Below, piece after piece: positions 1 to 64,000 of a stretch of 64,000 nt of DNA. The notes beneath the pieces are model-generated. The model saw only the letters and a list, made by a program, of their open reading frames with translations. It had not been told where the DNA came from and ran no database searches. Every line of letters begins with the position of its first letter. Within the stretch, counting starts at the first letter, position 1. The stretch is from Candidatus Thioglobus sp. (GTDB lineage: Bacteria; Pseudomonadota; Gammaproteobacteria; Arenicellales; UBA868): positions 1-64,000 of the forward strand of contig SHBR01000006.1 of the NCBI GenBank assembly GCA_004212795.1, given 5' to 3'. The position numbers were made by a program, and so were the translations under genes.

Positions 1-126
1 GTGCGATCACGTAATACATCAGGAGTGGAAAACTCACCGGATTGCGTGCCCGGGTCGACAACGCCAAATTTAATCCAGCTAAAAAGTATTTTGCTAAATA
101 ACAAACAACTCACCGCTGGTGTTTAA
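1..126 (+). CDS. 3' fragment of an unidentified protein (possible TrpF tail)
   Basis: An open frame enters from the left edge and stops at TAA 124-126, giving about 41 residues. It contains SGVENSP near residues 8-14, which resembles the SGVE...PG phosphate-binding end of phosphoribosylanthranilate isomerase (TrpF). The following residues do not match that family well and the usual preceding Asp-Val is not seen. A competing open frame exists on the minus strand over the same bases. I see the frame directly; the TrpF suggestion is weak inference, and the stretch could be non-coding. Confidence 0.25.
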   Translation: MRSRNTSGVENSPDCVPGSTTPNLIQLKSILLNNKQLTAGV

Positions 127-136
127 ATCACCAAAC

Positions 137-213
137 TGGGGTGACCGATGGGACTCGAACCCACGACGGCCGGAATCACAATCCGGGGCTCTACCAACTG
201 AGCTACGATCACC
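137..213 (-). tRNA. tRNA-His (GTG anticodon)
   Basis: On the minus strand the sequence folds as a complete cloverleaf with encoded CCA. The acceptor stem GTGATCG pairs with CGGTCAC (with one G-U), an extra 5' G (G-1) faces C73 as expected for histidine tRNA, and the anticodon loop reads ATTGTGATT-like with GTG in the centre. The T arm contains TTCGAGT. It is the last gene of a Pro-Arg-His cluster read right to left. Confidence 0.97.
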
Positions 214-300
214 ATAGAACTCATATGAACTATCGATTATCCATTAAACCGATAGCTCTCGCCACTTAGCAACCCGCCCTATGCTGGTGTCGGGTGATAA

Positions 301-377
301 TGGCGCGCCCGACAGGACTCGAACCTGTAACCTACGGCTTAGAAGGCCGTTGCTCTATCCGGTTGAGCTACGGGCGC
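301..377 (-). tRNA. tRNA-Arg (TCT anticodon)
   Basis: Minus-strand cloverleaf with acceptor GCGCCCG pairing with CGGGCGC, discriminator G and encoded CCA. The anticodon loop is CTTCTAA on a five-pair stem ACGGC/GCCGT, so the anticodon is TCT and it reads AGA codons. It is the middle gene of the three-tRNA cluster. Confidence 0.97.
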
Positions 378-393
378 TCAAGCAACTAGAAAA

Positions 394-470
<77 letters not shown>

Positions 471-490
471 ACGTGATATCAATTCTGGCA

Positions 491-504
491 GGGCCGCGAT
501 TTTA
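491..504 (-). promoter_or_regulatory. Probable -10 and GC-rich discriminator of the tRNA operon
   Basis: On the minus strand TAAAAT (499-504) is followed by the GC-rich discriminator CGCGGCCC (491-498), about 20-30 bases before tRNA-Pro. A GC-rich discriminator is typical of stringently controlled stable-RNA promoters. The -35 region is weak (GGTTTA-like), so this is a moderate call. Confidence 0.45.
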
Positions 505-622
505 ACGGATATCGGCAGACTAAACCCACATTCTCAGCGATTGTTTTTAAATAAATGAAGAGCTGGCGGATAAAATTCCTGCACGCTCATTATCAAGCTA
601 ACAAAAGAAAGTAAAAATGAGG

Positions 623-650
623 CTTGTTTTTTTCAAAGTTAACCCCATTT
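623..650 (+). promoter_or_regulatory. RpoH (sigma-32) promoter of htpG
   Basis: CTTGTTT (623-629), a 13-nt spacer and CCCCATTT (643-650) closely match the sigma-32 consensus CTTGAAA-N13-17-CCCCATNT. It lies about 55 bases before the htpG start. The same architecture, also with a 13-nt spacer, precedes clpB, which strengthens the call. Confidence 0.85.
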
Positions 651-704
651 TGAAGAAAATTCGACAGAAAAGTAAAAATCATAAAATTCTCCGGAGTTCC
701 CTCA

Positions 705-2594
705 ATGTCAGAAACTGCATCTCCACAAACCCATAGCTTTCAAACTGAAGTCAAGCAACTGCTTCAGTTAATGATTCACTCGCTGTACTCCAACAAAGAG
801 GTGTTTCTGCGAGAACTGATATCCAATGGCTCGGATGCCTGCGACCGACTGCGGTTTGCCGCGCTTACCGATGCAGGACTCATGGAAGATGGAGAAACAC
901 TAAGTATCCGGGTGAGTATCGATGAGGCCAACAAGGCTATTACGATTAAAGACAATGGCATTGGAATGACTGAAGAGGAAGTGATCGAGAACATCGGCAC
1001 AATTGCCAGGTCAGGCACTAAACAGTTTTTGCAAGCGCTGAGCGGGGATGCCGCTAACGACGCCAACTTAATTGGGCAATTCGGAGTTGGCTTCTACTCT
1101 GCTTTTCTAGTCGCTCAAAAAGTTGAGCTCACCACTCGCCACGCCGGGCAACCTGACTCTACCGGCGTTCACTGGGAATCTGAAGGTGAAGGCGAGTACA
1201 CCATTAACACGATTGACGGTGTAGAACGAGGAACCACGATCACACTACATCTTCGTGACGACGAAGAGGAATTCTCACAGGCTTACCGATTACGCAGCAT
1301 TATCAGTCGATATTCTGATCACATCTCCCTGCCGATTGAGATGCCATCAGAAGATGAAGAAAAAAAAGGCGAATGGGAATCAATCAACAGTGGTTCTGCA
1401 CTTTGGTCTCGAGCCAAGAGTGAGGTCACTGAAGAAGAGTACACGCGTTTTTATCAAACGCTGACCTATGACTCAGAAAACCCGCTGGCGACCCTCCATA
1501 ATCGGGTCGAGGGAACGCTTGAATACACCTCTTTGTTTTTTATTCCCAAAAAAGCGCCTTTCGATTTATGGGATCGAGAGCAACGCCACGGCATTAATCT
1601 ATATGTTCGTCGAATCTTTATTATGGATGATTCGAAGCATCTTATGCCTTCATATCTCCGTTTCGTGCGCGGCGTCGTTGATGCCGCTGACCTGCCGTTA
1701 AATGTGTCTCGGGAGTTTTTGCAAAATAATAAGAGCATTGATCGAATTCGGTCTGCGTCAGTAAAGAAGATTCTGGCTGAACTCAATCGTTTAGCCGAAA
1801 AAGAGCCTGAAACCTACTCCACTTTTTGGAAAGAATTCGGAAAGGTGCTCAAGGAAGGAATTGTTGAGGATCAGGATAATAAGACCGTCATTTCCGATCT
1901 CTTGCGTTTTAATTCAACTCGGACCGAAGGGGACACCCAAAGCGAATCACTGGCGTCGTATTTTAAAAGAATGCCGATAAAGCAAAAAGCAATTTACTAC
2001 ATTACGGCGGACTCTCATTATGCGGCCAGCACCTCACCGCATCTTGAGATTTTCCGCAAAAATGACATTGAAGTCATGCTGTTAAGCGATCCGGTAGATG
2101 AGTGGCTCGTCTCATCGCTAACCGAATACAAAGACAAGCCTCTCAAATCAATCGCAAAAGGCGCGCTCGACCTTGATGATTTTTCGACCGAAGCCGATAA
2201 AAAAGCGAATGAGGATAAGGCAAAAGACCTCGAATCCCTCACCGAGAAAATGCACGAGCTCCTCGGCGAAAAAGTAAGTAGTGTTCGGGTGAGTCATCGA
2301 CTCACCGACTCACCTGCCTGCTTGGTTGCAGATGAATCAGACTTAGGCGGTAATCTAGAGCGAATTCTGCAATCGATGGGACAAGCCGCGCCTGAGGCCA
2401 AACCAATTATGGAAGTAAACCCTGATCACCCCCTAATCAAGCAATTAAGCCCTGAGCACCATCAGCTTGGAGATTGGACCCAGGTATTGTTTGATCAAGC
2501 GGCCTTGAGCGAGGGCGCGCCGCTCACAGAACCGGCCGCATATGTTCAAAAAGTAAATGAGTTGCTAACAAAGGCCGTAATGCTAGAGAGTTAA
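705..2594 (+). CDS. htpG: Molecular chaperone HtpG (Hsp90)
   Basis: ATP-dependent cytoplasmic Hsp90 chaperone that helps fold and remodel client proteins during stress. The 629 residues match the family length (E. coli 624). GHKL ATPase motifs are intact: ELISNGSDACD (37-46), DNGIGM (83-88) and GQFGVGF (124-130) form the nucleotide pocket; middle and C-terminal dimerisation domains follow. The ATG is preceded by CTCCGGAGT, a good ribosome-binding site. It stands alone, with its own heat-shock promoter upstream and a hairpin downstream against the convergent neighbour. Heat-shock control by RpoH is inferred from the promoter. Confidence 0.98.
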   Translation: MSETASPQTHSFQTEVKQLLQLMIHSLYSNKEVFLRELISNGSDACDRLRFAALTDAGLMEDGETLSIRVSIDEANKAITIKDNGIGMTEEEVIENIGTIARSGTKQFLQALSGDAANDANLIGQFGVGFYSAFLVAQKVELTTRHAGQPDSTGVHWESEGEGEYTINTIDGVERGTTITLHLRDDEEEFSQAYRLRSIISRYSDHISLPIEMPSEDEEKKGEWESINSGSALWSRAKSEVTEEEYTRFYQTLTYDSENPLATLHNRVEGTLEYTSLFFIPKKAPFDLWDREQRHGINLYVRRIFIMDDSKHLMPSYLRFVRGVVDAADLPLNVSREFLQNNKSIDRIRSASVKKILAELNRLAEKEPETYSTFWKEFGKVLKEGIVEDQDNKTVISDLLRFNSTRTEGDTQSESLASYFKRMPIKQKAIYYITADSHYAASTSPHLEIFRKNDIEVMLLSDPVDEWLVSSLTEYKDKPLKSIAKGALDLDDFSTEADKKANEDKAKDLESLTEKMHELLGEKVSSVRVSHRLTDSPACLVADESDLGGNLERILQSMGQAAPEAKPIMEVNPDHPLIKQLSPEHHQLGDWTQVLFDQAALSEGAPLTEPAAYVQKVNELLTKAVMLES

Positions 2595-2595
2595 A

Positions 2596-2619
2596 CCCGC
2601 TTTTATAAAATAAAGCGGG
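2596..2619. terminator. Hairpin between convergent htpG and nucleotidyltransferase genes
   Basis: Perfect 8-bp inverted repeat CCCGCTTT / AAAGCGGG with an 8-nt AT loop, directly after the htpG stop and before the end of the convergent gene. The U tract is short on either strand, so it may be a modest bidirectional terminator. Confidence 0.6.
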
Positions 2620-2635
2620 CGGCCGCGGCATTAGA

Positions 2636-3748
2636 TCAGCGATGACCTGGCAGTTCTCTCGCATCAGCGACCCAGTCCAGAGCGCCTTTTAGATCAGGCA
2701 CGGGGTCACCATTCTGATCGACACAGTTACGGCCAAAAACGAGTGAATCGGTCACTTCGCCAGAAGAGCCGATTCGGCTGTAATCAAAAAGAATGCTTCG
2801 GGAAATCTCCGCACCTGACTCAAGATGACACCCTGTGCCGATCCACGTCGGGCCATAAATCTGGCATCCCGACTCGATATGGGATGCGGAGCCAATATAT
2901 ACGGGGCCTTCAATTCTGACGTCGTCCCAATCGACTTTCACATTTAAACCCGCCCAGATCTTTGGTCGTACTTCCGTGCCGGGCATTTGAACACCCCGCA
3001 ATTTACCCCGCATCATTTGCTGATTGGCTTCCCAGTAATCACTTAGTTGTCCAATGTCGATCCAGTTAAACGGGGCCTTGATCGCGTTAAAAGAAAGTCT
3101 TTTTTCAAGAATCAATGGAAAGAGTTCCCCACCAATATCAAAGTCGATACCCCGAGGAATCAGATCCACAATCTCGGGCTCAAAAATATAGATGCCGGTA
3201 TTAACGAGTTGAGATAACGCATCCTCAGTTTTAGGCTTTTCCTGAAACGACTGAATCTGACCACTATCATCACAAACCACGACGCCGTAGTTCGAAACAC
3301 GGTCTTTCGCAACCTCCCGCACCACGATACTGGCCGCCGCACCCGACTGCCAATGCTTTCGAACAACGGACGCGAGATCGAGATCTATTAGTGCGTCGCC
3401 ACAAACTACGACGAACGTATCGTCAAAAAATCCCCCAAAGTCCTGAATGCGCTTGATCCCGCCCGCGGATCCAACCGGCGACGCGACCGTCTCTCCGGCT
3501 TCAATGTGGCCTTCAAAAGAATAGCCAATCTGAGTTCCCCAGCGCCTACCGTCGCCGAAATATCCTTCGATCGCTGGCGCAAAATGACTTACGTTTACCA
3601 TGATTTGGTCAAAACCATGTTTAGCCAAATGCTCAACGAGATATTCCATCACCGGCTTGCCCAAAATAGGAATCATGGGTTTAGGCATGGCATGCGTCAG
3701 CGGTCTTACTCGCGTTCCCTTACCCGCTGCAAGGATCATTGCTTTCAT
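2636..3748 (-). CDS. Sugar-phosphate nucleotidyltransferase with beta-helix tail (GDP-mannose/dTDP-glucose pyrophosphorylase family)
   Basis: Cytoplasmic enzyme predicted to join a sugar-1-phosphate to an NTP, making a nucleotide sugar for cell-surface polysaccharide. The N-terminal signature AAGKGTRVRPLT (7-18) and the KPMIPILGKP stretch (23-32) mark the NTP_transferase domain; CGDALID (about 116-122) supplies metal-binding Asp. Residues after about 270 carry hexapeptide-like repeats (VYIGSASHIESG, WIGTGCHLESG) of a left-handed beta helix. At 370 residues it fits ManC/GlmU-like two-domain enzymes. The sugar specificity cannot be read from sequence. It lies 119 bases downstream of clpB on the same strand, with two inverted repeats between them. 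Confidence 0.88.
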   Translation of the reverse strand: MKAMILAAGKGTRVRPLTHAMPKPMIPILGKPVMEYLVEHLAKHGFDQIMVNVSHFAPAIEGYFGDGRRWGTQIGYSFEGHIEAGETVASPVGSAGGIKRIQDFGGFFDDTFVVVCGDALIDLDLASVVRKHWQSGAAASIVVREVAKDRVSNYGVVVCDDSGQIQSFQEKPKTEDALSQLVNTGIYIFEPEIVDLIPRGIDFDIGGELFPLILEKRLSFNAIKAPFNWIDIGQLSDYWEANQQMMRGKLRGVQMPGTEVRPKIWAGLNVKVDWDDVRIEGPVYIGSASHIESGCQIYGPTWIGTGCHLESGAEISRSILFDYSRIGSSGEVTDSLVFGRNCVDQNGDPVPDLKGALDWVADARELPGHR

Positions 3749-3757
3749 GAAAAATCT

Positions 3758-3790
3758 CTCTTAAGCCCGACGCAAGTCTACCGTTAAGAG
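3758..3790 (-). repeat. Inverted repeat overlapping the ribosome-binding site of the nucleotidyltransferase gene
   Basis: CTCTTAA and TTAAGAG (7 bp, perfect; 3758-3764 and 3784-3790) flank a 19-nt loop. On the minus strand the second arm overlaps the AAGAGAG ribosome-binding site, and a TTTTT run and the ATG follow at once. It could be a weak attenuator or mask translation initiation. Confidence 0.4.
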
Positions 3791-3806
3791 GCGTAATTCG
3801 CCATTC

Positions 3807-3835
3807 GCGCTGGAGCCCTGCCTGCGCACCAGCGC
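3807..3835 (-). terminator. GC-rich inverted repeat after clpB
   Basis: GCGCTGG (3807-3813) and CCAGCGC (3829-3835) form a perfect 7-bp stem with a 15-nt loop, 32 bases past the clpB stop. No U tract follows, so it may stabilise the clpB 3' end rather than terminate. Confidence 0.35.
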
Positions 3836-3867
3836 TTAACCGTGATATTTAATCTCTCAACGACCCT

Positions 3868-6471
3868 TTAGGCCACTTGGACTGCTGGCACCTGCCCCCC
3901 AACGAAGGCGATTTCATCCGCTTTGAGGTCGGCAATAATGGTGTCACCGGACGAAAAACGTCCCGAGAGAATTTCCTGCGCCAACGGATTTTCCAGATGA
4001 ACTTGAATCGCCCGCTTCAGAGGTCGCGCGCCAAATACCGGATCAAAACCCGCACTGGTTAACTTTTCAATCACCGCGTCTGTCAGAGTCAACTGCAAGT
4101 CACGCTCAGAAAGTCGTGACTGAAGAGTGGCGACTTGAATCTTGGCGATCTCGTGAAGTTGCTCCCGAACCAAAGGATGGAACACAATAATATCGTCGAT
4201 ACGGTTGATGAATTCAGGCCGAAAATGCTGTCCAACGATACTCATGACCTGCTCTTTCATAACGGCATACTCATGACCTCCAGCTAACTCTCGGATTCGA
4301 TCCGACCCTAAGTTTGAAGTCATCACGATCACTGTATTTCGGAAATCGACCGTGCGGCCGTGACCATCAGTGAGTCGACCGTCATCAAGAACCTGAAGTA
4401 GCACATTGAACACATCAGGATGCGCTTTTTCAACCTCGTCCATCAGGATTACAGAGTAAGGGCGTCGACGAACCGCTTCAGTCAAATAACCTCCCTCCTC
4501 GTATCCGACATAACCTGGCGGCGCGCCAATCAGCCGTGCAACCGAATGTTTTTCCATAAATTCAGACATATCTATCCGAATCATGGACTCTTCGGTATCA
4601 AAGAGAAATGACGCGACAGCTTTTGACAGCTCAGTCTTGCCCACACCTGTCGGTCCCAAAAACAAAAAAGAGCCGTAAGGTTTATTCGGATCGGACAGTC
4701 CAGCGCGAGAACGACGAATTGCATCAGACATTGCTCGAATTGCTTCATCCTGCCCAATTACTCGCTTATGGAGTTCAGATTCCATGCGCAAGAGTTTGTC
4801 GCGCTCGCCTTCAAGCATCCGGGATACCGGGATTCCCGTCCATCGGGAAATCACCTCGGCAATTTCCTCGCTCGTAACACGATTACGCAACAACTTTGCC
4901 TCCGTATTCGGTTCGTTTCCTTGAGCGGTAGACAGTTGCTTTTCAAGTTCGGGAATTCGACCATACTGAAGCTCAGACATCCGGGCAAGATCTCCTGCCC
5001 GTCGCGCCGACTCCATATCGCCTCTCGCTTGATCGAGGGATTCCTTAATATGTTGACTGCCCTGAACCGCCGCTTTTTCAGATTTCCAAATCTCATCGAG
5101 ATCCGAATATTCACGTTCAATTTCATGAATCTCAACTTCTAACGCCGCTAAACGCTTTTGAGATGCATCATCAGTATCTTTTTTAACGGCTTCTCTTTCA
5201 ATTTTGAGTTGGATCAATCGACGATCCAGACGATCCATCGATTCCGGTTTGGAATCAATCTCCATCCGAATACGACTCCCCGCCTCATCAATTAAGTCAA
5301 TTGCCTTATCAGGCAATTTACGATCACTGATATACCGGTGCGACAATGTTGCAGCGGCCACAATGGCCGGGTCGGTTATATCTACCCCATGATGGACCTC
5401 ATACTTTTCTTTGAGCCCCCTCAGAATCGCAACGGTATCTTCCACCCCTGGCTCGCCCACCAGCACTTTTTGAAATCTCCTCTCTAATGCAGCATCTTTT
5501 TCCAGGTATTTTCGATACTCATCAAGTGTCGTCGCTCCAATGCAATGCAGGTCTCCTCGTGCAAGCGCAGGCTTGAGCATATTGCCCGCGTCCATTGCGC
5601 CTTCTGCTTTACCAGCGCCCACCATGGTGTGTAACTCGTCTATAAACAAGATAATCTGGCCTTCTTGTTTGATTAAGTCATTCAATACCGCCTTGAGGCG
5701 CTCCTCAAATTCACCACGAAATTTAGCCCCTGCGATTAGAGCCCCCATATCCAGCGACAATAAACGCTTGCCGCGCACGCCTTCAGGCACTTCGCCATTA
5801 ACGATCCGCTGGGCAAGACCCTCTACGATTGCCGTTTTGCCAACGCCCGGCTCTCCAATCAGAACCGGGTTATTTTTAGTCCGGCGCTGAAGTACCTGAA
5901 TCGTTCGACGAATTTCTTCATCGCGTCCGATGACAGGGTCTAAACGGCCTTGCTCGGCACGCTCAGTCAAATCGATCGAGTATTTATCTAAAGCCCCGCG
6001 CTGCTCTTCCGCATTTGGGTCATTTATCGCATCGCCGCCCCTGATATCATCAATTGCTTTCTCGGTTGCATCTTTGCTAACCCCTTCTGCGCTGAATATT
6101 TTTTTTAAGGGCCCTTGATCTTCAATACTTGCCAATATAAAAAGCTCGCTCGAGATAAATTGATCGCCGCGTTTCTGAGACAACTTATCAGTCAGATTTA
6201 AAGTCCGTATAAGATTTTGTGAAATCTGGACATCTCCACCTATACCTTCAACTCTGGGTAACTGGTCTAAGGCATTACCAAGACTTGAACGCAGACGATT
6301 GATATTCACGCCCAGGCGCATCAAAAGTGAGCGCGAACTCCCGCCCTCCTGATCCAATAACGCCAGCATGAGGTGGGCTGACTCTATGAACTGATGGTCT
6401 CGACCTAACGCCATACTCTGCGCATCCGATAGCGCCGCTTGAAACTTATTTGTTAATTTATCCATTCGCAT
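3868..6471 (-). CDS. clpB: ATP-dependent disaggregase ClpB
   Basis: Hexameric AAA+ disaggregase that works with DnaK to rescue aggregated proteins. I chose the ATG at 6471 ([10 protein letters not shown], as in ClpB homologues) over an in-frame TTG six bases upstream; AAGGAG lies about 10 bases before it. The product is 867 residues, against 857 in E. coli. In order: Clp N domain (1-145), AAA1 with Walker A GEPGVGKT (206-213), a coiled-coil middle domain (about 405-525), and AAA2 with Walker [10 protein letters not shown] near 605 and sensor/arginine motifs in the C-terminal D2 small domain. A heat-shock promoter lies upstream. Confidence 0.98.
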
Positions 6472-6542
6472 TATCAATCTACTCCTTACAATCGGTCGAA
6501 CCGCGAAGCGATTGACCGGTGTCTTTATTTTTACCTTATAAA

Positions 6543-6570
6543 ATATGGGGGTAAAATTAAAAAATTAAAG
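6543..6570 (-). promoter_or_regulatory. RpoH (sigma-32) promoter of clpB
   Basis: On the minus strand CTTTAAT (6570-6564), a 13-nt spacer and CCCCATAT (6550-6543) match the sigma-32 consensus, about 72 bases before the clpB ATG. The spacer length equals that of the htpG promoter. The -10 element is exact; the -35 differs from CTTGAAA at two positions. Confidence 0.82.
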
Positions 6571-6630
6571 ACTAAAATCCCGAAATATCACAAAGCGCAA
6601 CAACCTTTAAATAGGCGCTGAGAGACCATT

Positions 6631-7473
6631 ATGATTTCACTACAACCCCCAGAAGGAATCGCTTTACAGGTCCGCGAAGCCCTTGCTGAAGATATCGGTG
6701 ACGGCGATTTAACGGCGAGGCTAGTTGATGCAGACCAGGTCTTTAACGCGACATTAATCAGTCGTGAGCCCGCAATTGTCTGCGGAGGTCCCTGGATTAC
6801 AGCAGTCTTCAAACAACTCGATCCCAGTATTGAGATTGAATTTCTACTGCAAGATTCCGATCGCATTGAGGCAATGCAGACCTGGTGCACTCTAAAAGGC
6901 CCCGCGCGGGCTCTCCTGACAGGAGAGCGAACGGCCCTAAATTTCGCTCAGGTCCTTGCAGGAACTGCAACCGCAACCCAAATAATGGTCGATGAAATTG
7001 CCAACACTCGTGCGCAATTATTAGACACCCGAAAAACGGTACCGGGATTGCGAGCAGCCCAGAAATATGCAGTCCGGTGTGGCGGGGGTATGAACCATAG
7101 AATAGGGCTTTATGACGGCATCTTAGTCAAAGAAAATCATATCCGCGCCGCAGGCTCGATTGAAAACGCAATAAATCTTGCATTAAAAAATACAAAAGGT
7201 GTGGCACTGGTTGAGATTGAAGTTGAAAATCTCAGTGAATTTTCGCAAGCACTTAACGCTGGCGCCAAACGAATTTTGCTCGACAACTTTTCCACCGCCG
7301 AGCTAAAAAAAGCCGTGGGCCTGAATAATGGACAGGCCAAATTAGAAGCTTCGGGTAACGTCAACCGGCAGACGATTAGAGCAATTGCAGACACCGGCGT
7401 GAACTTTATCTCTTGCGGTCAAATCACCAAAGATATAAAGGCCGTTGACCTAAGTCTTCAGTTTTCCACCTGA
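6631..7473 (+). CDS. nadC: Nicotinate-nucleotide diphosphorylase (quinolinate phosphoribosyltransferase)
   Basis: Converts quinolinate and PRPP to nicotinate mononucleotide in de novo NAD synthesis. The 280 residues carry the family blocks: LAEDIGDGDLTA near the N terminus, GERTALNF, DTRKTVPGLR with catalytic Arg/Lys, GGGMNHRIGLYDGILVKENH, the IEVEN block, and LEASGNV near the end. It starts 153 bases from the divergent clpB. Its last 16 bases overlap the end of the convergent TlpA-like gene. NadE, the last enzyme of the pathway, is encoded at 11578-13191. Confidence 0.97.
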   Translation: MISLQPPEGIALQVREALAEDIGDGDLTARLVDADQVFNATLISREPAIVCGGPWITAVFKQLDPSIEIEFLLQDSDRIEAMQTWCTLKGPARALLTGERTALNFAQVLAGTATATQIMVDEIANTRAQLLDTRKTVPGLRAAQKYAVRCGGGMNHRIGLYDGILVKENHIRAAGSIENAINLALKNTKGVALVEIEVENLSEFSQALNAGAKRILLDNFSTAELKKAVGLNNGQAKLEASGNVNRQTIRAIADTGVNFISCGQITKDIKAVDLSLQFST

Positions 7474-7949
7474 GCATCAAGCTCCAATAACCAGCGCTCA
7501 AGTTGATTTGCCGTTACAGGCCCTATATGCGTTTTCAGAAGTTCACCGGTCGACGATAAAACAAACGTTGAGGGCAAGCCCTTTAACGGTTCCATCGGGA
7601 TGAGCGGCTCATCGCCGATCAACAACACTGGATAATTTATGTTGAGTTCCTCAGCAAAATCCCGAATCTGATCAACCGGTGTTTTTTCGAAAGCGATGCC
7701 AATGACTTCAATCCTGTCGCCGAACGTGTTTCGAAATTCAATGAGATCCGGAATCTCCCGAATACATGGTCCACACCACGTCGCCCAAAAGTTCACAAAC
7801 AATAACCGACCCTGATAGTCAGAAATTTGTTTATTTTCGCCATAAATATCAACTAACTCATAATCAATGGGCGCAGCTGACCCATAAATAGGGCTCAAAC
7901 TAATAACCCAAGCCAAAAGCACCGATCGAATTAGTTGATTGCGTTTCAT
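7458..7949 (-). CDS. TlpA/ResA-like exported thioredoxin-fold protein
   Basis: Predicted periplasmic thiol-disulphide oxidoreductase of 163 residues. An N-terminal signal or anchor (basic start, hydrophobic 8-24, possible cleavage after GSAA) precedes an AhpC/TSA-TlpA fold with FVNFWATWCGPC (51-62), so the CxxC is C59-C62. A cis-proline is likely at LKGLPST (about 133-139). TlpA/ResA proteins usually reduce disulphides in cytochrome c or other exported proteins. The neighbours on the other side of the divergent spacer are an exported cysteine-rich peptide and an exported rhodanese, which are plausible but unproven partners. No strong ribosome-binding site is visible. Confidence 0.9.
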   Translation of the reverse strand: MKRNQLIRSVLLAWVISLSPIYGSAAPIDYELVDIYGENKQISDYQGRLLFVNFWATWCGPCIREIPDLIEFRNTFGDRIEVIGIAFEKTPVDQIRDFAEELNINYPVLLIGDEPLIPMEPLKGLPSTFVLSSTGELLKTHIGPVTANQLERWLLELDAQVEN

Positions 7950-8070
7950 CAGTATTACTATTTATGTTTTAGGATACCCCAAATGACATGAACGAGATCA
8001 AACGTCGCACTGGCAATAGATTAGCGTTTTTAATACATTTGAGGTATTAATCAACATTCCAAAAAGCAAA

Positions 8071-8262
8071 ATGGCCAAAAAATCAAACTTCGTCATGGCT
8101 TTTCTTATTAGCTCCTTGCTAGTATCAACCCTAACGCTTGCGGATGGTCCTCCCGCAGGCGGAGACGCGGACGCTTGGTGTGAAGCAAATCAAAATGCCT
8201 GCGTCACATGGTGTGAAACACACCCGGACGAAGAGATCTGTCAGGAGCCTGAGTGCGACTAG
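8071..8262 (+). CDS. Small exported acidic cysteine-rich protein, unrecognised
   Basis: 63 residues. Residues 1-24 look like a Sec signal peptide (Lys-rich start, hydrophobic 7-20, TLA before Asp25). The mature 39 residues have five cysteines (37, 44, 48, 57, 62), two Trp-Cys pairs (36-37 and 47-48), 11 acidic residues and no Lys or Arg. I recognise no family. It precedes the exported rhodanese by 66 bases on the same strand, and the odd cysteine count suggests a partner or a reactive thiol. No clear ribosome-binding site precedes the ATG. Another overlapping frame is open, but only this one gives a signal peptide. Metal or sulphur binding is a guess. Confidence 0.65.
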   Translation: MAKKSNFVMAFLISSLLVSTLTLADGPPAGGDADAWCEANQNACVTWCETHPDEEICQEPECD

Positions 8263-8328
8263 GATTCCAGACAAGATGAACTCGATAGTTTGTTGTAACC
8301 ACCAAAACCATAACCAAAGGAGATTAGT

Positions 8329-8976
8329 TTGAAGACTCTCAAAATAGTACTCGGAGGAATGCTGAGCATGGCGCTGTTAGGGCCTGTCTCTGCAAACAAG
8401 CCGGTTGGTATCTGGGGCGACCAGATGGAAGTGACCGTGACCCATAACGGAACCTCAACTGATATCACGCGTAACCAGGACAACAAGAATACGGTCAATC
8501 CGGCATTCGCAAAAACCTCGCGTCCTTGCCCGCCTTTTTGCATTCAGCCAGCCGTCTTGGCACCGGGCGTCGAAACAATCGCAGAGCGTGAACTCATGCA
8601 TTACGCAGAGATGATGAGTAATGGTGACTCTTCAATTATTGTCATCGACTCTCGAACTCCGAACTGGGTGGCTAAAGGCACTATTCCAAGCGCGATCAAT
8701 GTGCCTTGGACCAGTCTGAATCCCGCTAAAGGGGCGACTCCAATTGATATCGCAGAGATTATGCAGTCGGTTTTTAATGTGACCGAAAGCGAAGGTCTTT
8801 TTGACTTTTCCGATGCCAAAACTGCAGTCATGTTCTGCAACGGCATGTGGTGCGGTCAATCGCCGAACAATATCAAAAACTTGCTTAAATTCGGATATCC
8901 CGCCCATAAAATCAAGTGGTATCGTGGTGGTATGCAGGATTGGGAGATCTTGGGCCTGAGCACAGCCAAACCTTAA
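8329..8976 (+). CDS. Exported rhodanese-domain protein
   Basis: 215 residues, starting at TTG with AAAGGAG six bases upstream. A signal peptide (1-22, ending VSA) implies a periplasmic location. Residues 75-212 form a rhodanese domain: IVIDSRTPNWVAKGTIPSAIN is split as VIDSRT (105-110) and GTIPSAINVPW (117-127), and the active-site loop begins at Cys170 (CNGMWCGQS). The loop has a second Cys (175), and a C-x3-C pair (67, 71) lies before the domain. Rhodaneses move sulphane sulphur between thiols; the substrate is unknown. It is probably cotranscribed with the cysteine-rich peptide and ends at a strong terminator. Confidence 0.88.
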   Translation: MKTLKIVLGGMLSMALLGPVSANKPVGIWGDQMEVTVTHNGTSTDITRNQDNKNTVNPAFAKTSRPCPPFCIQPAVLAPGVETIAERELMHYAEMMSNGDSSIIVIDSRTPNWVAKGTIPSAINVPWTSLNPAKGATPIDIAEIMQSVFNVTESEGLFDFSDAKTAVMFCNGMWCGQSPNNIKNLLKFGYPAHKIKWYRGGMQDWEILGLSTAKP

Positions 8977-9000
8977 GTAAGATCTTTCTAAAAGTTGTCC

Positions 9001-9029
9001 AAAAAGGCGGGGCTTAGCCCCGCCTTTTT
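9001..9029. terminator. Bidirectional rho-independent terminator
   Basis: A perfect 13-bp inverted repeat (A5-GGCGGGGC / GCCCCGCC-T5) with a TTA loop lies between the convergent rhodanese and pgeF genes. A and T runs on both sides suit termination in both directions. Confidence 0.93.
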
Positions 9030-9051
9030 ATTGATTTCATTATTAAGTCGA

Positions 9052-9804
9052 TCAATCAATCCAGATCAGAGAGGCCATTCGTCCACACTGACCCTGTCTA
9101 CGATATGAATACCAGCGCCGTTCATCAGAATACGTGCAATGGTCGCTCGAACTAACAGCATAAACACCAGCACGCTCAAGACGCTTTACGATCAAACTGG
9201 GCAGGTCTGCCAAGAACTTATCTCCATCTGCCAGAAAAAATATTTCATCTTCGTGCGAAGCCCGTAATTTATCTTTAACCTCACGGCCAATTTGAAAACA
9301 ATCAGGTCCAATCGTCGGGCCTACCGACGCAATAATTTCCCGGTTGTCGCTCGGCATCAAAGCCAGCGCTTTTTCGATAATACCGGCGGCAATGCCCCGC
9401 CAGCCCCCATGCAAAAGCGCGACAAAAGTGCCCTGCCGATCTGTTAGAAAGATAGGCGCGCAATCAGCCGTCAAAATCACGCTTACAGCACCAGAACGGC
9501 AGGTAAAGCTACCATCTGCCCGCTTTAGCGGATCAGGTTGGTCAAGATTCGTGATCTCGGTCCCATGCACCTGCTCTAACCAAAATGGATTTGCAGGCAG
9601 ATTTAAACCCTGTTTCAACAGGCGCCGGTTGGATTCCACGCTCATCGTTGCGTGGCCCACATGCTGAGCCAGATTAAACCCGCTAAATGGGTCCGGGGCA
9701 TTGGCATACCCACGCTCAGTCGTCAGTGCTCGAATCCACCGTGGTGCCGGCCAACTAGGCTCAATCCACCTCAACGACTCGTCAGAAACAGGTTTGGTCT
9801 GCAT
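9052..9804 (-). CDS. pgeF: Peptidoglycan editing factor PgeF (YfiH, multicopper-oxidase-like/laccase domain)
   Basis: Cytoplasmic enzyme of the YfiH/DUF152 family; in E. coli it removes peptidoglycan precursors that carry the wrong amino acid. The 250 residues contain the family signatures LEQVHGTE, TADCAPIFL, HGGWRGIAAG and GPTIGPDCFQ, which supply the conserved Cys and His residues of the zinc site. It overlaps the 3' end of rluD by 23 bases on the same strand, a coupling commonly seen in gammaproteobacteria, so translation is probably coupled. Confidence 0.94.
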   Translation of the reverse strand: MQTKPVSDESLRWIEPSWPAPRWIRALTTERGYANAPDPFSGFNLAQHVGHATMSVESNRRLLKQGLNLPANPFWLEQVHGTEITNLDQPDPLKRADGSFTCRSGAVSVILTADCAPIFLTDRQGTFVALLHGGWRGIAAGIIEKALALMPSDNREIIASVGPTIGPDCFQIGREVKDKLRASHEDEIFFLADGDKFLADLPSLIVKRLERAGVYAVSSSDHCTYSDERRWYSYRRQGQCGRMASLIWID

Positions 9805-10756
9805 CTTCCGAAAGCGCTTTTGTCAGCAAATCAATATCTGCAGGCATCGGACTCGTCCAAAGAAGGGATTCACCGGAAACGGGATGGTCAAACCCTAACT
9901 GGGTGGCGTGGAGCGCCTGGCGTCCAAATTTCCGCAGTGCATCGATTACCCGATCTGTCGCTTGAGAGGGTATTCGAACGCGACTCCCGTAAAGAGAATC
10001 GCCCACCAAGGGAAATCCAAGATGCGTCATGTGTACCCGAATTTGGTGTGTTCGGCCAGACTTTAACTTAAGTCCTAATAAACTATGAGAACGAAAACGC
10101 TTGAGTACTCGATATTGGGTTTCAGCAGACTTTCCAGTTTCAGTCACCGCCATTTTGATTCGATCTCTAGGATGCCTACCGATCGGGGCATCAATATTAC
10201 CCCCGCTGATGGGACAACCGTTAACCACGGCAAGATACTCTCTAACAACTTCGCGGCGTTCGAGTGTTTGAATTAAATATCCTCGTGCACGTTCGCTGAG
10301 TGCAACCACAATTAAACCACTGGTATCTTTGTCAAGACGGTGAACAATACCCGCACGCGGCAGTGAAGCGGTATTCGGATATCGATACAAAATGGCATTC
10401 GCCAATGTTCCGGATCCATTACCCGCGCCTGGATGAACGACCAGGCCAGCCGGTTTGTTAATGACGACCAAATCAGCGTCCTCATATTCAATTGAGAGAT
10501 GGAGATCCTCCGGCGCCCATTTAAGGGATGGCAGCTCGGGCACAACCAGACTTAAAACCTCTCCTCCTGAAACAATCAAGCGCGGCGAGGGAATGCTGTC
10601 GCCCATCAGAATCCGTCCTTGTTTTAACCACACTTGGAGCTGTGAGCGGGAATAAGGCGGAAAAACAGACGGCATCACCTTATCAAGTCGAGACCCGCTA
10701 GCAGATTCAGGGATTGCGCCCACTAATACGTCATTTGATTCATCTGAGGTAGTCAC
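9782..10756 (-). CDS. rluD: 23S rRNA pseudouridine(1911/1915/1917) synthase RluD
   Basis: Makes pseudouridines in helix 69 of 23S rRNA. The 324 residues start at GTG. An S4-like RNA-binding domain spans about 18-80, and the RsuA/RluA catalytic domain has the motif GIVHRLDKDTSG with the catalytic Asp. GRTHQIRVHM follows in the C-terminal half. The gene is divergent from bamD by 46 bases and is followed by pgeF. This rluD/bamD arrangement is typical of gammaproteobacteria, which supports RluD over RluC or RluA. Confidence 0.95.
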   Translation of the reverse strand: MTTSDESNDVLVGAIPESASGSRLDKVMPSVFPPYSRSQLQVWLKQGRILMGDSIPSPRLIVSGGEVLSLVVPELPSLKWAPEDLHLSIEYEDADLVVINKPAGLVVHPGAGNGSGTLANAILYRYPNTASLPRAGIVHRLDKDTSGLIVVALSERARGYLIQTLERREVVREYLAVVNGCPISGGNIDAPIGRHPRDRIKMAVTETGKSAETQYRVLKRFRSHSLLGLKLKSGRTHQIRVHMTHLGFPLVGDSLYGSRVRIPSQATDRVIDALRKFGRQALHATQLGFDHPVSGESLLWTSPMPADIDLLTKALSEDADQTCF

Positions 10757-10788
10757 AATTGCGATCTTTTTCCAATGGTTTTCAAAAG

Positions 10789-10794
10789 TATAAT
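10789..10794 (+). promoter_or_regulatory. -10 element of bamD
   Basis: A perfect TATAAT ends eight bases before the bamD ATG, in the 46-bp divergent spacer with rluD. The -35 is weak (CTTTTT-like at 17 nt). A start 6-8 bases downstream would give a leaderless or almost leaderless bamD transcript. Confidence 0.5.
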
Positions 10795-10802
10795 AGGGCG
10801 GA

Positions 10803-11585
10803 ATGATCTCAAGACTTTTACATTATCATCTTGGCACCCTTTCAAAAGGGTGTTTTGCTGCCATTATCATTTTAATTGGCTCTGGATGCTCCATTCTGGA
10901 AGTCGCCGACGAAACCGCTAATTGGACCGTCGAAGACTTCATGAATGAGGGTCAAGCACAAATGGCCGACAGCGCTTGGTCGGGCGCTATTGCGACCTAC
11001 CGTCAAATGCTCGGCAGGTTCCCTTATGGACGATACGCTGAACAAGCCCAATTGGATATCGCCTACGCTTATTTAAAAAATAGCGAGCCTGCCTTGGCCG
11101 CATCAAGTGCTGATCAATTTATTCGGATGCATCCAACACACCCCAATGTTGACTATGCTTATTATCTCAAAGGCCTATCGCTTTTCGAGCCGCCAAACGG
11201 ATGGCTTGATCTCATTTCAGGTGTCAATCCTGCTAACAATGACATCCAGCCTGTTCAAGAGGCATTCTCGGTTTATCAGTCGCTGATTTCACGCTTTCCA
11301 GACAGTCGTTACGCCCCGGAAGCGCGCAAGCGCCTAATCTATATTATCAACGTACTTGCTGCACATGAGGCTGAAGTCGCACAGTATTACTATGCGATGG
11401 GCGCCGACGTCGCCGCGGTTAACCGAGCGCGATTTATTCTGGAGACATACCAAAATTCATCATCCGTCGAGGACGCTCTTGGCGTGATGATGCTCGCGTA
11501 TGAACGAATGGGTCTTGTCGAACTTTATGACGACACGTCTCGAGTGCTCGAACTAAACTTTCCTGAGAGTCGTTATCTCAACTAA
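10803..11585 (+). CDS. bamD: Outer membrane protein assembly factor BamD
   Basis: Lipoprotein of the BAM complex that folds beta-barrel proteins into the outer membrane. The 260 residues begin with a signal peptide whose lipobox LIGSGC puts the acylated Cys at residue 29; the n-region is long for the family. TPR-like repeats follow (FMNEGQAQMADSAWSGAI, YAEQAQLDIAYAYLK, VDYAYYLKGLSLFE). AGGGCGGA lies immediately before the ATG. Its 3' end overlaps convergent nadE by 8 bases. Confidence 0.95.
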   Translation: MISRLLHYHLGTLSKGCFAAIIILIGSGCSILEVADETANWTVEDFMNEGQAQMADSAWSGAIATYRQMLGRFPYGRYAEQAQLDIAYAYLKNSEPALAASSADQFIRMHPTHPNVDYAYYLKGLSLFEPPNGWLDLISGVNPANNDIQPVQEAFSVYQSLISRFPDSRYAPEARKRLIYIINVLAAHEAEVAQYYYAMGADVAAVNRARFILETYQNSSSVEDALGVMMLAYERMGLVELYDDTSRVLELNFPESRYLN

Positions 11586-13191
11586 ATCCTGACGTAATCG
11601 GATATCGTCGATCTCGACCAAAGGCCCTGCGCGTAACCCTGACGCCGGGAGGCGCTTGTCGTCGCTTATGCTCATTACGAACGACCATTCGGACAATTTG
11701 GTCAACGGTTCCGCGATTAAAACCTTTTGCCGCAATTTCAGCCGGCGACAAGTCATTCTCGATGAAATCTTCAAGAATCGGATCGAGAATCTCATACGGT
11801 GGAAGGCTATCAGTATCCTCCTGATCTGGCGCCAGCTCCGCCGACGGAGGCCGTGTAATCACTCGCTTGGGGATCACCGCACTTTGCTGATTACGATATC
11901 GTGCAAGCGCAAACACAACGGTTTTGGGCACATCCTTGATCACGGCAAATCCGCCTGCCATATCTCCATATAAAGTCGCATATCCGACCGCCATCTCGCT
12001 CTTATTGCCCGTCGTAAGAACAATCTTGCCGGTTTTGTTGGAAATCGCCATCAACAGATTACCGCGAATTCTCGACTGAAGATTTTCTTCAGTTGTATCT
12101 TTTGGAAGTCCTGCAAACAGCGGATCGAGCGCAAGGCGATAGGATTCGACCAGATGTTCGATAGAAATCATTTCATAAGCAACACCCAAAGAGAGTGCTT
12201 GCGCTTGTGCATCCTCAATGCTCATCGCTCTCGTAAACTGAGACGGCATTAAGACAGCCTGCACGTTTTCACTTCCAAGAGCATCTGCCGCAATCGCCAA
12301 GGTCAGGGCCGAATCGATACCCCCCGACAGCCCAAGAACAGCACCAGAGAATCCATTTTTGTGCACATAATCTTTTACACCCAAACAAAGTGCCTGATAA
12401 ACACTCGCCTCGTTTGAAAGCAATGAGACTTGTCTTGCACGATTGTCATCGGGTGAGTCATTAATCACCACACGAAACAAGTCCTCTTGGAAAAAATGCC
12501 CCCGGCTTATCGTTTGACCCTTCGAATTAACAACAAACGATCCACCATCAAACACCAGTTCGTCCTGTCCACCAACGAGGTTGACATACACAATGGGCAC
12601 ATCAACCTCCCGAGCGCGCTCTGAAACGACTTGGACCTCGCGTTCACGTGCTTTATCAATATTAAAGGGAGACGCATTCAGGTTAACAATCAACTGCGCG
12701 CCAGCGTCAACACTGTCCGTAGCGGGCTGGCGATGCCAGATGTCTTCACAAATAGTTAAACCAACTTTGCAGTGATCAATATCAACGACGCAAGGTGTAT
12801 GCCCTGCACTGAAATAACGTTTTTCATCAAAAACGCCAAAATTCGGTAGCTCTCTTTTTCGGTAGGAGGCAATCAACTCGCCACGGTAAATGACCGATGC
12901 CGCGTTAAACAGCTGATTGTTATCGCGCAGTGGATGCCCCACAATGACATGGATATCGTCTATTCTCGCCACTAATTCGAGCAGCGCGTCGTCAACCTGC
13001 TGTAAAAAGTCCGTCCTGAGCAGAAGATCCTCAGGTGGATACCCGGTCAGAGATAGCTCTGGAAAAACGATCGCCCTGCACCCTAATTCTTTTTTAGCAC
13101 GATCGACGTAATCCGTGATCTTGGCCAGATTTTTCTTGACATCGCCAACGGTAAAATTGGGCTGGGCAACAGCAATAGAGAGAGGCTTCAT
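11578..13191 (-). CDS. nadE: Glutamine-dependent NAD(+) synthetase
   Basis: Last step of NAD synthesis: amidates nicotinate adenine dinucleotide using glutamine. The 537 residues have two domains. Residues 1-260 are a nitrilase-like glutaminase with Glu in FPELSLTGYPPED, Lys in YRKRELPNFGVFDEKR and nucleophilic Cys in GLTICEDIW. Residues about 270-537 are the synthetase with the P-loop LGLSGGIDSALT. It ends inside the tail of bamD and begins 32 bases from a divergent FemAB-like gene. With nadC it gives two steps of the NAD pathway in this window. Confidence 0.97.
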   Translation of the reverse strand: MKPLSIAVAQPNFTVGDVKKNLAKITDYVDRAKKELGCRAIVFPELSLTGYPPEDLLLRTDFLQQVDDALLELVARIDDIHVIVGHPLRDNNQLFNAASVIYRGELIASYRKRELPNFGVFDEKRYFSAGHTPCVVDIDHCKVGLTICEDIWHRQPATDSVDAGAQLIVNLNASPFNIDKAREREVQVVSERAREVDVPIVYVNLVGGQDELVFDGGSFVVNSKGQTISRGHFFQEDLFRVVINDSPDDNRARQVSLLSNEASVYQALCLGVKDYVHKNGFSGAVLGLSGGIDSALTLAIAADALGSENVQAVLMPSQFTRAMSIEDAQAQALSLGVAYEMISIEHLVESYRLALDPLFAGLPKDTTEENLQSRIRGNLLMAISNKTGKIVLTTGNKSEMAVGYATLYGDMAGGFAVIKDVPKTVVFALARYRNQQSAVIPKRVITRPPSAELAPDQEDTDSLPPYEILDPILEDFIENDLSPAEIAAKGFNRGTVDQIVRMVVRNEHKRRQAPPGVRVTRRAFGRDRRYPITSGFS

Positions 13192-13223
13192 TGGATATTG
13201 GAAGTAAAAATTTCGATTCAGAG

Positions 13224-14399
13224 ATGAATGATAAAGAACAGTCTAATCATAAGGCTGAGCGGGTCATCTTAACAACAAATCCTTCGATAACCGCTCTTGA
13301 CCAGCGCCAGTGGAACATGATGGTGCCTGAAGATGATCCCAGCCTGCAATATGAATTTCTCCGGGCGTTGGAGGACAGTGGCAGTTGCATCAGCGAGACC
13401 GGCTGGGCGCCCTGCCATATTGCGGCAAGCATCGATGGTCAACTGATAGGCGGCGCGCCGTGCTATCTTAAAAATCATTCGTACGGTGAATTTGTTTTTG
13501 ACTGGGCTTGGGCGAATGCTTATGAACGAGCGGGAATGTCGTACTACCCCAAACTGCTGATTGCTGTTCCGTTCACACCCGTTTCTGGCGCTCGAATCAT
13601 CAGCCATCCTGATCATGATAGTGCGGCAATTCGCTCTCACATCGCAGGCGCTCTTCCCGCAATTGCTGAAAAACTCAAAGTCTCGTCTGTACACTGTATC
13701 TTTTGTAATACAAACGACCTCGACGCTCTGACTGCGAATAATTTCGTCGCCCGAGAAGGTCGACAGTTTCATTGGCATAACCCCGGGTATCAGAATTTTG
13801 ATGATTTCCTCAGCGCACTTTCATCTAAAAAACGAAAAAATATTATTCGTGAAAGAAGACGCGTTAAGGATCAAGGTATTCAACTGACCTGGGTCGACGG
13901 GCCGGATATTACGACTCAGCATAAGAATCTGCTGTACGCGTGTTATCAAAATACCATTAGGGAACATGGCTCCTATGCCTATCTGACGTCGTCTTTCTTT
14001 GAAAACCTGATTCAAACGTTACCAACCTCGGTCCAAATGCTCGTGGCATCAAAAGATAATAAAGACCTCGCGTGTGGATTTTTTCTCCGGGGAAAAAATA
14101 CATTGTATGGTCGATACTGGGGAGCGTTGGAGCATGTGACCGATCTACATTTTGAAGTCTGTTATTACACGCCAATTGAATATTGCATTGAACATCAGCT
14201 GCTCAGATTTGAAGCTGGCGCTCAGGGCGAACACAAACTGAGCCGCGGCCTTACACCACAAAAGACGTTGTCTGCGCACTGGTTGGCGAACCCGGGTTTT
14301 CATGAGGCGGTAAAGCAGTTCACCTTGAACGAGCAGGATCATCTGGCGGAATATACTCAAATGCTGGAGTCGCACTCTCCATTCAAGCAGACCGAATAG
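13224..14399 (+). CDS. FemAB/GNAT-like protein (COG3146, DUF482)
   Basis: 391 residues from the ATG at 13224. An in-frame TTG at 13191 abuts the nadE start codon and has no ribosome-binding site, so I did not use it. The protein resembles the COG3146 family of predicted peptidoglycan-biosynthesis/recognition acyltransferases: an N-terminal GAPCYLKNHSYGEFVFD block, the SSKKRKNIIRERR basic stretch, and a C-terminal FEAGAQGEHKLSRG-like block. Its reaction is not known; an aminoacyl-tRNA or acyl-CoA dependent transferase is the family inference. No signal peptide is seen. It lies 30 bases before aat, which also has a GNAT-like fold. Confidence 0.82.
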   Translation: MNDKEQSNHKAERVILTTNPSITALDQRQWNMMVPEDDPSLQYEFLRALEDSGSCISETGWAPCHIAASIDGQLIGGAPCYLKNHSYGEFVFDWAWANAYERAGMSYYPKLLIAVPFTPVSGARIISHPDHDSAAIRSHIAGALPAIAEKLKVSSVHCIFCNTNDLDALTANNFVAREGRQFHWHNPGYQNFDDFLSALSSKKRKNIIRERRRVKDQGIQLTWVDGPDITTQHKNLLYACYQNTIREHGSYAYLTSSFFENLIQTLPTSVQMLVASKDNKDLACGFFLRGKNTLYGRYWGALEHVTDLHFEVCYYTPIEYCIEHQLLRFEAGAQGEHKLSRGLTPQKTLSAHWLANPGFHEAVKQFTLNEQDHLAEYTQMLESHSPFKQTE

Positions 14400-14429
14400 G
14401 CCGATTGCCAATGCTAAAATGAGAAGACA

Positions 14430-15125
14430 ATGTCTCACTCACCAATTGACTATGACTTCCCACCGCTTGACGCTGCCTCGCCAGAGGGCCTACTGGCAAT
14501 TGGCGGTGATCTGTGTCCTGATCGGATCCTGAGCGCTTATCGAAAAGGCATCTTTCCATGGTTTAGCGGTGATCAACCGATATTATGGTGGTCTCCAAAC
14601 CCACGAGCAGTTCTATTGCCTTCCAAAATCCGAATCAGCCGGAGCTTGAAAAAAAATATCAGAAATCGTGGTTTCAGGATAACGACTGATCAAGCATTCG
14701 TCGATGTGGTCAAAGAATGTGCCAAGGATCGAGAGCAGCAAAAAGGAACCTGGATCACAAGGGAAATGCGCGATGCGTATACCGCCCTTCATAGCCGCGG
14801 TCACGCCCACAGCGTGGAAACCTGGCAAAACGGTGAGCTGGTGGGCGGCTTGTACGGAATCGCTATTGGCAAAGCATTTTTCGGCGAAAGTATGTTTGCT
14901 CGCGTGACTGATTCCTCTAAAACAGCGTTGGTGGGGCTCTCGACACTGCTCACAACCTGGGAATATCATTTTATTGATTGCCAAGTACGCTCATCGCATC
15001 TCGACTCACTCGGCGCAAAGTGTATTCCTCGCAACCAATTTTCGAAAATGCTTGAAAAAGCAATCGTAGTGCCTGTGGCACCGCATCACTGGACGCACTC
15101 AAAAGCAGGTTCAGAGCTGCTATGA
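14430..15125 (+). CDS. aat: Leucyl/phenylalanyl-tRNA--protein transferase
   Basis: Adds Leu or Phe from tRNA to N-terminal Lys or Arg, marking proteins for ClpS/ClpAP in the N-degron pathway. The 231 residues have the diagnostic FPPLDAASPEGLLAIGGDL block, AYRKGIFPWF, ILWWSPNPRAVL, and GGLYGIAIGKAFFGESMF. The stop overlaps the start of bpt (ATGA), so the two are translationally coupled. clpS and clpA are not in the window. Confidence 0.97.
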   Translation: MSHSPIDYDFPPLDAASPEGLLAIGGDLCPDRILSAYRKGIFPWFSGDQPILWWSPNPRAVLLPSKIRISRSLKKNIRNRGFRITTDQAFVDVVKECAKDREQQKGTWITREMRDAYTALHSRGHAHSVETWQNGELVGGLYGIAIGKAFFGESMFARVTDSSKTALVGLSTLLTTWEYHFIDCQVRSSHLDSLGAKCIPRNQFSKMLEKAIVVPVAPHHWTHSKAGSELL

Positions 15126-15847
15126 CCAAAGTTCGTTCCGAACCCGACCTCTACCAGTCGACTAACCATCGATGTCCGTACATCCCGAGAGAAACGGCTG
15201 CCAATCTTCTTATTGATCCCAAGTTCCAGGTTACAAATCATTTTTATGACACTCTGATCCATAATGGTTTCAGGCGTAACGGCACTCTTTATTATCGTCC
15301 TCATTGTCCATCATGCTCACGCTGCCGATCAGTTCGAATTCGAGTAAAAGATTTTGAGTGGCGTCGATCTTTTCGACGAATCATCAAAAAAAACGATAAT
15401 ATTTCCCTGCGACTTGCCCCGCTCCAGTTCAAAGAGGAGCATTTCTCACTCTATCTCGCCTATCAATCCGCCCGCCACCGAGGGGACGGCATGGATGATT
15501 CCGATCCGGTCAAATATCAACAGTTTATGACCAACTCTGAAATCGACTCTTTTATGATGGAACTTCGCGATGGAGATCGACTACTTGCAGTATCGGTACT
15601 CGATCGTGTCGTTGACGGCCTATCGGCAGTTTATACATTCTTCGAGCCTGCCGAAGATCACCGGAGTCTTGGCACACTTGCTATTCTTCGGCAGATTGAC
15701 CTTGCCTTGTCGGCCGGCCATGATTATCTGTATCTTGGTTATTGGATTTCAGACTGCAGCAAGATGTCCTATAAAGAGAGGTTTTCGCCTCTCGAGGAAT
15801 TTGATACGAACGCACAGCTCTGGTTGTTACATCCGTCAGTCAGATAA
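15122..15847 (+). CDS. bpt: Aspartate/glutamate leucyltransferase
   Basis: Bacterial ATE1-like enzyme that transfers Leu to N-terminal Asp or Glu, feeding the same N-degron pathway as Aat. The 241 residues carry the N-terminal cysteine-rich region CPYIPRETA, RPHCPSCSRCRSVRI and the C-terminal LGYWISDCSKMSYKERF block. It shares ATGA with aat and its stop shares one base with the next gene, so the trio is an operon. Confidence 0.95.
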   Translation: MTKVRSEPDLYQSTNHRCPYIPRETAANLLIDPKFQVTNHFYDTLIHNGFRRNGTLYYRPHCPSCSRCRSVRIRVKDFEWRRSFRRIIKKNDNISLRLAPLQFKEEHFSLYLAYQSARHRGDGMDDSDPVKYQQFMTNSEIDSFMMELRDGDRLLAVSVLDRVVDGLSAVYTFFEPAEDHRSLGTLAILRQIDLALSAGHDYLYLGYWISDCSKMSYKERFSPLEEFDTNAQLWLLHPSVR

Positions 15848-16752
15848 TGGAACAACCTTCTTTTCTTACTCATCACGATTTTGAGTACGGCATTCTTGAG
15901 GAAGTTGGCCCAGGCATTAGAAGATTGACTGCACGCAATCCGAGTGCATTCACGTTTCACGGGACAGGAACGTACGTGATTGGCGAGGGCGATGTTGCTG
16001 TAATTGATCCAGGCCCTGCAGATTCAACTCATATCAATATGCTTGTCGACAGTCTCCAGGGGGAAACGATTACCCGGATTCTTGTCACCCACTGTCACAT
16101 GGATCACTCTCCCGGCGCACGCTTACTAAAAAAATTCACCGGTGCACCTACCTATGGATTCGGCCCGCATGGAACTCATCAGAGCGTTAATGGCGACTCT
16201 GGTGAAGAAGGAGTAGACGTCAGCTTTACGCCTGATGTGAAAGTTAAAGAGGGTGACACCATCAGGGCAGGCCTAGCGGAAATCGAATGCGTTCACACGC
16301 CAGGCCACACGAGCAACCATATGTGTTTTGCACTCCCAAAGACGGGTGATTTATTTACGGGTGACCACGTCATGGGTTGGTCCACCAGTGTTGTGATTCC
16401 ACCGTATGGGAATATGTCAGATTACATTAACAGTCTGGAGAAACTGCTGATTCGCTCCGATCACTGCTACTGGCCAACCCACGGCCCTCCCATTGGCGAT
16501 CCAAAAATATTTGTTAGATCGTTAATCGCGCATCGACTTAAACGAATACAGGATATCATCGCCCTGCTTGAATTAAAACCACTGTCTATTTCAGAAATGG
16601 TTAAACCCCTTTATCCCCAGATTGATCCCCGACTCATCGGGGCCGCCAGTCGCTCAATTTTTGCCTCTTTAATCTACCTGATAGATAGGAAGATCATAGC
16701 CTGCGATTCTGCTGTTTCTCTCCAGAGTATTTTTCGAACAATTGAGCCCTAG
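15847..16752 (+). CDS. MBL-fold hydrolase (LACTB2-like)
   Basis: Metallo-beta-lactamase-fold protein of 301 residues. The metal-binding motif is THCHMDHSPG (HxHxDH), with later ligands in HTPGHTSNH and FTGDHVMG, and a C-terminal winged-helix-like tail after about 230. The layout matches LACTB2-like members, some of which are endoribonucleases; the substrate here is unknown. The start codon overlaps the bpt stop by one base, so it belongs to the aat-bpt operon. Confidence 0.87.
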   Translation: MEQPSFLTHHDFEYGILEEVGPGIRRLTARNPSAFTFHGTGTYVIGEGDVAVIDPGPADSTHINMLVDSLQGETITRILVTHCHMDHSPGARLLKKFTGAPTYGFGPHGTHQSVNGDSGEEGVDVSFTPDVKVKEGDTIRAGLAEIECVHTPGHTSNHMCFALPKTGDLFTGDHVMGWSTSVVIPPYGNMSDYINSLEKLLIRSDHCYWPTHGPPIGDPKIFVRSLIAHRLKRIQDIIALLELKPLSISEMVKPLYPQIDPRLIGAASRSIFASLIYLIDRKIIACDSAVSLQSIFRTIEP

Positions 16753-16850
16753 ATACATAAAAACACTTATTGAAGGCTCAAATAATTGCGCGGTGGAGAA
16801 TATCAGATTACGTCGATCAGAGCCTCCTCTTCAAAAACTCGGACAAAACG

Positions 16851-17585
16851 TCACGATATGGAATCGGTTATCTTTAAATCACGCTCAATCGCTGCAAGGT
16901 CTTCATGGCGAACATCGCGGCCCGTCACTAAATAAACCACGTAACCTGAAATATTCTTCGCATGCCCGCCAATTCTCTCTAGCGCTCTAATGGCAAGCAC
17001 GACATCGACAAATTGGCCAATTGTCCTTGCGTCCTCAAGAACAAAAGTCATTAATCGGCGCAACGCAGATCTAAATTCCCCGTCTAGTGATTCTGCCGTT
17101 CTAATCACTTCACAAGCGCTATCAATATTTCTCGCATCGAAAGCATCAAGAGATTCCTGAAGCATCAACTCAACAAAACCAGCCACCTTAGACACCTCTT
17201 GCAGAAGTTGATAATTTGGCGCGATGCCTGGACTGTCAAAGAAGTGGATCGTCAGTTTTGCAAGCTTTCCAGCTTCATCACCGCACCGCTCGAGATCAGT
17301 CGCAATCTTCGCGACAGTAAGGACTTCTCGAAGATCACTTGCGACAGGAGTGCGCCTAGCCAAAATGGCTTCCACGTGCGCCGCCACCTGAATATCGAGC
17401 GCATTGACTTCTAAGTCATCCGCGATAACTTTTCGTGCTGCTTCCGAGTCTTCATCTCTCAATGTCTTGGCAGCGTTTCGAATTTGGTGTCGCACCAGAG
17501 CGCCCATTTGAAGGACAGTCCGGTGCTCTCTCCTCATTTCTTCATTAAAGCTTTCAACCGTGTGACCACTCGTAGGATTAGTCAT
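16851..17585 (-). CDS. phoU: Phosphate transport system regulator PhoU
   Basis: Cytoplasmic protein that links the Pst transporter to PhoR and represses the Pho regulon when phosphate is plentiful. The 244 residues form two PhoU repeats, with metal-binding DLEVNALD-like and ATDLERCGDEAGK segments in the first and AIRALERIGGHAKNI in the second. It is the last gene of pstS-pstC-pstA-pstB-phoU, 18 bases after pstB. Confidence 0.97.
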   Translation of the reverse strand: MTNPTSGHTVESFNEEMRREHRTVLQMGALVRHQIRNAAKTLRDEDSEAARKVIADDLEVNALDIQVAAHVEAILARRTPVASDLREVLTVAKIATDLERCGDEAGKLAKLTIHFFDSPGIAPNYQLLQEVSKVAGFVELMLQESLDAFDARNIDSACEVIRTAESLDGEFRSALRRLMTFVLEDARTIGQFVDVVLAIRALERIGGHAKNISGYVVYLVTGRDVRHEDLAAIERDLKITDSIS

Positions 17586-17603
17586 AATTATTCCTTACTT
17601 AAA

Positions 17604-18470
17604 TTAGCCAAAACGGCCAGTAATATAGTCCTCGGTCAAACGCTGCCTCGGATTAGTAAACATTTGATCGGTTACGCCTACCTCAACCAAATGTCCCATA
17701 TGAAAATAAGCGGTACGTTGAGAGACACGGGCAGCCTGGTGCATCGAATGCGTCACTATCGCAATTGTAAATTTTTCCCTAAGATCGTCGATTAATTCCT
17801 CAATGCGTGCGGTTGCGATCGGATCTAAAGCAGAACAGGGTTCGTCCATTAAAATCACCTCAGGATTAACGGCTATTGCTCTCGCAATACATAAACGCTG
17901 CTGTTGCCCTCCTGATAATCCTGTCGCAGGCGTGTGCAATCGATCTGAGACCTCCTCCCATAGTCCCGCTCTTTTCAGAGCAGCCTCGACAATATCGTCT
18001 AATTCATTTTTAGGTCCAGACAAGCCATGAATACGAGGCCCGTAAGCGATATTGTCAAAGATAGATTTTGGAAACGGATTTGGCTTCTGAAAAACCATAC
18101 CCACTTTGGAGCGTAATGAAACGACATCAGCATCCGAATGATTGATCTCCGCGCCCTCTATCTTAATCTCTCCGTCAACACGACAACCCTCAATCGTATC
18201 GTTCATTCTATTGATACATCGAAGGAATGTCGTTTTCCCACATCCCGATGGCCCAATCAGCGCAAGCACCTCATTTCTACCCAAATCCAGGTTGATGTTA
18301 AATAATGCTTGTTTGTCCCCATAGTGAACTGAGACCCCGAGACAGCTGACTTTAGGTCGGTCAACAAACATCTCGCCAACAGTCTCCACCCTGTCGAATT
18401 CATCAACCGACTCCAACCGTGTTGTGAAATTTTTTTCAGATTTTTTTGATGGTGGCGAAATCTCAATCAT
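17604..18470 (-). CDS. pstB: Phosphate ABC transporter ATP-binding protein PstB
   Basis: ATPase subunit of the high-affinity phosphate importer on the inner membrane's cytoplasmic face. The 288 residues include Walker [10 protein letters not shown], signature [14 protein letters not shown], Walker [14 protein letters not shown] and the H-loop THSMHQA. An N-terminal extension of about 30 residues precedes the core, as in Pseudomonas PstB; a later Met (residue 33) is possible. Confidence 0.97.
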
Positions 18471-18511
18471 TTTTATTAACCTTATGTTTTCGAACCTATT
18501 TCGCTAGATTG

Positions 18512-19807
18512 CTACCAGCGTCTCTCAAATTTTTTCCTAAGAAACACTGCTAAAAGGTTCATAAATACCAAAAATACTAGAATAATCATGATCGCTGCAG
18601 CGGTAAGCTCAACATATCCTCGTTCCGAACTCTCTGCCCATAAATAGATCTGAACCGGCAGTGATGATGCCTGATCCAGAATCCCGCTTGGCGTGTCCGC
18701 TACGAAAGCGAACATTCCGATCATTAAAAGCGGAGCAGTCTCTCCCAGCGCTTGCGCTAGGCCAATAATGCTGCCCGTTAGGATGCCCGGCATTGCCAAC
18801 GGCAAGACATGATGAAATATTGTCTGCATCGGAGACGCGCCCATTGCTAATGCGCCATCACGAATAGAGGGTGGAACTGCTTTAAGCGCTGCTCGGCTGG
18901 CAATTATGATTGTGGGAAGCGTCATTAAGGATAGGACTATTCCCCCTACCAGAGGCGTACCTCGAGGAAGACCGAAAACATTAAGCAAAACCGCGAGCCC
19001 GAGTAATCCAAATATTATCGACGGTACCGCTGCGAGGTTATTAATATTAACTTCGATAATCTCACTAACTCTATTCTTCGGCGCATACTCTTCAAGATAG
19101 ATAGCCGCAGCAACCCCCATTGGAAAACTAATCAGCAATGTCACCAATAAGGTTAGTGCTGAACCAACAATTGCACCGCCCAAGCCTGCTAATTCTGGTG
19201 ATCGGGACGGTCCACTGGTAAAAAAGCGAAAGTTGAACCGAGTTCGGGTCAGGTTTTCGCCATGCCATTGATCAAGCCAAGTTAACTGCTGATCAGTCAG
19301 TACGCGACGCTTTTCCTCGATGTCACGCGGCGCAGCCCCTTTGTAAATCATCTCTGCCGAGGATGACGACAGCACCCAAATCCGTTGTTTCGAGCCAACC
19401 AAAGAAGGATTAGAAATGACAAGTGATTCGAGAACATCCGGCACTGATTCACTAAACATCTGAGCGAGTTTTCGACGCTCGCTCCGATCCTTAACCTCTG
19501 GATATGATCGTTCGAGATTTTTTCTAAACAAAGAAAGATAATTTACGTCTCGCAATTCTTCAAGGGATGGATCGCTCGATACATTCATTAAAACCGGATC
19601 AAAGTCGATATCTACTGCAAAATGAAGCCGCCAAAAAGCGCTATAGCCAGATGAAAAAATAGTGCCTAGCAAAAATAGAACTGAGGCCAACGCGAGTCCT
19701 ACCCCAAAAAGACCAATGCGCCGAAATCGTCTCTCAGCGCGCTGCCGGCGAATATTGAGACTCGACAACGGCTTGCCGCCAGTCGTCCTAGAAAACCCCC
19801 TATTCAT
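18512..19807 (-). CDS. pstA: Phosphate ABC transporter permease PstA
   Basis: Inner-membrane permease subunit. At 431 residues it is about 135 longer than E. coli PstA. TM1 is at about 31-52, then a long soluble region (about 55-205), predicted periplasmic, precedes the binding-protein-dependent transport core (GSALTLLVTLLISFPMGVAAAI onward). The EAA-like loop ALKAVPPSIRDGALAMGAS is present. The enlarged loop resembles the long PstA type of Pseudomonas. Its start overlaps the end of pstC by 8 bases. Confidence 0.95.
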   Translation of the reverse strand: MNRGFSRTTGGKPLSSLNIRRQRAERRFRRIGLFGVGLALASVLFLLGTIFSSGYSAFWRLHFAVDIDFDPVLMNVSSDPSLEELRDVNYLSLFRKNLERSYPEVKDRSERRKLAQMFSESVPDVLESLVISNPSLVGSKQRIWVLSSSSAEMIYKGAAPRDIEEKRRVLTDQQLTWLDQWHGENLTRTRFNFRFFTSGPSRSPELAGLGGAIVGSALTLLVTLLISFPMGVAAAIYLEEYAPKNRVSEIIEVNINNLAAVPSIIFGLLGLAVLLNVFGLPRGTPLVGGIVLSLMTLPTIIIASRAALKAVPPSIRDGALAMGASPMQTIFHHVLPLAMPGILTGSIIGLAQALGETAPLLMIGMFAFVADTPSGILDQASSLPVQIYLWAESSERGYVELTAAAIMIILVFLVFMNLLAVFLRKKFERRW

Positions 19808-21173
19808 ACTGCTCCCGATAACGCTTCACGATCATCAGCGCGAAAACATTCAAAATCAGTGTCATAAAAAAAAGAATCAGGCCCAAAGCAAATGCGGACA
19901 GGGTTTTGGGATCATCAAATTCTTGATCTCCGATCAGGGCAACAACGATCTGAACAGTTACGGTCGTTACATTTTCAAGCGGATTCGCGGTTAGGTTTGC
20001 ATTCAAACCGGCGGCCATCGCCACAATCATCGTTTCACCGATGGCCCGGGAGATCGCGAGCAGAAATGCGCCAACGATCCCAGGGAGCGCCGCGGGGAAA
20101 ATCACATACTTAATCGTTTCTGACTGCGTGGCACCCATCGCATAAGAGCCCTCCCGAAGACTCTGTGGCACCGCGGTAATCACATCATCAGCAAGAGATG
20201 AGATAAAAGGAATAATCATAATACCCATCACGATGCCGGCTGCAAGGGCGCTGCGCGCTTCCACCGCTAAACCCAAACTTAAACCAAGTTCTCGAACAAG
20301 TGGCGCTACGGTGAGTGCGGCAAAAAATCCATAAACGACGGTCGGAATACCGGCGAGCAGTTCTAACGTGGGTTTCGCGACATCGCGGACTCTCGGATTT
20401 GCATACTCGGCAAAATACACAGCGGAGGCAAGCCCAATCGGGCCTGCAACCAAAATTGCAACAAAAGCAATTAATAGCGTGCCAGAAAAGACTGGCACTG
20501 CTCCAAACGCCCCTGTTGAAGCGCCTTGATCCGCCCGAATAGCAATTTGAGGATTCCATTTAAGGCCAAACAAAAACTCATGTAAAGGTACTTGCTCAAA
20601 AAACTTAAAGCTCTCAAAGAGCAGCGACAAGACAATAGCGACAGTCGTCAATACAGCCACGGCTGAACTTAAAAAGATAAAAACATTAAAAGCTTTCTCA
20701 ACACTCTCAAGTGCCGGGAAATCCGCAGTCACCTTCGATTGCGCGACAACGAGTGCTGATAGCGAAACCACCGAAACGACAACAATCATCGCATAATCGG
20801 ACAGTTGATTCATTGAAATTAGCAGTGAAGCTGCCTGTTCAGCATAGGGTAAGCCTGACTGCGTTCCGACGATACCTTGCGCAAGATTACTGATCTCCAT
20901 CATCGCGAGGATCGCCTCGTCACCCGACAAGTTAAAAAACTCCGGCGGCAAAGAATTCCGAACTAACGATTGAATTACAAAGGGTTCAAGTACAACCCAT
21001 AGCCCCAAAAGGAAAAGTGCTGGAAGGCCACACCACAAGGCAATACGTAATCCGTGATACTGAGGCAAAGACTGGATCCGAGCGCCCACAACAAGCGCGC
21101 TTGCCCTGTTTTTGCCTATATAAAACCCGCTCAGGGAAACCAGCAGAATGGCGGCAAGAAGATATATCGTCAT
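19800..21173 (-). CDS. pstC: Phosphate ABC transporter permease PstC
   Basis: Inner-membrane partner of PstA. At 457 residues it is longer than E. coli PstC (319). Extra N-terminal membrane segments (about 2-20 and 45-68) and a soluble stretch (70-125) precede the conserved core; the EAA-like loop VPQSLREGSYAMGAT marks the contact with PstB. The ATG lies only 11 bases after a terminator-like hairpin in the pstS-pstC spacer, and no clear ribosome-binding site lies outside that stem. Confidence 0.95.
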   Translation of the reverse strand: MTIYLLAAILLVSLSGFYIGKNRASALVVGARIQSLPQYHGLRIALWCGLPALFLLGLWVVLEPFVIQSLVRNSLPPEFFNLSGDEAILAMMEISNLAQGIVGTQSGLPYAEQAASLLISMNQLSDYAMIVVVSVVSLSALVVAQSKVTADFPALESVEKAFNVFIFLSSAVAVLTTVAIVLSLLFESFKFFEQVPLHEFLFGLKWNPQIAIRADQGASTGAFGAVPVFSGTLLIAFVAILVAGPIGLASAVYFAEYANPRVRDVAKPTLELLAGIPTVVYGFFAALTVAPLVRELGLSLGLAVEARSALAAGIVMGIMIIPFISSLADDVITAVPQSLREGSYAMGATQSETIKYVIFPAALPGIVGAFLLAISRAIGETMIVAMAAGLNANLTANPLENVTTVTVQIVVALIGDQEFDDPKTLSAFALGLILFFMTLILNVFALMIVKRYREQYE

Positions 21174-21184
21174 TTAATAAAAAT

Positions 21185-21216
21185 CGTCCCGGCGTTCGTA
21201 TAGAACCACCGGGACG
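21185..21216 (-). terminator. Terminator-like hairpin between pstS and pstC
   Basis: On the minus strand CGTCCCGG / CCGGGACG (perfect 8 bp) encloses an inner GTTC/GAAC stem, then A-TTTTT. It sits between pstS and pstC, ending 11 bases before the pstC ATG. Partial termination here would keep the binding protein in excess over the permease. Confidence 0.75.
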
Positions 21217-21299
21217 TTACTCAAACTCAATTCACTAGAAATTATTGCCACTTTAGTTGTTTCATAAATAATAATTTCTTGAAGTTTAGCTTCTTTATT

Positions 21300-22289
21300 C
21301 TATCCATCAATCGTCTTAAGAGAAGAAACATTTGTTCGAACTTCACTGAGCGATTTTGACTCCAGAGGTACCAGGCCCCTGTCCATCAAGTACCCATATT
21401 CGCCAACCGCATTGTCAGAGACAAATTCGTCCATGTACTCCTGCATTCCGGGAACCACATTCACATGGGCTTTTTTTGCATAGAAAAACAACGGCCGGGC
21501 GATCGGATACTCATAGCTCTGAATTGTATCAAGACTGATCTCAACACCCTCAATTGTTGATCCTTGAATCTGATCTCTGTTTTGATCTAAAAAACTGAAA
21601 CCAAAAATACCAAATGCTTCCGGATCAGCCGCAAGTCGTTTAACGATCAAGGTATCATTCTCACCTGCCTCCTCAACCGCGCCATCCTCCCGGAACACTG
21701 CGCACTTCTTTTTTCCAAGGTCATCATACTTCCCGACTGACTTGCAGCCCGCCTTCATAACTAAGCTGTTCCACGCATCTCGCGTACCGGAGGTCGGTGG
21801 AGGCGCCATGATTTTGATCGCAACATCAGGCAACGAGGGATCTATCTGGCTCCAGGTTTTTGGTTTGGGACCGTGTTCCGCCATAGCCTTCCAGAGTTGC
21901 TCTTTTGTAAAATTGAAGGGAGCTGAATTAGCGTTATTTGAAAAAGCAATTCCGTCATTACCAATAATAATCTCGACAATCCCAGTGACACCATTCTTCG
22001 CGCATAATTCCACCTCACTCTTCTTGATCGCCCGTGACGCATTTGTAAAGTCAGGATACTTCACGCCAAGGCCTGCACAAAATAATTTCATGCCACCGCC
22101 AGTTCCCGTGGACTCAATCACAGGCGTATTAAAGTTTTTCTTGCCAAGTTGCTCAGCAACGACTGTCGCAAATGGATAAACGGTGGAAGAGCCAACAATC
22201 TGAATGGTGTCTCTCGCCTGAACGGCGCCGTAAGGAACGGTAGCCGCAAACAGAACTGCCAATCCGAACATCTTTCTTTTAAGATTCAT
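21300..22289 (-). CDS. pstS: Phosphate ABC transporter substrate-binding protein PstS
   Basis: Periplasmic phosphate-binding protein. The 329 residues begin with a Sec signal peptide (1-25, ending VQA). IQIVGSSTVYPF (about 29-40) and ESTGTGGGMKLFC (59-71) carry phosphate-contacting Ser/Thr/Gly residues. The start is preceded by AGAGGAAAA. A Pho-box-like repeat lies about 90 bases upstream, and a terminator-like hairpin follows. Confidence 0.97.
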   Translation of the reverse strand: MNLKRKMFGLAVLFAATVPYGAVQARDTIQIVGSSTVYPFATVVAEQLGKKNFNTPVIESTGTGGGMKLFCAGLGVKYPDFTNASRAIKKSEVELCAKNGVTGIVEIIIGNDGIAFSNNANSAPFNFTKEQLWKAMAEHGPKPKTWSQIDPSLPDVAIKIMAPPPTSGTRDAWNSLVMKAGCKSVGKYDDLGKKKCAVFREDGAVEEAGENDTLIVKRLAADPEAFGIFGFSFLDQNRDQIQGSTIEGVEISLDTIQSYEYPIARPLFFYAKKAHVNVVPGMQEYMDEFVSDNAVGEYGYLMDRGLVPLESKSLSEVRTNVSSLKTIDG

Positions 22290-22360
22290 TTTTTCCTCTG
22301 CTTGAAATTAATAATTACAATGGTTTTTCCAATCACTCGCGTTTTGCATCGACTGGAAGA

Positions 22361-22398
22361 ATGAATCTTAGGCGTCTTTTGTTACAACAATATTACTA
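22361..22398 (-). promoter_or_regulatory. Predicted Pho box and -10 of pstS
   Basis: On the minus strand TAGTAATATTGTTGTAACA (22398-22380) contains two GTAA(T/C) half-sites 11 bases apart, the spacing of the PhoB direct repeat. Nine bases later comes TAAGAT (about 22370-22365), a plausible -10. The core AATATTNTTGTAACAAAA also precedes phoB. The half-sites differ from the E. coli TGTCA core. Confidence 0.65.
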
Positions 22399-22458
22399 GT
22401 CCAAAATAATTATCGTATATAAATCAGTAATTTAGACCAATAGACAGAATTAAACCCA

Positions 22459-23808
22459 TCACGGCATACTAGGCCCGACAGGCTGAATACAGACTCTGGA
22501 AAGTGGAAATCGAAGCGTGAACGTGCTCCCCTCGCCAACTAGACTGGTAATTGAAAGATCCCCCTCCATACCAGCCAGAGCGTGCCTCACAATCGCTAAT
22601 CCCAATCCGGTTCCACCTGATTCCCGAGATCGAACAACATCGACACGATAGAAACGCTCGGAAATTTTTTCAATATGCCTCTTCTCGATACCAATTCCCT
22701 TATCATTGAACGAGAGATATCCGCCATCTGAATTGGCCCATCCATTAATTACGATCTCTCCGGAGTCATCCATATAACGTACCGCATTCGATACAAGATT
22801 TGATACCACACTAAATAATGCCTCGCGATTAGCTCGGAGAACATAATTATTATCAAGCTTTAATTGAATCGAATGATTTTTCGTTGCTGCGACCGCTTTT
22901 ATTTCATCACTTATATTATTGAAGAACTCGCAGATATCGATTTCTTCCTCTATTGGATCGTAGTCACTATCAAGCCGGGAAAGGAGAAGCATATCTTCAA
23001 TAATTCGTTTCATTCGACTCGTTTGAAAATGCATTTTTTGAAAAAGCGTCTCGAAATCTGAATCACCGGCCTCTAGAGAATGATCTATTAATGTTTCTAA
23101 ATATCCATGAACAACTGTTAACGGCGTGCGCAATTCATGTGAGGCATTTGCAACAAAGTTCTGGCGCACCACTTCTAATTCCCGCAAACGAGTGATATTT
23201 TGCAACTGAATCAGTGTTCTGTCTTCAGTTAAAAGCGACCGTCTTGCAAAAAATGATTCATGCTCCATCCCAATGGAAGATAATTCAACATTTTCCCCAA
23301 CTTCGATGTCCAATAAACTGAGAAACGCGCCATCATCAATTAGTGATCGTATTGGTTGCTTCCGATCCAGTGCATGAGAAAAACTAAATACCCGCGATGC
23401 GGAGCGATTCCACTGTATCAAGCGTTTCTCGCTATCAAGAATCAAAATTGGATCAGGGAAAGCTTCCATTACCTTCCGCAATTCTAAGATCACGCCATTA
23501 AGCGCTATTTTTCGTCGACGGCTGCGCAGTCGATACCGATCCACTGCTTTTGATAATATCTCTTGACTTGAATACGCATCAATCACCACGCTCAGTAATC
23601 GCTTGGCCGAGGGGCTCATCCACCACTTTACAGCCTGCTTGGAAACTGGTCCGCTCTTGGAAACACGAGCAATATAACTCAATTGAAAACAGTAAAAGCC
23701 AACTAATAGAAATGCCGCCAGCCCGATACCTAAGCTCGTCTCTCCAGCACACCATCCCAAAATAGCGCCCAGGAATAGCGCACTAACCGAAATAAAAAGA
23801 TCACTCAT
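22459..23808 (-). CDS. phoR: Phosphate regulon sensor histidine kinase PhoR
   Basis: Inner-membrane sensor kinase partner of PhoB. The 449 residues have hydrophobic segments at about 5-45, a basic linker, a PAS domain (about 112-205) and a HisKA domain with NFVANASHELRTP (phospho-acceptor His224). The HATPase domain follows with NLVSNAVRY (N box), FNDKGIGI and SGGTGLGLAIV. No large periplasmic domain is present, as in E. coli PhoR, consistent with sensing through PstB/PhoU. It starts 14 bases after phoB. Confidence 0.96.
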   Translation of the reverse strand: MSDLFISVSALFLGAILGWCAGETSLGIGLAAFLLVGFYCFQLSYIARVSKSGPVSKQAVKWWMSPSAKRLLSVVIDAYSSQEILSKAVDRYRLRSRRRKIALNGVILELRKVMEAFPDPILILDSEKRLIQWNRSASRVFSFSHALDRKQPIRSLIDDGAFLSLLDIEVGENVELSSIGMEHESFFARRSLLTEDRTLIQLQNITRLRELEVVRQNFVANASHELRTPLTVVHGYLETLIDHSLEAGDSDFETLFQKMHFQTSRMKRIIEDMLLLSRLDSDYDPIEEEIDICEFFNNISDEIKAVAATKNHSIQLKLDNNYVLRANREALFSVVSNLVSNAVRYMDDSGEIVINGWANSDGGYLSFNDKGIGIEKRHIEKISERFYRVDVVRSRESGGTGLGLAIVRHALAGMEGDLSITSLVGEGSTFTLRFPLSRVCIQPVGPSMP

Positions 23809-23822
23809 TCAATGACATGAGA

Positions 23823-24521
23823 TTATCTTCTGTTCGTTCCCACAAACCGATAACCCACCCCTCGAACGGTTTTGATAAGTTCTCCATAAGAGTGCGTCTC
23901 AAGTGCGGCCCGTAATCGACGAATGTAAACATCCACAGTGCGTTCTTCAATAAAAGCATTAGCACCCCATACCCAATCAAGCAGCTGATTGCGGCTATAA
24001 ACACGATCCTGATGAGTCATAAAAAAATGCAGCAAGCGAAACTCCGTGGGTCCTAATTCTAATGTGTCACCACGTACCGTAACGGCATGCAGAATCGGGT
24101 TTAGAAGCAAACCGTCGACTTCAATTGGATCATCCCCCTCATGTGGCACAGCGCGCCTGATAACGGCTCGAATACGTGCAATTAGTTCTCGTGGAGAAAA
24201 TGGCTTCGTCACATAATCATCAGCACCACAATCAAATGCCCGAACCTTGTCCTCTTCTTCTCCACGCGCAGTCAACAAAATGATGGGAATATTGCGACTA
24301 AAACTACTGGACTTCAATTTTTCTGTAAGCTGTACGCCATTCATTCCCGGCAACATCCAATCCATCAAGATTAGGCTCGGGTGCTTTTTTTCTAAACCTT
24401 TTATCGCTGTTTCTGCATCAACGAATTCAGCAATATCAAAATTGTTCTGTTGAAGCACAAAACGAAGCAACTCTCGTATCGCCTCATCATCCTCGACGAG
24501 CATTATTGTTGGGGCTGACAC
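23823..24521 (-). CDS. phoB: Phosphate regulon response regulator PhoB
   Basis: OmpR-family regulator that binds Pho boxes when phosphorylated. I chose the GTG at 24521 (MSAPTIMLVEDD): AGAGGA lies seven bases before it and the predicted promoter leaves room. The in-frame ATG at 24539 has no ribosome-binding site. The 232 residues have a receiver domain with acidic pair 11-12, phospho-acceptor Asp54 in LMDWMLPG and Lys in TKPFSPREL, then a winged helix from about 130 (LGPTEFRLLHFF, VDVYIRRLR, VRGVGYRF). Confidence 0.96.
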   Translation of the reverse strand: MSAPTIMLVEDDEAIRELLRFVLQQNNFDIAEFVDAETAIKGLEKKHPSLILMDWMLPGMNGVQLTEKLKSSSFSRNIPIILLTARGEEEDKVRAFDCGADDYVTKPFSPRELIARIRAVIRRAVPHEGDDPIEVDGLLLNPILHAVTVRGDTLELGPTEFRLLHFFMTHQDRVYSRNQLLDWVWGANAFIEERTVDVYIRRLRAALETHSYGELIKTVRGVGYRFVGTNRR

Positions 24522-24555
24522 CAGTGAATCCTCTCGCATAACGAATCAACCGCAG

Positions 24556-24590
24556 ATTTTTACCAGTTTTTTGTTACAAAAATATTTCAG
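24556..24590 (-). promoter_or_regulatory. Predicted Pho box and -10 of phoB
   Basis: On the minus strand CTGAAATATTTTTGTAACA (24590-24572) has half-sites 11 bases apart and matches the E. coli phoA Pho box at roughly two thirds of positions by eye. Nine bases later comes TAAAAAT, a plausible -10. The layout equals that of the pstS site, suggesting phoBR autoregulation. Confidence 0.65.
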
Positions 24591-24706
24591 CGCTTGCGAA
24601 ATGTTACTTCTCTGCATTAAAAAGATTAGTTAGTGAGTTCGATCAACGACCCTGCCCGGCAGATAAAGACTAAATCCAAAACGCAACAGCAAAAATGGCT
24701 TTTCCA

Positions 24707-25726
24707 TCAATTCTTGCTGCTTGCAAGCATTTGCTCTAAATGCTTCAACCTTCGACTCATATCATCCAACTGACGAAATCGGACTGCTGCTTTTCGCCAA
24801 TCACCAGTCGGCAATAAACCCGTACCTGAGGAATACATCCCAGGTTTGTTGATTGAACCTGTGACCATCGCCATACCCGTGAGATGAACATCATCACAAA
24901 TGGTGACGTGATCCGCCACGCCAACCGCACCGGCCAAAATGCAGCGCTTACCGATAACCACACTGCCCGCAACACCAACGCAGGAAACGATTGCGGTGTC
25001 TTCCCCTATCTGGCAGTTATGGCCAATTTGCACCAGATTATCGATCACCACGCCGTCAGCAATCACGGTGTCACCGATAGCACCCCTGTCGATAGTCGTT
25101 ACCGCGCCGATCTGGACTCGATTACCAACCGTTAGCCCGCCTAACTGAGGAATGCGAACCCATTGACCGTCTTCGTTTGTATTGCCAAACCCGTGACTAC
25201 CGAGAACTGCCCCGCTTTTGATAAAACACTGCTGGCCAATCTTGACGCCGTGCATGATCGTCACGTTGGCAAAAAGGCGAGTTTCTGAACCGATTACAAC
25301 ATTAGCACCGATGACCGATCCGGGTTCAATAATTACCCGGTCCCCAAGCTCAGCGTTCCCCTCAATTACACAATTGGGTCCAATTGATACATCTTCACCT
25401 AACTTCACACTATCCGCGATAACCGCGCTTTGGTGAATACCGGGCGGCGGCATAGGCGTTGTATCTAGCGCCCGCGCAGTGAGCGCATAAGCCGAGTTTG
25501 GATTTTCACTGACAAGCGCTGATCCCTGCCAACCGGCGAGATCTTCTTCCCTTAATATGACCGCTCCTGCCTTGCAACTCGCCAGCATTTCTCGTGATGT
25601 CGAGACCCCGAGAAAGGTGATTTGATCAGGGCCTGCTTCCTCAAGCGTTCCAAGGGAAATAACGTCAAGATCAGGATCGCCATGACAACGAGCACCTATC
25701 CGTTTTGCAAGATCACTTAGTCTCAT
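24707..25726 (-). CDS. lpxD: UDP-3-O-acylglucosamine N-acyltransferase LpxD
   Basis: Third step of lipid A synthesis: adds a 3-hydroxyacyl chain from acyl-ACP to the 2-amino group. The 339 residues have the N-terminal uridine-binding domain (1-100), then a left-handed beta helix of hexapeptide repeats with the catalytic His in NLVQIGHNCQIG and the HGFGN motif, and a C-terminal alpha-helical extension. It lies alone here, away from the usual bamA-ompH-lpxD-fabZ-lpxA cluster, so it could be a second copy; this window cannot show which. Confidence 0.93.
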   Translation of the reverse strand: MRLSDLAKRIGARCHGDPDLDVISLGTLEEAGPDQITFLGVSTSREMLASCKAGAVILREEDLAGWQGSALVSENPNSAYALTARALDTTPMPPPGIHQSAVIADSVKLGEDVSIGPNCVIEGNAELGDRVIIEPGSVIGANVVIGSETRLFANVTIMHGVKIGQQCFIKSGAVLGSHGFGNTNEDGQWVRIPQLGGLTVGNRVQIGAVTTIDRGAIGDTVIADGVVIDNLVQIGHNCQIGEDTAIVSCVGVAGSVVIGKRCILAGAVGVADHVTICDDVHLTGMAMVTGSINKPGMYSSGTGLLPTGDWRKAAVRFRQLDDMSRRLKHLEQMLASSKN

Positions 25727-25982
25727 ATGGCTAATTAAGTCACTTAAATATTTAGGCTGTTATCAAACAATCAATAATGTCGACACACGATTTCTCGATG
25801 CGTCTTGCGTCTACCGCGCTAAGGGTAACAACCGGTCAAACGACTGCGTTTCCCAAGTAGTGATGATAGACCTCGAAACTAATAAAACCAAGGCCATCTG
25901 AGTTTTTATTCAGGTGACACGTTCATCTCCCGCTCCAGTAAAATGTGGAAATAGGTTTTGACGAAATCAGAGGAAGAAAATA
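25727..25982. other. Divergent spacer between lpxD and the SDR gene, no feature identified
   Basis: 256 bases between divergent starts. I see no RNA gene or small ORF with a signal. A TAAAAT about 45 bases before the SDR start could be a -10, with TTCATC 17 bases upstream as a weak -35. Confidence 0.4.
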
Positions 25983-26744
25983 GTGCGATTAAAAGATAAG
26001 GTTGCCGTGATTACAGGAGCCGCCCAAGGTATTGGATTGGGAATTGCCGAACGGTTCTCGGCGGAAGGTGCCAGGGTCATGATGCTCGACATTAATGAAG
26101 AGATTGGTCGAACTGCGGCCGATGGCGTACCTGGCGCCACTTTCTTCCACATCGATGTTGCCAGCAAGCAGGAAATAAACAAAACAGTCGAGCAAATAAT
26201 TGCCGAGAACGGGCGAATTGATATTTGCGTGAATAATGCGGGCATTCTTCGCACCGGCGATGTTTTGGAGATCAGCGAGGAAGATTTTGACATTGTCCTC
26301 AGCGTAAATCTGAAGGGAGCATTCTTGATGAGTCAGGCTGTTGGACGTCATATGGCGAAAGCGGGAAGCGGGAGCATTATTAATATGTCCTCTGTTAATG
26401 GCGTAATGACAATCCCGACGATCCTGCCCTACAACGTGTCCAAAGGAGGGTTAGACCAGCTCACCCGCGTCATGGCGATGGGACTTGCCGACAAGGGTAT
26501 CCGCGTAAACGGAATCGGACCGGGCAGCATTTTGACCGAGATGCTTCAACAGGTGATGTCGGATGATGAAAAGCGCAACGCGATACTCTCGAGGACACCA
26601 ATGGGCCGTTGTGGCGAAGTGGACGAAATCGCCAAGATCGCGCTTTTCCTTGCCAGCGAGGATTCGTCTTACATTACGGGGCAGTGTATTTATGCAGACG
26701 GCGGTCGAATGGCGTTGAACTATACGGTACCCGTCCCAGATTAA
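25983..26744 (+). CDS. Short-chain dehydrogenase/reductase
   Basis: NAD(P)-dependent classical SDR of 253 residues, starting at GTG with AGAGGA eight bases upstream. Cofactor motif TGAAQGIGLGI (11-21), NNAG (about 82-85), catalytic Ser in NMSSVNG and the YNVSK Tyr/Lys pair are all present. An Asp after the second beta strand (MMLDIN) favours NAD over NADP. The substrate cannot be assigned. It stands alone, convergent with hemE 16 bases away. Confidence 0.9.
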   Translation: MRLKDKVAVITGAAQGIGLGIAERFSAEGARVMMLDINEEIGRTAADGVPGATFFHIDVASKQEINKTVEQIIAENGRIDICVNNAGILRTGDVLEISEEDFDIVLSVNLKGAFLMSQAVGRHMAKAGSGSIINMSSVNGVMTIPTILPYNVSKGGLDQLTRVMAMGLADKGIRVNGIGPGSILTEMLQQVMSDDEKRNAILSRTPMGRCGEVDEIAKIALFLASEDSSYITGQCIYADGGRMALNYTVPVPD

Positions 26745-26760
26745 ATATCTCCCGAAAAAA

Positions 26761-27825
26761 TCAGGGCGATATAACACTCAACTCATGCACCGCATCCACC
26801 AGGACCTTCACATGGTCGGGGTTTACACCTGGCGTTACGCCGTGGCCGAGATTAAACACGTGTCCCGGGCCAGAGCCGAAATCGGCTAACACCTCAGCGA
26901 CCGCCGAACGAATCCGCTCTGGCGATGCGTACAGTATTGCAGGATCGAGATTACCCTGGAGCGCAACCTGATCTTTCACCGCTAACCGGGCTTGCGCCAG
27001 TGATGTCGTCCAATCGCAGCCGATCGCATCACAACCTATTGAAGCGATTTGAGGGAGCCATTGCCCGCCTCCTTTTGTAAAGACAATTGTGGGCACCTTT
27101 GAGGCAATCGGATCTGATTGCAGTTCGGATAGCACCTGAGCCATCGGATCAAGAGAAAACTCTCGGTACTCTGCATGTCCCAAGACGCCGCCCCAGGTAT
27201 CAAAAACCATAAGTACTTGCGCCCCTGCTCGTGCTTGGGCTTTGAGGTAAAGCCCAACAGACTGGCTTAATAAACCCAATAATTTTTGAGCAGCTGGTGC
27301 CTCGCGATAAATCATATTTTTAATTTTTGCAAAATCCCGTGTACTCCTGCCTTCCACCATATAAGTTGCAAGCGTCCAGGGGCTTCCCGAAAAACCGATC
27401 AACGGCACACGATCCGCGAGTTCATGTCGAATCACTCGAACCGCCTCCAGGACGTAACCGAGATCGTCTTCCGGGTCCGGAACGCCAAGCGAATCAACAT
27501 CGGCTTTTGAGTTTATCGGGCGTGCGAATCTAGGGCCTTCGCCCTCGTGCAGGCTGAGCCCTAAACCCATCGCGTCCGGGATCGTCAGAATATCTGAAAA
27601 AAGTATTGCCGCATCCAGGTCAAAGCGCGCGAGCGGCTGCATCGTGACTTCACAAGCCAGTTCGGGCGTTTTACAAAGCGTTAAAAAATCCCCCGCCCGC
27701 TCTCGGGAAGCCCGGTACTCGGGGAGGTAACGCCCAGCCTGACGCATGATCCAAACCGGTGTGCAATCGACAGGTTCCCGCTTGAGTGCGCGAATAAGGC
27801 GATCGTTTCTCGGCGATCCTGTCAC
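26761..27825 (-). CDS. hemE: Uroporphyrinogen decarboxylase
   Basis: Decarboxylates uroporphyrinogen III to coproporphyrinogen III in haem synthesis. The 354 residues include the signatures [14 protein letters not shown] (25-38) and [13 protein letters not shown]. It starts at a GTG that overlaps the pyrF stop (GTGA), so the two are translationally coupled. Placement after gltBD is as in Pseudomonas. Confidence 0.97.
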
Positions 27826-28535
27826 AATAATTCCGTCAAAGTCGATTGAATTTCACTTTGAATTTGAACTGCTGCGTCACGAGGGCTTTGCGCATCCCGA
27901 ATGGGTCTGCCCACGACAAGATAATCAGACCCGTCCATCAGAGCTCGGCGAGGCGTGACTGCGCGCTTCTGATCATCGTCGTGAGCCCCAGATCGGATAC
28001 CGGGAGTGACGATAACGCCGTTTGGACCTAATGTCTTTCTTAGCATCTGCGCCTCTTGGCCTGATGCCACCACCCCGGCACAACCCGAGGCAATCGCACG
28101 TCTGGCTCGAGAACAAACGAGTTCAGGAATATCGCAATCAAAGCCCAGATCGAGCATATCGGCTTTATCAAGACTGGTGAGCACCGTGACTGCAAGGATA
28201 CCCACGCCGTCAGCGGCATCTGCAGCCGATCGCATCATGGCGTCATTGCCATGAACCGTAGCAAAGGTAATTCCCCTGCCCTGCAACTGACTCACTGCAC
28301 GACCCACAGTCGCCGGCACATCAAAAAATTTGAGGTCGACAAAGACATTCTTTTTTTGACCGGTTAGCCAATCCACAATTCCAAACCCATCGGCACCCGT
28401 GAACAACTCAAGACCCACCTTATAAAAGTGAACCGCGTCGCCAATTTCAGTGACCAGCGCACGCGCCTCAGTGGCAGACGGGACATCCAGCGCAACAATT
28501 AAACGTTGCTTAGGCGGAATTGATGTCTGGCTCAT
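27822..28535 (-). CDS. pyrF: Orotidine 5'-phosphate decarboxylase
   Basis: Last step of UMP synthesis. The ATG at 28535 gives 237 residues starting [13 protein letters not shown] six bases upstream supports it over the in-frame TTG at 28541. Catalytic motif [11 protein letters not shown] carries the Asp/Lys pair. It lies 12 bases after gltD and overlaps hemE by 4. Confidence 0.96.
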
Positions 28536-28547
28536 CTCCAACTCTTT

Positions 28548-30071
28548 CTAGGCGACTGCCTTGGCATGGGTTAACCCCTTTAAATAATCATCGACACTTT
28601 GAGCGGCAGCGCGGCCCTCCTGTATTGCCCAAACCACCAACGACTGCCCTCGCCGGCAATCTCCAGCTGCAAAAACGGATCCCTCACCGCATCGATAGTC
28701 AGGCACTGCTGCCGCAATATTTGAACGTTGGTCACGAGCGAGGTCGAGCTGATCCGGTAACGTCGACTCAGGTCCCATGAAACCCATCGATAAAAACACC
28801 AGATCACATTTCCAATCTTGCTCGGATCCCTCGATTTCGCTAAACGGTGCCTCTTGTGAGGGTTGATTCCAATCAACTTCGATCGTCCGCACGCCAATCA
28901 ACTGCCCGGATTCATTCTTCAGGAATGATTTTGAGAGCAGGTTATAGCTTCTGGGGTCTTTACCGAACTTGTGCTTCGCCTCCGAGTGCGCGTAATCGCT
29001 TCGTAAAATTAACGGCCATTTTGGCCATGGGTTATTTTCTGCCCGACCATCTGGAGGGCAATTCAACAGCTCAAAGTTAACCACACTCTCACAACCCTGA
29101 CGCAAAGCCGTTCCAATGCAGTCAGCGCCAGTATCACCACCGCCAATCACAATCACTCGCTTACCCGCCGCATCGATAGACGTTGCACCCTCGTCAATGA
29201 GACTTTTCGTGCTACGGGTCAGATAGTCCATCGCAAAATAAATTCCGGAAGCCTCGCGACCCGGAATGGCCAAGTCACGCGGCACGGTCGCCCCGATTGC
29301 TAATACAACCGCATCAACCTCTTTCTGCAATTCTTCTACCGAAATATGTCTCACGGACTCGCCGGTATCAGTCATGATTGCGTTTGAATGACTCGCGGAA
29401 ATTTCGACCGGACTCCCCACGCTCGTGTTGACTCTGAACTCGACGCCCTCTGCCCGTAATAAGTTCACGCGTCTATCGACTAACTTTTTCTCCAGTTTCA
29501 TATTGGGAATGCCATAGATCAATAATCCTCCAATCTGATCAGCGCGCTCATAAACCGTCACGAAATGGCCCAATTGGTTCAGCTGATCTGCGGCCGCAAG
29601 ACCTGAAGGGCCCGAGCCCACCACCGCTACTTTCAGTCCAGAACGTTTGCTCGGTGGCCGAGCGGTCACCCATCCCTCATCGAATCCACGATCCACAATG
29701 GATTGCTCAATATTTTTAATGGTAACGGCCGGTTCGGTTATGCCGAGTACGCAGGCGCCCTCACAGGGTGCTGGGCAGACACGTCCGGTAAATTCGGGAA
29801 AATTATTTGTCGCGTGAAGGCGATCCAGCGCCGCTCGCCATTCACCTCGGTAAACAAGATCGTTCCACTCCGGAATAAGGTTATCAACAGGGCATCCGTC
29901 ATCTGACTGACAGAACGGCACGCCGCAGTCCATGCAGCGAGCCCCTTGCAACTTTAATTGATCAGTATTGCCTTTAGAAAAAATCTCATCAAAGTCATTA
30001 ATACGAACTTCCTCGTCCCGGTAGGGGACAATGGTTCTAGGAAATTCTTTAAATCCAGTAACTTTTCCCAT
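28548..30071 (-). CDS. gltD: Glutamate synthase small (beta) subunit
   Basis: FAD/NADPH subunit that feeds electrons to GltB for glutamate synthesis. The 507 residues have an N-terminal Fe-S region with [15 protein letters not shown] and CPAPCEGAC (about 45-110), then Rossmann motifs [12 protein letters not shown] and [11 protein letters not shown]. It starts 24 bases after gltB; both are needed for activity. Confidence 0.97.
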
Positions 30072-30095
30072 AAGACAATAGTCCTCTAACTGCTC

Positions 30096-33000
30096 TCAGG
30101 CTGCGCCCTGCTGGATGGTTATCTCCTCACGCAAGTCTCGCGAACCGGGAGTCGCAGCATCGTGTCCACCCTCTGCCAGCACTCTTTTGTAATCTCGAGG
30201 CATTACTTTAATAAATCTTGTCAAAGCGCTTTTCCAATCTTTAATCAAGTCTCCCGCGACGGTTGACCCCGTTAACCTGTGATGTTCCTCGAGAAGACTG
30301 AATAACTCCGCTGCCTCTTGATCGTTTTCGATGTCATCAAGATCGACCATGTCCTGATTACAATTAACCGCAAACCGATCACGGTCATCGACCAAAACAT
30401 AGGCAATTCCGCCCGACATCCCAGCCGCGAAATTCCGGCCGGTAGGACCCAATACCACGACTCGCCCCCCGGTCATATATTCACACCCATGGTCACCCAC
30501 ACCTTCCACAACCGCTTGTGCGCCGCTATTTCGGATCGCAAAACGTTCGGCCGCGATCCCTCGAAAAAAAGCGCTTCCCGCAGTCGCACCATACAACACG
30601 ACATTGCCAACAATCACATTTTTTTCGGGTAAAAACTTACTATCTGGATGGGGGTAGATGATAATCCTTCCACCGGACAAGCCTTTTCCCACGTAATCGT
30701 TTGCATCTCCCCTCAACTCCAACGTAATACCATTTGCAAGCCACGCCCCAAAACTCTGTCCAGCAGATCCCGTAAATCGCCCATGTATCGTGTTATCCGG
30801 CAACCCGGCTTCCCCCCATCGCTTAACAACCTCGTATGACAGTAGCGTGCCCACTGTCCGGTGGGTGTTTTTGATCGGCAGGTCAAAATCAACCCTTTCC
30901 GCACGTTCAATGGCGGCTTGGCTGAGACCGATTACGTGCGTGTTGTCTAGCGCGCGCTCAAGTCCATGGTCCTGAACTTGTTGGCAAGTGGTGCCCGCTT
31001 TTGGGTGAGGCTTTTTCGGGGACTCAAGCAAACGACTCAGATCAAGGCCGCTGGCTTTCCAGTGTGACACCACTGCGCTTGACTCGAGAATTTCAGTCTT
31101 TCCGACCATATCAATAAAATTTCTAACGCCTAACTTGGCCATAAGGGTTCGGACTTCCTCGGCCACAAAAAATAAATAATTAACGACATTTTCGGGCAAA
31201 CCGTGAAACTTTTCTCTGAGAACAGGATCCTGTGTTGCAATTCCGACTGGACAGGTATTCAGGTGACATTTTCGCATCATGATGCACCCCAGTGCGATCA
31301 GTGGCGCGGTCGAAAAGCCAATCTCTTCAGCGCCTAATATCGCCCCGATGACAACGTCCCGGCCTGTTTTAATTCCCCCATCGGTCTGCAACGTCACCCG
31401 GCTCCGCAGGTCATTCATCACAAGCGTCTGATGCGTCTCAGCAATCCCAAGCTCCCAAGGCAAGCCCGCATGCTTGATACTGGTCAACGGTGATGCGCCA
31501 GTACCCCCGCTGTCGCCAGAAATCAAAATATGGTCGGCGTGCGCCTTCGCAACCCCCGCCGCAATCGTGCCCACGCCAACTTCCGAAACCAATTTAACGC
31601 TGATCCTTGCAACCGGGTTCGCATTTTTCAGATCATAAATTAACTGCGATAGATCTTCGATAGAATAAATATCATGATGAGGCGGGGGCGATATCAAGCC
31701 GACACCCGGCGTTGAATATCGAATCTTGGCAATAGTGGCATCGACTTTGGATCCAGGTAATTCGCCACCTTCTCCTGGTTTAGCGCCTTGAGAAATTTTG
31801 ATCTGGATCTCATCAGCATTGGCAAGGTACCAACTGGTCACCCCAAATCGACCGGAGGCCACTTGTTTGATTGCCGAACGTTTAAGATCCCCATTTGGCA
31901 GCGGCTTAAAACGCTGCGGATCCTCACCGCCCTCTCCCGTATTGCTTTTGCCGCCCACGCGATTCATTGCGATAGCCAAAGTTTCATGCGCCTCTGGCGA
32001 AACCGACCCGAAACTCATTGCACCAGTACAAAAACGCTTAACAATCTCTGAGGCGGGTTCTACCGAATCAATAGATATAGCTGGACCCGCAACGCCCTCG
32101 CGAAGATGCATCAGTCCCCTCAAAGTACAACGTCCCGACGCTTCTGAGTTTATGGTGTCGGAAAATTCCCGATAAGCCTGTGCGCTGTTTTGTTGAGCCG
32201 CTCGCTGAAGACTCGAAATTGCTTTGGGTTCCCAGGCATGTTTTTGCCCACCCGGACGCCAGTGATACTCTCCGGGGTTTGGAAGCGTTCCGGTATCAAC
32301 TGAGGGCGTTTCAGCGTAACCGAGATGATGTCGTCGTAATATCTCCACCCCTAAGACTTCAAAACCCACTCCCTGTAATCGACTTGCGGTCTCTGTGAAG
32401 CAAAGATCGATCACCTCGTCTTGCAATCCGACCGCCTCAAATATTTGAGCGCCCTTGTAAGACTGGAGCGTTGAAATACCCATCTTACCCATCACTTTCA
32501 GAATGCCCTTTGCGACACCCTTACGGTAAGCCTCAACAATCGAGTGATCATCGGGGAAGTGTTCAGCATCAAGCCTCGAATCGCGACGCGCTTGCCAAAG
32601 TGCCTCAAAAGCGAGATAAGGATTAATCGCATCGACGCCAAAACCAACAAGCAGGCAATGATGATGTACTTCGCTGGCTTCTCCCGTCTCCACAACTAAA
32701 CCAATTCGAGTTCGCTTAGAGGTACTCACCAGTCGTTGGTGAACAGCTCCGGCTGCGAGTAACGTACTAACAGGAGCATTCTGGTTGCTGACTAATCGAT
32801 CAGAAAGGACGACGATATTAATCCCGTTATCAACAGCCGCTTCAGCCTCAGCACAGATTCGCTCAATCGCCGTCTTCAAGCCCCCAGGACCATCCGCCTC
32901 TGGGAACGTGATATCGATGGTTGCACTTTTCCAACCGCGATAATCGAGCGCTTTCAGAGCGGCCAGATCACTTTGGGTGAGAATCGGTTGCATAAGGCGC

Positions 33001-34700
33001 AATCGATGACAATGCGACGGTGTCGTGCTTAAAAGATTTTTTTCAGGGCCTATAAAACACTCAAGCGACATAATGACATCTTCTCGGATGGAGTCGATCG
33101 CAGGATTCGTCACTTGAGCAAAGAGCTGCTTAAAATAATCGTAGACCAGCCTGGGTTGATCCGATAGACAGGCGAGCGCTGAATCGTTGCCCATCGATCC
33201 AATAGGATCGCGCTGTTCAAGCACCAACGGAATCAGCATAAAATCCAAAGTCTCTCTGGTATAACCGAAGGCTCTGAGTCGTGGCACAAGCGTCTCTTCT
33301 GAAAGACCAGGAACATCATCCACTTTTGGCAATTCAGACAATTCTATTTTTTGTTCAGCCAACCATTGGCCATACGGTCTTTGGTTGGTCAGACTTTCCT
33401 TGATTTCGTCATCAGGAACCAACCTGCCCTTTTCAAAATCAACCAGAAACATTCGTCCCGGTTGGAGTCGACCTTTCTCTTTAATCGTGGTGGGATCGAG
33501 TTCTAGGACTCCAACCTCGCTCGACATGATGACCCGGTCATCCGAAGTAACATAATACCGACTCGGTCTAAGCCCGTTTCGATCCAGCACCGCGCCAATG
33601 CATCGGCCATCAGTAAAAGTGACCGACGATGGGCCGTCCCACGGCTCCATCATTGACGAGTGATATTCGTAAAATGCGCGCTTCGACGCGGTCATTAATT
33701 CATGTTTCTGCCAAGCCTCTGGAATCATCATTAAAACTGACTCTGGAAGCGTACGTCCCGTTACGGTTAGGAAATCAAGGGCATTATCCAGTCCGCTCGT
33801 GTCGGAACAGTTAGGCTCAATAACCGGGAATAACGCTTCGAGTTGATCGCCGAAAAGATCACTTTCCATGCTTCCTTCCCGCGCACGCATCCAATTTCTG
33901 TTACCCCGGAACGTGTTGATCTCACCATTATGGGCAATCATTCTCATTGGGTGAGCGCGGTCCCAACTTGGGAAAGTGTTAGTTGAAAAACGTGCATGCA
34001 CCATTGCAAGATGACTAACGTAGTCTGATGCCTGCAAATCAATAAAGTAATCCATCAGCTGCAACGTTCGCAACATACCCTTGTAGACCATCACGCGCGT
34101 TGAAAGCGAGCAGATATAGAACATCTCAGACTGCGACAACGAATCACCTGCACACACAAGATGACTTGCGCTTTTCCGGATCAGATAAAGTTTTCGCTCA
34201 AACTCGTCTTGACTAATATCGGGAGCCGCCTCGACCAACAGTTGCTCTATGTGGGGCTCAGACAATCTGGCAGCAATGCCGATGTCCGCGGACTCTGGCG
34301 CAACCGGCACGACCCTCCACCCCAGTAAAAACTGACCATGCTGATCTACAAGATTCTCAACAATCCGTTTGCACTTTTGACGTTGAGATAAATCTTTAGG
34401 CAGGAAAACTAAACCGGCACCAAACCTCCCTTGCTCTGGAAGATCAATGCCAAGTTCCTCGGAAATAACACGAGATAGAAATTTATAAGGCAATGCGGTG
34501 AGAATTCCAGCGCCATCACCACTATTTGGCTGTGCCCCTACTCCTGCCCGGTGCTCCATACTCTTAAGCAATTCGTAGCCATCATCGATGATACTTCGGC
34601 TTGCAATGCCCTTGATGTGCGCGACCATGCCTACACCACAACTATCGTGCTCGTAGCGGGGGTCATAGAGCCCGTGTGACGAATTCAGTTGCGTGGTCAT
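30096..34700 (-). CDS. gltB: Glutamate synthase large (alpha) subunit
   Basis: Transfers glutamine amide nitrogen to 2-oxoglutarate. I start it at the ATG at 34700 ([10 protein letters not shown]), giving 1534 residues; the frame is open for 71 more codons upstream, but that stretch spans a strong promoter (34860-34888), so it is not coding. Residues 21 onward ([12 protein letters not shown]) give the Ntn nucleophile Cys22 after a short propeptide. The central, FMN-binding and beta-helix GXGXG domains follow; Cys residues of the 3Fe-4S cluster are in [15 protein letters not shown]. Confidence 0.96.
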
Positions 34701-34801
34701 TAATCGTGCTGACTCCATTGGATAATCGTGCCCTATAGCGCCGCGACACACCCGCCCCAGCGTGATGTCATCGGGAGCGGGCCTCAAGATCGGGAAAGCA
34801 G

Positions 34802-34840
34802 CAATCTGAGCGTTAATCTGAGGGATGGCGCCGCAGATTG
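34802..34840 (-). repeat. Repeats able to form alternative stems in the gltB leader
   Basis: On the minus strand CAATCTG (34840-34834) can pair with either of two direct copies of CTCAGATT (34822-34815 and 34810-34803, the second followed by G). The two stems exclude each other. They lie within the first 50 nt of the predicted transcript. Confidence 0.4.
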
Positions 34841-34859
34841 TTTCATGATGGGGCGACAA

Positions 34860-34888
34860 ATTATAGCGACAGCTAAAATTCGCTTCAA
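34860..34888 (-). promoter_or_regulatory. Sigma-70 promoter of gltB
   Basis: On the minus strand TTGAAG (34888-34883), a 17-nt spacer and a perfect TATAAT (34865-34860). Transcription would start near 34853, leaving a leader of about 150 nt before the gltB ATG. Confidence 0.8.
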
Positions 34889-34967
34889 ACACAAGAGATT
34901 TATGCCTACCCAAAAACTAGTTTTGGAGATCTATTGCCCTCTTATGGTGCAATGAGGCGTAACAGAC

Positions 34968-36050
34968 TTAGATCGTCGAAAATTCGTCTAATACTTGAAT
35001 TAACACCTCTTCAGGGTAGTCTTCGACTAACTTTGCACACCCCAGCGCATCCAGCAGTACCAAGCGAATCTTTCCGGCAACTACTTTTTTATCCACCGAC
35101 ATATGCTTTAGAAAATCGCCTGCAGTCATTCCCTGTGGCGGCACAATCGGCAAATTAACTCTCAGCAATAAGCTACGAGTTCTATCGACTATCTTACGAT
35201 CTAGCCATCCTAATTTTTCAGACATCGTTACTGCCATCAACATACCCACTGCGACAGCCTCTCCATGCAACCACGAGCCGTAACCGGATGCGGTTTCGAT
35301 TGCATGTCCGAAGGTGTGCCCTAGGTTCAAGATCGCGCGCTCTCCCGTCTCCTTCTCATCACTGGCAACAATCTCTGCTTTGTGACGACAGGATTCCATG
35401 ATCACATGCTGAAGCGCTTCCTGATCGCAGTTAAGAAGCCGATCCATATTTGACTCTAGCCATTCAAAAAAAAGGCGATCTCGAATCAAGCCATACTTGA
35501 TGACTTCAGCAATGCCCGCAGCCAGTTCGCGAGATTCAAGCGTACGAAGGGTATCCGTATCAGCAATGACACAAGCGGGTTGATGGAAAGCACCAATCAT
35601 ATTTTTACCCGCGGGATGGTTTACCGCGGTCTTGCCGCCGACGGCAGAATCGACCTGCGCTAATAAAGTGGTAGGAATCTGGACAAAAGGAATGCCCCGC
35701 TGATAACAAGCCGCCGCAAACCCAACCAAATCACCAATCACACCGCCGCCGAGTGCGACTAGCGTCGCATCTCGGCTGAATCGACTTTGCAAAAGTGTAT
35801 CGAATACACGCTGGAGCGTCTCGAGGCTTTTGTACTGTTCACCGTCAGGAAGCGTTTGGGAAACCACTCGGTGGTTCCCCAACAAACCAATCACGCGTTC
35901 AAGATAAAGGGGGGCCACTGTCTCATTTGTGACCACTAAAACGTCATCGCCTGATATGTATGAAGAAACAGTACCGGGTTCCGCGAGCAATCCGCTGCCC
36001 ACGATTATTGGATAACTGCGACTTCCAAGGTCAACGGTTAGCGTTGCCAA
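34968..36050 (-). CDS. aroB: 3-dehydroquinate synthase
   Basis: Second step of the shikimate pathway. The 360 residues start at TTG, overlapping aroK by 13 bases. Motifs: [19 protein letters not shown], the [20 protein letters not shown] block with NAD and metal contacts, and zinc ligands in [11 protein letters not shown]. The gene directly after it is gltB; the SPOR-domain gene usual at this place in Pseudomonas is absent. Confidence 0.97.
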
Positions 36051-36568
36051 CGTTTTCTTATCTCGCTGCAGATATCCTTTGCGACTGCGTGGGGGGATCT
36101 CGAGTCGGTTTCAAAAATAATATCAGCTTCAGCTCGATAGAGAGGTTCACGCTCCTCCATAAGCGCCTCGAGCACTTTTCGGGGATCTTCGCCAGTATTT
36201 AGTAATGGACGGTTTTTACTGGACCGCGTCCGCTCAACCAACATCTCCAGAGTCGCATGCAGATAAATTACAAGACCGTTATGGCGCATCGCCTTCCGGA
36301 CGTCTTCTCGAGTGACCGCGCCACCGCCTGTGGCCAGGACAATATTTTTGCGCTTCACCAACTCAAAAATCTCTTTTGCCTCTCTCTCCCGAAAACCCGC
36401 CTCTCCTTCAATATCAAAAATAGTACTGATGCTTACGCCTGTACGCTCTTCGATCTCTTGATCTGAGTCCACAAAGTCCATCCCCAAACTCTTTGAAAGA
36501 GAGCGGCCGACAGTTGTCTTGCCTACGCCCATGGGGCCCACTAGATAAATATTGCTCGCGGATATCAT
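36038..36568 (-). CDS. aroK: Shikimate kinase
   Basis: Phosphorylates shikimate using ATP. The 176 residues carry the P-loop [11 protein letters not shown] (11-21), Asp in [11 protein letters not shown], and GGGAV (about 81-85). It is in the conserved pilQ-aroK-aroB order, 39 bases after pilQ. Confidence 0.97.
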
Positions 36569-36607
36569 GACAAGGCGCTAAGAAGCGTAATGGTAATGGT
36601 TAAGAAA

Positions 36608-38773
36608 TCAGTCCGACGTCAGAACTGGATTGACAATCCGTGGCGTCAGAAAAATAAGTAGCTCACTGCGATTATCAAGGATTCCTTTGGTTCTGAAAAG
36701 GGGGCCAAGAATGGGAAGGTCCCCAAGCACCGGAACTTTGGACACATTATCGGCGGTTTGCTGCTCGTAGATACCGCCCAGCACAACCGTCTCTCCATTA
36801 TCCAACAGCACTTGAGTTCTAACCTGGAGCGTGTTGATATTCTCCTCCGTCGCGGAAACGAAGGAATCTTTTGTCACAAAGACATCAAGAATAACGCGGT
36901 CATCTGGCGTGATCTGGGGCGTCACCGTTAGACCTAAAACGGCTTTTTTAGTTACAACTGTCCCTTCTCCAAGTGTGTTTGTCGTAAAGATCCGCTCTTG
37001 ACCTTGTTCAATGTGAGCCTCCTGTTTATCTGCGGTTAACAATCGAGGATTCGCCACGATCTTCCCGTTCCCTTCGGCTTCCAACGCTGAAATCTCAAGA
37101 TCGATCAAACTGGCCCAGCCTGCGCCGGCCTTAGCAAGCGTTAAGGCGTAGGATGCAGGAGAAACCGAACCAATGCCTTGCGCTGGGAAATTGACGCCTA
37201 AAGAGCCATCACCACTCGCACTTATGCCATCCGTCCGAATAGTTCCCGTGTTGGATAACGAACCAGAACCCATTGCCGTCCCGAGGCTGGTGTTACTGTT
37301 TATACCCGTCAGTCCAAGTTTAACGCCGAGGTTTCGACTGAAATTTTCTTTTGCCTCTACGATTCGTGTCTCTATCAAAACCTGTTTGACCGGTCGATCT
37401 AATTCAGCGACCAGTTTTCGAATTTCACGGATCTTGCTTTGAGTATCCTGTACCAGCAAAGAATTGGTGCGCTCATCAACCGTTACACTCCCACGCTCGG
37501 AGAGCAAGCGATTCTCTTCTGTCTGCACCTCTGCTACCGACACGTTGCCAAACATGGACTGTTGCACATTTGGCTCTATTGCCCGCACCGATTTTAGAAG
37601 TTCACCAATATCTTCAGCTTTCGCATAGTTGATTTGAATTAGATCGGAGACTAAAGGCTCTAATTCACTGACCTGTCGGGATGCTTCAAGCGCTAAGCGT
37701 TCCTGATTTGCAATCTCCTCGGCAGGCGCGATCCAAACCACATTACCCTGCTCCCGTCTCGCAAGACCTTTAGTTTGCATTATCGTATCAAGCGCCTGAT
37801 CCCAAGGCACATCCTTAAGGCGTAAGCTCATTTCTCCCGTAACCGTATCGCTGATTACAAAATTTAAACCCGTTTCTTGCGCAATCTGCTGAAGGGCGCT
37901 TCTTATGGGAATATTCTGAAAATCAAAGCTAATTAAATTTCCACTATAGACCGCCGATTCAGATCCTTCAGTTACACCCGTTGGTTTTTCGGAAACTTCC
38001 AAGATAAATCGCTGCCCAGTTTGAATGGAGACAAAGTCAAAACGGCCATAAGGCGTTACCACAATTCGGACGCCGCCTTCAGTAGCGAATGCATCAACAA
38101 ACTGCACTGGCGTTGCAAAATCAACGACATCAAGGCGTTTCTGAAGCGAGGTGTCCATATTTGCATCTGCGATATCAATCACAATCTCACCAAGATATTC
38201 CCGCACGTCAACTCTCGCATCATCATCCTCAAATTCGAGAATGACTCGCCCGGCAGAGTCAGGCGTTCGCCTGAAATCTATTTTTGATAGTTGAACGCCA
38301 TTGACTCGGGATCTGTCCGACGCACTATCGACTTTTGGAGAGCCCACAACATTTGAGGTCAACTCCACTGGATTAACAACCAGCGTCATGCCGTTACTTC
38401 TATAAATCGTCTCAAAACTGGCCGGCGCAATAAGATTAACAACAATCCGAGATCGCTTGTCGTCTTCAGCGACAAGCAGATTCTCAACAGCACCCCGACC
38501 AACTTCTATCACGGGATTCTCAATCTGTTGATCCAAACCAAAGAAATCAATCACGAGCCTATCAGGCCCGGTAGTCCGAAACATGCGCGGCCGCTCGAAG
38601 GAACCATCTGCATCTACATCAATCTGAACTTTTCCACTGGGGAGGTACGTATGGGTAACCGACGTTAATGAGATCGAATCTTGAGCCCAACTTACTGAAG
38701 GCAGATAACTCGCCAAAACGGCGATGGCCAAAATCAGTCGTAGGCGGCTGATGGAAGAAGTGCGATGTTGCAT
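36608..38773 (-). CDS. pilQ: Type IV pilus secretin PilQ
   Basis: Outer-membrane channel through which type IV pili extend and DNA may enter. I use the ATG at 38773 (721 residues), which gives a clean signal peptide ending VSWA; the frame opens 10 codons earlier. In order: two AMIN domains (about 35-120 and 145-235) that bind peptidoglycan, an STN/N0 domain (about 265-330), an N1 domain, and the secretin core (about 440-718) with VPVLGDLPILGPLFR and the LTPRIV end. A Gly/Ser-rich stretch lies in the core. Last gene of pilMNOPQ. Confidence 0.96.
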   Translation of the reverse strand: MQHRTSSISRLRLILAIAVLASYLPSVSWAQDSISLTSVTHTYLPSGKVQIDVDADGSFERPRMFRTTGPDRLVIDFFGLDQQIENPVIEVGRGAVENLLVAEDDKRSRIVVNLIAPASFETIYRSNGMTLVVNPVELTSNVVGSPKVDSASDRSRVNGVQLSKIDFRRTPDSAGRVILEFEDDDARVDVREYLGEIVIDIADANMDTSLQKRLDVVDFATPVQFVDAFATEGGVRIVVTPYGRFDFVSIQTGQRFILEVSEKPTGVTEGSESAVYSGNLISFDFQNIPIRSALQQIAQETGLNFVISDTVTGEMSLRLKDVPWDQALDTIMQTKGLARREQGNVVWIAPAEEIANQERLALEASRQVSELEPLVSDLIQINYAKAEDIGELLKSVRAIEPNVQQSMFGNVSVAEVQTEENRLLSERGSVTVDERTNSLLVQDTQSKIREIRKLVAELDRPVKQVLIETRIVEAKENFSRNLGVKLGLTGINSNTSLGTAMGSGSLSNTGTIRTDGISASGDGSLGVNFPAQGIGSVSPASYALTLAKAGAGWASLIDLEISALEAEGNGKIVANPRLLTADKQEAHIEQGQERIFTTNTLGEGTVVTKKAVLGLTVTPQITPDDRVILDVFVTKDSFVSATEENINTLQVRTQVLLDNGETVVLGGIYEQQTADNVSKVPVLGDLPILGPLFRTKGILDNRSELLIFLTPRIVNPVLTSD

Positions 38774-38803
38774 AGCGTTGAATCTACTCGAATTCAAAAA
38801 CAA

Positions 38804-39343
38804 TTACTCACCGTTCGTCATCTGAATCGAACGCACTTCCCAACGCCCCGATGCACCCTGAAGCCGCTCTTCGATCTCAAGACTGCCTGTCGATTTGTTT
38901 ATCTGAATTATTTTTCCAGTATTTTGTCCCAAATAGGATCCGACAACGACTCTGTAAATCTGGCCATCTGGCGCATTAATCAGGGCCCAATTCTGTCCAT
39001 CGAGACTCATTGTTCCCACTAATTTCAATGCGTCCAGCGGAAAATCCTCGAGAGGCTCTCGAGATCTAGCGGTATCAGGTGCAAGCGGATCAGGTCCAAT
39101 ATCCGGCTCTACGCCATCATCTTCTTTACCAAAAACATTACTGGTCGCAAACGGATCTCGGGCCTCGTCAGCAGTATAAACAACCACCTCGACCGATGGC
39201 TGATCGGGTAACGCTTCAACCCGGGGTACCGTATCCTGATGAAGTGTCGAAACATAGCGCTCAAGGTCGGCCAGGGTGCGCTCCTCAGAACACCCGAACA
39301 TTAAAAAAGTAACTAGCCCTAGGCCGAATGCCCGATTTACCAT
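38804..39343 (-). CDS. pilP: Type IV pilus lipoprotein PilP
   Basis: Inner-membrane lipoprotein linking PilN/PilO to PilQ. From the ATG at 39343 it has 179 residues; an in-frame GTG lies seven codons upstream. The lipobox LMFGC puts the lipidated Cys at 18. A disordered acidic linker precedes the C-terminal beta domain (LDALKLVGTMSL-like to the end) typical of PilP. Confidence 0.93.
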   Translation of the reverse strand: MVNRAFGLGLVTFLMFGCSEERTLADLERYVSTLHQDTVPRVEALPDQPSVEVVVYTADEARDPFATSNVFGKEDDGVEPDIGPDPLAPDTARSREPLEDFPLDALKLVGTMSLDGQNWALINAPDGQIYRVVVGSYLGQNTGKIIQINKSTGSLEIEERLQGASGRWEVRSIQMTNGE

Positions 39344-39365
39344 ACTCAACCCGAGACTCTCCACG

Positions 39366-39950
39366 TTAAAATCCGTCCGGAAGGTAGCTATAGGTTTGAA
39401 GCATTAACGAAGCGCTAACGCGATTGTCATCCCCCGAACTCAATCCCATCTCCCCAACGGTGACAATCCTGGGCATCTGGGCGAGGTCACTTATAAAATT
39501 CGCAATCTGGTGATATGACCCTTTTACTTCAACGAGAATAGGTAAAGACGCATAAAACGTCTCCAGGACTTGCGATTGAGGATCAAAAACCACGAACTCT
39601 AAACCACGGCGAGCACCTGCCTCAGTGATATTAACGAGCAGAGAGGGGACCTCTGAACTATCAGGTAACTTTTCCAACATCGCCGACAACAACGCTTCAA
39701 TTTCGGTCATCTGCTTCTTGTAAGCCGGGAGATTAACGACCATTCCCTTTTTGACATCAAAACTTTGTTTAAGTTCTATTTCGGCACTCCGGGATGACGC
39801 GAGCGAGGACCTCTGGCCTTCAAGCAAAAAATACCAAGATAAAAAAACAAGGATCAGACATCCAACAAACGCAATAATTACGATGAACCACGCGGGCCAA
39901 TCGCTTGGCTGGTTCATATCGACACGTTTCAGATCATCCTGCCAACTCAT
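39366..39950 (-). CDS. pilO: Type IV pilus inner-membrane protein PilO
   Basis: Forms heterodimers with PilN in the alignment complex. The ATG at 39950 (MSWQDDLKRV) has AAAGGAA eight bases upstream; the frame opens 57 bases earlier, inside pilN. The 194 residues have one membrane segment (about 21-44), a coiled coil, and a ferredoxin-like periplasmic domain. Confidence 0.94.
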   Translation of the reverse strand: MSWQDDLKRVDMNQPSDWPAWFIVIIAFVGCLILVFLSWYFLLEGQRSSLASSRSAEIELKQSFDVKKGMVVNLPAYKKQMTEIEALLSAMLEKLPDSSEVPSLLVNITEAGARRGLEFVVFDPQSQVLETFYASLPILVEVKGSYHQIANFISDLAQMPRIVTVGEMGLSSGDDNRVSASLMLQTYSYLPDGF

Positions 39951-39972
39951 GCGCCAGATTCCTTTTCGCGAG

Positions 39973-40536
39973 TCACGGTTTCCCCTCGTTAATCTCTTCA
40001 GGGTCACCGGATTGGGTCGAGGAAACCCATAGCTCGAACTCCTGGGTTTCGCCCACGTTAATTAGGTCAAGTTTTGGGCGATCGAACGATGGCGTGCCTG
40101 TCAGTTGCTCCATAAGCGCAGAGATTCGGGAGCTCGATTGTGCAACTCCTGTAAAACTAATCCCATCGGGAGTTCTTTTGAGAGATGAAAAGAAAATTCC
40201 TTCAGGCATGGACGTTGCGAGCTCCATCATTCCCCGAACCAGTTTTGGTCGCTCGGCCTGCAATCGATTGATCACTTCCATTCGCGCCATGAGCTCCTCT
40301 TTTCGCGTCTGGATATCTTTAATCTCCTGCAATTGACGCTCGACTCGCGAAATCGCCTGCTTCAAAAACTGGTTACGGCTATTCTGGTAACTTATATCCG
40401 CATTCTGCTTCCACCACACCCCTGCAAGACCCACCAAAGTCGCAGAAAAAAATATTGCAGCAATTGTGATGGCCGTTCGTCTTTGACGCTGGCGACGCTC
40501 ATCTCTCCACGGCAGTAAATTGATGCCTGAGATCAT
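39973..40536 (-). CDS. pilN: Type IV pilus inner-membrane protein PilN
   Basis: The N-terminal INLLPWRDERR motif (5-15) binds the cytoplasmic groove of PilM. A membrane segment (about 22-43), a coiled coil and a periplasmic ferredoxin-like domain follow (187 residues). The start overlaps pilM by 4 bases (ATGA). Confidence 0.95.
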   Translation of the reverse strand: MISGINLLPWRDERRQRQRRTAITIAAIFFSATLVGLAGVWWKQNADISYQNSRNQFLKQAISRVERQLQEIKDIQTRKEELMARMEVINRLQAERPKLVRGMMELATSMPEGIFFSSLKRTPDGISFTGVAQSSSRISALMEQLTGTPSFDRPKLDLINVGETQEFELWVSSTQSGDPEEINEGKP

Positions 40537-41588
40537 CGAGCACCTCGCACTGCCAACCCCACGGCTTTAATCATAATAGGTCCATGGCGAGCAACTAACT
40601 TACTCGCTCGAATTCGACTCCCCGTTGCAAAAGGATCGGCAATGAGCGTGGGAACGCCAATATAAGACTCAATCTCCCGCGCAACCTCAGGAATTTGCAC
40701 ACAACCCCCACTAATCAGTAGCGCGTCAACATGCGATAAACCATGTCGGGTCGACAGGCAAAACTCCAGCCCGCGGGCCGCTTCGCGCGCCATTGCTTCT
40801 CGGAAGGGTTTAACCAGATCCTGCTGATAGTTTTGTGGCAACTCCCCGGTTCGCTTGAGCGCCTCTGCCTCTCGATAATCGATTCCGTAACGTGAGCGAA
40901 TATTTTCGGTCAAAATCCGACCGCCAAAACTCTGGTCCCGACCATAAACCGATCTGCCGTCGATAAATAAATCGAGGCGCGTTGTCACATCGCCAAAACT
41001 CATAAAAGCAATTGCACGACCTTCCAGGGGTTCCCCCAATGTTTCAGCAACAAATTCATAGCCTCTTTCAATCGCAAATAGCCCAGCATCCACAACAACC
41101 GCCTTGAGTCCTGCGATCTCCAAAGCGGCAGCATAATCTTCGACAATTTCTCTCCTACACGCAGTAATCATAACTTGATCATCACTGCCGTCCCGCGCGC
41201 CGCCTGATACTGCAAAGTCGAGATATATCTCCTCAAGCGGATGTGGAATCTGCTGAGCCGCCTCGATCATGACCTGTTCTTCAATCTCACCGTCACTTAA
41301 CCCAGCAGGAAGGTTGATCGTCCGAGTAATGACATGGGTTTGGGAGACAGCAACAATCGCCGACTTCCGCGAACTTTTTGAATGGGTAACGGCCCGGCGA
41401 ATAGCTTCACTGGTCGCTTCGAGATCATTAATACCGTGCTCGATAATTGCATTTTTTGGGAGGGGTTCGAATCCCGCGCGGTCCGCTCGATACCCTTTAC
41501 CGGAAGTCGACATCTCGAGAACTTTTACCCCTGCACTGCCAATATCGATTCCGAGTGCAGCGGGTGTTTTGCTTGATATGAGACTCAT
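40533..41588 (-). CDS. pilM: Type IV pilus assembly ATPase-fold protein PilM
   Basis: Cytoplasmic actin/FtsA-like protein that anchors the pilus alignment complex through PilN. The 351 residues have the ATP-binding start LGIDIGSAGVKVLE, the Q-rich EEQVMIEAAQQIPHPLE block and LISGGCVQIPEV near the end. First gene of pilMNOPQ and divergent from ponA. Confidence 0.96.
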   Translation of the reverse strand: MSLISSKTPAALGIDIGSAGVKVLEMSTSGKGYRADRAGFEPLPKNAIIEHGINDLEATSEAIRRAVTHSKSSRKSAIVAVSQTHVITRTINLPAGLSDGEIEEQVMIEAAQQIPHPLEEIYLDFAVSGGARDGSDDQVMITACRREIVEDYAAALEIAGLKAVVVDAGLFAIERGYEFVAETLGEPLEGRAIAFMSFGDVTTRLDLFIDGRSVYGRDQSFGGRILTENIRSRYGIDYREAEALKRTGELPQNYQQDLVKPFREAMAREAARGLEFCLSTRHGLSHVDALLISGGCVQIPEVAREIESYIGVPTLIADPFATGSRIRASKLVARHGPIMIKAVGLAVRGAR

Positions 41589-41733
41589 AGGATGAAGTTT
41601 ACCGCGAGGAGAAACTTGACTGCGAACATCCTTTTAATTCTTTTATTCGATCAAATTCCCGCATTTGGTAAAATACGCCCCGAGAGCCCGATATCCGTCG
41701 AGCATCACCGCCCATCACGCAAAGAAGGCATCT

Positions 41734-44058
41734 ATGCGAATTCGCACGCTTGCTTGGCTCCTAATCGGACTTGCCGCCACAGCAGTCTTGATCATGAGCA
41801 GCGTTATCGCGATCATTTGGGCCGATCTCCCCAAAATCACCGAGGTTCAAGATATCCGGTTAAAAGAACCCCTTCGGATATACACAATCGATGGAAAGTT
41901 AATCGGTGAGTTCGGGGACGAGCGAAGAATTACGGTCAATATCAGCGACACCCCGCAACCCCTGATAGACGCTATTCTGGCTGCAGAAGATGATCGGTTT
42001 TACGCTCATCATGGCATCGATATTTTTGGGGTCGCAAGAGCTATTTTTGCCAATCTAAAGTCAATGCGAACCCGCCAAGGCGCGAGCACGATCACGATGC
42101 AAGTGGCGCGCAATTACTTCTTATCTCGGGAAAAGACCTACAAGCGAAAAGTCAAAGAGGCCTTACTTGCGTTCAGACTAGAACGTGAGCTGGAAAAATC
42201 GCAGATTCTTGAGTTGTATTTGAATAAGATTTTTCTGGGACATCGCGCCTATGGGTTTCAAGCCGCATCATCTTTTTATTACAACAAACCGCTCTCTGAA
42301 TTATCTCTTGCCCAAATTGCAATGCTAGCAGGACTACCCAAGGCGCCATCAACGAGTAATCCTGTTAGCAATCCACAGCGTGCATTGAATAGAAGAAACT
42401 ACGTACTCGGTCGCATGCACGACTTGGAATTTATTTCTGATGACAAATTCCTCTGGGCGAAATCTGAGCCCATTACCGCCAATCGACACCGACTTGAGAT
42501 CGAACTCGAGGCGCCCTACGTTAGCGAAATGGTCCGTAAATATATGTTTGAACAATATGGAAGGGCGGCTTATGAATCTGGGTATCGGGTCTACACAACG
42601 GTCGACTCCAATTTTCAACAGAGCGCAAATAAAGCGATCGTCGACGGCTTGATCGCATACGAAGAGCGCCATGGATTCAAGGGTGCTTCAGGGCGAATTG
42701 ATCCCGTTCTTCATAATTCAACTGACAAACGAATCATCGAATTACAAAAATTTCCTGAGGTAAGCAGTTTACAGCCCGTTATGGTGCTTCGCCCCGGAGG
42801 GGACGCAATTGAAATCCTGACTTCGACGGGTATCCATCAGTCACTGGGCTCTGACAGCTGGCGCTGGACAAACAAAAGTCCTTCGCAATTACTACATCCA
42901 GGTGATGTTGTTTACCTACTCAAAGCTGAAACTGGAGCTCGACTCGCAAATATCCCTAAAGTGCAAGGCGCCCTGGTTTCTCTCAGTCCAAGCGATGGAT
43001 CCATCCTCGCACTGACCGGTGGATTTGACTTCGGCCAGAGTCGCTTCAACCGTGTTACGCAGGCCCAAAGGCAGCCCGGATCCAATATAAAACCTTTTAT
43101 TTATTCCTCAGCGATAGCAAATGGCTTTACCGCTTCCACCTTGGTCAGCGGGGCGCCCATTGTGATTGAAGATGATATTGGTGGCGCGTGGCGACCCCAA
43201 AATTACAGCAAGAAAGTCTTCGGCCCAACTCGACTTCGAAAAGCACTTAGCCTCTCCCTAAATCTGGTTTCTGTTCGATTGGTAAGAGCGCTTGGTATCG
43301 ATACCGTGCGCGCCTATCTTGGAAGATTTGGCTTTGATTCCGAGCGTCTCCCCAAAGGACTGTCTTTAGCGCTCGGCTCCGCAACAGTAACCCCCATGGA
43401 GATTGCTCGAGGATATGCGAGCTTCGCAAACGGTGGTTATTTAATCAATCCTTTCCTTATCGCCCGAATAGAAGATCAGAATGGCGCGATCGTCGAGTAT
43501 GCAAATAGAAAAATGATCTGTCCCGACTGCCCTGCGCCCAAAACCAAAACTGGCTCAAATCAAAATAGAACTGTAGACAGCCGGTTTGCCCCACGCATTA
43601 TCTCTGAGGAAAACGCATTTATTGTCGATAGTCTAATGAAAGAGGTTGTCAGTAACGGAACAGCGAAGGGCGCACTGCAGTTAAATCGATCGGATCTCGC
43701 TGGAAAAACGGGAACCACTAACAATTACTTTGATGCTTGGTTCACTGGATACAATCCCGATGTTGTCACAAGCGTATGGGTAGGTTTTGACTCGCCTCAG
43801 GATCTCGGCAAGGGTGAATCGGGCGCTCGGGCGGCGCTTCCGATCTGGATAGACTACATGCGTGTCGCGTTGGAAGATCGTCCTGATCTTGAACGTGAAA
43901 TCCCCGAAAAAATTGTTGAAGTGCACACCAATCCAATCAGTGGATTGCGGGCGACAGAAGAAGAATCCGATGCCTACCTCGAATTTTTCGTGCGCGGAAG
44001 CGAGCCGCCGTTCCCTGATCCTGAGTCGTTAATCGACCCCATCCAGGGTCTTTTCTGA
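41734..44058 (+). CDS. mrcA: Bifunctional penicillin-binding protein 1A
   Basis: Class A PBP that polymerises and cross-links peptidoglycan. I start it at the ATG at 41734 (MRIRTLAWLL), with AAGAAGG five bases upstream; the frame opens 23 codons earlier. The 774 residues have a membrane anchor (about 7-27), a GT51 domain with EDDRFYAHHGID and GASTITMQ, an OB-like insert, and a transpeptidase domain with SNIKP (SxxK), SLN and KTGTTNNYFDAWF. Divergence from pilM is the conserved ponA-pil layout. Confidence 0.96.
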   Translation: MRIRTLAWLLIGLAATAVLIMSSVIAIIWADLPKITEVQDIRLKEPLRIYTIDGKLIGEFGDERRITVNISDTPQPLIDAILAAEDDRFYAHHGIDIFGVARAIFANLKSMRTRQGASTITMQVARNYFLSREKTYKRKVKEALLAFRLERELEKSQILELYLNKIFLGHRAYGFQAASSFYYNKPLSELSLAQIAMLAGLPKAPSTSNPVSNPQRALNRRNYVLGRMHDLEFISDDKFLWAKSEPITANRHRLEIELEAPYVSEMVRKYMFEQYGRAAYESGYRVYTTVDSNFQQSANKAIVDGLIAYEERHGFKGASGRIDPVLHNSTDKRIIELQKFPEVSSLQPVMVLRPGGDAIEILTSTGIHQSLGSDSWRWTNKSPSQLLHPGDVVYLLKAETGARLANIPKVQGALVSLSPSDGSILALTGGFDFGQSRFNRVTQAQRQPGSNIKPFIYSSAIANGFTASTLVSGAPIVIEDDIGGAWRPQNYSKKVFGPTRLRKALSLSLNLVSVRLVRALGIDTVRAYLGRFGFDSERLPKGLSLALGSATVTPMEIARGYASFANGGYLINPFLIARIEDQNGAIVEYANRKMICPDCPAPKTKTGSNQNRTVDSRFAPRIISEENAFIVDSLMKEVVSNGTAKGALQLNRSDLAGKTGTTNNYFDAWFTGYNPDVVTSVWVGFDSPQDLGKGESGARAALPIWIDYMRVALEDRPDLEREIPEKIVEVHTNPISGLRATEEESDAYLEFFVRGSEPPFPDPESLIDPIQGLF

Positions 44059-44169
44059 AAAATCACTAACAAACTCGGCGACTTAAAAGATCACTTCCAC
44101 ACTCGATGGCGGCGAACATTGTAACTGCGAGGAGTAAGGCTAGACCTGATGACACTGGTGAGCTTGACA

Positions 44170-46917
44170 TCACTCAGATAAAGCAGGGTCGGTGACAGAA
44201 TTTGCGTTCTTTTTCTTTTTTGCACTTTTCTTCTTGGTGGCTTTTTTCTTTATCACTTTCTTCGCTCTTTTTGGTCGCGTAGCCGGTTTATCCTCAATTT
44301 TCCAACTCCCTTCTCGGAAGAACCCTCTCCATCCTGTTGCCTTTCCATCGATTTCAGTCATGACATACTGCTCTTTTGTTTTTCGACTAAATCGAATTTG
44401 AGCAGGATTCCCGTCCGCATCATGGGCCGGCGCGTCAGCCAAGTACCGATGCTTTGGATCAAGCTGCTCAGCAACCGTAAGCACCTCCTTAACCAAAGGC
44501 GCGCGCGTTTCCCGGTTGCGAGGAAACTTGCTGGCGGCTAAAAATAATCCAGATGCTCCATCGCGCAGCAAATAAAAATCATCTACTTTCTTACAAGGCA
44601 AATCCGGCATTGGGATGGGATCGGCCCTGGGAGGTGCCGGCTCGCCGTTTCGTAATAATTTTCGGGTATTTTTACATTCATCAGAAGAGCAGCCAAAATA
44701 TTTTCCAAAACGACCCGTTTTAAGCTGCATCTCCGCGCCACATTTATCACACTCTAATGTGGGGCCATCGTACCCTTTGAGCTTAAACTCACCGGATTCA
44801 ACCTCAAATCCGGAACAGTCCGGGTTGTTCCCGCAAACATGGAGCTTACGATTTTCATCCACAAGGAATGAGGTCATCGCGCTTTGACAGATGCTACAGC
44901 GTTTGACCGTGACTAACTGTCTCGCTTCGTGATCATCATCAACGGCTGCTTCTTCGACGTCCTCTCCAGGAATAAGATTTATAGTCTGAGTACACCGCTC
45001 TTTCGGCGGAAGCGCATACCCTGAACACCCCAGGAATACGCCGGTTGCACCGGTTCGTATTTGCATCACTCTCTCACAGGCCGGGCATTTAATGTCAGTC
45101 TCAGTGGGTAGATTTGCGCGCATGCCTCCAACAGCTGTCTTACCTTCTCCTTCGCCGCGAGCAGCTTCAAGTTTCTGCTCAAAACCGTCATAAAAATTAT
45201 CGAGCACCTCTTTCCAGTTCCGGCGACCCGACGCAACCTGATCTAAGGTTGCTTCCATTTCCGCAGTAAATCCATAGTCCATCAAATCGGAAAAATTTTC
45301 CCGAAGACGATCTGTCACAATCTCGCCCATTTTCTGAGCGAAGAATCGACGATTGATCAGTTTCACATAGCCACGATCCTGAATCGTCGAGATAATTGAA
45401 GCGTACGTGGATGGTCTACCGATACCTCTTTTCTCCAATTCTTTCACCAGGCTGGCTTCAGTAAAACGCCCAACTGGCTTCGTAAATTTTTGTTCTGGAT
45501 CCAGCTCAATGAGGGTCAGTACTTCTCCTTCCGGTATATCAGGCAACACTTCGTCTTCCTGCTTGCCCATCGGTGGGAGTGCACGCGTCCAGCCGTCAAA
45601 TTCCAATATTCTGCCTTTTGCCTTTAACTCAAATGTTGCGCAAGTTACCTTTATCGTAGAGCTTAAGAATCGGGATTTAGTCATTTGCGAAGCGACAAAG
45701 TAACCATGAATAAGGGAATACAAACGCTCCTGATCGCGCTCTAAACCGAGCTGATTAACATTCTGGTAGGCGTCAGTGGGACGTATCGCCTCGTGAGCTT
45801 CCTGCGCACTTTCCTTGCTCGAATAAAAATTCGGCGTCTCGGGCAGATAACCATCGCCATATTTACTTTGGATAAATTTTCGACAACTCGATAACGCGTC
45901 TGCGCTTAGATGGGTCGAGTCCGTCCGCATATAAGTAATCAACCCGGCCTCGTACAAACGTTGAGCCAGAGTCATCGTTTTCTTAACTGAAAACCCGAGT
46001 CTCGTGCTGGCCGCCTGCTGCAACGTTGACGTAATGAGTGGAGGATTGGGTCCAGACTGCGTCTTGCGATCAGTGCGTCCGCTAACGGTATAGGCTTCTG
46101 ACTGAAGAATCGCTAGTGCTTCGTCCGCTTCCGTTTTATGGGTGGGTCGAAAGGATTTATCTCCTTGCTTGACAACCTCTAGCCGGACCGATCCTTGCTT
46201 CGACTGCATGTTCGCAAAAACTTCCCAATACTCCTCCGGAACAAAAGCCCGAATCTCCCTCTCCCGATCTACCAATAAACTAACCGCAACAGACTGAACG
46301 CGACCGGCGGACAGGCCCCGTGCAACCTTAGCCCAGAGCAATGGAGAGAGCATAAAGCCAACCACTCGATCAAGAAATCGGCGGGCTTGTTGCGCATCTA
46401 CCTTATCGTTATCCAGTTTTCCCGGTTTGGCAAATGCATCTTGCACGGCTTGCTTGGTAATCTCGTTAAAAACCACCCGATGGTAGCGGTCAGGGTCTGC
46501 ACCGATGACCTCTTTCAGATGCCATGCGATCGCTTCACCTTCACGATCGAGGTCAGTGGCGAGATAGATCTCATCGCAAGATTTCGCGAGTGTTTTTAGC
46601 TCATTGACAACCTTAACCTTATCCGGAAGCACTTGATAATTTGCCGCCCAGTTCTGCGCGGGATTAATACCCATGTTCTGCACAAGATCTCTACGAGACT
46701 TTTCACGCCGATACTTTAATTTCTCATCCGGAGACATTTTTCGAGTTCGGGCCGCTTGCTGCGCCCGCGCCTTGGGATCCGTTTTTGCTCTTGAGCCACT
46801 AACCGGCAAATCACGAATGTGGCCAACGCTCGAACGAACAACAAATTGGTCACCCAAATAACGGTTGATCGTTTTAGCTTTCGCCGGAGACTCAACGATG
46901 ACTAATGCTTTACCCAT
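44170..46917 (-). CDS. topA: DNA topoisomerase I
   Basis: Relaxes negative supercoils. The 915 residues have a TOPRIM domain ([27 protein letters not shown]), the catalytic Tyr in [11 protein letters not shown], and three C-terminal four-Cys zinc ribbons (CPAC...C, CSIC...C, CDKC...C, about 600-745). A C-terminal Lys-rich tail (about 880-905) probably aids DNA or RNA polymerase binding, as in E. coli. It lies downstream of dprA on the same strand, as in many gammaproteobacteria. Confidence 0.97.
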
Positions 46918-46956
46918 AGTATTAAAATTAAGTCGCTCTTATCCCTTTACATAACC

Positions 46957-46972
46957 AAAAACTGCAGTTTTT
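46957..46972. repeat. 16-bp perfect palindrome upstream of topA
   Basis: AAAAACTGCAGTTTTT lies in the 85-base spacer between dprA and topA, about 40 bases before the topA ATG. It could be a weak terminator for dprA or a protein-binding site for topA control. No family-specific operator is recognised. Confidence 0.4.
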
Positions 46973-47002
46973 TGTTGCCGAAGCGCTCTTGATGCCTGAT
47001 CA

Positions 47003-48085
47003 CTACACCAGTCGAATATAGCCGCCCGAGCCGCTCGCTATCAATTTTTCACATTCCATCCTTATCAGCATGGCGCAAATTTCACTAATCGTCAAACCGG
47101 AACGCTCAGCAATCTGATCAACACTGGTCGGGGTAAAATCGATCGCGCTAAGTATTTTGATAGACCATTGCGGAGGTTTCTGGCGTTGATTCTGGTTAGA
47201 AAAATTGGAATTAAATCCTCCTAATGCCTCAAGAATCTGGTCGCCCGATTCCACCAAACATGCGCCGTCACGAATAAGGTGATGAGTGCCTCGTGAGACG
47301 GGCGAGTATACCGAGCCTGGCACAGCGAAAACCTCCCTTCCTTGATCGGCTGCAAAGCCGGCTGTGATTAAACTCCCACTTCGAATTGCTGCCTCGACCA
47401 CCACGGTCGCAACCGCAAGGCCACTGATCATCCGATTTCGTCGTGGAAAATGATGTTTCCGAACGGGTGTCCCCACTGGAAACTCCGAGATCAAAACGCC
47501 CTTATCAACGATATCCCTCGCAAGTTTAGTATTTTGTCTCGGATACACGCGATCCAGCCCAGTTGCGCAAACGCCAATTGTTGAGCCAGAGGCGCTAAGG
47601 GCTCCCGCGTGCGCAACGGTATCAATACCTATGGCAAGACCACTCACAACAGTAAAGCCTGCAGAACTAACGACTGCGGCCATTTCCTCGGCGATCTTGA
47701 GGCCACCCGGTGTTGGGTTGCGACTGCCCACCATCGCGATCATCTGCTGACTTAACAGTTTTTGATCGCCCTCACAAAAAATCGCGATGGGCGGACAAGA
47801 AATCTCTTTTAGGTGAGACGGAAATAAATGATCAGTCAACCCGATGACCGATCGCTGTGGCCGTGAGCACCAATCCACGTCTTGAGCGATATCCTGTTGA
47901 TCAACTAAAGCCAATAGGTTTCGACTTAAAACTCGTGAACGCCGAGATCGAGTATTTAACGATTTAAGATCAAAGCGTAATGCCTCCTGGGGATCAGGGC
48001 ATCGCTCCAGTACGCTTCTTTTGAGTGCATCCGGTATTTTGGCTCGAGCTAATTTGATCCACGCACGTGATTTGTCATCTAACAT
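47003..48085 (-). CDS. dprA: DNA-processing protein DprA
   Basis: Loads RecA on incoming single-stranded DNA during natural transformation. The 360 residues have a short N-terminal helical domain, then the Rossmann-like core with MVGSRNPTPGG (about 117-127), SGLAIGIDTVAH, ISEFPVGTP and FPRRNR, and a C-terminal winged helix (about 300-360). With a full type IV pilus operon in the window, competence is possible but unproven. Confidence 0.95.
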   Translation of the reverse strand: MLDDKSRAWIKLARAKIPDALKRSVLERCPDPQEALRFDLKSLNTRSRRSRVLSRNLLALVDQQDIAQDVDWCSRPQRSVIGLTDHLFPSHLKEISCPPIAIFCEGDQKLLSQQMIAMVGSRNPTPGGLKIAEEMAAVVSSAGFTVVSGLAIGIDTVAHAGALSASGSTIGVCATGLDRVYPRQNTKLARDIVDKGVLISEFPVGTPVRKHHFPRRNRMISGLAVATVVVEAAIRSGSLITAGFAADQGREVFAVPGSVYSPVSRGTHHLIRDGACLVESGDQILEALGGFNSNFSNQNQRQKPPQWSIKILSAIDFTPTSVDQIAERSGLTISEICAMLIRMECEKLIASGSGGYIRLV

Positions 48086-48170
48086 TGACCCTCCATGGTC
48101 TTTGCTTTTTAAACAACCCGCTCCTGTTGAAAATCTTCAGATCTGGGTGACAGAATTGAATATTCCTGAT

Positions 48171-49211
48171 CTAACTGCGAGGCGCTTTAACACGGTCCCC
48201 CACGTAAATCTCACGGTCAACTTCAAGGAGCAATGCGAAACTCACTTGGTCAAACGCTCGATAGACAATTAACTCACCTGATTTTTCTTCAGGAAGATCG
48301 ATCAATTCAGATGATCGACCCGTAAGCTCGCGACTCGAAGGGGCGCGTTCTTTGCATCCTAGCAAGCGTGCCCCGGGCATGTTTAGCGATTCTCGCCTAG
48401 GCTGACAAGGCTCTGATCCTTTCCGAATAATCGTCGGCATCTGGTCGGTAAGCAGCAACTGTCGCCCCGGACTGAAAACGTCAAGAATATCGCCTGCGTC
48501 AATCCCATCCTTAAGGCCTGCCGAGATAATAACCATCGAATAACTGCCTGACCCACCAACCGAGCCAGCGCTCTGAACAACATAAGCATTAATATCGGCA
48601 TTTGATCTTACCGGTGTTAACGCGAGCGCAGGAGACGCCTCATGAAAAGGCATCAATCGATCCCCCACCATAACCTCCTGATCACTTTCAATCAGTGTCA
48701 GCTTCGCAACATCATTATTTTGATCCAACCTTGCGATTCCTAAAAAAGCAGCCGTAATGGCTAGCGTTTCGCCGCTCGCTGGATCCAGAATCTCCTTGTC
48801 AGGCCGAAAGGTCGTATAAAGTCCATTCGCAGATGCTGGAAGATCGGTAGCCAGAAACTGATTAAACTGACCCCACATTGATTGACCGCCCACCCCTATC
48901 AAAGCGCGGCCATACGGTATTCCTGACATCTCATCCATCAGAAGCGGACGCCCAACGAAAGGCGCTAGCACATGCGGCGGGATCGAAATCGATGGAGGGA
49001 CCTGCTCAACCACTCTGACCTCAGCCTTGCGAACCTCAACCGGCAAAACCACATAGTTGGGCTGACTATCCTCGGCAAATGCAAGAGAAGTCATTGGGTT
49101 CACCAAAATTAGCGTCAGGATCACCCTGAGACACTGCCGTACACACCCGCCAGTGATTAAAAGTGGGGTGTCAAATACAACGCTTGAAGATCGGGTAAAA
49201 TTCGATATCAT
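48171..49211 (-). CDS. PA0020/TsaP-like exported protein without a LysM domain
   Basis: The position (dprA side, divergent from def) and the C-terminal half match the Pseudomonas PA0020 family, homologous to TsaP of Neisseria, which supports the PilQ secretin. Supporting segments are YTTFRPDKEILDPASGETL, LIESDQEVMVGDRLMP, VIISAGLKDGIDAGDILD and a closing SGELIVYRAFDQVSFALL with VGDRVK. PA0020 and TsaP have an N-terminal LysM domain after the signal peptide. Here the signal (hydrophobic 27-45) is followed only by about 25 Val/Glu-rich residues, so LysM appears lost. Start is uncertain; 346 residues as given. Confidence 0.72.
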   Translation of the reverse strand: MISNFTRSSSVVFDTPLLITGGCVRQCLRVILTLILVNPMTSLAFAEDSQPNYVVLPVEVRKAEVRVVEQVPPSISIPPHVLAPFVGRPLLMDEMSGIPYGRALIGVGGQSMWGQFNQFLATDLPASANGLYTTFRPDKEILDPASGETLAITAAFLGIARLDQNNDVAKLTLIESDQEVMVGDRLMPFHEASPALALTPVRSNADINAYVVQSAGSVGGSGSYSMVIISAGLKDGIDAGDILDVFSPGRQLLLTDQMPTIIRKGSEPCQPRRESLNMPGARLLGCKERAPSSRELTGRSSELIDLPEEKSGELIVYRAFDQVSFALLLEVDREIYVGDRVKAPRS

Positions 49212-49322
49212 TATGTTTGCGGTCTAACGTTAGTGACTTGGTCTAGTATCACACTAATCTAGTCCCCAGCTCATAAAATTCCAAGTGACGCGCTTCACAA
49301 TCTTTAAATTTCAGCGTTCTTT

Positions 49323-49865
49323 ATGGCTATTCTCGACATTTTAGTTTATCCCGACTCTCGACTCCGAACCCGAGCTGAACCCGTCGACCGGTTAGACCCT
49401 TCGATCGTCAAATTGATCGATGATATGGCCGAAACCATGTATGCTGCGCCGGGAATTGGACTGGCAGCAACTCAAGTCAATGTGCACAAGCGCGTCGTTG
49501 TCATTGACATATCGGAAACAAAAGACCGACTACAGGCATTTGTTAATCCAGTCCTGGTTGGATCAGGGGATCAAATTGAAACCGACGAGGGGTGCCTTTC
49601 AGTGCCGGGCGCTGTTGTGCCCGTCTCGAGATTTTCAGAGGTCCACGTTACTGCACTTGATCGGTCAGGTCAGCCATTTGAAATAAATGCCTCCGGTTTG
49701 TTATCCATCTGTATTCAGCATGAAGTAGACCATCTAGACGGGAAAGTGTTTGTGGATTACTTATCACAACTCAAGCGTGATCGGATCAGAAAACGACTGG
49801 TTCGCGAATTTACATCCTCCGAGCACTCGATCCCGCGAAAAAGCGAAAACTCGATCGTTTCATAA
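49323..49865 (+). CDS. def: Peptide deformylase
   Basis: Removes the formyl group from new proteins. The 180 residues include the three family motifs GIGLAATQ (about 45-52), EGCLSVPG and QHEVDHLDG, which supply the metal ligands Cys and two His and the catalytic Glu. It begins the def-fmt-rsmB operon, 111 bases from the divergent TsaP-like gene. Confidence 0.98.
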
Positions 49866-49870
49866 ATTCA

Positions 49871-50827
49871 ATGGCTACCCGAGCAGTATTTGCTGGCACT
49901 CCAGATTTCGCCGTGCCCTGCCTCAACGCCTTACTTGAGATGGGTGTAGATGTCGTCGCGGTATACACCCAGCCCGACCGGCCAGCAGGTCGGGGGCGAA
50001 AGTTAAATGCCTGTCCAGTCAAACGTCGCGCGGTTGAAGCGGGTCTTCAGATTCGTCAACCCTGCACGCTTGCTGATGAGTCAGAATTTCTAGTTGGTCA
50101 AAAAATTGATATTGCGTTTGTCGCTGCATATGGCCTGATTCTCCCTCAGCAGGTTCTCGAAATTCCGAACATGGGCTGCATTAATGTGCACGCATCATTA
50201 TTACCTCGTTGGCGCGGCGCAGCCCCGATCCAACGCGCGATTGAAGCGGGTGATCTACAAACCGGAGTCTCCCTGATGAAAATGGACGAAGGATTGGACA
50301 CCGGTGCTGTCTTGGCAACAGAAAAAACGCTTATCCAGGCCGATGAAACCGGGCTTAGCCTGCATAATCGCCTATCTGATATGGGAGCTGGCATGCTTAA
50401 AAAATACTATGAGGCGTTAATAGACGGGTCGCTTGAATCACAGGCGCAACCTGCGGATGGCGTAACTTACGCCCATCAACTCAGTCGGCGCGATTCATGG
50501 ATAGATTGGAGACGCTCTGCAAGCGAAATTGAAAGATGTATTAGGGCATTTAATCCTTGGCCACTCACACGATCAAACCATAATGACACTCCACTCATTA
50601 TTCGAAAAGCTCGCGTGGGCCCGGATCGGGAATTAGCGAGTCCCGGCACCGTCATCGAGATCCAGCGTGACCTCATTCGCGTTCAAACCGGTGAAGGCAC
50701 TTTGGACTTGATCGAGATACAAAAAGCGGGAGGCACTGCATTGTCTGTTCGGGCTTTCCAAAATGGGTACTCAATAAACGCTGGTGATCAACTCACGTCG
50801 CAAGTCAGGCAAAATGCCAACTGCTGA
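49871..50827 (+). CDS. fmt: Methionyl-tRNA formyltransferase
   Basis: Formylates initiator Met-tRNA using 10-formyl-THF. The 318 residues begin FAGTPDFAVPCL; NVHASLLPRWRGAAPIQRAI has catalytic Asn and His, and MDEGLDTG has the catalytic Asp. A C-terminal OB-like tRNA-binding domain follows about residue 205. It lies five bases after def and overlaps rsmB by 14 bases. Confidence 0.97.
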   Translation: MATRAVFAGTPDFAVPCLNALLEMGVDVVAVYTQPDRPAGRGRKLNACPVKRRAVEAGLQIRQPCTLADESEFLVGQKIDIAFVAAYGLILPQQVLEIPNMGCINVHASLLPRWRGAAPIQRAIEAGDLQTGVSLMKMDEGLDTGAVLATEKTLIQADETGLSLHNRLSDMGAGMLKKYYEALIDGSLESQAQPADGVTYAHQLSRRDSWIDWRRSASEIERCIRAFNPWPLTRSNHNDTPLIIRKARVGPDRELASPGTVIEIQRDLIRVQTGEGTLDLIEIQKAGGTALSVRAFQNGYSINAGDQLTSQVRQNANC

Positions 50828-52103
50828 AACTTGTGCGGCGGCGACTCGGATCGTCCATGCCGTCACAAAGAAAGGTCAATCTCTTGACAGGGCAACGTTC
50901 AGTGAATGCAGCAAGTTAAAACCTGAGAATCGCGGAGAAGTTCGGGAGATTTCATGGGGAACGTTACGATGGTGGTTTCGTTATCAAGCTGCCGTGTCTT
51001 CAAAGCTCAATCGTCCTATTTCAAAAAAAGATCAGATTCTCGAGTCGCTATTGTTGTGTGGTGCATACCAATTAGATCATCTGAATGAGCCTGATTATGC
51101 TGTTACCTCGGGTACCGTTGAGGCAGCCCGTGTTCTTGGTCTTCCAAAAGCGGTGGGCTTGGTCAATGGCGTTCTTCGCTCTTGGTTGAGGGATAAACCT
51201 ACCGATCTCATGTCGAGCGAAGAGTGCACGTTTGCCACTCCCTCGTGGCTGCTGCAGAGGATTAAGAGCAACTGGCCGGATGAATGGCAAAAAGTTGTCA
51301 GTTGCGCAAATCAAAAACCACCCATGACGCTGCGCGTTAATACACTTAAGATCACGCGCTCAGAATTTATCGAACTTCTCGCCCGCGAGAACATCAAAGC
51401 CCATGAAACTTCAATCAGTCCTTGGGGAGTCACTCTGGAAAAACCTCGGGACATCTCATCAATACCTGGTTTCTCTTTGGGTTTCTGCTCGGTACAAGAT
51501 GAAGCCGCCCAAATGGCCCCTCTGGCATGTCTCCCGTTCAATGGCGGACGAGTTCTTGATGCGTGTGCTGCACCGGGTGGCAAAACGACCCATCTGATAG
51601 AAGCACTCAAAAATATTGAATCGGTTACCGCAATTGATCTGCCGAATAGAACCAAGTCGATCAGCGACAACCTCGATCGACTTGATCAAAGTGCTAAGGT
51701 TATCTCGGCTGACATCCTAAATGATAAAAAATGGTGTGATGAAGAGCTCTACGACTTAATCCTTCTTGATGCGCCTTGCAGCGGCACTGGCGTCATCAAA
51801 AGGCATCCCGATATTCGTCATCACCGTCGATCTTCTGATATTGCAACCTACGCTTTGCAACAGTCGCGGTTACTGTCGACACTCTGGCCCCTGCTGCGAA
51901 CCGGCGGTCAGCTGGTGTACGTTACGTGTTCTATTTTAAAAGAAGAAAATGATGTGCCAATTGATGGCCTGATTCAAAAATTTAGCGATGTACAGGTTCG
52001 GGACATAACGATTCCAACTGCCATTGGCACAAAAAACGGGCAGCAGCTTCTCCCTAATGATGAACACGATGGTCTTTTCTATGCGTCCCTGACAAAAGCA
52101 TGA
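50814..52103 (+). CDS. rsmB: 16S rRNA (cytosine967-C5)-methyltransferase
   Basis: SAM-dependent methyltransferase acting on 16S rRNA C967. I start it at the ATG at 50814 (MPTAETCAAATR), just after AGG; an upstream in-frame ATG at 50784 would add 10 residues. The 429 residues have an N-terminal NusB-like domain (1-140) and a methyltransferase domain with SVQDEAAQ, DACAAPGGKTTHL (SAM), DAPCSGTGVIKRHPD (catalytic Cys) and VYVTCSI (second Cys). Confidence 0.96.
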   Translation: MPTAETCAAATRIVHAVTKKGQSLDRATFSECSKLKPENRGEVREISWGTLRWWFRYQAAVSSKLNRPISKKDQILESLLLCGAYQLDHLNEPDYAVTSGTVEAARVLGLPKAVGLVNGVLRSWLRDKPTDLMSSEECTFATPSWLLQRIKSNWPDEWQKVVSCANQKPPMTLRVNTLKITRSEFIELLARENIKAHETSISPWGVTLEKPRDISSIPGFSLGFCSVQDEAAQMAPLACLPFNGGRVLDACAAPGGKTTHLIEALKNIESVTAIDLPNRTKSISDNLDRLDQSAKVISADILNDKKWCDEELYDLILLDAPCSGTGVIKRHPDIRHHRRSSDIATYALQQSRLLSTLWPLLRTGGQLVYVTCSILKEENDVPIDGLIQKFSDVQVRDITIPTAIGTKNGQQLLPNDEHDGLFYASLTKA

Positions 52104-52171
52104 TGCGAAATGATGATAATCGTATAATTAAATTAAAGCCTCTAGGATCGCTTTCTTAAATTGACCTCGAC

Positions 52172-52735
52172 ATGAACCTGAGTTTCAACCTAAAACAACT
52201 GCAGCTCGCACTGGTGATCTTTTTTATCGGACTGCCCACAGCACTCGCGGACTTCGCCGTGGAGCGTGGCAATTCGAATATTGTCGATAGAGTGATTACA
52301 ACCTCCGCTCGCCTCAACCTGACAATATCGGGAGAACCGGAAGTCGCCCTGAGCAAAGGAATTGGCCTTATGCTGGAGGTTCAAACTGAACTTCAGCGGT
52401 CGAGCCTCGCATCTGTCTATTTTGAAGTCGCCGCCTGGAAGGATCGATACCTGATTGAATATCAAGGGCTGTCGAATCGCTTCACTTTAACGCACCTCGG
52501 CACTGGCTCAACCCAACACTTCGCAACATTATCCGAAACGTTGTCATCTTTTACGCAATATCAATCCAAACTCGCGTTGCCAGAAGGTGTCAGCACAGAA
52601 GATGAACTTCAGATACATCTTCGTATCATCCTGGATCGAGGTCAGTTACCCGGGCCATTGAGACTCATCGCGCTTATTTTTCCCGAGTGGCGCCTGAATA
52701 GCAGCTGGGGACGTTGGCCGGTTAACGTTCCGTGA
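52172..52735 (+). CDS. Exported DUF4390 protein
   Basis: 187 residues with a signal peptide (about 1-26, ending ALA). The mature part has the features of the DUF4390 family, which sits between rsmB and ntrY in many proteobacteria; its function is not known. A TATAAT-like element (CGTATAAT) lies in the short spacer after rsmB. Its stop overlaps the GTG start of ntrY (GTGA), so its product is coupled to the sensor kinase and may act in the same envelope signal. That last point is inference. Confidence 0.85.
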   Translation: MNLSFNLKQLQLALVIFFIGLPTALADFAVERGNSNIVDRVITTSARLNLTISGEPEVALSKGIGLMLEVQTELQRSSLASVYFEVAAWKDRYLIEYQGLSNRFTLTHLGTGSTQHFATLSETLSSFTQYQSKLALPEGVSTEDELQIHLRIILDRGQLPGPLRLIALIFPEWRLNSSWGRWPVNVP

Positions 52736-54879
52736 ACCGCACGCTTGGATTTGGCGTCACCCTGACGGTTTCGCTTGCATTATTAAGCATTTCTGTTTTT
52801 CTAACCCAAACTGCAGATCAAGAGGATCTTTTTGGGGATTATTACGGCGCTTTAATTGCATTAAATATTTTTGGCATTTCAGCACTCGCCGTTCTAACGC
52901 TTTTTCAAATCAGAAAACTAGTGGGCTCAATTCGAGCTCGGGCCCTTGGATCCAGATTGACCATGCGGTTTGTCGCGACGTTTGCCGTGCTCGCCGTGAT
53001 TCCTCTGGCGATGGTCTACTACTTTGCGGTTCAGTATCTGAGTCGCAGTATTGATTCATGGTTTGATGTCCAAATTGAGCAAGCGCTTGATGACGCTTTT
53101 CTTCTCGGGCGGAACACGCTCGAGACGATCAAACTTGATCTTGTAAGACAGGCTCGTATATCCGCACGGCGAATCGAGATCACAAACTCTTCAGCACAAC
53201 TTTATAACCTGCTTGATAATCTTCGAGCAGCTGGCGGCTACGATGAGATGAGTCTGCACTCCTCAACGGGACGCATATTAGCCTCAAGTAGCAATTTAGC
53301 AATTTCCTTAATTCCCGATGCTCCTAATAAAGAAGTACTCAACAAGGTTCGTCGAGAGAAGGTCTATGCAGAATTTGAGCCTGCACGCGATGGCGGGTTA
53401 ATGCTTCGGGTTGCGGTTCCTGTATCGGGTCTCAGTGTCAGTTCACCCGATCGCGTCTTGCAAGTGCTGTATCCCCTCCCGCTTCGTTATTCGAGACTTG
53501 GCGAAAGCGTTGAGGCCGCATCACGTGAGTATGAAAAATTAAAGTACCTTCGAGGGCCGTTAACCCTAAGTTTTGTATTGAGTCTGACGCTGGTTACAGC
53601 GATGACCCTATTGATCTCATTGTGGGCCTCTATTTATCTTGCACAACGATTACTCGCACCATTGCGAGATCTCGCTGAGGGCACCCGTGCTATCTCAAAA
53701 GGTGACTATGGGAAAATTCTCCCCGTGCACGGCAGTGATGAACTAGGCGTCTTGGTTGAATCATTTAATCTGATGACTCGTCAAATCTCCTCCGCCCAAA
53801 AAAGCGCTCTTGAAAGCCAGCAACTCGCTGAATCTGAGCATGCCTACCTCAACACGGTTCTCACCCACTTATCAGCAGGCGTGCTCACCCTTAGTTCAAA
53901 CCATAAACTCATTACATTTAATGCCGCCGCTGAACGCATCCTTGAAATCAATCTGGAAGACCTTCGAGAGTCCAGTATCGACGCTATTGCCAAGGCGTTG
54001 CCCAACGCATCTTCTCTGTTAAAAATGATCAAAGAAGGTGTTTCGGGCAACCTGAACCAGTGGCAAAAAGAGATTAGCATTTCAGGCGCGGATACCAGAC
54101 ACACCTTGATTTGTAGTGGGACCCGAATTGAGTCCGAAAGCGGTGATTCCGGTTACGTTATCGTCTTTGAAGACGCCACAGATCTACTCAAAGCGCAACG
54201 CGATGCAGCTTGGGGTGAAGTGGCCAGACGGCTGGCGCATGAAATTAAAAATCCTTTAACACCCATTCAACTTTCTGCTGAACGTATTCGACGTAAATAC
54301 TTAGACACCTTGGCTGACGAGGATCGTGAAACTCTGGATCGATCGACACGAACCATTGTTCAGCAAGTCGAAACCATGAAGACAATGGTTAATGCGTTCT
54401 CAGACTACGCGCGCCCCGCACCGTTAGATCGGAAACCAACAGACGTCAATCAACTTGTTGTCGACACCGTAGATCTATTTCTACAAGCGGAAGATAAGGT
54501 TGTAATTACAACGCGCCTTGAGAAGGGTTCTGAAGCAGTGGTTCTTGACCCCAATGCCTTTCGTCAGGTACTCAACAATGTCATTATTAATGCGCAGGAT
54601 GCTTTCCCGGATCGCACGGGTGAAATCATTATTTCAACCCAAATCAATGCTCAAACCAATAGCTTTCAAATCATGGTTTCTGACAACGGGCCTGGCTTTC
54701 CTGTTGAGACCCTCGAACGCATTTTCGAGCCTTACGTCACCTCGAAAGCGAAAGGAACCGGGTTAGGACTCGCTATTTGCAGACGGATCATTGAAGAGCA
54801 CGGGGGAGTTATTCGGGCAGTCAATGCGCCGGAGGGTGGCGCAACCGTTATAATCTCACTTCCGCTCAGACCGCTTTAG
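52732..54879 (+). CDS. ntrY: Sensor histidine kinase NtrY
   Basis: Inner-membrane kinase of the NtrY/NtrX pair, linked in other species to nitrogen, redox or envelope control. The 715 residues start at GTG. Four membrane segments (about 5-25, 40-60, 80-105, 280-305) surround a periplasmic loop, then HAMP (about 305-360), PAS (about 375-480), HisKA with RRLAHEIKNPLTP and HATPase with NVIINAQDAF, DNGPGFP and GTGLGLAIC. Confidence 0.94.
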   Translation: MNRTLGFGVTLTVSLALLSISVFLTQTADQEDLFGDYYGALIALNIFGISALAVLTLFQIRKLVGSIRARALGSRLTMRFVATFAVLAVIPLAMVYYFAVQYLSRSIDSWFDVQIEQALDDAFLLGRNTLETIKLDLVRQARISARRIEITNSSAQLYNLLDNLRAAGGYDEMSLHSSTGRILASSSNLAISLIPDAPNKEVLNKVRREKVYAEFEPARDGGLMLRVAVPVSGLSVSSPDRVLQVLYPLPLRYSRLGESVEAASREYEKLKYLRGPLTLSFVLSLTLVTAMTLLISLWASIYLAQRLLAPLRDLAEGTRAISKGDYGKILPVHGSDELGVLVESFNLMTRQISSAQKSALESQQLAESEHAYLNTVLTHLSAGVLTLSSNHKLITFNAAAERILEINLEDLRESSIDAIAKALPNASSLLKMIKEGVSGNLNQWQKEISISGADTRHTLICSGTRIESESGDSGYVIVFEDATDLLKAQRDAAWGEVARRLAHEIKNPLTPIQLSAERIRRKYLDTLADEDRETLDRSTRTIVQQVETMKTMVNAFSDYARPAPLDRKPTDVNQLVVDTVDLFLQAEDKVVITTRLEKGSEAVVLDPNAFRQVLNNVIINAQDAFPDRTGEIIISTQINAQTNSFQIMVSDNGPGFPVETLERIFEPYVTSKAKGTGLGLAICRRIIEEHGGVIRAVNAPEGGATVIISLPLRPL

Positions 54880-54906
54880 ACACACCCACGCTAATCTAAA
54901 ACCTCC

Positions 54907-56322
54907 ATGCGCGAATACTCTGTTCTGGTTGTCGATGACGAACCGGATATCCGGCAAGTCGTGGGTGATATCCTGCAAGATGAGGGATATGTTGTTAATG
55001 TGGCAGCAAATGCGGCCGAGGCACGAGATCAGTTTACGCAGGTTCAGCCAGACCTGGTACTCCTTGATATTTGGATGCCCGACACAGATGGCATCGCACT
55101 CTTACGGGAGTGGCGAGAAAATGGAGTCATTTCTACTCCAGTTATCATGATTTCGGGGCATGGCACAGTCGAAACCGCAGTGGAAGCTATTCGAATTGGT
55201 GCGTACGACTTTCTGGAGAAGCCCTTATCAACAGCAAAGCTGTTGGTCACCGTCGAACGGGCGCTTGAAGCCACCGCATTGAGAACCGAAAACTTAAGTC
55301 TTAAAACTCAACTAGAGCCGGTATCTGGATTCGTTGGGCATAGTGATTCAATCATCGCGCTAGGGCAACTTGTTAACCGAGTCGCAGCGACTGACCAGCC
55401 TGTCATGATTCGAGGAGAATCCGGCTCAGGGAAAGGTGTTGCAGCAAGGGTTTTACACCGCGCAAGCGCTTTTGCAGAAGGCCCTTATGTTGAAGCGAAC
55501 CTCAGCACTTTTGAAAAACAGAGAATCATTGAAACGCTATTCGGCTCCGAGAACGAGGACAACGTATCGCCCGGCCTATTCGAACAAGTCTCAAACGGCA
55601 CCTTGGTGCTTGACGAAATAAGCGACCTAGACTCAGCCGCTCAAAAAAGAGTGTTACGCATGTTGGAAACGGGATCCTTTTTACGGCTGAATGGAAATAA
55701 GCAGCTAAAGAAAAACTTCCGAATCGTCGCGACATCCAATCAAGATCTTGAAGAGAAAATTGCCCAAAACCGGTTTAGTGAGGATCTTTTTTATCGCTTG
55801 AGCGCAATCACAATCGGGGTGCCACCGCTTCGGGCACACCGTGAGGATATTCCGGATCTAATAAACTTTTATACTCAGCACATTATCGATAGTGAGCATC
55901 TACCATTTCGACAATTTTCAACGTCCTCGATCAACTATCTTCGCAACCGGCCTTGGTCGGGAAACATACGTGAGCTCGTCAACTTCATCCATCGAACACT
56001 TCTCACCACCTCTTCAGAAGTCATTGAAGCAGATGAAACCCGTGAGATTATGGGACAAAGCGGACATATGATTAACGAAGTTCAGGAACAAAACGCTTGG
56101 AGGGATTTTGGTCAACCCCTGCGCTCTGCGCGCGAACACTTTGAAAGGGACTACCTAGAATTTCATCTGCGTCAAGCAAAAGGCAATATGAGTGAGTTAG
56201 CGCGCCGCACAGAACTGGAGCGCACGCACCTCTATCGGAAACTTAAAGGTTTAGGTATAGATCCGAAAGACGAGAAATACCGCGAAGACGCTGCTGCACA
56301 AAGTAGGAATCAAACGTCGTGA
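54907..56322 (+). CDS. ntrX: NtrX-family response regulator with degenerate sigma-54 loop
   Basis: Response regulator paired with NtrY. The 471 residues have a receiver domain (Asp54 in LLDIWMPD; KP at 105-106), an AAA+ domain with Walker A GESGSGKG (170-177) and Walker B LVLDE (233-237), and a Fis-type helix-turn-helix (GNMSELARRTELERTHLYRKLK, near 430-455). The loop that carries GAFTGA in sigma-54 activators reads LFGSENEDNVSPGLFEQ (211-227), so the motif is missing. It probably does not contact sigma-54; the role may be repression or sigma-70 control. Confidence 0.92.
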   Translation: MREYSVLVVDDEPDIRQVVGDILQDEGYVVNVAANAAEARDQFTQVQPDLVLLDIWMPDTDGIALLREWRENGVISTPVIMISGHGTVETAVEAIRIGAYDFLEKPLSTAKLLVTVERALEATALRTENLSLKTQLEPVSGFVGHSDSIIALGQLVNRVAATDQPVMIRGESGSGKGVAARVLHRASAFAEGPYVEANLSTFEKQRIIETLFGSENEDNVSPGLFEQVSNGTLVLDEISDLDSAAQKRVLRMLETGSFLRLNGNKQLKKNFRIVATSNQDLEEKIAQNRFSEDLFYRLSAITIGVPPLRAHREDIPDLINFYTQHIIDSEHLPFRQFSTSSINYLRNRPWSGNIRELVNFIHRTLLTTSSEVIEADETREIMGQSGHMINEVQEQNAWRDFGQPLRSAREHFERDYLEFHLRQAKGNMSELARRTELERTHLYRKLKGLGIDPKDEKYREDAAAQSRNQTS

Positions 56323-57695
56323 AAATTATTGTCCTGGGTGCGGGTCGAGTCGGAACTTCAATGGCGGAAATTCTTTCCCGAGAAGAGAACGATGTCACCC
56401 TGGTTGATATCGATTCGGAAAAACTGTCGGGACTGCAGGACCGAATTGATATCAGAACAGTGCATGGTGCCGCTTCATACCCAAGCGTTCTTGAGAGGGC
56501 TGGCGGCCACGATGCAGACTTGGTGCTCGCGGTGACAAATCATGACGAGGTTAATATGGCGGCCTGCCAAATTGCACATTCGTTATTCCATACGCCTAAA
56601 AAAATCGCCCGCATCCGGTCCGCCGAATACCTTTCTCATCGCGAAATTTTCACTGATAACGCCATACCCATCGACGTCATTATCAGTCCTGAACATATCA
56701 TCACTCAACACGTGCTGCACCTGATCCAGTACCCTGGCGCACTGCAGGTGGTGAACTTTGCGAATGATCGTATTCAACTGGTCAGTGTCCGAGCGAATGA
56801 GAACAGTCCCCTGATTGGCCGGAAATTAAAGGCACTTCGGGAAGATCTGCCAGATATCGATAGTCGCGTAGCGGCAATCTACCGTCAAGATCGCGCGATT
56901 TTACCCGACGGTGATACGGTCGTTGAACCCGAAGACGAGGTTTTCGTTTTGGCGGCGAGAGAACACATTCATTCCGTGATGAGTGAACTGTGCAAGGTAG
57001 AGCGGCCTGGACGCAGAATCATGCTGACCGGTGCTGGAAATATAGGCTTGCGGCTCGCAGAACAACTTGAGCAACTTAATTTTCACGTAAAAATTGTCGA
57101 GCACAATGTTAAACGCGCCAAGCAGGTATCGGAACTGCTCGATCGATCTGTTGTTCTGCACGGGGACGCGGCTGATGAAGATCTGATGACTCAAGAAAAC
57201 ATCGATAATGTTGATGCTTTCTGCTCTCTTACCAACGACGACGAGGCAAATATCCTTTCGGCCATGCTCGCCAAGCGTCTAGGCGCAAAAAGAACAATGG
57301 CGCTCGTTAATCGATCGGCCTACGTGGAGTTAATGGAAAACTCCTTAGTCGACATTGCAATTTCTCCCCGTGTGGCAACAGTGGGCACACTTCTAACCCA
57401 TGTCAGAAAGGGGGATATGGTGGCTGTTCATTCTCTACGACGAGGTGCTGCAGAAGCGATTGAAGTAATTGCGCATGGCGACAAGGATAGCTCGAAAGTG
57501 GTAAACCGTTCGATCTCTGAAATAAACCTTCCGGACGGTGCTATGGTGGGTGCAATTCTACGAGGCGAAGATGTCATTATTGCGCATAGCGACACCGTGA
57601 TTGAGTCCGAGGACCATGTGATTCTCTTTGTGATAGACAAAAGCAAAATACGCGACATCGAGCAATTATTCCAGGTTGCGGTAACCTTCATCTAA
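56319..57695 (+). CDS. trkA: Trk potassium transporter peripheral protein TrkA
   Basis: Cytoplasmic NAD(H)/ATP-binding regulator of TrkH. The 458 residues form two RCK_N/RCK_C pairs; GAGRVGTSMAEIL (about 6-18) and TGAGNIGLRLAEQL (about 236-249) are the dinucleotide-binding motifs. It starts at GTG overlapping the ntrX stop (GTGA). Confidence 0.97.
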   Translation: MKIIVLGAGRVGTSMAEILSREENDVTLVDIDSEKLSGLQDRIDIRTVHGAASYPSVLERAGGHDADLVLAVTNHDEVNMAACQIAHSLFHTPKKIARIRSAEYLSHREIFTDNAIPIDVIISPEHIITQHVLHLIQYPGALQVVNFANDRIQLVSVRANENSPLIGRKLKALREDLPDIDSRVAAIYRQDRAILPDGDTVVEPEDEVFVLAAREHIHSVMSELCKVERPGRRIMLTGAGNIGLRLAEQLEQLNFHVKIVEHNVKRAKQVSELLDRSVVLHGDAADEDLMTQENIDNVDAFCSLTNDDEANILSAMLAKRLGAKRTMALVNRSAYVELMENSLVDIAISPRVATVGTLLTHVRKGDMVAVHSLRRGAAEAIEVIAHGDKDSSKVVNRSISEINLPDGAMVGAILRGEDVIIAHSDTVIESEDHVILFVIDKSKIRDIEQLFQVAVTFI

Positions 57696-57708
57696 GCGAG
57701 AAGAAGCC

Positions 57709-59160
57709 ATGTTCTCCTCTGCAGTCCTCAGAATTCTCGGCGTGCTTCTTGTCATGTTCAGCACCACGATGATACCGCCTTTGATTATTTCCTGGATGAG
57801 TTCGGATGGAAGTGCTGGCGCGTTTCTTGTCGCCTACCTTGCAACAGTGAGCGTTGGAGGCGCGCTTTGGATTTTGTTCCGAAACAAAACTCGCGAGTTG
57901 CGGGTGAGAGACGGCTTTTTAATTGTCGTTCTTTTCTGGACTGTACTCGCGATCTTCGGCACTACCCCACTACTCCTGTCACCTAATCCCGCATTGAGCC
58001 TGACTGACGCCTTGTTTGAATCCATGTCTGGATTAACCACGACTGGAGCCACGGTACTCACGGGCCTTGATAACTTACCACCGTCAATTCTGTATTACCG
58101 GCAACAGCTGCAGTGGCTTGGAGGCATGGGTATTATCGTGCTCGCTGTCGCGGTAATGCCCATGCTGGGTGTGGGTGGGATGCAACTTTATAGAGCGGAA
58201 ACGCCGGGGCCGATGAAAGACTCCAAACTGACGCCGCGCATCACCGAAACTGCAAAAGCGCTTTGGTATATCTATCTGGGTCTTACCGTTTCCTGTGCAG
58301 TGGCCTATTGGGCGGCGGGTATGACTGTTTTTGATGCTGTTGGTCATGCCTTCTCTACCGTCGCCATCGGCGGCTTCTCTACACATGATGAAAGTATTGG
58401 GTTTTTTAATAACCCGCTCGTCATGATCATCGCAATGATATTTATGCTGGTGTCTGCGATTAACTTTGCCCTACATTTCACTGTCGTTCGATCGCGCTCA
58501 TTAAGGACTTATTTCGGCGATACTGAGGTGAGAGCATTTATGGTGTTCATGCTGCTGGTAATAACCACAGCAATTACTGTTCTTGCTGTCTGGGAGACCT
58601 ATCCCTCCTCTGGGCAAACAATCCTGCATGGCGCTTTCCAGGTAATCTCCATTGGCACAACCACTGGCTTTACAACAACGGGGTTCCACTGGTGGCCTTC
58701 TTTTTTACCTGTCTTGCTTATCATTATGAGCGCAATCGGCGGATGTGCCGGGTCCACTGCAGGTGGAATGAAGATGATTCGTTTCGTGCTTTTATATAAA
58801 CAAGGAAAACGTGAAATCGGACAACTGATTCACCCCAGCGCGCTGGTGACTGTCAAAATCGGGAATAAGCCTGTCCCCGATCATGTAATTAATGCGGTTT
58901 GGGGATTTTTCTCACTCTATATCCTAAGTTATGTCGGATTATCCATCGCAGTCACTGCGACGGGCGTAGATTTAATAACGGCATTCTCAGCGGTAACGGC
59001 CTGCCTTAATAACCTGGGTCCCGGCCTTGGCGCCGTGGCCGAAAATTACGCACTCCTCAATCCCGTCACCAAACTCATCTTAACGGCTACAATGCTTCTG
59101 GGAAGGCTTGAAATTTTCACACTCTTGGTGCTCCTCACCCCGGCATTCTGGCGCAGCTAA
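57709..59160 (+). CDS. trkH: Trk potassium uptake channel TrkH
   Basis: Inner-membrane potassium channel-like transporter. The 483 residues form about ten membrane helices in four repeats with selectivity-filter segments SGLTTTGA, STVAIGGFS, GTTTGFTTTG and TACLNNLGPG. It follows trkA by 13 bases; the two work together. It is convergent with the next gene 27 bases away. Confidence 0.97.
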   Translation: MFSSAVLRILGVLLVMFSTTMIPPLIISWMSSDGSAGAFLVAYLATVSVGGALWILFRNKTRELRVRDGFLIVVLFWTVLAIFGTTPLLLSPNPALSLTDALFESMSGLTTTGATVLTGLDNLPPSILYYRQQLQWLGGMGIIVLAVAVMPMLGVGGMQLYRAETPGPMKDSKLTPRITETAKALWYIYLGLTVSCAVAYWAAGMTVFDAVGHAFSTVAIGGFSTHDESIGFFNNPLVMIIAMIFMLVSAINFALHFTVVRSRSLRTYFGDTEVRAFMVFMLLVITTAITVLAVWETYPSSGQTILHGAFQVISIGTTTGFTTTGFHWWPSFLPVLLIIMSAIGGCAGSTAGGMKMIRFVLLYKQGKREIGQLIHPSALVTVKIGNKPVPDHVINAVWGFFSLYILSYVGLSIAVTATGVDLITAFSAVTACLNNLGPGLGAVAENYALLNPVTKLILTATMLLGRLEIFTLLVLLTPAFWRS

Positions 59161-59187
59161 ATCTTCCCGTTCCCTGCCAAAGTTCGA

Positions 59188-60195
59188 TCAAAGCGTTAGT
59201 CGATTAATCGCATTGATAACGGAACGCACGGATATCGCATCAATACAATTTTGTTTACAAAACTGACGTCGATAACAACGCTGGCAGCCAACATCTGCTC
59301 TCAGCACTAAAGATGTTGGGCTTCTAGGCCCGACCAACGCTTCATTCGTGGGGCCAAACAGCGCCACTAATGGTCGATCAAGGGCTGATGCCACATGCAT
59401 TGGAAGGCTATCGCCGGCGACCACAACGTCTGCTTGGTCCATTACGGCAATAAATTCAGTCAAAGATAGGTCTCCGGCCAGATTTATTATGCGTTCGGAT
59501 GGATAGCCCGAAAATGCGCGATCAATATGAATCCGATCTTCGGGACTCCCCGTGGCAACGACGGAAAACTTGTCCGTTATTCCATCGACAAGTTTGACAA
59601 AATTATTCAGCGACCAATTTTTGGTCGGCCATCGAGTCATTGGGCAAATGACCGCGAGCTTTTTTTTGCTAATCAATAGGTTAGCGAGGATTAAAGATGC
59701 CTGATCGTGATCCTTTTGGGACACCGTCAATATTGGCTGTTCCTGGGACGGTTGAACACCACAGAGCTGAAGAACGCCATCCATTTCGTCAATTGCGTGC
59801 AGTTGGGGATCACAAAAGCGTTGGGCAAACCACCATCTTCCTTTTACAAACCGTGATCGGGTGCGTGCCGCCCAAAGAAACATCACTGTTTTCCAACTGC
59901 CCTGTAGGTCAATGACAAGATCGAATTTTTGCCTTCGAACTTTTTTTATCGAGCGCCAAATATGACTTAGCGTCCAGCACGGATGCCGCCACCAGTCGGA
60001 CTTGACCCGATACCGATCGAAGGTCAACAGGACATCAATATCTCTGTTATTTAAAAACAGATCGGCGGCCGTTGTCGAGGTCAAAACGGTGATGTGGGCA
60101 TCTGGAAATGCGGCGCGAACAGACCGAATAGGTGCTGTGGCATGAACGACATCACCAAGAGATGTCTGCTTGATCAGGAGGATGGTTTCAGTCAC
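59188..60195 (-). CDS. Glycosyltransferase family 9 (heptosyltransferase-like)
   Basis: Predicted ADP-heptose-dependent transferase for LPS core assembly. The 335 residues start at GTG. The N-terminal LLIKQTSLGDVVHA (6-19) and C-terminal VVAGDSLPMHVASALDRPLVALFGPT blocks match WaaC/WaaF. The C terminus has a Cys cluster (CQRCYRRQFCKQNC). The exact heptose step is unknown. Last of argG-acyltransferase-GT9 on the minus strand. Confidence 0.9.
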   Translation of the reverse strand: MTETILLIKQTSLGDVVHATAPIRSVRAAFPDAHITVLTSTTAADLFLNNRDIDVLLTFDRYRVKSDWWRHPCWTLSHIWRSIKKVRRQKFDLVIDLQGSWKTVMFLWAARTRSRFVKGRWWFAQRFCDPQLHAIDEMDGVLQLCGVQPSQEQPILTVSQKDHDQASLILANLLISKKKLAVICPMTRWPTKNWSLNNFVKLVDGITDKFSVVATGSPEDRIHIDRAFSGYPSERIINLAGDLSLTEFIAVMDQADVVVAGDSLPMHVASALDRPLVALFGPTNEALVGPRSPTSLVLRADVGCQRCYRRQFCKQNCIDAISVRSVINAINRLTL

Positions 60196-60230
60196 TTGAT
60201 GACCCTAGCCGCCAAGTCATCATCGGGATA

Positions 60231-61187
60231 TTAAGCGTCATAAGGGGATGACTCACCGTTGGGACGCGTCCGGAACCATTTCAGTGTCCACAAATACTGC
60301 TCCGGAGCATCGTTAATAGATGCCTGAAAAGCAAGATTGACTTTGGCTGCATCAAGCTCTGGATTTTGAGTTGGGAAATCCTCAATCGGATCACCTAAAA
60401 CCACTTTATATCGACCCTCTTCACCGAGAATACAAAACATGGGGATAACGGTCGCGCCAGTCATCCGGGCGAGTCGGCCCACAACCGGCAGAGTTGCCGT
60501 TTCAATACCAAAAAAGGGAGCAAAAACGCAATGCTCACCACCCAGATCTTCATCCGGCATCAAGTAGCCGACATAACCCGATCGGATTGATTTAACGAGC
60601 GGACGAACGCCCTGACTGCGCATGAATATTCGCGCCCCAAAACGAGTCCGCCCCCGCAATAACCACCGATGAAGAAGAGGGTTAGAGGGTTCTTTCATCA
60701 TTGATGCACCCCTTGCCACCCGCGCTAACGCTGCGCCTGCCATATCGATTCCAACAACGTGCGGGATAATGAGGAGAATTTTTTCCCCAGATTGAACCCG
60801 GTCTTTCAGTTCTGCTTCAACTTCGATAGTACAAAGTCGATCAATCGTTTTTCTCGAACCCCATCGTATTAAACCCAAATCGATGATTGCTTGACCATAC
60901 CGGGTCAGGTGCGTCTTGAGAATTCTCTCTCGCGCCTGATGGTCAAGATGTGGAAAGCACCAGCGAAGATTAATGCGGGCGATTCGGACCCGCTTCTTAT
61001 TGACCCTGAAAAATAAGTTCCCGACACCACGACCTAACATCATTACCCAGGATCGGGGCAAAAAAACGCAGCATCCCACCAGCCCAATAAGCGCCCAGTT
61101 TCCCCAATACCTCGGTAGCAATAAATTTGGACTGAACAGAGAGGGGAAAGGCCGTTTGATCTTCAAGGTTTTTTGATTCTCGCCCAC
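60231..61187 (-). CDS. Lipid A biosynthesis acyltransferase (LpxL/HtrB family)
   Basis: Inner-membrane acyltransferase predicted to add a secondary acyl chain to lipid A. The 318 residues start at GTG. A hydrophobic anchor lies at about 29-50; the HX4D motif is HVVGID, followed by an R-rich block and the family ending YLWTLKWFRTRP. LpxL and LpxM cannot be told apart safely. It lies 35 bases after argG and 35 before the GT9 gene, so LPS genes are grouped here. Confidence 0.9.
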   Translation of the reverse strand: MGENQKTLKIKRPFPSLFSPNLLLPRYWGNWALIGLVGCCVFLPRSWVMMLGRGVGNLFFRVNKKRVRIARINLRWCFPHLDHQARERILKTHLTRYGQAIIDLGLIRWGSRKTIDRLCTIEVEAELKDRVQSGEKILLIIPHVVGIDMAGAALARVARGASMMKEPSNPLLHRWLLRGRTRFGARIFMRSQGVRPLVKSIRSGYVGYLMPDEDLGGEHCVFAPFFGIETATLPVVGRLARMTGATVIPMFCILGEEGRYKVVLGDPIEDFPTQNPELDAAKVNLAFQASINDAPEQYLWTLKWFRTRPNGESSPYDA

Positions 61188-61222
61188 CGATTTAAAGCAT
61201 TAAGCATGAATAAAGCTATTTA

Positions 61223-62440
61223 CTACTGAAGCCTGCCTTTTCTTCCAGCGATCCTGAGGCGCAGGGCGTTTAACTTGATAAAACCCTCAGCATCTGCCTG
61301 ATGGTAAGCACCGTGATCATCTTCGAAAGTGACCATGCTTTCATCGAAGAGCGAATCCGAGTCAGACCGCCTCCCGGTGACGTCAACATTACCCTTGTAG
61401 AGCTTTACCCTAACCAACCCGTTAACAGGCTTTTGAGAGTCATCAATCATCCCTTGGAGCATCTGCCGCTCGGGCGCAAACCAATAGCCGTTGTAAATGA
61501 GTGATGCATACCGCGGCATTAGATCATCCTTAAGATGTGCGACTTCACGATCCAACGTGATTGACTCTATCGCTCGATGCGCTTTGATCAGGATAGTCCC
61601 ACCCGGTGTCTCGTAACAACCCCGATTTTTCATACCCACAAACCGATTCTCGACGAGGTCGATTCGACCCACGCCATGCTTGGCGCCAATCGTATTTAGC
61701 GATGCCAGCATTTGAGCCGCACTAAGGGTCTTTCCGTTAAGTGAAACGGCATCACCGGCTTCAAATCCCAACTCGATTTCTTCTGGGGTATCCGGCGCGT
61801 CCTCCGGCGAGACGGCCCAACGCCACATCTCAGGATCTGGTCGATTCCAAGGATTTTCAAGCTCTCCTCCCTCGTACGAGATATGGAGCATATTCGCGTC
61901 CATTGAATAATCGGCACCCCCATCCTTTCGGGTTTCAACCGGAATACCATGCTCACGAGCATACCCGACGAGGCGCTCTCGAGAATTAAGATCCCATTCC
62001 CGCCATGGCGCAATTACGTGAATCTGCGGATTAAGCGCATAAGCATTCAGCTCAAATCGAACTTGATCGTTGCCTTTGCCGGTTGCACCGTGAGAAATTG
62101 CATCGGCTCCGGTCTGATCTGCAATTCTCACCAGATGTTTTGCGATCAGCGGTCGTGCGATCGACGTTCCCAATAGATACTCGCCCTCATAAAGCGCGTT
62201 TGCGCGGAACATGGGAAACACGTAATCACGGACAAACTCTTCACGCAAGTCTTCCACAAAAATCTCACTTACACCCAATTTTTTTGCTTTTTCTCGAGCA
62301 GGCTCGACCTCCTCGCCCTGGCCAATATCAGCCGTAAACGTTACCACCTCGCAGTTATATTGATCTTGAAGCCACTTCAGAATGATCGATGTATCCAAAC
62401 CGCCAGAGTAGGCAAGAACCGCTTTTTTGATTGTTTTCAC
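61223..62440 (-). CDS. argG: Argininosuccinate synthase
   Basis: Joins citrulline and aspartate using ATP in arginine synthesis. The 405 residues start at GTG and carry [15 protein letters not shown] (9-23) and [13 protein letters not shown] (about 118-130). No strong ribosome-binding site is seen. It is divergent from argF, with a perfect TATAAT on its strand in the shared spacer. Confidence 0.97.
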
Positions 62441-62497
62441 TTTTTAAACCATGTCAGGGAAAAACAGCGACCGTCCTACGCTCGCTTACAATTTGCA

Positions 62498-62503
62498 ATT
62501 ATA
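62498..62503 (-). promoter_or_regulatory. -10 element of argG
   Basis: A perfect TATAAT on the minus strand, 58 bases before the argG GTG. The -35 at 17 nt is poor (GCAAGG), which would suit an activated or regulated promoter. I did not find a clear ArgR box in the spacer. Confidence 0.5.
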
Positions 62504-62558
62504 TCAGCGTACTTTAAAGACCTTGCGCGGTAATTGGCGCAACGCTAGACTCTTGACC

Positions 62559-62587
62559 AACGCCTCGAATGGGCGTTTTTCTTTTTT
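62559..62587 (+). terminator. Attenuator-like terminator in the argF leader
   Basis: AACGCC / GGCGTT (perfect 6 bp, 7-nt loop) is followed by TTTCTTTTTT, ending 28 bases before the argF ATG. No plus-strand gene lies upstream, since argG is divergent, so it acts inside the argF leader. A second hairpin, TTGCGC / GCGCAA, lies just upstream (62523-62541). Confidence 0.7.
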
Positions 62588-62615
62588 ATGACCCCTCATT
62601 TGAGAAGTGCCATCC

Positions 62616-63518
62616 ATGAAGCGCGACTTTCTAACCCTCAAAGACCTGACACCCGCAGAACTGACTGCGGTCGTCCATCGGGCGAGTGAATTAAAAAAAA
62701 CGAGTTTTAATCCTGCCACTACGGAACTCCTGCGTTCTCGAGCCATCGTCCTGATCTTCGAGAAATCCTCTACTCGCACTCGGGTTTCCTTTGAAGTCGC
62801 TTGTGCCCAGTTCGGCGGCTCTTCAATATTTCTATCACCTGGCGACAGCCAGATGAGTCGGGGCGAATCAATCAGCGATACTGCAAAAATTGTATCAAGA
62901 ATGGCTGACTTGATCGTTATGCGCACGGGCGCCCATGCTCGTCTCGAAACAATGGCCGAACATTCTGCTGTACCCGTGATCAACGCGCTCTCTGACGATT
63001 TTCATCCGTGTCAGTTGCTAGCCGACTTACAAACCTTTAACGAACATCGAGGAGATATTCGTGATGCCAAGATCGCTTTTGTCGGTGATGGCAGCAGCAA
63101 TGTGTGTCACTCATGGATCAACGCCTCCTCGATGATGCAGTTCTCTATTACAGTTGGAACGCCTCCACAGTATCACCCAAAATTAGAGATTGCATCAGCG
63201 GCAGGCGCTCGCTACAACGTGACGGATAACGTCTCAGAAGCGGTAAAAGATGCAGATCTTGTGATCACAGATACCTGGGCTGGTATGGGTCAAGAAAAAG
63301 AGAAGGCAGAACGCCTTGCTTCGCTATCCGCCTTTCAAGTGAATGCGCAAGTCATGGACGGTGCAGCGCCTGATGCTATTTTCATGCACTGCTTGCCGGC
63401 CTACCGTGGTCAAGAAGTCACAGCCGATGTGATTGATGGGCCCAAAAGTGTTGTATTTGACGAGGCGGAAAACCGCCTTCACGCACAAAAAGCCTTAATC
63501 GAGCTGTTGATGTCCTGA
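62616..63518 (+). CDS. argF: Ornithine carbamoyltransferase (altered SMG motif)
   Basis: Makes citrulline from ornithine and carbamoyl phosphate. I start it at the ATG at 62616 (MKRDFLTLKD), with GAGAAG eight bases upstream; an in-frame GTG at 62607 lies too close to that site. The 300 residues carry SSTRTR (51-56) and HPCQ (130-133) for carbamoyl phosphate, and HCLP (258-261). The ornithine motif reads DTWAGMG (219-225), Gly replacing the usual Ser of SMG. Family membership is sure; whether ornithine is the only substrate is less so. Confidence 0.93.
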   Translation: MKRDFLTLKDLTPAELTAVVHRASELKKTSFNPATTELLRSRAIVLIFEKSSTRTRVSFEVACAQFGGSSIFLSPGDSQMSRGESISDTAKIVSRMADLIVMRTGAHARLETMAEHSAVPVINALSDDFHPCQLLADLQTFNEHRGDIRDAKIAFVGDGSSNVCHSWINASSMMQFSITVGTPPQYHPKLEIASAAGARYNVTDNVSEAVKDADLVITDTWAGMGQEKEKAERLASLSAFQVNAQVMDGAAPDAIFMHCLPAYRGQEVTADVIDGPKSVVFDEAENRLHAQKALIELLMS

Positions 63519-63543
63519 GTGCTTCGATCGTTTATGAAGTTAT

Positions 63544-63571
63544 AAAAAAAGCGCCGCAAGGCGCTTTTTTT
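63544..63571. terminator. Bidirectional rho-independent terminator
   Basis: A7-GCGCC / GGCGC-T7 with a GCAA tetraloop lies between convergent argF and rpoH. Perfect symmetry and runs on both sides support termination in both directions. Confidence 0.93.
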
Positions 63572-63582
63572 ATCCAGCCGTT

Positions 63583-64000
63583 CTAGGCAGAAACGGTGGT
63601 ACGCATTTGCTCCATCGCGCGTTTTTCGATCTGACGAATCCGCTCCGCAGACACACCATATTTATCTGCCAAATCACTTAACGTCAATTTGTCTTCCCTT
63701 TCACCGAGCCACCGGGCTTTGATGATGCTGCGACTTCGGTCGTCAAGCACTGACAAGGCATCTCGAAGTTGTCGGGCCCGGTCATTAGCTTCGTCAGCCT
63801 CGAATATCAGTCTTCCCGGGTCGAGCGAGGTGTCGCCAATTGCATCAGCGGGCGCTAGCGATCGCGGCGTATCATCATCTTCGACATCCGCCTCAAACGC
63901 AACATCTCCCCCACTCATTCGCGTTTCCATTTCCCGGACCGTTTCTGGTTTTACATCAAGCGCTTCGGCCATAGATTCGACCTCTGCTTGTTTCATTACG
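63583..64000 (-). CDS. rpoH: RNA polymerase sigma-32 factor RpoH (3' part)
   Basis: C-terminal 138 residues; the gene continues past the right edge. The start of the segment, MAEALDVKPETVREMETRMSG-like, is the end of region 3 with the VREME(S/T)RM block. Region 4 follows with ARWL, LSDLADKYGVSAERIRQIEKRAM, the helix-turn-helix that reads the -35 of heat-shock promoters. The predicted targets htpG and clpB are at the other end of the window. Confidence 0.95.
   Translation of the reverse strand, partial: VMKQAEVESMAEALDVKPETVREMETRMSGGDVAFEADVEDDDTPRSLAPADAIGDTSLDPGRLIFEADEANDRARQLRDALSVLDDRSRSIIKARWLGEREDKLTLSDLADKYGVSAERIRQIEKRAMEQMRTTVSA

Follow-up and report, generated by a model that had tools for sequence, protein, structure and literature searches.

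The window, a stretch of 64,000 nucleotides from Candidatus Thioglobus sp., carries a short gene (8071-8262, plus strand; ATG start, 63 aa) followed after a gap of 66 bases by a rhodanese gene (8329-8976, plus strand; TTG start, 215 aa). Beside the pair lies a divergent gene for a TlpA/ResA-like thioredoxin (7458-7949, minus strand), assigned with Pfam and NCBIfam models and carrying the motif FWATWCGPC, as an earlier sequence-only reading of this DNA had described. A ribosome-binding-site-like AAAGGAG (8316-8322, plus strand) precedes the rhodanese gene, no terminator-like hairpin was found between the peptide and rhodanese genes, and a strong terminator-like hairpin predicted at 9001-9029 (plus strand) would close the two-gene unit. 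The host genome is gammaproteobacterial, 2.04 Mb in size and 78% complete; a single contig holds both its soxB and its dsrA, no more than 10 kb from each other and away from the window (G000:C34:17145-26940), soxY is also present, and soxC was not found in this incomplete assembly.

The encoded peptide opens with a hydrophobic, signal-type N-terminus, a likely signal peptide (residues 1-24; 8071-8142, plus strand) that hydropathy, an A-x-A-type end and the alignment would place before a cut at about TLA/D; export of the peptides, like that of the rhodanese with its hydrophobic N-terminus, was judged from hydropathy alone. The mature part, 39 aa from D25, contains five Cys spaced as WC-x6-C-x3-C-x8-C-x4-C with two Trp-Cys pairs, 11 Asp/Glu, one His and neither Lys nor Arg, so the residue counts of the sequence-only reading were exact. 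Four of these Cys fall in a predicted helical head (residues 36-57; 8176-8241, plus strand) that the alignment marks as lineage-specific, and AlphaFold2 predicts two helices over residues 31-60 with a pLDDT of about 81-85, a model in which the four Cys plausibly form two disulfides and leave the tail Cys free. The gene ends with the tail QEPECD (8242-8259, plus strand), in which Cys62 is penultimate. No sulfur carrier fold is recognizable in the peptide.

The 63-codon frame is a real gene. Among 80 rhodanese relatives (65-100% identity) taken from GTDB genomes, nearly all of them gammaproteobacterial MAGs, an upstream peptide frame is present in nearly all close relatives, and its mature part is under strong purifying selection, with a pooled divergence of 0.82 per synonymous and 0.16 per nonsynonymous site and a median dN/dS of 0.07 over 25 usable pairs. 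Loss of the frame in relatives, or a lack of purifying selection, had been named beforehand as what would refute the proposed exported thiol unit, and neither was found.

The conserved core of the family, as read from aligned sequences, is the C-terminal E-P-[DE]-C-[DE] and not the Cys-rich middle. In 64 distinct peptides encoded beside the rhodanese, the tail Cys and the [DE] before it are invariant (64/64 each), and Pro and Glu are each kept in 63/64; the Cys is followed by one Asp/Glu in 58/64, by nothing in 5/64, where it is terminal, and by a CDE end in 1/64. No other Cys is shared by all the mature peptides, and 12 of the 64 contain none besides it; the median net charge of the set is -10. 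The five-Cys version is confined to the nearest lineages (19 distinct peptides), outside which the middle is an acidic, low-complexity linker of variable sequence and length. The Cys-rich middle was therefore rejected as a defining feature, and the five-Cys pattern once proposed for finding relatives describes the nearest lineages only, most members lacking such a middle. Searches of the tail peptides against Pfam and NCBIfam matched no model, including any known RiPP or metal-binding peptide family, the best being DUF7707 below its cut-off, and a literature search with the tail letters, which left most subscription journals outside its coverage, returned nothing relevant and no description of the tail. 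This small gene family is recognizable solely by a tail of about five residues and is unmatched in the two curated family libraries searched.

The rhodanese belongs to PF00581 (E 1.7e-11) and lies far from every curated subfamily model; its assignment as a PQQ-associated CXXCW protein (TIGR03865) was rejected at 23 bits against a cut-off of 128. The two Cys noted earlier in its active-site loop CNGMWCGQ (8836-8859, plus strand) are Cys170, the invariant catalytic residue, and Cys175, and a second pair had been overlooked, Cys67/Cys71 of CPPFC (8527-8541, plus strand) within RPCPPFCIQP; both pairs are invariant in the rhodanese alignments. No solved-structure homologue of the rhodanese profile was found at E 1e-5, and Foldseek matches of a mediocre AlphaFold model (pLDDT 71.5) were weak and meaningless (NAMPT) and were set aside. 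We call the enzyme SoxL-like because a 64%-identical relative (L126, in G002), which has no peptide, sits in a soxA-SAXB/SoxK-like-rhodanese-soxB order that corresponds to soxAKL, where soxA matches TIGR04484, soxB matches TIGR04486 and the SAXB/SoxK-like gene is picked up by NF052674 below its cut-off; the name is thus a putative one, given by synteny. Three further loci (L026, L028 and L029; one is from a Ca. Thioglobus bin) have soxB immediately ahead of the peptide and rhodanese genes, as confirmed with TIGR04486 in L026, the only one of the three on which the model was run (5e-243), and in L058 the pair is followed by soxX-soxY-soxZ-soxA. In the window itself, no sox gene adjoins the rhodanese.

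The tail is tightly linked to this enzyme. Within the 80 loci, its strict form was found ahead of 63 of the 77 rhodanese genes, while not one of the 720 other ORFs (at least 150 aa) has it upstream; a degenerate DNA pattern of the tail has a single match in the whole host genome, the window peptide. An unselected survey across the class gave 21 tail matches in 16 of 321 gammaproteobacterial genomes, compared with six for the reversed-pattern controls; 12 of the 21 sit directly upstream of a rhodanese, the rhodaneses having been located independently by profile in 63 of the 321 genomes, and most of the remaining matches are again short, signal-bearing, exported-looking peptides. Among the individual cases, the G048 match lies at a contig end and a rhodanese opens another contig, one G153 match ends in TGG and not in a stop, and the G074 match, which may be due to chance, falls in a Pro/Ala-rich frame truncated where its contig begins. 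A relaxed search of upstream frames added variant tails. One of them, upstream of the rhodanese in L148 (G124:C6), belongs to a lipoprotein form with an LWGC lipobox and the end LEDDC, whose sequence suggests membrane tethering. In a phylum sample of 349 genomes, three further matches were obtained beyond the gammaproteobacterial group, two of them in frames of just 16 and 19 residues and the third closing one of 418 residues; with a similar number from the reversed-pattern control, occurrence of the tail outside the group was rejected as chance-like.

The pairing extends to a second protein type. In G088 and G137, a tail peptide directly precedes an exported-looking DsrE-like protein, the G137 protein matching PF02635 and the G088 protein being 64% identical to it, and G137 also has a peptide-rhodanese pair about 6 kb away from this set. 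The coordinates of the two DsrE-like genes are L139:8291-8755 (minus strand) and L142:9220-9654 (plus strand). In L052, the gene after the rhodanese is DsrE-like.

When 139 rhodaneses were placed in a tree, those with the peptide made up one large clade, in which it is missing here and there, and the more distant rhodaneses lack it except for L165, so the peptide is a frequent but not obligatory companion. It is absent upstream of 14 of the 77 close rhodaneses, about a fifth, which implies that the enzyme can work without it. Rhodanese distances differ slightly between envelope and alignment starts, with the same conclusions. The pair also occurs beside genes for a PLP-dependent decarboxylase (lysA-like), an FtsX-type permease, DAHP synthase and sigma-54 regulators; with neighbours this varied, mere inheritance of gene order does not account for the pair having persisted.

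Among the neighbours, the functional types that recur serve sulfur transfer or thiol redox. Genes of the thioredoxin fold, of whichever type, occur near 29 of the 80 loci, TlpA types lying upstream in about 21 and other thioredoxin types, examples of which were identified by Pfam, beside the pair in the remainder. TlpA was therefore rejected as an obligatory partner, being frequent but not constant, and the earlier inclusion of TlpA in a fixed set does not hold.

Genomes with these genes share a pathway background. SoxY is found in 60 of the 63 genomes with the rhodanese and in 108 of the 258 others (Fisher p 4e-16). Within a set of 80 genomes, 21 with the peptide and 59 others, dsrA occurs in 19/21 versus 33/59 (p 0.007), soxC in 1/21 versus 19/59 (p 0.017), and dsrA without soxC in 18/21 versus 29/59 (p 0.004). 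These p values are only indicative because the genomes share ancestry and are not independent; the peptide genomes span only 15 families, some are incomplete, and the grouping was made partly by hand, with G048 placed by its contig break, G088 by its DsrE-type set only and three genomes by variant tails. Peptide carriers are thus mostly rDsr-positive and SoxC-negative, the combination of the pathway in which sulfane sulfur stays unoxidized on SoxY and has to be passed on.

A Sox system lacking SoxCD, with oxidation completed in the cytoplasm, is common among sulfur oxidizers, and how the sulfur on SoxY reaches the next step is regarded as unknown or solved only in part (PMC11582611, PMC3368242). 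For Allochromatium vinosum, a proposal has SoxL take the place of SoxCD by carrying SoxY sulfur to globules (PMC3368242). In the model organism H. denitrificans, onward transfer to the cytoplasm is described as occurring "by unknown means", and SoxT is not a general importer (PMC11582611).

Against this background, we propose that the peptide is a small periplasmic acceptor and carrier of sulfane sulfur that works with the SoxL-like rhodanese through a mobile C-terminal Cys arm, a reading to which we give an even chance. The exported, acidic peptide, probably disordered outside its optional head, would present E-P-[DE]-C-[DE] as a mobile arm. In truncated Sox systems lacking SoxCD, the rhodanese would take over the thiosulfate sulfur left on SoxY, a step proposed for SoxL, and hand it as a persulfide to the tail Cys. 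This Cys would carry it on to sulfur stores, to an exported DsrE-like protein or, by import through the membrane, to cytoplasmic rDsr, and thioredoxin-fold neighbours such as TlpA would maintain the tail thiol in its reduced state or set the sulfur free. The gene, its conservation, its linkage and its co-occurrence with the pathway are demonstrated; in this scheme we infer the export of the peptide, the persulfide on its tail Cys, the direction of transfer and the partners. The findings agree with a small exported acceptor that has one reactive Cys on its mobile arm and serves two unrelated sulfurtransferase folds. The more specific proposal, that this new family of exported peptides with a C-terminal Cys is a periplasmic shuttle leading from SoxY via SoxL to globules, DsrE-like acceptors or import, we hold only tentatively. 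If true, many gammaproteobacterial sulfur oxidizers would have in this shuttle the missing link that joins truncated Sox to oxidation by cytoplasmic rDsr. The peptide, short, recognizable and genetically tractable and tied to SoxL, soxB, soxYZ and DsrE-like genes, is a concrete candidate carrier, and its tail provides a simple DNA pattern for finding it.

Several described proteins share parts of this profile. The rhodanese resembles SoxL of the A. vinosum soxXAKL cluster as an exported-type rhodanese of sulfur oxidizers, a likeness drawn from synteny and not from the A. vinosum sequence, but in the window and most relatives it lies outside a sox cluster with a tail peptide before it. Like SoxY, the peptide is probably exported, acts in the same pathway as far as context suggests and has its conserved Cys on a presumably flexible arm at the C-terminal end; unlike SoxY with its GGCGG arm, it is about 60 aa long, ends in an acidic EP[DE]C[DE] tail and is not a family member, neither the SoxY fold (PF13501/TIGR04488) nor GGCGG being found in the peptides with Pfam and NCBIfam. 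DsrC has its carrier Cys near the C-terminus. The peptide is similar to components of the DsrC/TusA/DsrE relay in this placement and in sometimes preceding a DsrE-like protein, whereas those proteins are cytoplasmic and folded and show no homology to it. SoxK/SAXB, the SoxAX-binding protein, is likewise small and exported and is encoded immediately ahead of the rhodanese in sox clusters, but NF052674 picks up the L126 protein and not the tail peptides. SoxS/DsbA-like thiol-disulfide proteins have been proposed to release sulfur from SoxYZ (PMC11582611), a role that context alone would parallel for the TlpA neighbour, although the latter is ResA/TlpA-like and not constant. As a correction to the earlier reading, which knew of no described system of this form, the rhodanese does have a context: it is SoxL-like by the synteny of its 64%-identical relative, so the set belongs to truncated Sox and is no isolated new unit.

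The main rival to the carrier reading is a docking or redox-regulatory subunit, in which the acidic tail would dock into or regulate the rhodanese (or DsrE), for example by forming a redox-sensitive disulfide with CPPFC or with the active-site loop, TlpA keeping the tail reduced. The tight pairing with the rhodanese, its two invariant Cys pairs, the thioredoxin-fold neighbours near 29 of 80 loci and the short, invariant, docking-motif-like tail all argue for it, but of 50 rhodaneses that lack the peptide 45 still have CPPFC, and the tail is found before DsrE-like proteins too, whose fold is a different one, so a subunit role restricted to the rhodanese is insufficient. We regard this explanation as rather unlikely.

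Binding of copper or zinc through acidic and Cys residues, for periplasmic delivery or buffering, would suit an acidic, exported-looking peptide that has five Cys in the window lineage; it is improbable given the single Cys of twelve distinct peptides and the neighbourhood, in which sulfur-transfer or thiol-redox genes recur but genes for metal transporters, chaperones or metalloregulators were not seen to do so. The persulfide- or metal-handling unit envisaged earlier is, taken as a whole, partly supported: its core, a thiol/persulfide unit with the peptide as carrier or substrate, is strengthened by the links to sox, DsrE and rDsr, and the metal part finds no supporting neighbour. There is similarly little to recommend a surface or sulfur-globule-associated structural protein anchoring the transfer enzyme at the deposition site: the acidic, low-complexity linker of variable length and the occurrence in rDsr bacteria would agree with it, but it is the tail that is conserved and not the linker, and the described sulfur globule proteins are Gly/Tyr-rich and are not known to be Cys-tailed. 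A RiPP precursor with the tail as its modified core, suggested by a short exported-looking precursor with an invariant C-terminal motif and by exported RiPP precursors such as bufferins, is highly improbable, as no modifying enzyme was seen to recur beside the peptide and no RiPP model in Pfam or NCBIfam matched.

Besides the carrier candidate, other neighbours of these rhodaneses were noted. In L036, a regulator lies 764-2122 nt after the rhodanese start on the minus strand, with similar ones in L051, L077 and L127; these are PAS-domain sigma-54 activators convergent with the rhodanese gene, the L036 protein is Cys-rich (CCHRVEHQSDVPCSKLGQECPL), and they could sense sulfur or thiols. A putatively exported protein follows the rhodanese and a thioredoxin gene at L062:4345-4899 (plus strand) and in L076, L082 and L085-L087; it has no Pfam match and by eye resembles DsrE-like proteins. 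Finally, rhodaneses of a more distant subfamily, with profile scores of about 196-224, are preceded by a small, exported-looking partner of their own, about 108-181 aa long (L181:1137-1505, plus strand; L169, L172-L177 and L183), which gave no Pfam match for the two tested and in most loci carries a YLDxLExEA-like motif, possibly representing a second rhodanese-partner family.
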